Shown: positions 1 to 38,322 of the stretch, piece by piece | Numbering within the stretch: position 1 is the first letter of the stretch | Layout of the letters: each line of letters begins with the position of its first letter | Assembly (NCBI GenBank): GCA_026398135.1 | Contig: JAPLTN010000013.1 | Location: forward strand, 1-38,322 | Length of the DNA stretch: 38,322 nucleotides | DNA from: Verrucomicrobiota bacterium | Lineage (GTDB): Bacteria; Verrucomicrobiota; Verrucomicrobiia; Opitutales; Opitutaceae | Direction: 5' to 3' | Translations under genes and position numbers: made by a program | The notes under the pieces: generated by a model | Seen by the model: only the letters and a program-made list of their open reading frames with translations | Told to the model about the DNA's origin: nothing | Database searches by the model: none

Positions 1-1896
1 GTAACTAGTGAAAATCGCTTCGACCTCGGAAGTGTTAAATATAAAATAGTAAAACTCAAAGGAGGTGGCGTAAAGACGTATAAGTCTGTGCATGTCACGG
101 ATTTTAATTGGGACGGTTACGTGATTTATGCGGGCATCACGCGGCAAGACACCCCGGGGAGCGATTTTGACCCGGTTTCTGTGAATGAGAATGGCCAGTT
201 TATCGGCAGTGATGTCGGACCGAGTTCTATCGGCAGTGTCAGATCCAGCGTGATCAAGTGGGGTGAAGGTAATCAAACGCCGCAGGAATTCGGGGCCGAA
301 GGCACGGGACTGGTGATTACCAATGCCAAGGACATCCTTACCCTCAATCCCGAAGGCGTGCCGCTGATCTGGCGCCGCCGACCCGATAACCCCGAGGTGT
401 ATCAAAAGGAGAGCGTGGACTTGGGCGACATCGCCGATAAGTGGAATCTACAGGCGATGCTCATGAACACCGATCGAGTGCTGGCCGGCCTCGGAACCAA
501 GATTAAAGACGACCAAAATAACCCGATCTCGTCGCCCAGCCCGGAGCCGGTGTTATTAGTCCCGGCCGAGCTGGCGGTGGACGCCAACCGCGACGGAACC
601 ATCACCCTGGCTAGCGATTTGAACCCCGATCCCGAGCTCTCCGACCAAACCACGGAAAAAAAGCCCTTCTTCTTTCCGATAAATGACGATGATGATAATC
701 CGGGAACAACACCCCAGGCCGATTATATAAACACGGTTGTAGATGGAGCGGACGACTTAAAAGACTTCTTCCCAGTCTTCTTGGATATAAAGCAACTATT
801 GACCGTGTTGCCTCCCAGCGACTCGGTGAAATACAAACTCAAGCAAGCCGATGGGGCGTTGAACTTTGTTTATACCAGTCTCACGCGGGCCACGGCATTT
901 GATTATAAAACGGCGGGACCTTCTTCCACTGGCTATGGTGCTGGTGGTTCTTTGCCTGCCACCTTCGCTACTACCATACCGATCACTTCTTCAGGCGTTG
1001 AATTAAACGGCTATTTTTTGGATCGGATCAAAAATCAAGATAAAGGTGTAATCTTGGTCGAAGGTCGCACGTCCAGTGTGCAACCACTGGTTTTGACCGT
1101 GGAAAAAGATGGCGTCTCTATCACTGAAATCTCTCTGCACCTGATGCCGATTGAGATTATTACCATCAATACTTTTATACCGCACAACAATGTTGATGAT
1201 CCTGACAATTTAAATCCGTTAAATATCGCATCGCCTGCGCATGTTTACGGCGGAGATGATCGCAGTTCAGGCTCTCCACTCCGTGCAATTTGGAACAAAG
1301 AAGGTGCGCATCGGTCGCGCCAGCGCTTTAAAATAGTGCCTTTAAGGAATCGGGGCGATACAGACGGAATTGAGGACAATAGTTATATAAACGACACCGA
1401 TGGCGTCAGGAATGACTCGTTATTAAATGATGTGGGGGCGACACACAAGTATCACAAGGCCAGCTCACTGAATGCATCCGGGAATCTTACCGCAGCTGCA
1501 AAATCAGATACTATACTGGGTGATGAAAACCTTATGGTGGCAAAAGCAACGGCCAGTAAATACTCAGGAATGGAAATCATCCCTGAGTGGATCAGTGACA
1601 ATAAACTCAAAGTAACCTGCACTTTAAGCCTGGGAAATCCCCTTGCTCCAGTTATTGCAGGCAATCAAATAGACTATGTATTTATACTCACTTTGGATTA
1701 CAGTGATCCTAAGCATCCGTTATACAGTTTAGAGGGTTCGCATGATGGGTTTCCTGCCTACGAAGTATACATTGGAGGAAAGCGAATATACGAACATGAT
1801 CCACTAGCAACCGGAGAGGATGTCTTTTCCTTGTTGGGCTCAGGCGAATGGGATGTTAATGAAACCACCAATCACATGAATCAGACCTTAAGATAA
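1..1896 (+). CDS. large exoprotein, 3' part (5' end outside the window), C-terminal DUF3238-like region
   Basis: The reading frame is open to base 1 with no convincing start, so this is the C-terminal part (about 630 residues) of a longer protein. A GTG at 88 is the first possible start but has no suitable ribosome site. An acidic DANRDG loop at about base 580 looks like a dockerin/EF-hand calcium loop. It is followed by a region rich in ND and DDDD of the kind seen in large exported proteins of Verrucomicrobiota (recalled, not searched). The last part, from NTFIPHN (about base 1168) through GGDDRSS to SHDGFPAYEVYIGG (about 1735), resembles the DUF3238 domain, which is found at the C-terminus of secreted or Rhs-like proteins. 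GC falls from ordinary values before about base 650 to about 40 percent towards the end. The next gene starts 2 bases downstream. Function is unknown; a secreted effector or surface protein is possible. Confidence 0.75.
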   Translation, partial: VTSENRFDLGSVKYKIVKLKGGGVKTYKSVHVTDFNWDGYVIYAGITRQDTPGSDFDPVSVNENGQFIGSDVGPSSIGSVRSSVIKWGEGNQTPQEFGAEGTGLVITNAKDILTLNPEGVPLIWRRRPDNPEVYQKESVDLGDIADKWNLQAMLMNTDRVLAGLGTKIKDDQNNPISSPSPEPVLLVPAELAVDANRDGTITLASDLNPDPELSDQTTEKKPFFFPINDDDDNPGTTPQADYINTVVDGADDLKDFFPVFLDIKQLLTVLPPSDSVKYKLKQADGALNFVYTSLTRATAFDYKTAGPSSTGYGAGGSLPATFATTIPITSSGVELNGYFLDRIKNQDKGVILVEGRTSSVQPLVLTVEKDGVSITEISLHLMPIEIITINTFIPHNNVDDPDNLNPLNIASPAHVYGGDDRSSGSPLRAIWNKEGAHRSRQRFKIVPLRNRGDTDGIEDNSYINDTDGVRNDSLLNDVGATHKYHKASSLNASGNLTAAAKSDTILGDENLMVAKATASKYSGMEIIPEWISDNKLKVTCTLSLGNPLAPVIAGNQIDYVFILTLDYSDPKHPLYSLEGSHDGFPAYEVYIGGKRIYEHDPLATGEDVFSLLGSGEWDVNETTNHMNQTLR

Positions 1897-1898
1897 AG

Positions 1899-2990
1899 AT
1901 GAAACCACTACAAATATTGACAATGAAGTATACATCCTGGATTCATTTAATAATCATAATATTCACCTCCCATGTTCATGCAATGACCATTGAGGATATC
2001 GCAAAGTTAAGCCCCTCTGATAAAATAGAATTTTATAAAAGCGTTTCTCGTGAGTCGTTTAGTGATCCCGAAGATATCTATTTTGCACTCGCCGAGGGGT
2101 TGCGGGATAATGAAACCCAAGTTCGAAGGATTTGTGCAGCAAAATCACTCCTTATCATAACCAGCATTCAAAAATATGTTCAGGAAAGTGATAGTCCTAG
2201 AATGCCAAGTCCCAAAATTCTTGCATTAAAAGAAGCGTTAAAAAAGGCAGTAGACGATCCAAACTTACGGGTGCGAGGAGCTGCCTTAAGCGCATTAATA
2301 TATAGCGATGAACCAAATCAATTATATGAAAAAATTATATTAGAAAGAATTGAAATGGAGTCGAATAAGAAAATCGCACTAACTGTGTTGAGGGACATGT
2401 ATTCTTCGGGTTATAGGTCTCCGGATATTGGAATTTTCGCCATTAAAGCGTTAAGCGACGTATCGCCCAGCGTGCGCGAGGATGCTGCTAGAGCTATTGT
2501 GGAAATTCGTCCCCTTGGCGCTCTACCTGCTCTCGTGAAACTGCTTTCTGATGAAGGCACTGTTGTTAGTGCGGTTGTTCAGGCAATTGGCGCGTATGGC
2601 ACCGAGGCTTTGCCCTACGTTCCCGCGTTGGAGAAATTATTAGCCGACCGGTCAATCGGTGGCACCTTGCCCGATCAAATCAGAGCTGCGCTTAACGCCA
2701 TTAAAAACCCATCACAACAGCCTCCCGCCAAACCTAGGCTAAAAGCAGTATCATTAATCAATAAAAATACCCCATCGGAGACCAAAGCCGAGCCGAAGGC
2801 AGAAGCATCCCCCAATGCTCAAAAAGTTTTAGTGACACCGACTCAAAATGCGTCGGCAGATTTAAAATCTTCAGCTACCAAATCAACGCAGCCATTGTCC
2901 GCGCAGGCCAACAATGTTCGTTGGTGGATCATTGGTTTGATCGCCGTGGCGGGCGGACTCTTTTTCATCCTTCACAGGTCAAAGCGTTGA
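1899..2990 (+). CDS. exported, membrane-anchored HEAT-repeat protein
   Basis: 363 residues, beginning 2 bases after the preceding stop, so the two genes are probably co-transcribed. An N-terminal hydrophobic stretch (about residues 14-25, ending HVHA-M) looks like a signal peptide. The start could instead be the ATG at 1923, which gives a more typical signal peptide. Residues about 55-270 are helical HEAT/ARM-type repeats (for example VREDAARAIVEI and VSAVVQAIGAYG). A Lys/Pro/Ala/Ser-rich linker (about 272-340) leads to a single membrane helix near residues 342-360 ending in HRSKR. The expected topology is therefore repeats outside the cytoplasm with a C-terminal anchor. HEAT proteins bind other proteins; the likely partner is the exoprotein just upstream. 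The gene is AT-rich compared with everything after 3541. No enzymatic motif is seen. Confidence 0.75.
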   Translation: MKPLQILTMKYTSWIHLIIIIFTSHVHAMTIEDIAKLSPSDKIEFYKSVSRESFSDPEDIYFALAEGLRDNETQVRRICAAKSLLIITSIQKYVQESDSPRMPSPKILALKEALKKAVDDPNLRVRGAALSALIYSDEPNQLYEKIILERIEMESNKKIALTVLRDMYSSGYRSPDIGIFAIKALSDVSPSVREDAARAIVEIRPLGALPALVKLLSDEGTVVSAVVQAIGAYGTEALPYVPALEKLLADRSIGGTLPDQIRAALNAIKNPSQQPPAKPRLKAVSLINKNTPSETKAEPKAEASPNAQKVLVTPTQNASADLKSSATKSTQPLSAQANNVRWWIIGLIAVAGGLFFILHRSKR

Positions 2991-3160
2991 AGCTCGACAG
3001 CGCTTCCCTGGCGCGGGCGCAAGGTCCGCAAGCCTCGATCATCAAACGGCACACGTCGCGCCAGCCCTGCGCAGACTCCGAGCTGTCACGGCGTCTGCTT
3101 CCTCCTCCGCGCCTTGCGGCGCTCCGTCCGGTGGAGTGCAACCCCGCCGGGGACGGCCCA

Positions 3161-3178
3161 CGCGGCAAGAATGCCGCG
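3161..3178. repeat. inverted repeat, 7-bp arms
   Basis: CGCGGCA and TGCCGCG flank an AGAA loop. The sequence then runs into GTAGAGGCGGCGCTCC. It reads like a unit of a short multi-copy palindromic repeat, but only one copy is visible here. Confidence 0.45.
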
Positions 3179-3290
3179 TAGAGGCGGCGCTCCTGTAAGA
3201 CCCGCGCCGTCACGTCCACGGCGGCCGTGCGCTGCGCTCCCGTCCGCCGAGGCGTGCCCGTCCTGGTCAGACCGGCGGGGACCCCGCTGC

Positions 3291-3311
3291 GCCCGGCAGG
3301 CTGCCGGGCGC
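3291..3311. repeat. perfect inverted repeat, 10-bp arms
   Basis: CGCCCGGCAG and CTGCCGGGCG are separated by one base. This would be a cruciform or hairpin with a tight loop in the non-coding region before lnt. No U-tract follows, so it is not a typical terminator. Confidence 0.5.
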
Positions 3312-3421
3312 GCCTCAACCCGGCGCAGCCGGTGGCGGACAAGCCGCCCCCGCGCGGCGCCGGGGTCGGCGCGCCCGCTCGCTGCGCTCGGCCTGCGGTT
3401 CGGCTCCTTGAAGTCGCCTCA

Positions 3422-3441
3422 GGGGGGCCGCATGGCCCCCC
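3422..3441. repeat. perfect inverted repeat, 8-bp G/C arms
   Basis: GGGGGGCC, a GCAT loop, then GGCCCCCC. It is very stable and sits about 100 bases before the lnt start. There is no adjacent U-tract. It could be a repeat element or could affect the lnt leader. Confidence 0.5.
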
Positions 3442-3540
3442 GCTGCGCGAAACCATGGGCTCGCCCCGAGTCTGATCTGCGGCGTCTGGTTTGCGGGCGG
3501 TTGACGGCGGCGCGGATTTCCGGCGCAGTCCGGCGCAATC

Positions 3541-5298
3541 ATGTCCGTCCCGCCGCCCGACGCTTCTCCCTCGCCTGAACCCGCGCCGTATATCGCCACC
3601 GAGAGCGTGGTGAGCGTGGGTTGGTTTAGCCGTCATGCCGAGCGCATCGCGGCGGCGGTGGTCTTTATCCTCGGGGCGGCGGCGGCGGTGTTGATGATGC
3701 CGCCCTCGCGGTATCCCGAGCTGGCCTATGTGTTCGCGGCTCCGGCGGTTTTCTGGGCCTATCGGGCACCGAGCTGGCGGTGGTTTCTCGGCTCGGTGCT
3801 CGGTGCGCAGATGGTAGCGTGGACCATCACGCTCGGCTGGCTGGGCAACGTGACCTGGGCGGGTTTGTTTTTGCTCGGCCCGTTTTTGGGCCTGTGGGTC
3901 GGGAGCTGGTTTGTGGCGGTGCGTTGGGTCATGCCACGTCTGACCGGGAGACCCTGGGCTCATCGTATTCTCGCGGTCCTCGGCCTGGCTGGCGCTTGGG
4001 TACTTCTTGAGTGGACCCGGACGTGGGTTTTGAGCGGTTTCCCCTGGCTGACCCTTTCGGCGACGCAGTGGCAGCGCCTCAGTGTGCTTCAACCGGCGGC
4101 CTACACCGGGGCCTGGGGGGTGTCTTTCGTGCTGATCGCCGTGAATGTCGCCTTCGCCGCCTACGGACACAAATTACTGGCGAAGGGTGAGGACCGCGCA
4201 CGCACGCGTTGCCCGGAGTTTATCGCCGCGATGGTGCTGCTGCTCGGCTGCCTTTTACTCACCGCCACGGAAACCTTTAATCGCGCGCGTTTCCATCGGC
4301 AATGGGCCAACGTCGCCTTTGTTCAGCCCGCCATTCCGCAGTCGGTTAAATGGGATGAAAGCCAAGCTAACAATATCCTCAAAACCCTGGAAACCGAAAC
4401 GCTGAAGGCTGCCTTCGGCGGGCCGGATCTGCTGCTTTGGCCTGAAGCAACCACACCGCTCGCGGTTCAGGGAGACGATTTTATGCGGAGCTGGGTCGAG
4501 GGCCTGGTGCGCAAGGCCAAAGCTCCCATGTTGCTGGGTTCGATTGGCTACGAGAAGGAGGCGGACAGGAGCTTGCGGTGGACGAACGGAGTGTTTCAGG
4601 TCACTCCCGCAGCCGGATTGGCGGCGGAATCTTACGCGAAACGCCATCTCGTGCCTTTTGGCGAATATGTGCCTATGAGGCCTGTGCTCGGTTGGTTGGA
4701 AAAATTTGTGCCAGTGGGAGGGGATTTTACCCCCGGAAACAAGCCGGGACTGCTCACTGTGACGGCAGGGCCGGCCGGCCAGGTCACCCGCATTGGCTCT
4801 CTGATTTGCTACGAGGACATTTTCCCCTCGCTGGCCAGGGAAAGCGTGCGGGCCGGGGCGGAGGTTTTGATCGTGCAGACCAACAACGGCTGGTTCGGCG
4901 AAGGCGCGGCCGCTTACCAGCACGCGGCGCACGCGGTGTTGCGCGCGGTGGAAACGCGTCGGCCGGTATTGCGGGCGGGCAACGCGGGCTGGAGCGGCTG
5001 GATCGACGAGTGCGGGGCCATCCGCGCGGTCTTGACCCAAGTCAACCCCGGCGGTCCGGTTCGCACCGTTCCCGCCGAACGCGGAGAAAACGCCGGCACG
5101 ATCTATTTCCGCGGCGGGGCCACGGTGCAGGTGACGCGCGATGCCCGTTACCTCGGCGTCGAAACGTTTTACGTACAGTGGGGCGATTGGTTCGTGGCCG
5201 TCAGCGCCGGGCTGGCCCTGGCCACGTGGTTGCGCCTGCGTCGGCCTTATATCGCTCCAGTGGAGCGGGAGTCGGCTGATCGCCCATTCACGCTCTGA
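3541..5298 (+). CDS. lnt: apolipoprotein N-acyltransferase
   Basis: Inner-membrane enzyme that N-acylates the diacylglyceryl-cysteine of apolipoproteins, the last step of lipoprotein maturation. 585 residues, somewhat longer than the E. coli protein because of an N-terminal Pro-rich tail. Several membrane helices (about residues 35-245) precede a nitrilase-fold domain (about 255-545) and one C-terminal helix. The Glu-Lys-Cys triad is visible: E302 in LLLWPEA, K367 in YAKRHLVPFGEY and C423 in SLICYED, followed by the family motif NNGWFG. The ATG at 3541 has no Shine-Dalgarno sequence. rnhB follows after 12 bases, so the two are probably one transcript. The SCO1-type lipoprotein at 8613 would be a substrate. 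Confidence 0.95.
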   Translation: MSVPPPDASPSPEPAPYIATESVVSVGWFSRHAERIAAAVVFILGAAAAVLMMPPSRYPELAYVFAAPAVFWAYRAPSWRWFLGSVLGAQMVAWTITLGWLGNVTWAGLFLLGPFLGLWVGSWFVAVRWVMPRLTGRPWAHRILAVLGLAGAWVLLEWTRTWVLSGFPWLTLSATQWQRLSVLQPAAYTGAWGVSFVLIAVNVAFAAYGHKLLAKGEDRARTRCPEFIAAMVLLLGCLLLTATETFNRARFHRQWANVAFVQPAIPQSVKWDESQANNILKTLETETLKAAFGGPDLLLWPEATTPLAVQGDDFMRSWVEGLVRKAKAPMLLGSIGYEKEADRSLRWTNGVFQVTPAAGLAAESYAKRHLVPFGEYVPMRPVLGWLEKFVPVGGDFTPGNKPGLLTVTAGPAGQVTRIGSLICYEDIFPSLARESVRAGAEVLIVQTNNGWFGEGAAAYQHAAHAVLRAVETRRPVLRAGNAGWSGWIDECGAIRAVLTQVNPGGPVRTVPAERGENAGTIYFRGGATVQVTRDARYLGVETFYVQWGDWFVAVSAGLALATWLRLRRPYIAPVERESADRPFTL

Positions 5299-5310
5299 GC
5301 GGTTTTTTGC

Positions 5311-6090
5311 ATGAGCACCAAACGCCGTCAGCTCCGAGCCTTCGACCTTCGTCACCTCGACCCGAATCCCGAGCTTATCGGGGTGGACGAAGCGGGCCGG
5401 GGGGCTTTTGCCGGTCCGGTGGTGGCGGCGGCGGTGTTGGTAACAAGAGAGTTTCTTGAAGGCCGCTGGGTGCAGGAAAATGCGCGGCGGATAAACGATT
5501 CCAAGCAGCTGACGGCGGCGGAGCGCGAGGCGCTTTACCTGGATTTCGAGACCTTGGCGGCGGAGGGTCGCATCCATGCCCAAATAGGGGTGGCCTCGGT
5601 GGCAGAGATCGAGAGCGAGAACATCCTGGGCGCGACCAAGCTGGCGATGCGTCGCGCACTGGAATGCATTTATCCGCCCTCTGCCTTTGCCGAACCGCCG
5701 CGTGAGCCGGATCTTTTTTCAACAGCCGAGGAAGTGGCGGCGTTCAAGCCACCGGCCCATGCGCGAATCCTGGTGGATGGCCTGCACTTGAAGCACTTTC
5801 CCTATCCGCACCTCAACGTGGTGCAGGGCGATACCCGCTCCCTCTGCATCGCCATGGCTTCGATCGTGGCCAAAGTGCAACGCGACCGGATGATGACCGG
5901 GCTCGACGCCACCCATCCCGGCTACGGCTTCGCCCGTCACAAAGGCTACGGCACGGAAGAACACCGCGAGGCCCTGCTGAAACTGGGACGCTGTGCCCAA
6001 CATCGGGATACGTTTCTACGCAAACTCATGGCCACGCGAGTGGACCCGGGACAACTTGCCTTGCTGGAAAACGAAGCTGATTCCGATTAA
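5311..6090 (+). CDS. rnhB: ribonuclease HII
   Basis: Cytoplasmic endonuclease that cuts the RNA strand of RNA-DNA hybrids and removes misincorporated ribonucleotides. 259 residues, longer than the usual 200-230 because of an insert near residues 118-148. All four metal ligands are present: D26 and E27 in GVDEAGRGAFAGP, D156 in ILVDG, and D174 in VQGDTRS. The 18-residue spacing between the last two matches E. coli. DSKQLT and HPGYGFARHKGYGT are further family motifs. It begins 12 bases after lnt and converges on the DUF420 gene, whose stop is 46 bases away. There is no obvious terminator in that gap. Confidence 0.95.
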   Translation: MSTKRRQLRAFDLRHLDPNPELIGVDEAGRGAFAGPVVAAAVLVTREFLEGRWVQENARRINDSKQLTAAEREALYLDFETLAAEGRIHAQIGVASVAEIESENILGATKLAMRRALECIYPPSAFAEPPREPDLFSTAEEVAAFKPPAHARILVDGLHLKHFPYPHLNVVQGDTRSLCIAMASIVAKVQRDRMMTGLDATHPGYGFARHKGYGTEEHREALLKLGRCAQHRDTFLRKLMATRVDPGQLALLENEADSD

Positions 6091-6136
6091 ACGGGTCCAC
6101 ACAAACGACAGCGGCCACCCGCCACCGCACGACCGG

Positions 6137-6592
6137 TCACTTCGCCGCCGGCCACCACTGATAGAGGAAGAAATAAACCAGCACGCCAGTGACGCTGACG
6201 TAATACCAGATGGGGAAAACGATCCGGGCCCACTTTTTGTGGCGCTCGAACTCTCCCTTAAAAGCCAACGCGAAGGTGCGCGGCACGAGGTAGGCGATGC
6301 TGATCGCAAGCACCACGTGGGTGAAAAGCATCACGTAATAAACGGTACGGATCGCTCCTTCGCCGCCGAACTGGGTGTGAATAGCCTCGCCGGCACCGGC
6401 GGCGGCACCCTTCAAGGCCTTGTGCGTAAGGTAACCGACGAGGAAAACGGCCGACACCACGCCGGCGGAAAGCATCGCGGCGCGATGCGCGATTTTGTTG
6501 CCCGTTTTGATAAAAATGAAGCCAGCGGTCATCAACACGGTGGCGAGGGCGTTGAGACCGGCGTTCAGAGGCGGAATATCGTTGAGGGTCAT
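6137..6592 (-). CDS. DUF420 / CtaM-like membrane protein
   Basis: 151-residue membrane protein with about four to five hydrophobic helices. It starts at the ATG that overlaps the ctaB stop (ATGA). A longer upstream reading is only the ctaB tail in another frame. The family (DUF420; YozB, CtaM) is required for cytochrome aa3-type oxidase maturation in Firmicutes. Conserved His residues occur in KIAHRAAM, LTHKAL, FTHVVLAI and FERHKKWAR, and the C-terminus is WYYVSVTGVLVYFFLY. Being last gene after ctaA and ctaB supports an oxidase-assembly role. The family call is from recall of its pattern; the exact biochemical step is unknown. Confidence 0.8.
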   Translation of the reverse strand: MTLNDIPPLNAGLNALATVLMTAGFIFIKTGNKIAHRAAMLSAGVVSAVFLVGYLTHKALKGAAAGAGEAIHTQFGGEGAIRTVYYVMLFTHVVLAISIAYLVPRTFALAFKGEFERHKKWARIVFPIWYYVSVTGVLVYFFLYQWWPAAK

Positions 6593-7494
6593 GAAATGAA
6601 ATAGATGCGATCGATCACGAGGGCACCGAGCTGAAGGGGCAGCCAGGCGATGGAGCAAAGAAAGAGTTTCCTCGCCATGGCATCACGCGTGACCGGTCGC
6701 AGAAACGCGACTGCGCGCGTAAGAAACCACGCCCCCAGCAACGCAGTGACGGCGGCGTAGCCCCAGGTGGCGAGTCCGAGGAAGCTGGGCAGGAGACAGA
6801 GCGCGACGACCACGACGGTATTAATCAAAGACCAGCGCGCCACCCGACCGCCGTCCGGATCGCGGGTGGTCAGCATGGGGAAGTTTACCCGCGCGTAATC
6901 GTGACGATAAGTCCAGGCCACGGCCATGAAATGGGGAATCTGCCAGGTGAGCAAAATGCCGAAAAGAATCCAGCCCAGCACGCCAACGTGCACGCGTCCG
7001 CCCTCGGCGGCGGCCCAGCCGATCAGCGGAGGAAAGGCACCGGCGACCGCGCCGATTTCCGTCGCCCAGTGCGACCCGCGCTTGGCCGGTGTGTAGAGCG
7101 CGAGGTAGCTAACGATGGTGGCGAGGGCAAAGCCGGCGGCCAGACCGTTAACTTGTCCGAACAAGCAACCGAGACCAAAGGCGCACAGGCCCCAGCCGAC
7201 CACAAAGGCGTTGCCCGGTGCGATGCGACCGGCAGGCAAGGGCCGGTCGGCGGTGCGGGCCATGCGCGCGTCGGTATCGGCCTCCATCCATTGATTGATC
7301 GCAGCGACACCCCCGGCGCACGCGCAGGTGCCGACGCAGAGAAACGCAAACTCGCGACCATGCCAGCCCGGCTTGGCCGCCGCGTAGCCGACCAGGGTGG
7401 TCAACACGGAGAGGAAACTCAGGCGCGGCTTGGTTAACTCCAGCAAGTCACGAAACGTGGCGGCGGGCGCAGGGGTGGCGGGTATCGTGCTCAT
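6589..7494 (-). CDS. ctaB: protoheme IX farnesyltransferase (heme O synthase)
   Basis: UbiA-family integral membrane enzyme that transfers farnesyl to heme B, giving heme O for heme-copper oxidases. 301 residues when started at the ATG at 7494, which overlaps the ctaA stop by ATGA. The longer upstream frame is a shadow of ctaA. The prenyl-diphosphate/Mg motif is NQWMEADTDARMARTADRP (N67, E71, D75), followed by LPAGRI. YTPAKR, WATEIGAVAGAFPPLIGW and NFPMLTTRDPDG are conserved second-half motifs. Multiple membrane helices are seen. It overlaps the DUF420 gene downstream, so ctaA-ctaB-DUF420 should be translationally coupled. Also called cyoE. Confidence 0.95.
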   Translation of the reverse strand: MSTIPATPAPAATFRDLLELTKPRLSFLSVLTTLVGYAAAKPGWHGREFAFLCVGTCACAGGVAAINQWMEADTDARMARTADRPLPAGRIAPGNAFVVGWGLCAFGLGCLFGQVNGLAAGFALATIVSYLALYTPAKRGSHWATEIGAVAGAFPPLIGWAAAEGGRVHVGVLGWILFGILLTWQIPHFMAVAWTYRHDYARVNFPMLTTRDPDGGRVARWSLINTVVVVALCLLPSFLGLATWGYAAVTALLGAWFLTRAVAFLRPVTRDAMARKLFLCSIAWLPLQLGALVIDRIYFIS

Positions 7495-8525
7495 GCCGCG
7501 GAAGGTTTTTCCACCAAGTCGCGGTGCAACACCCAAACAATGAGGAAGGTGGTGACGAGCAGCGATGCGCCCACGATCACATGCCAGGTGGCGTAGTAGG
7601 GACTGCGACCGCTCAACACGGTGGCGGCCCCGAGGAATATTTGCAGCGCCAGCAAAAACAACAAAGCGGCGGCCCCCAGCCGCATCGCGCCCGGCGTGGA
7701 CCGGCTGCGCCAGATAACCGCCGCGAGCGCGATCAGCACCACGGTCAAAACCGCCGCCATGGCGCGATGCGCGAACTGAATGCCGACCGCAAAGCTCCAC
7801 GTCGCCGGCAGCAAATCTCCCTCCGGCGTGCTGTAAGGGAATGTAGGGATGGCCATGCCGGCGAAGCTATGACGCATCACTGCGGCGATGGTGAGCTGGG
7901 CGAAGAGCAAACCGAAGCTCCAGCGCGCCAGCCTGCGCAGGCCCGCCTCAGGGGGTCCGCGCAAACCGGCTCCGCGCTCCAGCCAAGGGCGCGAGCAAGC
8001 CACGGCAATCGCCGCGATGGTGCACAGGAAAAGCTGGGCCAGGCAGGCGTGGACCATGGCGAAAAGCCGACCCATGCTGGTGTTCACCATTTCGACATGG
8101 AGATGATCCAGCAGCACGCGCAGGCCGCCGACCACGGCTTGAAAAAACACCAGGCCGAGCGCGGCCCAGCCCAGCCTGCGCAACCAAACGCGCGGCTCCA
8201 CCCGTTGTAACCAGAAGGCCAGCACCACGCAGAGCACCGTCATCACGCCGGCGGCCAGGCGGTGGCCATGTTCGGCCAGCATGTCTTGATCTTGCAGCCA
8301 GCCCGTCGGATTGAGTGAACCGTTGGAAAGAGGCCAGTCCGGGAAAACCATGCCGGCACCGATGCTCGTGGTGAAAGCGCCCTTGTAGATGATGAAGAAA
8401 ATCCAGACGAAGGCGATCCACGCGAACGCAGCCAGGCCGGGTTGATAAATCGTGCTATGTCCGCTCGCGGCGAGCGGGGGCGCGGAGATGGCTGGTTGGG
8501 GAAGCGTGGGTGCAGGCGAGGCCAT
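7491..8525 (-). CDS. ctaA: heme A synthase (CtaA/COX15)
   Basis: Membrane enzyme converting heme O to heme A for aa3- or caa3-type oxidases. 344 residues from the ATG at 8525 (MASPAP). An extended frame upstream has no membrane character and lies over the divergent SCO1 gene. About eight helices in two homologous halves. The four heme-ligand or catalytic histidines of the family are visible in MLAEHGHRLAAG, FAMVHACLAQLF, QFAHRAMAAVL and ATWHVIVGASLL. VFPDWPLSNG is the conserved first extracytoplasmic loop. First gene of a three-gene operon; only 87 bases separate it from the divergently read SCO1-type gene, so both promoters must share that gap. Confidence 0.95.
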   Translation of the reverse strand: MASPAPTLPQPAISAPPLAASGHSTIYQPGLAAFAWIAFVWIFFIIYKGAFTTSIGAGMVFPDWPLSNGSLNPTGWLQDQDMLAEHGHRLAAGVMTVLCVVLAFWLQRVEPRVWLRRLGWAALGLVFFQAVVGGLRVLLDHLHVEMVNTSMGRLFAMVHACLAQLFLCTIAAIAVACSRPWLERGAGLRGPPEAGLRRLARWSFGLLFAQLTIAAVMRHSFAGMAIPTFPYSTPEGDLLPATWSFAVGIQFAHRAMAAVLTVVLIALAAVIWRSRSTPGAMRLGAAALLFLLALQIFLGAATVLSGRSPYYATWHVIVGASLLVTTFLIVWVLHRDLVEKPSAA

Positions 8526-8612
8526 AAGCGGTGCGAAGCGCGCACAGAAGCCGGCTCGCTGCAATCCGCAATGCCTTTGACAAATGTTTGGCCCGGTCGG
8601 AACGGTGAAACC

Positions 8613-9527
8613 ATGAAAGCAGCCCCTTCCCTCACTCGGTTTCTCGGTCTGGCGGCGGCCGCCTTGGCCTTGGGCCTGGTCGCTTGCCGACCCGGCCAAG
8701 ATTCGCAAACGAGCCCGGGAACTGCCGAGACCCCGGCTGAACCTCGGTATCCCATGACCGGTCAAGTGGTTAGTGTGCTCACGGAGCGCGGATCCTTGCT
8801 GGTGGATCACGCCGCGATCCCGGGCTACATGCCGGCCATGACGATGGAGTTTCAGGTCGGAATCGGCGACCTGGCCCTGGCCAAGCCGGGAGCCCGGCTG
8901 CGGGCGACCTTGATCGAGGTAGCAGGCGGGAATTTCCGGCTTGAAGGGGTTTGGTGGGAAAACGCCACCGCCGAAGCCGAGATCAACCGCGCCTCATCGG
9001 CGTTGCGCGAGGAGACCACGATTCGCGGTCGAAAAGCCTACCGCGAAGTGGGGGAAAACCTGCCCGATTTCGCGCTCTACAACCAAGAAGGCCAGGTCAT
9101 TCCGGTCGGTCGCTGGCGCGGCAAGCAGGTGATGCTTAATTTCATTTTCACCCGCTGCACGGTCGCGGCGATGTGTCCGGCCGCAACGCTCAAAATGATG
9201 CAAACCCAGGCCAAGGCGAAGGCGGCCGGCATCCCTAATATCGAGTTCGTCTCCATCACCCTGGACCCGGAGTTTGATACCCCCGGCGTGCTCAAGGAAT
9301 ATGCCCAGCAGCGCGCCATCGATACCACCAACTTTTCGTTTCTCACCGGTCCGGAGAGCGCGATTAAGGACCTGTTCAAACAATTCGGAATTTTAACCGA
9401 TATGCGCGGCGGCGTGCTCAACCACACCCTCGCCACCCTGCTGATAAACGAACAAGGAAAGATCGTGTGGCGCGTCGATGGCTCGGGTTGGTCGCCGGAT
9501 GATTTTGTAGCCAAGATGGCGCGTTGA
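8613..9527 (+). CDS. CusF-SCO1 fusion lipoprotein, copper delivery to cytochrome oxidase
   Basis: 304 residues. The N-terminal signal ends in a lipobox, GLVAC with C25. Residues about 44-115 form a CusF-like copper domain (H66 in VDHAAIPGYMPAMTM; M73, M76, M78). Residues about 145-304 form a thioredoxin-fold SCO1/SenC domain with C182 and C188 (RCTVAAMCP) and the conserved His H271 in NHTLATLL. The cysteines are five residues apart, not three as in classical Sco CxxxC. Sco proteins deliver copper to, or reduce, the CuA site of cytochrome oxidase; the CusF part would hold Cu(I). The gene is divergent from ctaA, in keeping with that role. The ATG at 8613 was chosen because it directly precedes the signal peptide. 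Confidence 0.9.
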   Translation: MKAAPSLTRFLGLAAAALALGLVACRPGQDSQTSPGTAETPAEPRYPMTGQVVSVLTERGSLLVDHAAIPGYMPAMTMEFQVGIGDLALAKPGARLRATLIEVAGGNFRLEGVWWENATAEAEINRASSALREETTIRGRKAYREVGENLPDFALYNQEGQVIPVGRWRGKQVMLNFIFTRCTVAAMCPAATLKMMQTQAKAKAAGIPNIEFVSITLDPEFDTPGVLKEYAQQRAIDTTNFSFLTGPESAIKDLFKQFGILTDMRGGVLNHTLATLLINEQGKIVWRVDGSGWSPDDFVAKMAR

Positions 9528-9574
9528 GCCCGCCTCCCCCACCCTCCCAATCCTGCGAATCGCCAGATCCCAAG

Positions 9575-10540
9575 ATGTCCCTTTCCAATGCCACCCCCCC
9601 CGCGGAATACGCCAAAGTAAACTGGACCGGCGTCGCGTGGATCACTGGCGGAGCATTGGCCTTGTACTTGGGGTTTCGCGCTCTGCCCACCGGCACGAAT
9701 CTGCATCACATGGATTTCCAAGTGCAGGGGGCCAACGCCTTGGAGATGTGCGACCCGAGCCGCCCTCAGTTCATTCCGGTGGTGGCGGCCCGATCGCCGG
9801 TGCGCTTGGAGTTACGCGCCGCATCTGCTGTGATTCCGACCGCAGGGCAGGAAACGCGATTCACCCTCACGCTGACCACGGCAGCCGGTCAACCGATCGG
9901 CCCGGTGGATCTGGCGACCGTGCATACGCGGAAGCTGCACCTGCTCGTGATCGATCCTACGCTTGGGGACTATCAGCATCTGCACCCCGAGCCGGGCGCG
10001 CAGCCGGGTGAATGGACTTTTACCCATACGCCGCGCCGCGCCGGGGCGTATCGCGTTTTTGCCGATTTCACTCCGGTGGCCACCGGGCGCGGACTTTATG
10101 CCTTTGCCGACTATACCGCGAGGGAAGGCAAGATGCCCGAAACTTCCGCCACCACATTGACCCGACTCGGCGAAGAAGCCGTTGTTGAGGAGTGGCGCTT
10201 CCGGCTCGCGACGGGCGACGGCAAACCCGTTCGCGCCGGCGAGCCCGCGATTCTGACTTTTTCCGGTCGCGAACTGGCGGGCGGCGCGGTGCCGCTGAGC
10301 TTGGTCATGGACGCCTACGCGCATCTCGTCGCATTTGACGAGCGCCGAAGCGGCTTCGCCCACTTGCACCCGCGGGGAGATGCCCCGGGCGACTACCGCG
10401 TAAGCATCCCGGACGCCCGCGCCCCTCGCCTGACCTTTGATCTGATGATTCCCGAGCCCGGCCATTACGTGGTCTGGGCGCAGGTGAATCTCCAAGGTGG
10501 CGAACACTTCCTGCCCTTCGCGTTAGAGGTGGGACGATAG
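9575..10540 (+). CDS. exported protein with two YtkA-like His-motif domains, probably copper handling
   Basis: 321 residues from the ATG at 9575. A TTG at 9524 overlaps the SCO1 stop and would add 17 Pro/Ser-rich residues. One N-terminal membrane helix (about 18-36 from the ATG) anchors it outside the cytoplasm. Two similar beta-rich modules follow, each with a His cluster: LHLLVID..DYQHLHPEPG and AYAHLVAFDE..GFAHLHPRGD. Both end in AG-YRVFADF or PGHYVVWAQ strands. The pattern matches proteins of the YtkA-like/copper-associated type found next to SCO genes. Pairing with the SCO1 gene suggests copper binding or oxidase assembly. The exact function is not established. Confidence 0.75.
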   Translation: MSLSNATPPAEYAKVNWTGVAWITGGALALYLGFRALPTGTNLHHMDFQVQGANALEMCDPSRPQFIPVVAARSPVRLELRAASAVIPTAGQETRFTLTLTTAAGQPIGPVDLATVHTRKLHLLVIDPTLGDYQHLHPEPGAQPGEWTFTHTPRRAGAYRVFADFTPVATGRGLYAFADYTAREGKMPETSATTLTRLGEEAVVEEWRFRLATGDGKPVRAGEPAILTFSGRELAGGAVPLSLVMDAYAHLVAFDERRSGFAHLHPRGDAPGDYRVSIPDARAPRLTFDLMIPEPGHYVVWAQVNLQGGEHFLPFALEVGR

Positions 10541-10550
10541 AGCGTCGCAC

Positions 10551-10580
10551 AAAAAAGCCGGCCCTGTTTCCGAGGCCGGC
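10551..10580 (-). terminator. rho-independent terminator of tkt
   Basis: Read on the minus strand, GCCGGCC pairs with GGCCGGC around a 10-base loop and is followed by six T, 34 bases after the tkt stop. It also faces the end of the gene at 10540 and may act weakly in both directions. Confidence 0.8.
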
Positions 10581-10613
10581 CAAAACGAATACGCTTCGAA
10601 CGTTGCGCGTTGC

Positions 10614-12599
10614 TTACAGGCTTTGCGCGGCGGCAACGACCGCCTCGGCGGTGATGCCGAGTTCCTTCATCACGGTGTTGCCCGGGGCGCTGATGCCAAA
10701 GCGGTCGATGCCGATCACCTTGCCGTCGAGCCCGACGAACTGATACCAGAGCCCGGTTACGCCGGCCTCGATGGCGACGCGCTTGCGGCAGGAGCTCGGC
10801 AACACGCTCTCGCGATAACCCGCGCTCTGGCGCTTGAAGCGCTCGAAGCTGGGCATCGAGACCACGCGCACGCCGCTGCCGAGGGTCTTGGCGGCGTTGA
10901 CCGCAAGGTGCAGTTCGGTGCCGGTGGCCAGGAGGATGTGGGTCAACTCGGAGGACTCGCGGACGGCGACATAGCCGCCATACTGCACGCCGGAGCGACG
11001 CGCCTCGGCGGGGATATCGTTCAGGATGGGCATCGCCTGGCGCGAAAGCGCGAGCAGGGTGGGACCATCGGTGCGGCTGTAAGCGGCGGCAAAGGCACCG
11101 GCGGTCTCTTCGGGATCGCCGGGGCGGATCACATCGAGGCCGGGGATGACGCGCAGGCCGGAAACGGTCTCAACCGGCTGATGCGTGGGGCCGTCCTCGC
11201 CTACGCCGACGGAGTCGTGGGTGTAGATGTAGGTGACGGGCAGCTTGCACAGCGCGGCGAGGCGCATGGCGGGGCGGGAGTAGTCGGCAAACACCAGGAA
11301 GGTCGCGACCGAGGGCTTGAAGATACCGTCGTAGGCGATGCCGTTGGCCATGGCGGCCATGGCGTGTTCGCGGATGCCGAAGCGGATGTTGCGACCGGCA
11401 CGGTTGGCAGGCTCGAAATCCTTGTCCGCGGCGATGTAGTTCAACGTGGAGCCGTAGAGGTCGGCGCTGCCGCCGATGACGAGAGGCAGCTTGGCCGCAA
11501 GGGGCTGAAGCACCTGCTGGCCGGCGGCGCGGGAGGCGAGTTTCACGTCGGCGGCGAAGTTAGGGATAACGGCGGAGAGCTCCTCGGCGGTGACCACGGC
11601 GGCGCGGCTTTCGAGCAGGGCGGCCTTCTCAGGGTTGGCGGCGGCCCACTCGTTAAACATCTTTTTCCACTTCTTGTAGGTGCGCTCGGCCTTCTTTTTG
11701 AGCCCGTCAAAGTGGGCGCGAACCTCAGGGCTGACGAAAAAGTGCTGATCGGCGGGCAGACCGAGACCGGCGCGGGCGGCGTCGATAAACTTGGCGCCGC
11801 CTTCGCCGTGGCCCTTGGAGGTGCCGGCGACTTCGGGGATGCCCTTGGCGATCGTGGTCTTGGCGATGATGATGTTGGGCGCGCCGGTGGCCTTCTTGGC
11901 CTTGGCAACGGCCTTGGCGACGGCGGCGATGTCGTGGCCGTCCACCAGTTGCACGTTCCAGCCGAGGGCCTTGAAGCGTTTCACGAAGTCGTCGTCCTGC
12001 GACTTGTTGGCCATCGCGTCGAGGGTGACGTCGTTGGAGTCGAAAATCAGGATAAGGTTATCCAGCTTCTGGTGGGCGGCGAAGGATATGGCCTCAAGGG
12101 CGACGCCTTCCTGCATGCAGCCGTCACCGGCAAGGGCGATGACGTGGCTGTCAAAAATCTGGTGCGTCTCGGTGTTAAAGCGAGCGGCGGCCATCTTGCC
12201 GGAGATCGCGAAACCCACCGCGTTGGCAACGCCTTGGCCGAGCGGGCCGGTGGTGCATTCGACACCGGGCGTCTCGTGGAACTCGGGATGGCCGGGGGTC
12301 TTGGAATGGAGCTGGCGGAAGTTTTTCAGCTCATCGATCGGGAGATCGTAACCGCTGAGGTGCAGCCAGGAGTAGATAAACATCGAGCCGTGGCCGGCGG
12401 AGAGCACGAAGCGGTCACGGTTGAGCCAGCGCGGGGCGCTGGGGCAGTGGGAGAGCGCGCCACCGTAAAGTGCGGCACCGACTTCGGCTGCACCGAGTGG
12501 CAGGCCGAGATGGCCGGAGTTGCTCTTGTGCACGGCGTCCATGGCGAGGCCACGGGCTTGGTTGGCGGCTTGGGCGAGGAGGGAGAGGTCGAGTGCCAT
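10614..12599 (-). CDS. tkt: transketolase
   Basis: Thiamine-diphosphate enzyme of the non-oxidative pentose phosphate pathway, moving two-carbon ketol units between sugar phosphates. 661 residues, the normal length, from the ATG at 12599 (MALDLSLL). Upstream sequence is open but not protein-like. Family motifs: [15 protein letters not shown] near the N-terminus; the ThDP/Mg motif [23 protein letters not shown]; the pyrimidine-domain motif [16 protein letters not shown] with the catalytic Glu; and [18 protein letters not shown] with RPGDPEET. Single gene with its own terminator (10551-10580), separated from rplS upstream by another terminator, so it needs a promoter in 12600-12790. Confidence 0.96.
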
Positions 12600-12638
12600 A
12601 TGATATTTAGGAAAAGGACTTAGGGTTTTGGAGTGTTC

Positions 12639-12644
12639 GTTATA
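12639..12644 (-). promoter_or_regulatory. possible -10 element for tkt
   Basis: TATAAC on the minus strand, about 40 bases before the tkt start. No good -35 is found 16-18 bases upstream, so this is only a weak candidate in the otherwise empty 12600-12790 gap. Confidence 0.25.
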
Positions 12645-12793
12645 CTGGAAACAGCGGGAAAGTAAGGTGTAGAAAGGTCGTGGTGCGCGGGGAAGCCCAA
12701 AGGCCATGAAAAAAATAGCACAAGGGGACGAGACTGATTGATGGAGCGGAAACCTGCTAGTGCGCGGAGCAGGGAATCGCCTGTGCAAACCAC

Positions 12794-12822
12794 AAAAAAA
12801 CCCCGGGGTGTTCCGGGGTTTT
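12794..12822 (-). terminator. terminator of rpsP-trmD-rplS
   Basis: AAAACCCCGG and CCGGGGTTTT form a perfect 10-bp stem with a 6-base loop. On the minus strand it is followed by three more T. It lies 25 bases after the rplS stop and separates the operon from tkt. Confidence 0.88.
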
Positions 12823-12847
12823 GGAGTAGGGCGGGATAAGCGCCGGG

Positions 12848-13225
12848 TTAAGCCTTGGCGGCTTCGGTCTTGGTGTTGTCGAAGCGCTTGACGTTGACCT
12901 GCATGGCGGCCTTGCCCTTGAGATCGCGGAGATAATAGAGACGGGCGCGGCCGATCTCGGACTCGCGATCCACCTCGATCTTCTCGATGTTGGGGGAGTT
13001 GACGGGGAATACGCGCTCGACGCCTTCGCCGTAGCTGATGCGACGCACGGTGAAGGTCTCGTGGATGCCGTGACCCTTGCGGGCGATGACGATGCCGGCG
13101 AAGAGCTGCGTGCGCTCTTTGTCGCCTTCGCGTACCTTGGTGTGCACCTTGACGCCGTCGCCGACCTTAAAGGACGGGACGCTGCGGATCTGGGCGGAGG
13201 TGATCTCTGTGATGATCGGATTCAT
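12848..13225 (-). CDS. rplS: 50S ribosomal protein L19
   Basis: 125 residues from the ATG at 13225 (MNPIITEI), which overlaps the trmD stop by ATGA. A longer open frame (start 13297) is only the trmD region in another frame. Typical L19 pattern: [33 protein letters not shown] and [20 protein letters not shown], then [24 protein letters not shown]. It sits at the 30S-50S interface of the ribosome. Last gene of rpsP-trmD-rplS, followed by a strong terminator. Confidence 0.96.
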
Positions 13226-13911
13226 GACGTGTAAGGTTTTTCGAGTAAATCGGGTCGGACGAGGCGGGTTTTTTTCACGCGTTCCTCGTGTCGCCACTTT
13301 TCGATTTCAGTGTGGTTGCCGGAAAGAAGGACTTTCGGCACGGACTGACCTCGGAATTCGGCGGGACGCGTGTATTGCGGGAAGTCGAGAAACCGACCGG
13401 TGAAAGATTCGTGTGTCAACGACTTTTCATCACCAAGCACGCCGGGGATGAAACGAGCCAGCGCGTCGATGGTGACCGCCGCGGGTAAAGTGCCATTGGT
13501 AAGCACGTAATCGCCGATGCTGATCTCTTGATCAATCACGAGGTCGCGAATGCGTTGATCAATGCCTTCGTAGTGTCCGCTAAGAAAAATGATATGCTGC
13601 TGGGTGGAGAGATCGCGGGCGATTTTCTCCGAGAGGGGTGCGCCATCGGGCGTGAGATAGATGCGACGACAACCCGGAGTTTGCAACTGCTCTATGGCTG
13701 CAACCACGGGCTCGGGCTTCATAACCATTCCGGCCCCGCCGCCAAAAGGGCGGTCGTCAGCGGTCCGGTGTTTATCGGTGCACCAAGCCCGCAGATCATG
13801 GACCGCGACGCCCAGCTTTTTGGTCTCGATCGCCTTGCCCAGAATGCTTTCGGCCAAAAATCCCTCCAGCATGCGCGGGAAAAGCGTCAGGACGTCGATA
13901 TGCAGCGGCAT
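13222..13911 (-). CDS. trmD: tRNA (guanine-N1)-methyltransferase TrmD
   Basis: SPOUT-class enzyme that makes m1G37 in tRNAs and so prevents +1 frameshifting. 229 residues. Motifs: N-terminal [21 protein letters not shown]; the knot segments [11 protein letters not shown] and [17 protein letters not shown]; then [12 protein letters not shown] and [12 protein letters not shown]. Aligned by eye with E. coli TrmD, the catalytic Asp169 (in EDSF) is replaced by Glu (THESF). Second gene of the operon, with a terminator-like hairpin between it and rpsP; rimM, which usually lies between them, is missing. Translationally coupled to rplS. Confidence 0.95.
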
Positions 13912-13920
13912 AGGGAGAAA

Positions 13921-13951
13921 TAAAAACGCCCCGGAAATGAATCCGAGGCGT
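13921..13951 (-). terminator. terminator-like hairpin between rpsP and trmD
   Basis: On the minus strand ACGCCTCGGA pairs with TCCGGGGCGT (one mismatch) around a 6-base loop and is followed by TTTTTA. It lies 25 bases after the rpsP stop and 10 before the trmD start. It may be a leaky terminator that makes more S16 than TrmD and L19. Confidence 0.65.
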
Positions 13952-13976
13952 CAAAATGCAAAAAACTAAAGGCTGC

Positions 13977-14252
13977 TTAGGCGGCGGCGGGAGCGGCGAC
14001 CGGGGCGGCGGCGGCCTTTTTGGCGGCCTTGATCAAGCTATGAGCGGTATCGGTGGGGGTGGCGCCCTTGCTCAGCCAGTAGTCAACGCGGTCCACCTTG
14101 AGGCGCAGGCCGTCGGCTTTGGCGCGAGGGTTGTAGGTGCCGAGAATTTCGGTGGCGGCACCATCACGGCGGGAACGAGCTTCGGCGATTACGACGTGAT
14201 AAACGGGATTGTGAGTCGAACCGATGCGGGAGAGGCGGATTTTAAGGGCCAT
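13977..14252 (-). CDS. rpsP: 30S ribosomal protein S16
   Basis: 91 residues, normal length. Conserved start MALKIRLSRIGSTHNPVYHVV, then AEARSRRDG, LGTYNPRAK and DRVDYWLSKGATPTDTAHSL; the tail is Ala-rich. First gene of rpsP-trmD-rplS. Its upstream region has a perfect -35 hexamer and three GCAAAACGC repeats (minus strand). No Shine-Dalgarno sequence precedes the ATG at 14252. Confidence 0.96.
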   Translation of the reverse strand: MALKIRLSRIGSTHNPVYHVVIAEARSRRDGAATEILGTYNPRAKADGLRLKVDRVDYWLSKGATPTDTAHSLIKAAKKAAAAPVAAPAAA

Positions 14253-14294
14253 GTAAGGACTTGGGACGAGGGCTAGTGATTTGGAAAAGGGTGG

Positions 14295-14323
14295 AAAACA
14301 CCGGTCGCACCATCTGGTGTCAA
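14295..14323 (-). promoter_or_regulatory. candidate promoter of rpsP operon
   Basis: On the minus strand TTGACA (14318-14323) is a perfect sigma-70-type -35 hexamer. At 17 bases spacing the -10 position is TGTTTT (14295-14300), a poor match. It lies about 45-70 bases before the rpsP start. Confidence 0.4.
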
Positions 14324-14326
14324 GTC

Positions 14327-14362
14327 GCGTTTTGCGCCGCGTTTTGCTTGGGTGCGTTTTGC
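14327..14362. repeat. three direct copies of GCGTTTTGC
   Basis: Exact 9-mers at 14327-14335, 14339-14347 and 14354-14362 (starts 12 and 15 bases apart). They lie just upstream of the rpsP -35 element and about 95 bases before the aldo/keto reductase start. They look like a tandem regulator-binding array. Confidence 0.55.
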
Positions 14363-14454
14363 TCGGGCGAAGGGTCTTTTACCGTTCTGGATGCGCCGGA
14401 CCGCGCGCTCGACTTTAAGCACGCACCCGCCGTCATCAGTTTCGAGCCCAAACT

Positions 14455-15447
14455 ATGACTTACCTCGCCAACCCCGCCCGCTACGACCGTCCCGCTTTCC
14501 ACGCCCGCTGCGGTCGCTCCGGCCTGCTGCTCCCGCGCATCTCGCTCGGCCTTTGGCACAACTTCGGCGGCGTCGATGCCTTTGAAAACGGCCGCGCCAT
14601 CGTGCGCCGCGCCTTCGACCTGGGTGTCACCCACTTCGACCTCGCCAATAATTACGGCCCGCCGCCCGGTTCCGCCGAAGCCAACTTCGGTCAACTCCTC
14701 CAGCTCGATCTCGCCGCCCACCGCGACGAATTGATCATCTCCACCAAGGCCGGCTACATCATGCACCCCGGCCCCTACGGCAATTGGGGCTCGCGAAAAT
14801 ACCTGCTCTCCTCGCTTGACGCCTCGCTCAAACGCCTGCGCCTCGACTACGTGGATATTTTCTACCACCACCGCCCCGATCCCAATACTCCACTGGAGGA
14901 AAGCATGGGGGCGCTCGCCCAAGCCGTCCGCAGCGGCAAGGCCCTCTATGTCGGCCTTTCCAACTACGACGCGCCCACCACCGCCCGCGCCGCGCAAATC
15001 CTCCGCGAACTCGGCGTACCCGCCCTCATCCACCAACCGGTTTACAACATGTTCAACCGCTGGATCGAACCCGCCCTGCTCGACGTGCTCGAAGCCGAGG
15101 GCATGGGCTGCATCCCGTTTTCTCCACTCGCCCAAGGCCTGCTGACCAACCGCTACCTCGGCGGCATCCCCGACGACGCCCGCGCCGCCAAAGCCCACGG
15201 CTTCCTCAAAGCCGAACGCGTCACCCCGGAGGTGCTCGCCAAAGTGCAAAAACTCGGCGCGCTCGCCCAAGCACGCGGCCAATCTCTCGCCCAACTCGCC
15301 CTCGCCTGGGTGCTGCGCGATCCGCGCGTCACCACCGCACTCATCGGCGCGAGCAAAGTCAGCCAGCTCGAGGACTGCGTCGGCGCGGCCAGCGACACCA
15401 ACTTCAGCGCCGCCGAACTCTCCCAGATCGACAGCATCCTCGCTTGA
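14455..15447 (+). CDS. aldo/keto reductase, YghZ (glyceraldehyde-3-phosphate reductase)-like
   Basis: 330-residue NAD(P)H-dependent TIM-barrel oxidoreductase. The AKR tetrad is visible: D62 and Y67 in HFDLANNYGPP, K98 in IISTKAGY, and His138/139 in DIFYHHRPD. The pattern (YGNWGSRKYLLSSLDASLKRL, YNMFNRWIEP, CIPFSPLAQGLLTNRYL) matches the E. coli YghZ/AKR14 group, which reduces methylglyoxal and L-glyceraldehyde 3-phosphate. The physiological substrate here is uncertain. rsmE begins at a TTG overlapping its stop (TTGA), so the two are likely co-translated. Divergent from rpsP with about 200 bases between starts. Confidence 0.9.
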   Translation: MTYLANPARYDRPAFHARCGRSGLLLPRISLGLWHNFGGVDAFENGRAIVRRAFDLGVTHFDLANNYGPPPGSAEANFGQLLQLDLAAHRDELIISTKAGYIMHPGPYGNWGSRKYLLSSLDASLKRLRLDYVDIFYHHRPDPNTPLEESMGALAQAVRSGKALYVGLSNYDAPTTARAAQILRELGVPALIHQPVYNMFNRWIEPALLDVLEAEGMGCIPFSPLAQGLLTNRYLGGIPDDARAAKAHGFLKAERVTPEVLAKVQKLGALAQARGQSLAQLALAWVLRDPRVTTALIGASKVSQLEDCVGAASDTNFSAAELSQIDSILA

Positions 15448-16172
15448 ACCTGGTCCTCTTCATCGCCGCCGAACTACCCGGCCGCCTCCCGCTGGCCGAC
15501 CCGCGCGCGCAACACATACTCAAGGTGCTGCGCCGCTCCCCCGGCGATACGTTTCAAGCCGGCCTGATCGACGGTCCACTGGGCAACGCCACCCTGCTCG
15601 CCGCCGACGCCACCGCGCTCACCCTCGGCTTCGCACCCAGCCAAGAGCCCCCTCCCCTGCCGCCGATCACCCTGCTCATCGGCCTCCCCCGACCCCAGAC
15701 CGCGCGCGACATCCTGCGCGACGCCACCACGCTCGGCGTTGCCCGGATTCACTTTATAAGCACCGAGCGCACCGACCCCAACTACGCCTCCGCCAGCCTC
15801 TGGACTTCCGGCGAATGGCAGCGCCATCTGCTTACGGGTGCCGCCCAAGCCTGTGATACCCGCCTGCCCGAAGTCACTTGGACACACTCTCTCGCCTCCA
15901 TTCTCGCGACCCTTTCACCCCCTGCCTCCGCGTGCCGCCTGGCTTTGGACAACTACGAAGCCACCCGCCCGCTCGCCTCCGCTCTGCCCCACACGCTTAA
16001 CTCCCCGCTCATCCTTGCCCTCGGCCCCGAGCGCGGCTGGGGCCCGGCGGATCGCACCGCCCTGCGCGCCGCCAACTTCGCCCTGTGCTCACTCGGCCCG
16101 CGCGTGCTCCGCCTCGAAACCGCCGTGACCGTGGCTCTCGGACTCGCCTTGCACGCCACCGGCGCACCTTAA
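15444..16172 (+). CDS. rsmE: 16S rRNA (uracil1498-N3)-methyltransferase RsmE
   Basis: 242-residue SPOUT methyltransferase that makes m3U1498 in 16S rRNA. The TTG start at 15444 overlaps the preceding stop (TTGA) and gives the expected N-terminus. Motifs: HILKVLRRSPGD (PUA-like domain), DILRDATTLGVARIHFISTERT, GAAQACDTRLPEV, LALGPERGWGPAD and LGPRVLRLETAVTVAL (SAM-binding knot). It converges on rsmD, and the two stop codons share the palindrome TTAA (16169-16172). Confidence 0.92.
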   Translation: MNLVLFIAAELPGRLPLADPRAQHILKVLRRSPGDTFQAGLIDGPLGNATLLAADATALTLGFAPSQEPPPLPPITLLIGLPRPQTARDILRDATTLGVARIHFISTERTDPNYASASLWTSGEWQRHLLTGAAQACDTRLPEVTWTHSLASILATLSPPASACRLALDNYEATRPLASALPHTLNSPLILALGPERGWGPADRTALRAANFALCSLGPRVLRLETAVTVALGLALHATGAP

Positions 16173-16735
16173 GCGCGACGAAAAAAACCCACCGTAGGCT
16201 GCCGAACGCCCCGCCCGATACGTTTGGCCAAGACCCATCCCGCAGGCGCCAGCTCGATTTCCCCCGGATACTCAAAGACGACCAGCGGATCCGTCCCGCC
16301 CGCCGTCACCTCTAGCAGCCCCGCAAACAAACACGGCGCGATCTCGGAGATAATCGGATAAGGCGGATCGACGAAAATCAAATCCGGCGCGACCTCGCCC
16401 ACCGCCGGACGCCAACTCACCGCATCGCCCGTCACCAGCCGCACCTCATTCGGCTCGCGCCGCGCGCTCTTCGCCACCACCGCGATGTTTTGCCTCACGC
16501 AGGCCGCCGCCTTGGCGTTTTGCTCCACGAAAGTCCCGCCCGCCGCGCCCCGGCTCCAAGCTTCCAAACCATAAGCGCCACTCCCGGCGAAAAGATCCGC
16601 AAAAACAGCCCCGGCCAGACGAGCCGCCAGCGCGGAAAACACCGCCTGCCGCATGCCATCGGTCGCCGGACGCACGGCATCGCCCTTGGGCACCGTCAAC
16701 ACCGCACCTCTCGCCGCTCCACCGCTGATTCGCAT
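16169..16735 (-). CDS. rsmD: 16S rRNA (guanine966-N2)-methyltransferase RsmD
   Basis: 188 residues from the ATG at 16735 (MRISGGAARG). Upstream codons are open but do not resemble the family. Rossmann-type methyltransferase with the family motifs RPATDGMRQAVFSALAAR, FADLFAGSGAYGLEAWSRGA (SAM binding), FVEQNAKAAACVRQNI and the catalytic DPPYP. It methylates G966 of 16S rRNA. It ends tail to tail with rsmE, sharing TTAA, and starts divergently from mlaE, whose start is 131 bases away. Confidence 0.93.
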   Translation of the reverse strand: MRISGGAARGAVLTVPKGDAVRPATDGMRQAVFSALAARLAGAVFADLFAGSGAYGLEAWSRGAAGGTFVEQNAKAAACVRQNIAVVAKSARREPNEVRLVTGDAVSWRPAVGEVAPDLIFVDPPYPIISEIAPCLFAGLLEVTAGGTDPLVVFEYPGEIELAPAGWVLAKRIGRGVRQPTVGFFRRA

Positions 16736-16866
16736 AAATAGTGTTTCGGAAAACAACCGGCCAGCCGCCGCCCCGCAAGAACCGAGTCCTTCCATTGCAC
16801 ACTGCATTCGACGTAACTTTTTCATTGGTCATCGGTCTTAAATGCAGGGACTCTGCTCCTCCCCTC

Positions 16867-17643
16867 ATGCTCTCCACCCTTGGCCAATCCACGCTGCGTA
16901 TCGTCGCCGAATCCGGCGACCTCGCGCGTTTTACCGCTCGCGGCTTCACCTCCGCCATCGGCTCGCGTCGCTTGGGACGCCGCCTGGTGCGCGCGGTTTA
17001 TGAACAGGGTGTGCGTTGCCTGCCGGTTATCTTGATCGTCGGGCTTTTCACCGGTCTCGTCCTCGGCCTGCAAGGCTACCACACCCTCACCGGCTTTGGT
17101 TCGGCCGCGTTGCTGGGACCCTTGGTTGCCAACAGTCTGGTACGCGAACTCGCCCCCGTGCTCGCCGCTCTGATGCTGGTCGGCCAGGCCGGCTCCGCCC
17201 TGACCGCCGAACTCGGCATCCAGCGCAACTCCGAGCAAATCGACGCCCTCGAAACCATGGGGATAGACCCCTACGGCTTTCTCATCGCCCCGCGCCTCAT
17301 CGCCGCCCTCTTGGTTTACCCGATCATGACCGGTTTTTTCTCCCTCATCGGTCTGGTCGGCGGCTGGCTTTCCGGCTCGGTGCTGCTCCCCTTGCCCGGC
17401 AGTGTTTACTGGGCCTCGGTGGACCAGGCCATCGACCTCGGTGACATCGGGCAGTCCGTGGTCAAATCCCTCGTCTTCGGCGCGCTCACCATGGCGCTCT
17501 GCTGTTACAATGGCTTCAACGCCCATCGTCGCAGCGGAGCCACCGGCGCGCGCGCCGTATCCGCCTCCACCACCCGCGCGGTGGTGTTCTCCAGCATCGG
17601 CGTGCTCGCGGCAGATTACCTCGTGACCTCCCTCCTCGTATGA
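16867..17643 (+). CDS. mlaE: phospholipid transport ABC permease MlaE
   Basis: 258-residue inner-membrane permease of the Mla system, which moves phospholipids between inner and outer membranes. The ATG at 16867 gives the usual length; the frame is open upstream but not conserved-looking. Family motifs: LIVGLFTGLVLGLQGY, LGPLVANSLVRELAPVLAALM and AELGIQRNSEQIDALETMGIDPYGFL, the coupling loop to the ATPase. Five or six helices. First gene of a seven-gene co-directional run ending at 23100. Its stop overlaps the mlaF start (ATGA). Confidence 0.95.
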   Translation: MLSTLGQSTLRIVAESGDLARFTARGFTSAIGSRRLGRRLVRAVYEQGVRCLPVILIVGLFTGLVLGLQGYHTLTGFGSAALLGPLVANSLVRELAPVLAALMLVGQAGSALTAELGIQRNSEQIDALETMGIDPYGFLIAPRLIAALLVYPIMTGFFSLIGLVGGWLSGSVLLPLPGSVYWASVDQAIDLGDIGQSVVKSLVFGALTMALCCYNGFNAHRRSGATGARAVSASTTRAVVFSSIGVLAADYLVTSLLV

Positions 17644-18473
17644 GCACGCCCGCACCTGCTTCTGCCGCTGTTTCCGCTCCGCCGCTGCTGGCCATCCGCT
17701 CGTTGCAAAAACGCTTCGGCGAACGCGTGGTCTTGGCGGACGTCACCCTGACCGTGCCGCGCGGTCGCGTGCTCGCCGTGGTAGGCAAAAGCGGCACCGG
17801 CAAATCCGTCTTGCTCAAGTGCCTCGCCGGCGTGCTCGCGCCCGATGCCGGCGAGGTCTGTTTCGAGGGACGCCCGCTCAGTTCCCATGACCCGGTCGCA
17901 CTGGCCGATTTCCGCCGCCGCTGCAGCTACCTTTTTCAGGGCAACGCCCTGCTCGACTCGCTCACCGCCTGGGAAAACGTCGCCCTGCCGCTCGAACAGG
18001 CCACCCTCCTGCCCAAACCCGAAATCCGCGCCCGCGTGGCCGAGGCGCTGCGCCGCCTCGAACTCGAAGGCGACGCCCTGCGCTACCCGTCCCAGCTCTC
18101 CGGCGGCATGCAAAAACGCCTCGCCCTGGCCCGCGCGCTCGTGACCCGCCCCGAACTCGTGCTGTTCGACGAACCCACCGCCGGCCTCGACCCCTTGCGG
18201 CGCAACGCCGTCTTCACCCTCATCGCCCACGCCCAGCGCGAATTCGGCTTCACTGCCGTAGTCGTCACCCACGATCTGCCCGAAGCCCTGGCCGCCTGCG
18301 ACGAGGTCGCCTTTCTCGACGACGGCCGGGTGCGCTTCTCCGGCCCGCCCAGCGCCTTTATCCACTCGACCGACGAAGCCGTGGCCGCCTTCCGCGATAG
18401 CACGAGCGCGCTCGCCCAGTCCGTCGCCGCGCTCCGCGCCGGCGGCCCCCTGCCGGCCGACACCCTCGGCTGA
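17640..18473 (+). CDS. mlaF: phospholipid transport ABC ATPase MlaF
   Basis: 277-residue cytoplasmic ATPase partner of MlaE. Walker A GKSGTGKS (about residues 49-56), Q-loop LFQGNALLDSLTAWENVALPL, signature LSGGMQKR, Walker B LVLFDEPTAGLDP and H-loop VVTHDLPEA are all intact. LxGxxxxD-type MlaF features (LFDSLTVFENV-like) are matched by LLDSLTAWENV. The C-terminal extension after about residue 240 is Ala-rich. No mlaB (STAS protein), which binds MlaF in E. coli, is found in this operon. Overlaps mlaE by 4 bases; mlaD follows after 42. Confidence 0.95.
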   Translation: MSTPAPASAAVSAPPLLAIRSLQKRFGERVVLADVTLTVPRGRVLAVVGKSGTGKSVLLKCLAGVLAPDAGEVCFEGRPLSSHDPVALADFRRRCSYLFQGNALLDSLTAWENVALPLEQATLLPKPEIRARVAEALRRLELEGDALRYPSQLSGGMQKRLALARALVTRPELVLFDEPTAGLDPLRRNAVFTLIAHAQREFGFTAVVVTHDLPEALAACDEVAFLDDGRVRFSGPPSAFIHSTDEAVAAFRDSTSALAQSVAALRAGGPLPADTLG

Positions 18474-18515
18474 ACCACACCCACTCACGCCCAAGCCCTT
18501 AACTTCCCGCCTTCG

Positions 18516-19013
18516 ATGCAGCCCTCGCCCGTCAAATATACCCGCCTCGACCTCACCGTCGGCACCTTCGTCCTCGCCGGCCTGCTCGCCCTCGCCTACC
18601 TCGCGCTCAAAATCGGCGGCGGCGCCTTCGTCGGCGGCGACACCACCACCGTGCGCGCCCGCTTCAACAACCTCGGCGGCCTTGCCCCCGGCGCCAGCGT
18701 TCTCATCTCCGGCGTCGCCGTCGGCAAAGTAGAAAAAGTCGAGCTCGACGACCGCTTCGCCGCCATCGCCACCCTCCGCATCCGCAAAGACCTGCGCCTT
18801 CCGGCCGACTCCCTCGCCGCCATCCGTTCCAGCGGCCTGATCGGCGATAAACACATCGCCCTCACCCCCGGGGCCGACGATGCGCTGCTCACCCCCGGCT
18901 CGCTCATCATCGACACCGAGAGCGCGGTCGATCTGGAGTCGCTGATCAGCCGCTTCGCCTTCGGCAGCGTGGATAAAAAAGACGCCGCCAAACCCGTCCC
19001 AAAACCGGAATAA
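18516..19013 (+). CDS. mlaD: MCE-domain phospholipid-binding protein MlaD
   Basis: 165 residues. One N-terminal membrane helix (about 12-32) and one MCE domain (about 42-120): FNNLGGLAPGASVLISGVAVGKVEKVELDD, then LRIRKDLRLPADSLAAIRSSGLIGDKHIAL, the standard MlaD pattern. MlaD forms a hexameric ring bound to MlaE on the periplasmic face. The C-terminal tail from about 135 is short and ends Lys/Pro-rich. Fourth-position spacing differs from E. coli: 42 bases after mlaF and 90 bases before mlaC, with a hairpin in the latter gap. Confidence 0.95.
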   Translation: MQPSPVKYTRLDLTVGTFVLAGLLALAYLALKIGGGAFVGGDTTTVRARFNNLGGLAPGASVLISGVAVGKVEKVELDDRFAAIATLRIRKDLRLPADSLAAIRSSGLIGDKHIALTPGADDALLTPGSLIIDTESAVDLESLISRFAFGSVDKKDAAKPVPKPE

Positions 19014-19053
19014 GCCCTCGTCCGCCCCACTTCGCCAAAAATGCGCGGGGTTT

Positions 19054-19088
19054 TTGAGTGAAGTTTCCTGAAATTCACGTTCACTCAA
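19054..19088. repeat. inverted repeat between mlaD and mlaC
   Basis: TTGAGTGAA (19054-19062) and TTCACTCAA (19080-19088) are perfect 9-bp arms with a 17-base loop. An alternative inner pairing GTGAA/TTCAC exists. There is no U-tract after it, so it is more likely a processing or stability element, or a binding site, than a terminator. Confidence 0.5.
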
Positions 19089-19103
19089 CCTCCCCTATTT
19101 CCC

Positions 19104-19733
19104 ATGTTTGGCTTTAACCTCTCCGCCCTGCTTCCCTACGCATGCCGCCCTTTGGTCGTTTTCTCCTCCTTGGCGCTCACCCATTTGAGTCCGGCCGCGC
19201 CGGTGGACGATGCTCGCAACGCCTTGGTCGCAAGCATCAACGAAGTCTCCACCGCGCTGCGCGAGCGCCCCAAACAGGACGACCTGATCAAGCTCCTCGA
19301 TACGCTGGTGGACAAACATTTCGCATTTGAGACCACCACCCGGCTGGCCATTGGACCCGCCTGGCGCGATCTCAAGCCGACCGAACAGCAAAACCTCACC
19401 CACCTCTTCAGCCGCCTCGTTATCCGCACCTACGCCGATCGCGTGGGCGGCGACTCCGCCCCTCAAATCGTTTACAGCGCCCCCACCGAACTTCGCCCCG
19501 GCCGGGTGGAAATCCCCACCCGCGTCACCAGTGCCGGACAGACTTACGCCATCGCCTATCGCCTCGATCTCGATCCGGCGAGCAATCGCTGGCGGATTTA
19601 CGACGTGGTTGCCGAGGGTGTTTCCCTGATCGCCAACTATCGCTCGCAATTCGATCCCATCATCCGCAAGTCCGGCGCATCCGGCCTGATTCATACCTTG
19701 GAACTTAAACTCGCCGACGCCACGGCCCGCTAA
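19104..19733 (+). CDS. mlaC: periplasmic phospholipid-binding protein MlaC
   Basis: 209 residues with an N-terminal signal sequence ending near LSPAAPVDDA. MlaC (Ttg2D) carries phospholipid across the periplasm between MlaA and MlaFED. Family features: an N-terminal helical part KQDDLIKLLDTLVDKHFAFE, AIGPAWRDLKPTEQQNLTHLFSRLVIRTYADR, and the C-terminal beta part WRIYDVVAEGVSLIANYRSQFDPIIRKSGASGLI. Length is normal. Starts 90 bases after mlaD; mlaA follows after 21. Confidence 0.94.
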   Translation: MFGFNLSALLPYACRPLVVFSSLALTHLSPAAPVDDARNALVASINEVSTALRERPKQDDLIKLLDTLVDKHFAFETTTRLAIGPAWRDLKPTEQQNLTHLFSRLVIRTYADRVGGDSAPQIVYSAPTELRPGRVEIPTRVTSAGQTYAIAYRLDLDPASNRWRIYDVVAEGVSLIANYRSQFDPIIRKSGASGLIHTLELKLADATAR

Positions 19734-19754
19734 ATCCGCCCGACTCGCCCCGCC

Positions 19755-20561
19755 ATGTCTCGCTTCGCTCCCCGGCTTTTGCCCTTCTTGCTCACCCTCG
19801 CCTGCTTGGCGAGCGTGGTGTCGCTCCAGGCCCAAAGCGGCTTCTATTCGCCGCGCTCACTCAAGGAAAAGTCCGGCGCACCAACGGTTCAGGACGACTA
19901 TGACGATTACGCCGCGCCCGTCATCAGCGACCCCTTCGAGAGCTTTAACCGGGCTGTTTTCACCTTCAACGACCGCGCCTACACCTACGTTTTGACCCCC
20001 TTCTCCAAGGGTTACGAAACCATCGTGCGTCCCCCGGTTAATCGCTCCATCGCCAACTTCTACGACAACGTGCGCTACCCGGTGCGCCTCGTGAACAGCC
20101 TGCTCCAGGGGAAATTCAAACGTGCCGGCCTGGAAACCCAGAAGTTCTACGTTAACACTGTCGCCGGGCTCGGCGGCTTCATTCGCCAAAGCGATACCAT
20201 ACCCGCACTCGCCCGGATCCCCCGCGAAGACTTTGGCCAAACCCTCGGCGTCTGGGGCGTGCCGCACGGCCCCTACATCGTGGTGCCGATTCTCGGCGGC
20301 TACAGCCTGCGCGATCTGGCCGGACGCGCCTCGGACACCGTGGTCTCGCCCTCGGGCTGGCAATATATCGACTTTGCCGATCACCGTTGGGTTGGAGAGC
20401 TCAGCTGGCAGTGGCAGACCACCATCGCCGTGACCGATACCATGAGCACATTGCCCTCCGTGCTGGATCTCTATGCGCAGATGAAAAAAGCGGCGGTCGA
20501 TCCCTACCTCTCCGTTCGCGATGGCTTTCGCCGCTACCGCGACGCCGAGACGGCCAAATAA
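19755..20561 (+). CDS. mlaA: outer-membrane lipid-asymmetry protein MlaA (VacJ)
   Basis: 268 residues. In E. coli MlaA is an outer-membrane lipoprotein that removes phospholipid from the outer leaflet and passes it to MlaC. Family motifs: ISDPFESFNRAVFTFND, RPPVNRSIANFYDNVRYP, RIPREDFGQTLGVWGVPHGPYIVVPILGGYSLRD. The N-terminus is a signal peptide; C17 (LTLAC) is a poor lipobox because Thr is at -3, so cleavage after LQA by signal peptidase I is also possible. Unlike E. coli, where mlaA is separate, it is inside the mla operon here. Confidence 0.93.
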   Translation: MSRFAPRLLPFLLTLACLASVVSLQAQSGFYSPRSLKEKSGAPTVQDDYDDYAAPVISDPFESFNRAVFTFNDRAYTYVLTPFSKGYETIVRPPVNRSIANFYDNVRYPVRLVNSLLQGKFKRAGLETQKFYVNTVAGLGGFIRQSDTIPALARIPREDFGQTLGVWGVPHGPYIVVPILGGYSLRDLAGRASDTVVSPSGWQYIDFADHRWVGELSWQWQTTIAVTDTMSTLPSVLDLYAQMKKAAVDPYLSVRDGFRRYRDAETAK

Positions 20562-20575
20562 TCGCCAGGCCTCTT

Positions 20576-21427
20576 ATGCTCGGCTGGCCCCAACCTTACC
20601 TCGGCTCCGAGATTTCCCCGTCGGCAAACCGATCCTTGGGGCTCTTAGGTTTGGTCGTGCTGGGTGTGCTCGCGCTTTCCTCGATGCTCCGCGCCGACCC
20701 CGGCGATCAACCCACCACCCGCATCGCCCTGTTGCGCGAAGCCTACGAAGCCCGCTTCTACGCGCCGCCTGCCGAGACCGCCCTGCGCGGTCTCATCGTT
20801 TTCGGCTCGGGCGACGGCGGCTGGTCCTACTGGGAGGAACGTATCAGCCGCCACCTCGCGACGCGTGGTTTCGCCGTGGCGGGCGTGGATTTTCAGGCCT
20901 ATGCCGCTCAACCCTTCAGCGCCGAAATCCTGCGCGAGGACTACCGCCGCCTGGTGGCCGAACTCCGTCTCCGCCACCCCGACGCCACCACGTTGCCTCT
21001 GCTCTATGGCGGCTGGTCCATGGGCGCGGAACACGCCTTCCCCGCCGCCGCCGACCGTGCCGCCCGCCCGGCCGGGCTCTGCGGTCTGATCCTCGTCGCC
21101 CCCGGCGCGCGCGCCCGCTACGGCCTGAAATTAAGCGACAAACTCGGCATCACCCCGACCGGCGAAGACACCTTCGCCCTGCGTGATCTGGCCCCGGCCT
21201 GCGCGGACCTGCGCCTCGCCGCCTTCCACGGCGGGCTGGACCCGCTCGACGACCTGGAATGGCCCAAAGGCCTTGATCTCGATCACCGCCTGTGGGTCAT
21301 CCCCCGCGTGCTGCACGATTTCAGCAACGCCGGGGAAGGCCTGCGCAACGCACTCGACGACGCCCTTTTTTGGCTGCTTCAGCCGCCGCGCTCACCTGCG
21401 GATGCCACGCCTGCGGCCGCCCCATGA
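20576..21427 (+). CDS. VirJ/AcvB-like periplasmic serine hydrolase
   Basis: 283 residues from the ATG at 20576, 14 bases after mlaA. One N-terminal hydrophobic segment (about 21-38) is a signal or anchor, followed by an alpha/beta-hydrolase fold. VirJ-type motifs: VFGSGDGGWSYWEERIS, AVAGVDFQAYAAQPFSAE, and the nucleophile elbow GGWSMGAE (S148). Likely acid and base are D222 (GLDPLDD) and H247 (VLHDFS). Agrobacterium AcvB and Rhizobium AtvA act on or with lysyl-phosphatidylglycerol and sit next to mprF/lpiA. Here the next gene is also MprF-like and overlaps by ATGA, so aminoacyl-phosphatidylglycerol hydrolysis is the best guess. A general hydrolase cannot be excluded. Confidence 0.82.
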   Translation: MLGWPQPYLGSEISPSANRSLGLLGLVVLGVLALSSMLRADPGDQPTTRIALLREAYEARFYAPPAETALRGLIVFGSGDGGWSYWEERISRHLATRGFAVAGVDFQAYAAQPFSAEILREDYRRLVAELRLRHPDATTLPLLYGGWSMGAEHAFPAAADRAARPAGLCGLILVAPGARARYGLKLSDKLGITPTGEDTFALRDLAPACADLRLAAFHGGLDPLDDLEWPKGLDLDHRLWVIPRVLHDFSNAGEGLRNALDDALFWLLQPPRSPADATPAAAP

Positions 21428-23100
21428 ACCCAGCGTCCAGTCGCAGTGCCCGTTGGGTGCCCCGTGCGCTGGGCATCATGGTCGGAGTGGTCGGCCTTTT
21501 TCACCTCGAAGTGGCGATTTTTCCCGATCAGGCGCGCTACCTCAAAGGCATCGATCCCTGGACCCCGTTTCACATTCACTTCGGCAGCCGCGCGCTCTTG
21601 TTGATCACGGGGCTTTCCCTGCTCGCCCTCGGGCGAGGCATCGCCCGCCGCAAACGCGCCGCGTGGGGTCTGGCCGTGGGCGCGCTCGCCGCCGGTCCCG
21701 TGTTATCCATGGGCTTGGATTTCTCGTGGAAAGACGCCGTCGGCTCGGCCGTGCCCCTGGGCGTCCTCTTTTTTACCCGGCACTATTTTAACGCCCGCTC
21801 CGACGCCGGCTCCCTCCGCTTCGCCCTGAAACTCGCCGGGGCCGGCGCCACCATGTTGCTAATCTTCGGCTGGGTGGTGCTGGAGAATTTCCGCGTTAAC
21901 CTGGAGGGCCGGGACGACGCCCTGGCCCGGGTGCAGGCGGTGGCCGAGCTGGTATTCCTCCAGTCGAGCGACACCATCGTCGCCCGCACTACCGATGCGC
22001 AAACCGCGCTTTACGCCATCAGCTTCGCCGGGGCGGGCACCATTTTGCTCGTTATTCTCTCCGCGCTCCGCCCCGTGCTGCCCCCTGCGCGCGCCAGCGT
22101 GCGCGAGATCGAGCGCGTCCGCCGCATCGTGCAAACTTACGGACACGATCCACTGGACGAATTTGCCCTGACCGACGATAAACTCCACTTCTTCACCCGC
22201 GACGGCCAGTCGGTGGTGGCCTACGGCCTCTGGCGCAATTTCGCCCTGACCCTGGCCGACCCGATCGGCCCGGAGGAACACCGTGCAGCGGCGATCCGCG
22301 AGTTCATTATTTTTTGCGACCAGCAAGACTGGGAACCGGTTTTTTATGAAGTAGGCCCCGATGCGCTGGCTGCCTACCGCGATGAAGGCTTCATCACCTT
22401 CAAAATCGGCGAAGGCACCACTGTGGACCTGACAGACTTTGCGCTCAATGGACGCAAATATCAGGATCTACGCACCGCACGCAGCAGAGCGGTGCGGGAA
22501 GGGCTTAGCCTGCGTTGGTTGCAGCCCGGCTCGCCCCTCGAACCCGCCCTGGCGGAAGAGCTGCGGGCTGTCTCCGACGGGTGGTTGGAACGCAAAAAAG
22601 GCGGCGAAATGGCCTTCGATATGGGTGCCTACTCGCAGGAAGAAATCGAAGCCCGCGGGGCCGTGCTGGCGGTGCGGGCCGACGGCCGGGTAGAAGCCTT
22701 CGCCACATGGCTGCCCTACTGCGGTGGCCAAGGACGCTGCATCGACCTCATGCGCTCCCGGCCGGAAATCCCCAGCGTGATGGATTTCGTCATCGTGGAG
22801 TCCTTGCTCGCCTTTCAGTCACAAGGGCTGGTCGAAGCCAGTCTGGCCAATGCTCCATTGGCCAATATCGACCCGCCCTCCGCCAAAGAGTCGAAACACG
22901 ACAAGGCGGTGCGCTACTTCTACGAACGCTTCAACCGCCTCTACGGCTACAAGAGCCTGTTTCACTTCAAACAGAAATACCACCCGCAGTGGCGCGGGCG
23001 TTACCTGGCCTACCGCCACCCGCCTGAGTTACCCCTGATCGCCTGCGCCATGCTCGCCGTCCACAGCCCCGGTGGACTGTGGAAACTGCTGCGTTCGTAA
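21424..23100 (+). CDS. MprF-like aminoacyl-phosphatidylglycerol synthase (DUF2156), short form
   Basis: 558 residues from the ATG at 21424, which overlaps the preceding stop. About six membrane helices (residues about 12-215) lead into a cytoplasmic DUF2156 transferase domain (about 225-540). Motifs: IVQTYGHDPLDEFALTDDK, VVAYGLWRNFALTLADPIG, TTVDLTDFALNGRKYQDLR, SDGWLERKKGGEMAFDMG and KYHPQWRGRYLAYR at the end. MprF transfers Lys or Ala from aminoacyl-tRNA to phosphatidylglycerol, lowering negative surface charge. Full MprF also has an 8-helix flippase half, which is missing here. The amino acid used cannot be told from the sequence. Last gene of the mla run. Confidence 0.88.
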   Translation: MNPASSRSARWVPRALGIMVGVVGLFHLEVAIFPDQARYLKGIDPWTPFHIHFGSRALLLITGLSLLALGRGIARRKRAAWGLAVGALAAGPVLSMGLDFSWKDAVGSAVPLGVLFFTRHYFNARSDAGSLRFALKLAGAGATMLLIFGWVVLENFRVNLEGRDDALARVQAVAELVFLQSSDTIVARTTDAQTALYAISFAGAGTILLVILSALRPVLPPARASVREIERVRRIVQTYGHDPLDEFALTDDKLHFFTRDGQSVVAYGLWRNFALTLADPIGPEEHRAAAIREFIIFCDQQDWEPVFYEVGPDALAAYRDEGFITFKIGEGTTVDLTDFALNGRKYQDLRTARSRAVREGLSLRWLQPGSPLEPALAEELRAVSDGWLERKKGGEMAFDMGAYSQEEIEARGAVLAVRADGRVEAFATWLPYCGGQGRCIDLMRSRPEIPSVMDFVIVESLLAFQSQGLVEASLANAPLANIDPPSAKESKHDKAVRYFYERFNRLYGYKSLFHFKQKYHPQWRGRYLAYRHPPELPLIACAMLAVHSPGGLWKLLRS

Positions 23101-23136
23101 CCCGCAGGCGCTTGGGCGCGACGCGCTTCCGATCCC

Positions 23137-24558
23137 TCACCAATCTCGCGCGGTCTCCAAGCCGAAATAGGCGGCGGCGTTGTCGTGGCAGATGTCGCGC
23201 ACCAGTTTTTCCAGCGCCGCCGCATCGTCGGGGATCAGCCCGGCGGCGACGTCCTCGCCCAGCAGCTTGCACAGGATGCGACGGAAATACTCGTGTCGCG
23301 GGTAGGAAAGGAAACTGCGCGAATCCGTCAGCATGCCCACGAAACGCGAAAGCAGGCCCAGCGCGCTGAGCGCGTTGATCTGCCACTCCATGCCTTCCTT
23401 CTGATCGAGAAACCACCAGCCGCTGCCAAACTGGATCTTCCCGGCCACCGAACCGTCCTGGAAGTTCCCCGCCATGGTCGCAAAAACGTAGTTGTCGGCC
23501 GGATTGAGGTTATAAAGCACTACCTTGGGCAAGGCGTTGTCGCGGTCCAACGCGTCGAGGTAACGCGAAAGGGCGCGGGCCTGCGGAAAATCCCCGATGC
23601 TATCCACACCCGCGTCGGCCCCGATGCGCTTCAGCAGACGACTGTTGTTGTTCCGCAAGGCGCCGAGGTGGAGCTGCTTGGTCCAGCCACGCTTGGCGTC
23701 AAGGCGGCCCAGATAAACCATCACATGCCAGATCCATTTCGCCGTCTGCTTCGGCGTGGCGGCGCGCCCGGCGCGAGTCTGGGCAAAAATCGCCTCCGCC
23801 TCCGCCTCACTGCACTCCGCATCGGGCAGGTTTTCCAAACCGTGATCGGAGAGTCGGCCACCCAGGGAATGAAAAAACGCATGACGACGATCCAGCGCCT
23901 CCAGCAACCCGGCGAGACTCCCGATCTCGATCCCGGCCCGCGCCGCCAGTTGATCGCACCACGCGTTGAAAACCGCCGGTGCCGCCACCGCCATGAGTTT
24001 GTCGGCGCGATAGGTGGGATAAACCCGCGTTTTCAAATCGGTTTTCGCGATCGCCACATGGTGCTCCAGCGAATCCGCCGGGTCGTCCGTGGTGCATACC
24101 ACCGCGACCTTGCTGGCGGTGAGAATCCCGCGAACACTAAACGCCTTGGTGGCCAGCTTTGCGTTGGCCAGCTCCCATATCTTCGGCGCGTTGGCCTCGT
24201 TGATCAGCAGGTCGATGCCAAAAAAACGCCGCAGCTCCAGGTGCGACCAATGGTGCAAGGGATTCCGCACCAGCGCGGGCACGATGCGACAGTAGGCGAT
24301 GAACTTTTCGTAATCGGAAGTCGTGCCGCCGGTGATCAGCTCTTCGTTCACGCCCGCCGTGCGCAGGGCGCGCCATTTGTAGTGATCCCCCGCCAGCCAG
24401 ATTTGCGTGAGGTTGGCGAACTGCCGATCCGCCGCGATCTGGTCGGGCGGCAGATGGCAGTGGTAGTCGTAAATCGGCTGATGCTTCGCCACCTCGTGGT
24501 AAAGACGGCGGGCGGTCTCGGTGGTAAGCAGGAAATCGTCGTGCAGAAAAGCAGTCAT
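23137..24558 (-). CDS. uxaC: uronate isomerase (glucuronate/galacturonate isomerase)
   Basis: 473 residues from the ATG at 24558 (MTAFLHDDFLL), which lines up with the E. coli N-terminus; an in-frame ATG at 24573 would add five residues. Amidohydrolase-superfamily enzyme that interconverts D-glucuronate/D-fructuronate and D-galacturonate/D-tagaturonate, the first step of hexuronate use. DYHCHLPP holds the N-terminal metal-site histidines (H33, H35). GDHYKWRALRTAGV, CTTDDPADSLEHH and GMLTDSRSFLSYPRHEYFRR are family motifs. It is divergent from a LacI-type regulator with a consensus operator between them. The gap to mprF on the left is 36 bases with no clear terminator. Confidence 0.95.
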   Translation of the reverse strand: MTAFLHDDFLLTTETARRLYHEVAKHQPIYDYHCHLPPDQIAADRQFANLTQIWLAGDHYKWRALRTAGVNEELITGGTTSDYEKFIAYCRIVPALVRNPLHHWSHLELRRFFGIDLLINEANAPKIWELANAKLATKAFSVRGILTASKVAVVCTTDDPADSLEHHVAIAKTDLKTRVYPTYRADKLMAVAAPAVFNAWCDQLAARAGIEIGSLAGLLEALDRRHAFFHSLGGRLSDHGLENLPDAECSEAEAEAIFAQTRAGRAATPKQTAKWIWHVMVYLGRLDAKRGWTKQLHLGALRNNNSRLLKRIGADAGVDSIGDFPQARALSRYLDALDRDNALPKVVLYNLNPADNYVFATMAGNFQDGSVAGKIQFGSGWWFLDQKEGMEWQINALSALGLLSRFVGMLTDSRSFLSYPRHEYFRRILCKLLGEDVAAGLIPDDAAALEKLVRDICHDNAAAYFGLETARDW

Positions 24559-24638
24559 AGCGGGTGCGGACATGGAAGTTAAGTTGCTAGCCGTTTCGAT
24601 TTTCTGCGCATTAAGAAGCTCGCGCGAAGTCGCTTGGC

Positions 24639-24652
24639 TGCAAACGATTTCA
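24639..24652. promoter_or_regulatory. LacI-family operator between uxaC and its regulator
   Basis: TGCAAACGATTTCA matches the general LacI-family operator TGNAANCGNTTNCA at every fixed position, with the central CG. It lies 20 bases before the start of the LacI-type gene and 81 before uxaC, well placed for autoregulation and control of uxaC. Confidence 0.75.
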
Positions 24653-24671
24653 CCATGCCCCGGAAATTCGC

Positions 24672-25754
24672 ATGCCCGACGCTCGCGTAACCCTCAAACA
24701 AGTCGCCGCCCGTGCCGGCGTTCACGTCTCCACCGCCTGGCGCGCCTTGAAAAACGACACCTACGTGGAGGCTTCCAAACGCGCCCGCATTCGCGCCCTC
24801 GCCGAGGAGCTTGGCTACACGCCCGACCCCATGCTCACCGCCCTGAGCAACTACCGCCGCAAACAGGCCCCGGTCGCCTTCCAATCCACGCTGGCCTGGA
24901 TCAATAACTTCCCCATGCGCGAACAAGGGCGCACCTTGGTAAACATCGCCGGCTGCCACGAAGGTGCGCTGCGCTACGCGACCCAGATGGGGTTTAAACT
25001 GGAAGAGTTCTGGCTGGCCGAGCCCGGCATGTCCGGCAAACGCGCCCGCGAGGTACTGCTCGCCCGCGGCATTCGCGGTTTGGTTTTCGCGCCCCAACCG
25101 CTCTCCGGCACTGAACTGAACATCGACATCGAAGCCTTCGCCAGCGTAGCCATTGGCTTCTCTCTATCGGCCCCGCGTCTGCACGCAGTAGCCAACCACC
25201 AACACAACGCCACCCTGCGCGCCCTGCGCGAACTGGCCAAGCTCGGCCACACTCGCATCGGCATGGTGGCGGCCAACGATACCCTGCGCCGCGCCAACCA
25301 CAGCTTCGAGTCGCCCTACCATTTTTTCCAAGCCGTGCAGGACGAGGCGCAACGCGTGCCGCTCTTCGCCATCCCCGGCCGGGACGAACCGGGCAACATC
25401 GCCCGCGCACGCGACGATTTTCTCGCGTGGTTCAAACGTCACCGCCCCACCGCCCTGGTCAGCCACGTGGGCGAGGTGCGCGGCTGGCTGGAGGCCGCGG
25501 GTCACTCCGCCCCCGCCGACGTTTCCCTCGCCACGTTGTCGCGCGTTTTTGACCCAACCTGGTCAGGCATCGACCAGCAGGAATCCGAGATTGGACGCCG
25601 CGCCCTGGAGCTGCTCGTGAGTCTGTTCCAGAGCGGCGAACGCGGCGCGCCCGCCACCCCTCTGCGGCTGCTGGTGGAAGGCCGCTGGATCGAGGGCGAC
25701 ACGACGCGTCGCATCGGGCCGCCCGCCAAGGCGCTGCTGGAGCGGCTTAGTTGA
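24672..25754 (+). CDS. LacI-family transcriptional regulator
   Basis: 360 residues. N-terminal helix-turn-helix VTLKQVAARAGVHVSTAWRALKND (about 6-29) with a hinge region GYTPDPMLTALSNYR in place of the usual ARSLR; the Leu that intercalates into the operator centre may be the one in TALSNYR. A periplasmic-binding-protein-type effector domain follows (for example ELAKLGHTRIGMVAAND and the C-terminal GIDQQESEIGRRALELL). Divergent from uxaC with an exact LacI-type operator between the starts, so it probably controls uronate use; the effector is unknown. The PfaD-like gene converges on it, overlapping by 8 bases. Confidence 0.92.
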   Translation: MPDARVTLKQVAARAGVHVSTAWRALKNDTYVEASKRARIRALAEELGYTPDPMLTALSNYRRKQAPVAFQSTLAWINNFPMREQGRTLVNIAGCHEGALRYATQMGFKLEEFWLAEPGMSGKRAREVLLARGIRGLVFAPQPLSGTELNIDIEAFASVAIGFSLSAPRLHAVANHQHNATLRALRELAKLGHTRIGMVAANDTLRRANHSFESPYHFFQAVQDEAQRVPLFAIPGRDEPGNIARARDDFLAWFKRHRPTALVSHVGEVRGWLEAAGHSAPADVSLATLSRVFDPTWSGIDQQESEIGRRALELLVSLFQSGERGAPATPLRLLVEGRWIEGDTTRRIGPPAKALLERLS

Positions 25755-27177
25755 GCGGGGCGGCGGTGCCGAGGATCGCCGCGATCACTCGTTCGGCGCT
25801 GTAAGTGGTCTCGCCCGGACGCAGGAAACGCGCTACCTCCGCCGCATCGCGGCCCGCCGTGATCAAGGGTTCCTCGGGTCCGTCGGCGCGAACTTGTCCC
25901 AGGCCCACGCTGGCCAGCAGACCGTTGCAAAGACACATGCGCCCGCAGGCTTCTTCGGCCACGCCGCCCTTGTTCACGTAGGCCTCGATCGGTTCGCCAG
26001 GACAACGATAAGAAACCCCGCCGTCCTCGCGTCGAATGCTTTCCCGCAGATAACCGAGGTCGCACACCCGGGGCCGCGCCTCCAGCAACGCGCGGTCGGA
26101 GAGACTGCCCGCCAGACTGAGCACCTTGAATGGGAAACCCGTCGGCGAGGCCTTGGGGTCGGTAAACACGCTGACCTTTCCCTCGCGGCTCATCGCGCAG
26201 ACTTGGGCCTTGATCTCGGGGGCGAGGCCGGATTCCGCGCAAAAGGCAAACGCGGTGCCAATCTGCACGCCCGCCGCGCCCAGCCCGCGCGCCTCCGCCA
26301 GGCGATCCGGGGTGGCCCGCGCCCCGGCCAGCCAGAAAGGCAGGCCGAGGGCGCGAAACTTTTCCAACTCCGGCTCGTCGCGCGGACCATAGACGGGCTG
26401 GCCATCCGGCCCCGGCACGCGCGAACCGCGTGGCGGCGCGTTGTGCCCGCCCGCCGCTTCGCCTTCGATGACAAAGCCATCCACCCGCCCCGACGCCTTG
26501 CGCGCCAAGGTGGTCGCCAGCGCGGCCGAGCTCACGATGGCCAAAAACGCCGGACGCCGCAGGCTCTTGGGTGGCTCGGCCAGATAGTCGGCGGGCTCGA
26601 AAACCATGCGCACCGGCTGCTCCGCCGTCGCTCCCGTGGCATCAATGGCCAGATCCGCCCCGCCGCCCGCCGCATAGCGGTCCAGAATGCCGGGAATCGC
26701 CCGGGGCACGCCCGCGCCAACCAAAACCACATCCACTCCAGCCAGCATCGCGCCGTAAAGCGAAGGCAGGGTGGCGAACTGGATTTTCTCCAACAAATTG
26801 ATCCCGACCACGCCGGAGTGCCCTTCCTTGGCGAGATAGATTTCGACGAAGTTCGCCACCATCGTGAGTTCCATCCACAGCCGGGAAGGCTGAACCGCAG
26901 GCATAGGAATCGCCTTGAAGGCGGCCCCGGCGGGCTTTCCGCCCTCGATAAAGTAGCCGGCCAAAACCCGGGCCGCCAACGCGGCGTCGGGAAACGCGGC
27001 CAAGGCTCGCCGGACCTCGCCGCCCGCGTCACCCAGTTGTAACCGGCGCGTCATCACGACGGGCAGCAAAGTGCCGGAGACGACCCCGAGTTGCCCGAGA
27101 CTGGAAACGGTGTGCGCGAGCCGCCAGTCGGACACGGCGACGCCCATGCCGCCTTGGATGATTGTGGGTAGATTCAT
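25747..27177 (-). CDS. nitronate monooxygenase / PfaD-like FMN flavoprotein
   Basis: 476 residues, FMN-dependent TIM barrel. N-terminal IIQGGMGVAVSDWRLAHTVS, FVIEGEAAGGHNAPPRG (FMN phosphate region), PFWLAGARATPDRLAEARGLGAAGVQIGTAFAF, and a C-terminal Cys-bearing segment EEACGRMCLCNGLLASVGL that belongs to the longer, roughly 470-residue subgroup. Nitronate monooxygenases oxidise alkyl nitronates; PfaD relatives act as enoyl reductases in polyunsaturated fatty acid synthesis. No pfa genes are nearby, so the substrate is open. Convergent with the LacI-type gene (8-base overlap). Single gene with a start at 27177. Confidence 0.8.
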   Translation of the reverse strand: MNLPTIIQGGMGVAVSDWRLAHTVSSLGQLGVVSGTLLPVVMTRRLQLGDAGGEVRRALAAFPDAALAARVLAGYFIEGGKPAGAAFKAIPMPAVQPSRLWMELTMVANFVEIYLAKEGHSGVVGINLLEKIQFATLPSLYGAMLAGVDVVLVGAGVPRAIPGILDRYAAGGGADLAIDATGATAEQPVRMVFEPADYLAEPPKSLRRPAFLAIVSSAALATTLARKASGRVDGFVIEGEAAGGHNAPPRGSRVPGPDGQPVYGPRDEPELEKFRALGLPFWLAGARATPDRLAEARGLGAAGVQIGTAFAFCAESGLAPEIKAQVCAMSREGKVSVFTDPKASPTGFPFKVLSLAGSLSDRALLEARPRVCDLGYLRESIRREDGGVSYRCPGEPIEAYVNKGGVAEEACGRMCLCNGLLASVGLGQVRADGPEEPLITAGRDAAEVARFLRPGETTYSAERVIAAILGTAAPLN

Positions 27178-27353
27178 GGGTAAATGAGTGTGTGCTTAAA
27201 CTGCGGAGACGACCGGTGCCGATCTGACAGTGGTTCAGCAAAAAGCCGCAGGCGGCGCGACGGAAGCGGCAATGGCCCGCCAACGTCATTGATTCAACGT
27301 CTCACTAATAGCCTCACGCGCAGCTACTAATTAGGGAATGCGCCGCAAAACAC

Positions 27354-27382
27354 AAAAAAGGCGCACCCACTCGGGGTGCGCC
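27354..27382 (-). terminator. terminator of the argB-D-F-G run
   Basis: GGCGCACCC and GGGTGCGCC form a perfect 9-bp stem with a 5-base loop, followed on the minus strand by a run of T. It lies about 55 bases after the argG stop. Confidence 0.85.
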
Positions 27383-27436
27383 TGCTAAAATCGCAGACAG
27401 AGTATGCGCAGCCGCGCCCGGCACTCGGCCCCAGGC

Positions 27437-28663
27437 TCAGACCTTCGGTCCGCCCTGGGCGAGCTTGCGGGCGCGCAGGCGCAGTCCGTTCAAGCGGATG
27501 AAACCCGTGGCGTCGCTCTGGTTATACCAGCTCTTCACGCCTTCCATGGAAGCGATCTTGTCGTCGTAGAGGGAGAACTGGGATTTGCGGCCGCAGGTGA
27601 TGATGTTGCCCTTGTAGAGCTTCAGGCGCACCGTGCCGGTCACGAATTTCTGGCTCTCGTCCACCATGGCCTGGAGCATCTCGCGCTCGGGGGCGAACCA
27701 GAAGCCGTTGTAAACCAGCTCGGCGTATTTCGGGATAAAGCCGTCGCGCAGGTGCAGCACCTCGCGGTCGAGGGTGAGCGACTCCACCTGGCGGTGGGCC
27801 TGCATGAGAATGGTGCCGCCGGGGGTTTCATAAACGCCGCGGCTCTTCATACCAACGAAGCGGTTTTCCACCAGATCGACGCGACCGATGCCGTGTTTGC
27901 CACCGAGTTTATTCAGCGCCTTCATCACGCCGCCGGGAGTGAGCTGCTTGCCGTTCACCGCCACGCAATCGCCCTTCACGAAGTCGAGTTCCACGTATTC
28001 GGGCTTGTCCGGCGCGTCCTCGGGGGCGACGGAGAGCTTGAACATGGCCTTGTTTTCCTTGGTCGTCGGGTCGAACCAAGGATCTTCCAAGATGCCGGCT
28101 TCGTAGGAAATATGGAGAAGGTTGCGATCCATCGAGTAGGGCTTCTTGAGCGAGGCCTCGACCGGGATTTTGTGCTTGGCGCAGTAGGCGATCATCTCGG
28201 CGCGGCCGGGGAAGAGCTCGCGGTAGGCTTCCATTTTCCACGGGGCGATGATCTGGAGATCGGGAGCGAGCGCCATGTAGGTGAGCTCGAAACGGCATTG
28301 GTCGTTGCCTTTTCCGGTGGCGCCGTGGGCGACGGTGTCGGCTTTTTCCTTCTTGGCGATGTCCACCTGGGCCTTGGCGATGAGCGGACGGGCGATGGAG
28401 GTGCCGAGGTAATACTGGCCTTCGTAGATCGCGTTGGCGCGAATCATCGGGAAGATGTAGTCCTTGGCGAATTCCTCGACCAGATCGAGGGTGTAGTGCT
28501 TGGAGGCACCGGTGGCCTTGGCCTTCTTGTCGAGACCCTTGAGTTCTTCTTCTTGGCCGACGTCAGCCGCGAAGGTCACGATCTCGGCGTCATAAGTCTC
28601 CTTGAGCCATTTAACGATGACGGAGGTGTCGAGACCACCGGAGTAAGCGAGGACGATTTTCAT
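27437..28663 (-). CDS. argG: argininosuccinate synthase
   Basis: 408 residues from the ATG at 28663 ([14 protein letters not shown]), the standard N-terminus; the open frame upstream is the argF tail in another frame. ATP-pyrophosphatase enzyme that joins citrulline and aspartate. PP-loop SGGLDTS (8-14); [27 protein letters not shown] and the C-terminal [12 protein letters not shown] are family motifs. Last gene of argB-argD-argF-argG, 22 bases after argF, followed by a strong terminator. argH is not in the window. Confidence 0.96.
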
Positions 28664-28685
28664 AGAGGGAAAGAGGTTTGGAGAG

Positions 28686-29636
28686 TTACAAGCGGACTTT
28701 GGCGGAAGCGAGCTTGGCCATGATGGCTTTTTGCACGTGCAGGCGATTTTCCGCCTGGTCAAAAATGATCGAGCGCGGGTTATCGAGCACGCCCTGCTGC
28801 ACTTCTTCGCCCGCGTGAGCCGGCAGACAGTGCATGAAAAGCGCGTCGGGCTTGGCGGCGGCAAACAGCTCCGGCGTCACGCTGTAAGGGTGCATGAGCG
28901 CGATGCGCTGCTTGGTCTCCTCTTCTTTGCCCATGCTTACCCAGACGTCGGTGTAAACCACGTCGGCATCCTTCACCGCTTCGTAAGGATCGGTCGTGAA
29001 CGAGTATCCGCCCGCGAAACCCTCCTGGGCCAAAAAGGTGTTAAACTCAGCCGTCGGCGCGAAGCCCGCCGGGCCCGCGAGGCTGATTTTCATGCCGAAT
29101 AGATTGGCCCCGAGCACCCAGGAGTTGGCCATGTTGCACGCGGTATCGCCGAGGAACGCGATTTTGCGGCCCTTGAGCGAAGCGAACAAGTCGCCGCCCG
29201 GCGCGGCCCAACGCTCGGCCATGGTGAAGGCGTCGGTATAGATCTGGCAGGGGTGCAGGAAGTCGGTGAGCGCGTTAATAACCGGAATCGACCCGGCGGC
29301 GGCGAGCCGCTCGACCTCGGAGTGATCGTAGGTGCGCACGATCAAACCATGCACGAAACGCGAGAGCACCCTGGCGGTGTCCTCGATCGACTCGCCCCGC
29401 CCCAGCTGGATGTCGTTCTTGTTAAGAAACAAGGGGTTGCCGCCGAGTTCGTGGATACCCACCTCGAAGGACACGCGGGTGCGGGTGGATGATTTGGAGA
29501 AAATCATCGCCCACGTCTGCTGCTCGAGCACCGGGGTGACGAGGTGTCCGCGCTGGGTCTTGAGCTCGCGGGCCAGGGTAAAAACTTCCGCTGCCTGGGC
29601 GGGCGTGAAGTCGGTCTCTTTCAGGAAGTGCTTCAT
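28686..29636 (-). CDS. argF: ornithine carbamoyltransferase
   Basis: 316 residues from the ATG at 29636 ([10 protein letters not shown]). Makes citrulline from ornithine and carbamoyl phosphate. [14 protein letters not shown] is the carbamoyl-phosphate loop (S50-R54). [21 protein letters not shown] and [12 protein letters not shown] (the catalytic HCLP) are all intact. There are 115 bases between it and argD upstream, longer than other gaps in the cluster, with a 12-bp palindrome at 29714-29725, so argF may have its own promoter or control site. Confidence 0.96.
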
Positions 29637-29713
29637 GTCTTTCGAGTGAAGCAAATCTGCATAAACCGCGCCGACGCACCCCGGCGAGGGTAAACTAAGC
29701 ATTGGCGCGAAAA

Positions 29714-29725
29714 CGTCACGTGACG
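29714..29725. promoter_or_regulatory. 12-bp perfect palindrome upstream of argF
   Basis: CGTCACGTGACG lies between argD and argF, 77 bases before the argF start. A perfect 12-bp palindrome in a non-coding gap is a candidate dimer-binding site. It does not match the E. coli ArgR box, and the binding protein is unknown. Confidence 0.4.
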
Positions 29726-29751
29726 ACCTACTAGCCGCCCCCTTGGTTCGC

Positions 29752-30972
29752 TTATGCCGCGCGGGCGGCAAATACCTGGCGCAGGATCGCCACCGACTCG
29801 GCCAACTCCGCCTCAGTCGCGACCAAGGGCGGCAGCAAACGAATGACGTTGCCCCCCGCCAGCGGGCAAAGCAGCCCGGCCTCGCGCAGCGCGGCCACAT
29901 AGGGCGCGGGATCGCTGGTTAGCTGCAAGCCAATCATAAAACCCAGTCCACGCACTCCCGTGCATTGAGCGGGAAACTCCGTCGCCAAGGCCGCCAGCGC
30001 CGCGTGCCACGGGCCGCTCACCCGGCTGATGTGAGCGCACAGCCCTTCGTCGGCGATGATGTCCAGCGTGGCCAGCGCAGCGGCGCAGGCCAGCGGCGTG
30101 CCGCCAAACGTCGTGCCGTGCATGCCGGGCTGGAAAAGATCCGCCGCGCCTTCGCCGATCCAAATCGCGCCAATGGGAAACCCGCCGCCGAGCCCCTTGG
30201 CCATGCCGATGGCATCGGGCCACACCCCGGCGTGATCGAAGGCAAAAAACTTTCCGGTGCGGCCGATGCCACACTGCACTTCATCGAGCATGAGCAACAG
30301 GTTGTGCCGGTTGCACAGAGCGCGCAGGCCGAGCAAAAACTCGGGCGTGGCGGGATTCACCCCGCCCTCGCCCTGAATCGACTCGACGAAAATCGCCGCC
30401 GTCTGCTCGTCGATCAAAGCCTCGAACGAGGCCAGATTGTTCAACTCGCCAAACTCAAAACCCGGCACCAGCGGACGAAATCCTTTTTGGATTTTCTCCT
30501 GCGGCGTCGCGCTCATGCCGCCAAAAGTGCGGCCGTGGAAGGCCGCCTTCGCGCAGATGACTTTGTAGCATTTGCCCTCCTCGCCGGTTTTGCGGATGCC
30601 GTGCAAGCGGGCGAGTTTGAGCAGGCCTTCGTTGGCCTCCGCGCCGGAATTGCAGAAAAACACCCGACCGGGGCCGGCGTGCGCGACCAAACGCTTGGCC
30701 AGTTCTCCCTGGAGAGGATTGCGATACAGGTTGCTCACGTGCACCAGCGTGGCGGCCTGCGTGGCCACCGCCTTGACCCAGCGCGGGTGGCAATGTCCGA
30801 CCGCGTTTACCGCGATGCCCGAAGCGAAATCCAGGTAACGTTTGCCCGCGTCGTCCCACACCCGGCAACCCTCGCCACGCGCGAGCGTGATGGCCGGGCG
30901 GCCATAGTTGCGCAACACGTAGGTGTCGTAAGCGGCTTCGGCGGCGGTCTGGACGATCTGGGACTGGCTCAT
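29752..30972 (-). CDS. argD: acetylornithine aminotransferase
   Basis: 406-residue class-III PLP enzyme converting N-acetylglutamate semialdehyde to N-acetylornithine. YLDFASGIAVNAVGHCHPRW, FFCNSGAEANEGLLKLAR, AFHGRTFGGMSAT, D230 in LLMLDEVQCGIGRTG and the PLP lysine K259 in DAIGMAKGLGGGFPIGA are conserved. It may also serve lysine synthesis as succinyl-DAP aminotransferase. Follows argB by 29 bases and precedes argF by 115. Confidence 0.95.
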   Translation of the reverse strand: MSQSQIVQTAAEAAYDTYVLRNYGRPAITLARGEGCRVWDDAGKRYLDFASGIAVNAVGHCHPRWVKAVATQAATLVHVSNLYRNPLQGELAKRLVAHAGPGRVFFCNSGAEANEGLLKLARLHGIRKTGEEGKCYKVICAKAAFHGRTFGGMSATPQEKIQKGFRPLVPGFEFGELNNLASFEALIDEQTAAIFVESIQGEGGVNPATPEFLLGLRALCNRHNLLLMLDEVQCGIGRTGKFFAFDHAGVWPDAIGMAKGLGGGFPIGAIWIGEGAADLFQPGMHGTTFGGTPLACAAALATLDIIADEGLCAHISRVSGPWHAALAALATEFPAQCTGVRGLGFMIGLQLTSDPAPYVAALREAGLLCPLAGGNVIRLLPPLVATEAELAESVAILRQVFAARAA

Positions 30973-31001
30973 CGCGAAAAAGAGAGAAACAAAGACGAAG
31001 T

Positions 31002-31886
31002 TTAATCCTGCACAATTTCGGTACCGATACCCTTGTCGGTGAAAATTTCCAACAAGAGCGAATGCGGCAGACGACCGTCGATGAAGTGCACCCGTTGCAC
31101 GCCTTCTTGCAGCGCGCGCACCGCGCTCATGACTTTCGGGCGCATGCCTTTGTCGATCACACCGCGACGCTTGAGTTCGTCCACTTGGGAAACCTTGAGG
31201 GTGGAAATCAACGAATCGACGTCGGGCGGGTTGGCCAGCAATCCGGGCACATCACTCATGTAAACGAGACGGCGGGCGCGCAACGAAGAGGCGACGCGGC
31301 CGGCCACGAGGTCGGCATTCACGTTGTAAGGCTTGCCGTCGCGGCCCTCGGCCACGGGCGAAATCACCGGCACGTAGCCCTCGGCGATTTCCTTTTTGAT
31401 AAGCTTCACCTTCACCTCGACGACCTCGCCGACATAGCCGAGATCGACCGGCTGGTCGTTGTCATCCACCGTGAGTTTCTCGCAGACCAAGACCGTATCG
31501 CCAGCCAGACCCTTGGGCTTGGCGCGGGCGAGCGCCACGGCATCGCACACGTCCTTGTTCACGATCTCGTCGAGTGTCTTTTTTACGATCGCGACCGTCG
31601 CCTCGTCGGTGATGCGCATGCCGTTGGGGGCGAACTGCGACTTCAACCCGGATTGCTCCATGGCCTTGGTGATGGCCTTGCCGCCGCCGTGCACGACCAC
31701 GACATTGATCCCGCAGGCGGCGAGGAACGCGATGTCGTAGGCGACGCGGTTGCGCACCGAGGGATCGGGATCGTCCATGAAGCTGCCGCCGTATTTCACG
31801 ACAAAAGTAGAGCCGCGAAAGTCTTGAATGTAAGGGAGTGCCTCGAGGAGGACCTTGGCCTTGGTGGTGATTTCGGAAACGTTCAT
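31002..31886 (-). CDS. argB: acetylglutamate kinase
   Basis: 294 residues from the ATG at 31886 ([11 protein letters not shown]). The frame is open to 31940, but that extension is not conserved-looking. Phosphorylates N-acetylglutamate. [12 protein letters not shown] and [11 protein letters not shown] are the nucleotide- and substrate-binding Gly motifs; [12 protein letters not shown] and [27 protein letters not shown] follow. The N-terminal helix [18 protein letters not shown] is typical of hexameric, arginine-inhibited NAGK, so feedback control by arginine is likely. First gene of argB-D-F-G, divergent from argJ with 138 bases between starts. Confidence 0.95.
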
Positions 31887-32024
31887 CAATAGGGTGCCGG
31901 AGGAGTCGGGTAAATCACCCTGCGCGAGCTTTTCCATCACAATCTAAGTTACGAATGTGTCGAACCGCGTCGTAGGCGCGAAAATCCCCTTCACTTTCCG
32001 CCGCGCGGCCCCACATCTCGGCGC

Positions 32025-33341
32025 GTGTCCAGCACCCAAAACACGTTCTCCACCCGCGACGCTCACCGCGCCTGGCTAACCGCCCAGGCCGCCCTCCCGC
32101 AGGGATTCCGCGTCGGCACCACGCGCTTCGAATTTCTGCCCAAGGAGGCGCCCAAACCGTCCAGGATGACGCTCACGCTCATCGCGCTCGATAAACCGAC
32201 CCCGGATTTCGCCGCCGTATTCACCAAAAACGCCTTCCCCGGCGCGCCGGTAATCGTGGGCCGCGCCCGCCTGGCCGAACCCGCGCTAGGGGCCATTCTC
32301 ATCAACAACAAAATCTCCAACGTGTGCGCCCCCGGCGGCGTCGCCGCAAGCGAGTCCCTGTGCGCCGCCGCCGGTTCGCTCCTCGGGCTCGCGCCCACCC
32401 AAGTGCTCCCCTGCTCCACCGGAGTGATCGGCTGGAGCCTGCCGGTTGAAGCCATGGTGCCCGCCCTGCCCGCCGTGAAAGCCGCCCTGGCCGCCGGTAG
32501 CATCCTGCCCGCCGCCGAGGGCATCGTCACGACCGATCTGTATCCGAAAATCCGTGCCGCTTCTCTCGGGGGCGGGCGCATCGTCGGCATCGCCAAAGGC
32601 GCGGGCATGATCGAGCCCAACCTCGCCACCATGCTGGTCTATGTGCTGACCGACCTCGCCGTGCCTCGCGCCGAGCTGCGCGGCATGCTGTCGCGCGTTT
32701 CGGGCGAGACCTTTAACCGTATCTCGGTGGACAGCGATACCAGCACCTCGGACACCGTGGTGCTCGTCTCCTCGGGTCGCGTTCCCTGCCCCGATCTGGC
32801 CGCCTTCGAAGCCGCGCTGCGCGGCGTGTGCGCCGACCTCGCCGAAGACGTGGTGCGCAACGGCGAAGGCATCCGCCACGTGCTGCGCGTGCGCGTATCC
32901 GCCGCGCCCGACGCCGCCATCGCCTGCGCGCTGGGCAAGGCCATCGTCAACGCCCCGCTCTTCAAATGCGCCATGGCCGGCAACGATCCGAACGTCGGCC
33001 GTCTCGTCCAGGCGATCGGCAAATACGTCGGCGCAACCGGCCTCGACCTCGATTTGACCAAGCTGCGCGCCCGCATCGGCGGACAGGAGATTTTCGCCGA
33101 AGGCGCGTTTCGCCTGAACTACGAAAAAGAAACCGCGCTGGTCGCCCATTTGAAGGCGGCGGAACTCTACACCAGCAAGCCGGCGGCGGACGGCACATTC
33201 GCGCCTCCGGTCGATTTCCCGCCCCACGAACGCTGCGTGGAAATCGAGGTCGAGTTGGGCACCGGCACGGCCGAGGCGACGGTATTTGGCGGCGATCTCA
33301 CCCACGAATACGTGAGCGAGAACGCCGACTACCGCAGCTAA
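32025..33341 (+). CDS. argJ: glutamate N-acetyltransferase (ArgJ)
   Basis: 438 residues from a GTG start at 32025. ArgJ moves the acetyl group from acetylornithine to glutamate, recycling it (and may also use acetyl-CoA). VLPCSTGVIGWSLP holds the oxyanion-site Thr-Gly; KGAGMIEPNLATMLVY contains the self-cleavage site before T202, which becomes the nucleophile of the beta chain. The C-terminus is typical (DLTHEYVSENADYRS). ArgJ makes ArgA and ArgE unnecessary. Divergent from argB. The usual NSGNAN loop reads INNKISN here. Confidence 0.94.
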   Translation: MSSTQNTFSTRDAHRAWLTAQAALPQGFRVGTTRFEFLPKEAPKPSRMTLTLIALDKPTPDFAAVFTKNAFPGAPVIVGRARLAEPALGAILINNKISNVCAPGGVAASESLCAAAGSLLGLAPTQVLPCSTGVIGWSLPVEAMVPALPAVKAALAAGSILPAAEGIVTTDLYPKIRAASLGGGRIVGIAKGAGMIEPNLATMLVYVLTDLAVPRAELRGMLSRVSGETFNRISVDSDTSTSDTVVLVSSGRVPCPDLAAFEAALRGVCADLAEDVVRNGEGIRHVLRVRVSAAPDAAIACALGKAIVNAPLFKCAMAGNDPNVGRLVQAIGKYVGATGLDLDLTKLRARIGGQEIFAEGAFRLNYEKETALVAHLKAAELYTSKPAADGTFAPPVDFPPHERCVEIEVELGTGTAEATVFGGDLTHEYVSENADYRS

Positions 33342-33357
33342 TCGCCGCTAACCACGA

Positions 33358-33390
33358 GTCGCCGCGCTGTAAATGCGACGGCGACTACAG
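33358..33390. repeat. nested inverted repeats between argJ and phoH
   Basis: GTCGCCG (33358-33364) pairs with CGGCGAC (33379-33385). An alternative is GCTGTA with TACAGC (starting 33366 and ending 33391). They lie between convergent argJ and phoH and could stop transcription from either side, although no U-tract is seen. A second TACAGC copy follows. Confidence 0.45.
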
Positions 33391-33397
33391 CACGGGG

Positions 33398-34966
33398 CTA
33401 CAGCAGATCGGCGGCGAGCTCGGCCAGGCGGCTGCGTTCGCCCTTGGTCAGTTTTACGTGTGCCGCCAGCGACTGGCCCTTCATGCGGTCGTGGCAATAA
33501 ACCAGGCCGTTGCTCCGCGAATCCACGTAAGGATTGTCGATCTGGGCGGGGTCGCCGATGAGCACGATTTTCGAGCCTTCGCTGATTCGGGTAATGACGG
33601 TTTTGACCTCGTGAGGGGTGAGCTGCTGCGCCTCGTCGAGAATGAAGAAACGGCGGGCAATGGAGCGACCGCGGATAAAGGCCAATGCCTCGACCTCGAC
33701 CAGCCCGCTCTTAATCAAGCGCTCGTAAGGCTTCATCGGTGAATTGGGACCGGCGGAACCGCCCGCCGCGCCACCGTTGCCACCGCCGTTGCTCGACGGA
33801 GCCGGACCGGAGAGCGCGGCGTTGGACATGGCCAGCGCCGATGAGCCCTTGCGGTGTTTCTTGGAGACTTTTTTGGCCGCAAACTGCGGATCCTTGGGCG
33901 GCTTGGAGGGGATCAAAACCTCCAAGGCATCAAAGTAAGGCTGAAGCCAGGGCTTCATCTTTTCCTCCATCGTGCCGGGCAGGAAACCGATATCTTTGCC
34001 CAGAGCCATCACCGGGCGTGAAATCGACACCCCGTCGTAACGCGAATGCTCGTCATGGGTCTGGTGCAGGGCGCAGCCGATGGAGAGCAGCGTCTTGCCG
34101 GTGCCGGCTTTGCCGAAGCAGGTGACCAGCGTGATGCTGTCGTCGAGCAACGCATCCATGAAGAACTGCTGCTCCAGATTGCGCCCGCGCACCGGAATGC
34201 CACCGGGGGCCTTGATCCAATCGGGAATCTTCAGACGGGCGACCCGTCCCTCGCCATAGTAGCGGGCCGGCATCGTCTTGCCCTCGGTGGAGCGGAGCAG
34301 GACGTATTCGTTTAAGGTGAGGGTTTTGGCGGTCTCGTCTTCGAGGGTGAACTCACCTTCGGAAGCGAAACGCTGGAGTTCGTAGATGGTGACCTCGACT
34401 TCGCGGTAATCGCCCTCGTCGTCCACACTGGCCACTTTGTCATTGAGGTAGTCCTGGGCTTCCAGCCCGACCGCGCGGGCCTTGAGCGTCACGTTGACGT
34501 CCTTGGTCACCAAGATCGTCGGCGGCGGGTAGCACGACTTCACATAAAGAGCGGCCGCGATGATGCGGTTATCCTTCTTGCCGAGGTCGGGAAGGATGGC
34601 GCGAAAGGCGACCATGGCCGGCGTGTCCTTGAGCGTGGGATCAGCAAGCCACGGATTGATGATTACAGAGAGCGTGCCGCCGTTGGCGAGTTTCACGCCC
34701 TCGTGCATGGATCTCGAGTCGGGAAGAAGCTCCGAGAGGATGCGATGCACCCGGCGGGCGTTGCGGCCGCGCTCGGTGGATTGCTCCGTCTTGATGGCGT
34801 CGAGCTCCTCCAGGACCTCGACCGGAATCGCGAGGTTGTTATCCTCGAATTTAAAGATCGATTGGGGATCGTGGAGGAGGACGTTGGTATCGAGAACGAA
34901 GGACTTAGCCTTCGCCGACACCTTGAGCCTAGGTTTCAGAGCCGCCGGACCGGGATTGGATTCCAT
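33398..34966 (-). CDS. PhoH-family ATPase with N-terminal PIN domain (PhoH2)
   Basis: 522 residues. N-terminal PIN-type nuclease domain (about 21-175; D26 in FVLDTNVLLHD, E54, DVNVTLKARA). C-terminal PhoH ATPase domain with Walker A GKAGTGKT (285-292), RPVMALGKDIGFLPG, and Walker B FFILDEAQQLTPHEVKTVITR (D444, E445), then GDPAQIDNPY. PIN-PhoH fusions have RNA helicase and RNase activity in mycobacteria. A Gly/Ser/Ala/Asn-rich low-complexity insert (about 366-411) splits the ATPase domain between Walker A and B. The small gene at 35043 lies upstream in the same direction. Confidence 0.92.
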   Translation of the reverse strand: MESNPGPAALKPRLKVSAKAKSFVLDTNVLLHDPQSIFKFEDNNLAIPVEVLEELDAIKTEQSTERGRNARRVHRILSELLPDSRSMHEGVKLANGGTLSVIINPWLADPTLKDTPAMVAFRAILPDLGKKDNRIIAAALYVKSCYPPPTILVTKDVNVTLKARAVGLEAQDYLNDKVASVDDEGDYREVEVTIYELQRFASEGEFTLEDETAKTLTLNEYVLLRSTEGKTMPARYYGEGRVARLKIPDWIKAPGGIPVRGRNLEQQFFMDALLDDSITLVTCFGKAGTGKTLLSIGCALHQTHDEHSRYDGVSISRPVMALGKDIGFLPGTMEEKMKPWLQPYFDALEVLIPSKPPKDPQFAAKKVSKKHRKGSSALAMSNAALSGPAPSSNGGGNGGAAGGSAGPNSPMKPYERLIKSGLVEVEALAFIRGRSIARRFFILDEAQQLTPHEVKTVITRISEGSKIVLIGDPAQIDNPYVDSRSNGLVYCHDRMKGQSLAAHVKLTKGERSRLAELAADLL

Positions 34967-34971
34967 TAGGT

Positions 34972-34991
34972 GGTGGATAACGTGTGAATAA
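34972..34991. promoter_or_regulatory. two DnaA-box-like motifs before phoH
   Basis: GGTGGATAA (34972-34980) and TGTGAATAA (34983-34991) each differ by one base from TGTGGATAA, on the same strand and 11 bases apart. They lie in the 76-base gap before phoH, 1.8 kb from dnaA. They may be DnaA-binding sites or chance matches. Confidence 0.35.
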
Positions 34992-35042
34992 CCGTGCGGG
35001 CACAGCGCTTCATGTCGATGTCCGATTAAGACAAATTTTCAC

Positions 35043-35354
35043 TTAAGCATAGGGCAACTCAGTGGACTTCGGCAGTGCCTGCGGCGAGGTCCAGAGACGG
35101 ATGAGCAGTTCGGCGAGGTTTCGCATACTGGTGCGAACGAGCCCCTCCTGACGTGCAGCACTACGAAATGGCTCCGCCACGGCAGCGCGTTCCTCGTAGT
35201 AACGCCAAAGCTGGCGCTCAATTCCACTGGTCAACGTATGCGAATCGCTCGCTCGCTCCACCTCCCGGCGCACCACGCCCTGCCAATGCCTCAGCTCGTC
35301 AGCCTGCGCATGAAGGTAATCAAAAACCCGTTGTTCGTTACGATTTAGACTCAT
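35043..35354 (-). CDS. small hypothetical protein, 103 residues
   Basis: Starts at the ATG at 35354 (MSLNRNEQRVFDYLHAQ); the longer open frame upstream lacks protein-like composition. It is predicted all-helical and rich in Arg, Glu and Trp (ELRHWQGVVRREVERASD, GIERQLWRYYEERAAV, MRNLAELLIRLW). No signal or membrane segment. I do not recognise the family. It is followed by phoH in the same direction after 76 bases and is divergent from the coiled-coil membrane protein at 35463. A small DNA- or protein-binding regulator is possible, but nothing in it proves this. Confidence 0.6.
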   Translation of the reverse strand: MSLNRNEQRVFDYLHAQADELRHWQGVVRREVERASDSHTLTSGIERQLWRYYEERAAVAEPFRSAARQEGLVRTSMRNLAELLIRLWTSPQALPKSTELPYA

Positions 35355-35462
35355 AGGACGAGTGACCCAGCAGCGCATGGAACCGTAAAAATGCGAGCCT
35401 CGGCGAAACCGGGGGCAAGATTTTACACTGTTTAAGGCCAAAAATCCTGCTAATTGGTCCCC

Positions 35463-36398
35463 ATGTCTAAACTCAAAGAACAAGCTCCCGCCATCATCAT
35501 CACCGCGCTTGCCATGGGAGCGCTCCTCGGCGGCTACGCCTACTACGTAAACACCAAGGTGCTTCCCGAGCAGCAACGCGCCATGAACGAACTTCGGCTC
35601 GCTCACGCCGCCGACCTCGAACGCTCCGCGACGGAAACCCGCAAAGAAATCGCCGCCGTCAACCAGTTACTCAAAGACGCCATCGCCACCCGCGCCGGCG
35701 GAATGTTTCAAACCGAAGCGGAGGCCAAAGCCGCAGAAGCCCAGAAGGTGGTACAACTCGCCGAAGCCGTCGCCAAACAACTCCACCCCTACAACCCCTT
35801 GCCCAAGACCCCGGAAGAGGCGGAACAACTGCAAAACGCCCAAGTGGACAAAGTCTCCGGCCGTCTATCCGAGCGCATCCAACCGATTCTCGGTCAAATC
35901 GCCGCTGATCAAAATCTTACGAGAGAATCCCTCGCTCGCTATGGCGATCAAATTTCGCAACAAGTCACCGGCGTGCTCGCCGGAGAACTAGACCGCAATG
36001 AACGACTAGGCACTCAAGTTCAACTTACGCAAAGCCTTGCTCAAGAATCCATTGCTCTTTCCTCGGAACTCACCGCCCTCTATCTGAGTTCCATCAAAGA
36101 CCAAGGCGTCCTCAACCGTCTTCTCCTCCTGCCGGCCAACATTGTACGCGATGCCTCGAACTTCAGCCTCTTAAACAACGAAGAGCGCCGTGCCAAGGAA
36201 GCTGAGCTCACCAAACGCTTGCGCGACATCCAAACCCGCCTCGAAGCCGCCCGCACCGCCACCGACGCCACGGTCAAAGACGCCACCGCAGGCAAAACCC
36301 CCACCCAAGGCGCGTCCGCCACCCCCGGTGCCTTGATCGTCGAGCCGGCATCCCCGCCCTCGATTCGGGCCACCCCGACCCGCCCGAACGGGAACTGA
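35463..36398 (+). CDS. membrane-anchored coiled-coil protein, unknown function
   Basis: 311 residues from the ATG at 35463; a TTG nine bases earlier is in frame. One N-terminal membrane helix (about 9-28) is followed by long charged helices rich in Ala, Glu, Gln and Lys (about 33-280), and a Pro/Ser/Thr-rich tail. The protein should be anchored in the inner membrane with the coiled coil outside. No enzyme motif or known family was recognised. Ends with a terminator-like hairpin; dnaA lies downstream on the same strand after about 470 non-coding bases. Confidence 0.7.
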   Translation: MSKLKEQAPAIIITALAMGALLGGYAYYVNTKVLPEQQRAMNELRLAHAADLERSATETRKEIAAVNQLLKDAIATRAGGMFQTEAEAKAAEAQKVVQLAEAVAKQLHPYNPLPKTPEEAEQLQNAQVDKVSGRLSERIQPILGQIAADQNLTRESLARYGDQISQQVTGVLAGELDRNERLGTQVQLTQSLAQESIALSSELTALYLSSIKDQGVLNRLLLLPANIVRDASNFSLLNNEERRAKEAELTKRLRDIQTRLEAARTATDATVKDATAGKTPTQGASATPGALIVEPASPPSIRATPTRPNGN

Positions 36399-36408
36399 GC
36401 CCGTTTTT
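36387..36408 (+). terminator. likely terminator of the coiled-coil protein gene
   Basis: AACGGG (36387-36392) pairs with CCCGTT (36400-36405), followed by TTT (a five-T run in total). The stem starts inside the end of the gene and the loop contains its stop codon. Confidence 0.55.
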
Positions 36409-36687
36409 CCCGGCACGCACCGTCCAAAGCTGCGGGGTAGTGACAAACTTGTTACGCACCCGCCAGAGGAGAATATTGCAACCCCGCATGGCAGACCGTT
36501 TGGCAACGAAAAAATCCTCTAAAACTTATGCGCAAAAACGCGGTGAATAACTTGTTGAAAACTTCCCCTTGAAAGGCTTCCGCACCTCGCCGTTACTCCG
36601 CCCCCGACATTCCTTCCCAGCTGTCCGAGACCGCTCTTTTTCACTCCTCTGTTTGCCCTCTGATTACAGCCGCCCTAAAAAACAACC

Positions 36688-36718
36688 CTTTCTTATACTA
36701 ATCAATTAGTTAAGAAAG
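36688..36718. repeat. AT-rich inverted repeat upstream of dnaA
   Basis: CTTTCTTATACTAA and TTAGTTAAGAAAG pair with one bulged base around a TCAA loop. It is followed by TCTTTATC. Possibly a regulator site, a weak terminator or part of an origin. Confidence 0.5.
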
Positions 36719-36825
36719 TCTTTATCTGGCTCCTCCAAGGACCGATTAAACACCCACTTTAAAGTTTCCAGCGCCTTTACTCAGTAGCCTTCAGAACGTG
36801 ACAAAAGTGACCATCGCCAGCTCGG

Positions 36826-36834
36826 TGTGAATAA
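36826..36834. promoter_or_regulatory. DnaA-box-like motif at the 5' end of dnaA
   Basis: TGTGAATAA, one base from TGTGGATAA, 35 bases before the chosen dnaA start. DnaA commonly represses its own gene, so a box here would fit autoregulation. Confidence 0.35.
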
Positions 36835-36868
36835 TACCACGCCCATACGCTCCACGCCCCCCGTTCCA

Positions 36869-38251
36869 ATGCCTGCTGCCGCCGCACACTTAACCCTATG
36901 GGAATCCGCCAAGACTGACTTGCGAGGTCTGTTCCCGGAGGACGTGTTCAAGCTGTGGTTCGATCCCGTAGTCTGTGTAGAATCCACTCCCGACCAACTG
37001 ACCTTGGGCGTTCCCAATGACTTTGCCTCGATCTGGATCAACGACAACTACATGGACCTGATCCTCCAGCGCCTGCGCCTTACGGCCGGACGCGACATAA
37101 AAGTCACTTTACGCAAAATAGATCCCTCGAACAACGCAACGCAGTGCAACACGGCGGAATCCCCGCGAGTTCGCCCCGTTCCGCCCCGCCGCATTCCTCG
37201 CTTTGCCGAGGAACGTGTACCGATCAACACCTCGCTCAATCCGCGTAATACCTTCGAGAACTTCGTGGTTGGAGATAATAACCAAATGGCCGCCGCCGCC
37301 GCCCGAGCCGTCGCCGACTCCCCTGGGCAGTCTTACAATCCGCTTTTCCTCTATGGAGAAACCGGCCTTGGCAAGACACACCTGATGCATGCCATCGGGC
37401 ACGCCATTTTACACCGCCGCCCGGATACTCGCGTCGCCTACCTATCGGCCGAAAAATTCACGAACGACTTTATTCAAGCCATTCAGGAAAACGCCTTGAT
37501 CAAGTTTCGCCAGCGCTACCGCCACGTCGATGTGCTCCTCATCGACGATATTCAGTTTCTCGCCGGCAAAGAACGCTCCCAGGAAGAGTTTTTCCATACC
37601 TTCAACGACTTGCACGGCGCAGGAAAACAAATCGTTCTGTCGAGTGACCGCCGTGCCTCAGAAATTGAAAAACTCGAAGCCCGCCTCGTTTCCCGCTTTG
37701 AATGGGGCCTGCCCGCTGACATACAGCCGCCCGATTTCGAAACCCGCCTCGCTATTTTACGTACCAAGGCCCACGCGATGAAATGCGAATTACCCGCTCC
37801 TGTGGCGGCGTTTATCGCCCAACATATTTCTCGCAATATACGCCGCCTGGAAGGCGCCCTGATCAAAGTCGTATCCTACAGCCAATTAACCGGTAAGCCC
37901 ATCGACCTCGCAGCGGTGGAGAACCTGTTAAAAGACGTATTAATGGAACAGGCGCAAAACCAGCTCACCATCGAAGGCGTGCAAAAACGCGTGGCTGATC
38001 ACTTCCAAATCCGTCACAGTGATATGACGAGCAAACGCCGGCCCAACAATATCGCCATACCCCGACAAATCGCCATGTATATGGTACGGAATCTCATTCC
38101 CAAGCACTCCCTGCAAGAAATCGGCGATGCCTTTGGTGGTCGCGACCACGGTACTGTAATACATGCCTGCAAAGCAGTGGATAATATGCTGGCTCAAGAC
38201 GCCCACATGAAAGGGCAAATTGAGTTTCTGCGCGCCGCACTCAGTAAGTGA
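36869..38251 (+). CDS. dnaA: chromosomal replication initiator DnaA
   Basis: 460 residues from the ATG at 36869. An in-frame GTG at 36827 would add 14 residues but overlaps the DnaA-box-like motif. Domain I: LTLWESAKTDLRGLFPEDVFKLWFDP. Short Pro/Arg-rich linker, then the AAA+ domain: TFENFVVGDNNQMA, Walker A GETGLGKT, Walker B VLLIDDIQFLAGKERSQEEFFHTFN, sensor LSSDRRASEIEKLEARLVSRFEWGL. Domain IV ends with the DNA-binding signature GDAFGGRDHGTVIHACKAV. DnaA opens oriC and also regulates transcription. A perfect long hairpin follows the stop, so dnaN, if near, is not co-transcribed without readthrough. Confidence 0.96.
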   Translation: MPAAAAHLTLWESAKTDLRGLFPEDVFKLWFDPVVCVESTPDQLTLGVPNDFASIWINDNYMDLILQRLRLTAGRDIKVTLRKIDPSNNATQCNTAESPRVRPVPPRRIPRFAEERVPINTSLNPRNTFENFVVGDNNQMAAAAARAVADSPGQSYNPLFLYGETGLGKTHLMHAIGHAILHRRPDTRVAYLSAEKFTNDFIQAIQENALIKFRQRYRHVDVLLIDDIQFLAGKERSQEEFFHTFNDLHGAGKQIVLSSDRRASEIEKLEARLVSRFEWGLPADIQPPDFETRLAILRTKAHAMKCELPAPVAAFIAQHISRNIRRLEGALIKVVSYSQLTGKPIDLAAVENLLKDVLMEQAQNQLTIEGVQKRVADHFQIRHSDMTSKRRPNNIAIPRQIAMYMVRNLIPKHSLQEIGDAFGGRDHGTVIHACKAVDNMLAQDAHMKGQIEFLRAALSK

Positions 38252-38263
38252 CCGCAACGCATT

Positions 38264-38315
38264 CTGTAAAACAAAAGGCCCGTCCATAAATTTGGACGGG
38301 CCTTTTGTTTTACAG
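38264..38315. terminator. 23-bp perfect inverted repeat, bidirectional terminator
   Basis: Arms 38264-38286 and 38293-38315 are exact complements, with a TAAATT loop. The GC core GGCCCGTCCA is flanked by AAAACAAAA on one side and TTTTGTTTT on the other, so the U-tract is present on either strand. It starts 12 bases after the dnaA stop. Confidence 0.92.
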
Positions 38316-38322
38316 GTAGAAA

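Follow-up and report, generated by a model that had tools for sequence, protein, structure and literature searches.

Do a phospholipid transport operon and a gene pair predicted to add amino acids to membrane lipids and to remove them again form one system when they share a single run, or are they two modules that have come to lie side by side? In the window (the whole analyzed stretch of 38,322 nucleotides), positions 16867–23100 of the + strand comprise mlaE-F-D-C-A followed by genes for a hydrolase of the VirJ family and a synthase of the MprF type, all seven co-directional and tightly spaced. The original prediction held that an aminoacylated lipid may be made, moved and trimmed by one coordinated system.

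Composition of the seven-gene run

The coordinates and Pfam matches bear out a run of seven co-directional genes with gaps of 90 bases or less, and Pfam also upholds the assigned identities, with the Mla family set (MlaE, MlaF, MlaD, MlaC and MlaA) complete and accompanied by a hydrolase and a synthase:

16867..17643, + strand: mlaE, permease, 258 aa (PF02405, 2.3e-67)
17640..18473, + strand: mlaF, ABC ATPase, 277 aa (PF00005, ABC_tran, 2.1e-34)
18516..19013, + strand: mlaD, short MCE protein, 165 aa (PF02470, 1e-21; TIGR04430)
19104..19733, + strand: mlaC, periplasmic carrier, 209 aa (PF05494, 7.4e-39)
19755..20561, + strand: mlaA, outer-membrane component, 268 aa, without strict lipobox (PF04333, 1.4e-58)
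20562..20575, + strand: mlaA-virJ gap, 14 nt (alignment of three linked genomes)
20576..21427, + strand: VirJ/AcvB-type hydrolase, 283 aa (PF06057; profile match to AcvB 9xhm)
21424..23100, + strand: MprF-type aminoacyl-lipid synthase, 558 aa (PF09924, LPG_synthase_C, 1e-70)

An ATGA overlap joins mlaE to mlaF and another joins virJ to the synthase gene, and the prediction that an AcvB/VirJ-type hydrolase is paired with an MprF-type synthase holds. The gaps between mlaF and mlaD (42 nt), mlaD and mlaC (90 nt, the largest) and mlaC and mlaA (21 nt) are short. The adjacency could have been limited to the window genome; the identical seven-gene order is found again in two relatives, G125 and G118, with a mlaA-virJ gap of 14 nt in all three linked genomes. 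Because the same genes recur in the same order, the run is more than a chance arrangement.

The families MlaE, F, D, C and A are shared with the E. coli Mla system, whereas here mlaA lies in the same run as mlaEFDC, mlaB (the STAS subunit) is absent from the seven-gene run and MlaA lacks a strict lipobox. By pattern matching, such a lipobox occurs at the MlaA N-terminus in none of 14 genus genomes (all but G117); the window protein has a Cys within LTLAC, and G125 has Phe at that place. Among the seven proteins, only MlaD passes its curated NCBIfam cut-off (TIGR04430, 145 versus 135 bits). Even with their top-scoring models, MlaE, MlaF (MlaF model, 183.9 bits, cut-off 441), MlaC, MlaA and the synthase stay under theirs, and the hydrolase has no match; such sub-cut-off scores may be expected for distant relatives.

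The hydrolase–synthase pair

The synthase matches the MprF chains 9goe, 9j8q and 7f47, the MprF synthase domain 4v36 and also PF16995 (transmembrane region of lysyl-tRNA synthetase). Its NCBIfam score is 354.5 bits for the MprF model versus 161.3 bits for the LysX model, both under the cut-offs. Neither the lysyl-tRNA synthetase domain (the LysX C-terminus) nor the flippase half of MprF (PF03706) is found by Pfam in this 558-aa protein. At E 0.1 the window genome shows no PF03706 match, the control being positive in 12 of the 14 genomes searched, and PF03706 exceeds its family cut-off in none of 12 genomes searched, ten of which carry the pair. A separate MprF flippase protein was rejected for these 12 genomes, a set distinct from the seven genomes of the family that have long PF09924 frames; G125 has one PF03706 match below the cut-off (E 0.0049) with three internal stops. 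The literature on S. aureus MprF names K547, K621, E624, D731, R734 and K806 as essential. Their counterparts K253, K327, E330, D441, R444 and K516 in the synthase are invariant (10/10), the correspondence being based on spacing instead of alignment to S. aureus MprF and requiring an offset of four from E624 to D731. A structure model of modest quality suggests six long helices, membrane-spanning in appearance, plus the synthase domain. This resembles MprF(-8), an engineered six-helix S. aureus MprF, whose description states that six transmembrane segments and the C-terminal domain are enough for synthesis by MprF. Unlike MprF(-8), the window synthase is natural and stems from genomes without a PF03706 match over the cut-off.

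The hydrolase resembles AcvB only distantly, as judged from 30.9 bits to the Pfam VirJ family (PF06057, 3e-07, cut-off 22); a profile comparison with AcvB 9xhm gives 9.3e-19. Translation probably starts at the ATG at 20576 (283 aa), which is preferred because its distance to mlaA is equal in G125 and G118; a longer TTG start at 20387 overlaps mlaA and was rejected. A hydrophobic N-terminus is followed by Asp80, Ser148 (in GWSMGAE) and His247. The structure model suggests an alpha/beta-hydrolase fold with a hydrophobic helix at residues 15–38, and the protein may be exported to the periplasm. A structure search with this model was not discriminating, as its best 50 matches are other alpha/beta hydrolases. 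AcvB is absent among the best 50 matches of either structure comparison, for which the structure library (to 2026-04-08) may predate the AcvB entries.

Four functional residues described in papers on AcvB (Ser269, Asp271, Ser336 and His433) correspond to Ser78, Asp80, Ser148 and His247, which are invariant in all 13 relatives; His247 was mapped by hand from the chain letters, outside the aligned stretch. Asp370, the lysine determinant of AcvB, aligns with Arg181 in the same register in two alignments, and this Arg is likewise invariant (13/13), with low model confidence just past it. The hydrophobic membrane loop residues Trp378/Leu379 align with Lys189/Leu190, where model confidence is low, and the hydrophobic pair is not kept. 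Given the exchange of Asp370 for Arg181, the lipid handled by the pair is probably not lysyl-phosphatidylglycerol (Lys-PG). The Lys-PG part of the original prediction is therefore unsupported, as the flippase half is missing and the lysine-recognition Asp is not conserved.

Two known systems bear comparison. Agrobacterium tumefaciens likewise has adjacent genes for a Lys-PG synthase (LpiA) and a periplasmic alpha/beta-hydrolase (AcvB), and the window hydrolase keeps the catalytic Ser and His of AcvB as well as its Asp271. In contrast, the window has the hydrolase gene first and the synthase gene second, a single hydrolase domain as in VirJ, Arg at Asp370 and Lys/Leu at Trp378/Leu379, and a synthase devoid of the flippase half. 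In Pseudomonas aeruginosa, PA0920 is the partner of PA0919 (Ala-PG synthase and hydrolase). The lysine determinant Asp370 is lost there too, yet the P. aeruginosa hydrolase has Thr or Ser at this position and not Arg, and the missing flippase half again sets the window synthase apart.

Spread, gene order and transcription

The window comes from a relative of the Opitutaceae. Within the genus (15 genomes), MlaA occurs in all 15, orthologous MlaE in 14 (81–100% identity) and the synthase in seven. Mla genes and pair are adjacent in only three (the window genome, G125 and G118), which form one clade with a support of 1.000 in both the Mla tree and the synthase tree; gene order is kept with synthases at 87–90% identity. 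In the other four synthase carriers the pair lies away from mla, in two cases on short contigs (7.0 and 7.3 kb). One candidate for mla straight upstream, G116, was rejected, as only 295 nt without an MlaA match separate the hydrolase GTG from the contig end. G128 (one 4.7-Mb contig) carries the pair, yet MlaA finds no match there. In none of G128, G277 and G290 does the pair neighbor mlaE, D, C or A within the stretches examined. Among the matches listed for the phylum, 79 genomes have both families (Mla side and pair side), within 10 kb in two: the window genome and G566 (308-aa frame).

A scan of a genome collection gave 14 loci, seven of which are the same contigs as genomes in the set above. 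The hydrolase gene is upstream of the synthase gene in 12 and MlaE, D, C and A are present in two; the MlaF query also matches other ABC ATPases (38–43% identity) in four. The ATGA overlap occurs in nine of ten hydrolase–synthase pairs measured (exception: G114). Locus L144 has a synthase without detectable hydrolase although 9 kb of upstream sequence is present, and so does L148, which is cut short. Most genomes are fragmented bins and the eight genus genomes without synthase are 77–100% complete, so that absence and non-adjacency are partly uncertain. Since MlaA and MlaE are widespread in the genus and the pair is found apart from them, a single joining event probably brought together an Mla operon that is old and a pair that travels separately. 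The position of the pair seems to reflect a recent and local arrangement, not a conserved new machine.

The run itself may be divided. Only four of the 15 genus genomes have mlaEFD and mlaCA in one contiguous block; the distance between them is 4.6 kb in G113 and about 110 kb in G123, and in nine they sit on different contigs. In eight of these nine the sequence continues past mlaD for 3.9 kb or more with no mlaC (the ninth, G116, ends inside mlaD). A promoter or terminator could lie in the 90 nt between mlaD and mlaC. A terminator was rejected here, as folding is not significant in the three linked genomes (z-scores −0.79, −1.06 and +0.42); terminator-like sites number 15 versus 5.8 in shuffles, all 15 within genes. 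A sigma-70 promoter inside the run was likewise rejected: the promoter scan, covering sigma-70-like sites only, gave nothing on the + strand of the region and one match on the minus strand (0.8 expected by chance). Judged by spacing alone, co-transcription of mlaA, virJ and the synthase gene is likely.

One pathway or two modules

That the seven genes form two or more transcription units, with mlaEFD apart from mlaCA-virJ-synthase and their unity only apparent, is a possible though rather unlikely reading: the rarity of contiguity and the width of the mlaD-mlaC gap speak for it, the missing hairpin and + strand sigma-70-like match against it. A substrate other than phosphatidylglycerol, with the hydrolase acting on the same lipid, appears unlikely. 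The short form with PF16995 would suit diacylglycerol, a lipid whose lysyl form is the reported product of LysX, itself a short MprF homologue (PMC10580965), but the MprF model outscores the LysX model and the tRNA-synthetase part is lacking.

The original idea of a single make-move-trim pathway, here extended so that Mla, in moving the aminoacyl lipid between membranes, would also replace the flippase half, fares slightly worse still. Contiguous order, 14-nt gap and ATGA overlap in three genomes favor it, as does the lack of a PF03706 match over the cut-off in the genomes searched; however, most genus carriers and the G128, G277 and G290 pairs place the pair elsewhere, G128 dispenses with MlaA, and adjacency is rare among the phylum genomes listed with both families. 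Flipping of lipids across the inner membrane is not known for Mla. We consider it very improbable that this clade recruited Mla as a route, to or from the outer membrane, for a non-lysyl aminoacyl phospholipid from a flippase-less MprF, reset by an Arg-pocket VirJ enzyme; if true, Mla would carry a modified lipid that sets charge.

Instead, we regard it as fairly probable that two known modules were joined in one recent event and that the pair makes and trims an aminoacyl lipid. The first would be a Mla-type phospholipid transporter, mlaEFDCA without mlaB in the run, present in part of the order Opitutales; the second a translationally coupled hydrolase–synthase pair, moving as a unit in Verrucomicrobiota. 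At the cytoplasmic face the synthase would use aminoacyl-tRNA to attach an amino acid to phosphatidylglycerol or some related lipid. The product would reach the periplasmic face with no flippase half of MprF involved, and there the hydrolase, presumably exported, would take the amino acid off. With one enzyme adding and the other removing, the pair would set the level of modified lipid. In the three linked genomes it would now be under the mlaC-mlaA or whole mla transcript and share expression with envelope-lipid maintenance. Independent spread may still leave room for functional coupling in this clade, where order was kept while the synthases diverged.

In the titles and abstract openings listed by literature searches, we found no description of mla beside mprF or of aminoacyl lipids in Opitutaceae, which is no proof of absence. 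The Mla link, for which local gene order is the present evidence, would if functional tie lipid charge to outer-membrane lipid maintenance. The synthase–hydrolase pair is now placed in Opitutaceae, and its interest rests on two features: a synthase without flippase half, and a hydrolase with the AcvB catalytic residues but Arg for Asp370. If the pair works as proposed, it would be a natural experiment on two points: the way in which an aminoacyl lipid gets to a periplasmic hydrolase when the flippase half of MprF is missing, and the basis of amino-acid specificity in AcvB/VirJ hydrolases.

The seven-gene run and its terminal pair

The original prediction placed seven co-directional genes here, an mla set followed by a VirJ-like hydrolase and an MprF-type synthase. 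This arrangement is borne out, as all seven lie on the + strand and each is supported by Pfam.

Genes of the run (window coordinates, strand, identity)
16867-17643, +, mlaE (Pfam)
17640-18473, +, mlaF (Pfam)
18516-19013, +, mlaD (Pfam; the sole one of the seven reaching the NCBIfam curated cut-off)
19104-19733, +, mlaC (Pfam)
19755-20561, +, mlaA (Pfam)
20576-21427, +, VirJ-family hydrolase (Pfam; weakest match of the seven, scoring 30.9 bits where the cut-off is 22)
21424-23100, +, MprF-type synthase (Pfam)

Pfam matches identify the flanking genes as rsmE, rsmD and uxaC, and PF06057 is matched by all 13 members of the hydrolase alignment. Elsewhere in the window, an lnt-like gene with apolipoprotein N-acyltransferase domains lies at 3541-5298, and dnaA at 36827-38251, close to the window end.

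The hydrolase stop and synthase start overlap by ATGA in nine of ten pairs: in the window, in the congeners G125, G118, G117, G116 and G102, and in G128, G290 and G277 from outside the genus set (for G128, the synthase start was picked from several in-frame candidates). The exception is the congener G114, with 11 nt between the two genes. Because this coupling is conserved, the sequences suggest that the pair, rather than the seven-gene run, is the unit.

A synthase without the flippase half

The synthase matches the NCBIfam MprF model over its second half (positions 317-838 of 841; 354.5 bits against a cut-off of 600) and also aligns to MprF structures. Six long helices are predicted to precede the synthase domain in the structure model (mean pLDDT 71.9, pTM 0.54). 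A search for the flippase half, PF03706, found nothing at E 0.1 in the window genome, which is 99.86% complete (a control was found in 12 of 14 genomes). No match exceeded the cut-off in a search of 12 genomes, of which ten carry the pair and several are only 79-92% complete. G125 holds one match under the cut-off, with three stops inside. In full MprF, the flippase is reported to be formed jointly by both membrane subdomains (PMC8131360). For S. aureus MprF, six helices and the synthase domain are described as sufficient for Lys-PG synthesis, and a small Lys-PG fraction nonetheless reached the outer leaflet when the flippase was absent (PMC2774229). Since this minimal part suffices and some lipid still crosses, the pair could, in principle and by analogy, work without the MprF flippase.

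Distribution of the pair and its link to mla

MlaEFD is described as the core that occurs widely, and MlaABC as thinly distributed and largely confined to proteobacteria (PMC10665443), so an mlaEFDCA run is not universal in Verrucomicrobiota. Among 15 genomes of the genus, MlaA and an MlaE match occur in all and the synthase in seven. Completeness is 77-100% in the eight that lack the synthase, and part of these absences may therefore be gaps. The MlaE orthologue is present in 14; in G115 the match is the second permease only (34% identity), and its mla contig begins within mlaF. rsmD adjoins mlaE in 13 of the 15, except in G121 (not adjacent) and G115 (cut off). The mlaEFD and mlaCA blocks are contiguous in the window genome, G125 and G118, as are mlaF-D-C-A in G115. 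They are separated by 4.6 kb with other genes in G113 and by about 110 kb in G123, and lie on separate contigs in nine genomes, where the G116 contig stops inside mlaD and the other eight continue at least 3.9 kb past mlaD without mlaC. By eye, the stretch between mlaD and mlaC in G113 (L114:8757-12926) carries a gene resembling response regulators, one likely to encode a sensor kinase, one for an EF-hand-like protein and one for a probable haem protein. Elsewhere in the window genome (G000:C73:57174-59106; L103, L135), another MlaE-like permease and another MCE protein lie near each other. No strict lipobox was found in any of 14 genus MlaA N-termini compared (window 19755-20561 and relatives); several of these signals end with a signal-peptidase-I-like AQ, and some other Verrucomicrobiota MlaA carry LAGC or LSGC boxes.

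The complete mlaEFDCA-virJ-synthase run was found only in the window genome, G125 and G118, which form one clade with support of 1.000 in both the Mla-protein and synthase trees (FastTree). In G102, G114, G116 and G117 the pair is located away from mla: none of mlaE, D, C and A was found within the 19-20 kb compared around the pair of G102 and G114, and on the contigs of G116 and G117, just 7.0 and 7.3 kb long, nothing upstream of the hydrolase matches MlaA. G115 gave no synthase match, and neither pair gene within 6.4 kb after mlaA. G050, from another genus of the family, has a contiguous, inverted mlaEFDCA between uxaC and rsmD without the pair. The simplest history is that the pair joined mla once, in the clade of the window genome. 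The predicted joining to a complete Mla system is real but local.

Beyond the genus, a genome-collection scan with the synthase alignment returned 14 loci, seven on the same contigs as G118, G125, G114, G117, G102, G116 and G290. In 12 of the loci a hydrolase precedes the synthase; at L144 none was found within 9 kb upstream, and the remaining locus, L148, spans just 3.4 kb. Two loci, again G118 and G125, also have MlaE, D, C and A. MlaF-query matches in four loci (38-43% identity) are another ABC ATPase. In G128, a single 4.7-Mb contig, the pair is present and MlaA gave no match. The closest named synthase relatives, at 70-90% identity, are metagenome bins; their titles give Opitutaceae, Verrucomicrobia or simply bacterium, and in several cases a pond or lake as source. 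Among 113 genomes of the order, MlaA occurs in 25 and the synthase, by protein query, in four: the window genome, G102, G070 (30% identity) and G032 (E 4.7e-4, with an internal stop). PF09924, the synthase domain, is found in 14 of 200 family genomes, seven with long open frames of 701-951 aa, as full-length MprF would have; no mla genes lay nearby in the three of these seven that were compared. In one of them, G200, a sequence weakly matching VirJ (29% identity, 5.8e-05) follows directly downstream of the synthase (L072:7124-8592), the reverse of the window order, in which the hydrolase comes first. Of 387 phylum genomes, 140 have PF09924 and 152 have MlaA. Among the matches listed, at least 79 have both, of which two, the window genome and G566 (5.8 kb apart; a 308-aa open frame), have them within 10 kb, a lower bound because many genomes are fragmented.

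The hydrolase compared with AcvB

The hydrolase matches the Agrobacterium Lys-PG hydrolase AcvB (9xhm) at 9.3e-19 by profile and 9.3e-06 by single sequence. In the published numbering (PMC13197417, PMC13135905), Ser336, His433, Ser269 and Asp271 correspond to Ser148, His247, Ser78 and Asp80, invariant in 13/13. Asp340 aligns with Glu152, the membrane-loop Trp378/Leu379 with Lys189/Leu190, and Glu368 and Asp370 with Arg179 and Arg181, both invariant. Glu368 is reported as dispensable for activity and Asp370 as contributing; in place of Asp370, B. abortus VirJ and two Ala-PG organisms, P. aeruginosa and P. putida, have Thr or Ser (PMC13197417). The alignment suggests that the substrate is something other than lysyl-PG, with a neutral amino acid as the first guess; the two arginines might also bind the lipid phosphate. 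At Glu368/Asp370, the single-sequence and profile alignments agree in register. As local identity is low and the structure model has low confidence at 185-190, Arg for Asp370 is moderate evidence for a non-lysyl substrate.

The prediction that aminoacylated lipid is made, moved through Mla and trimmed by one system finds support in gene order and nothing beyond it. The pair itself, a flippase-less synthase with an Arg-pocket hydrolase, is a new form of a known synthase-hydrolase kind.
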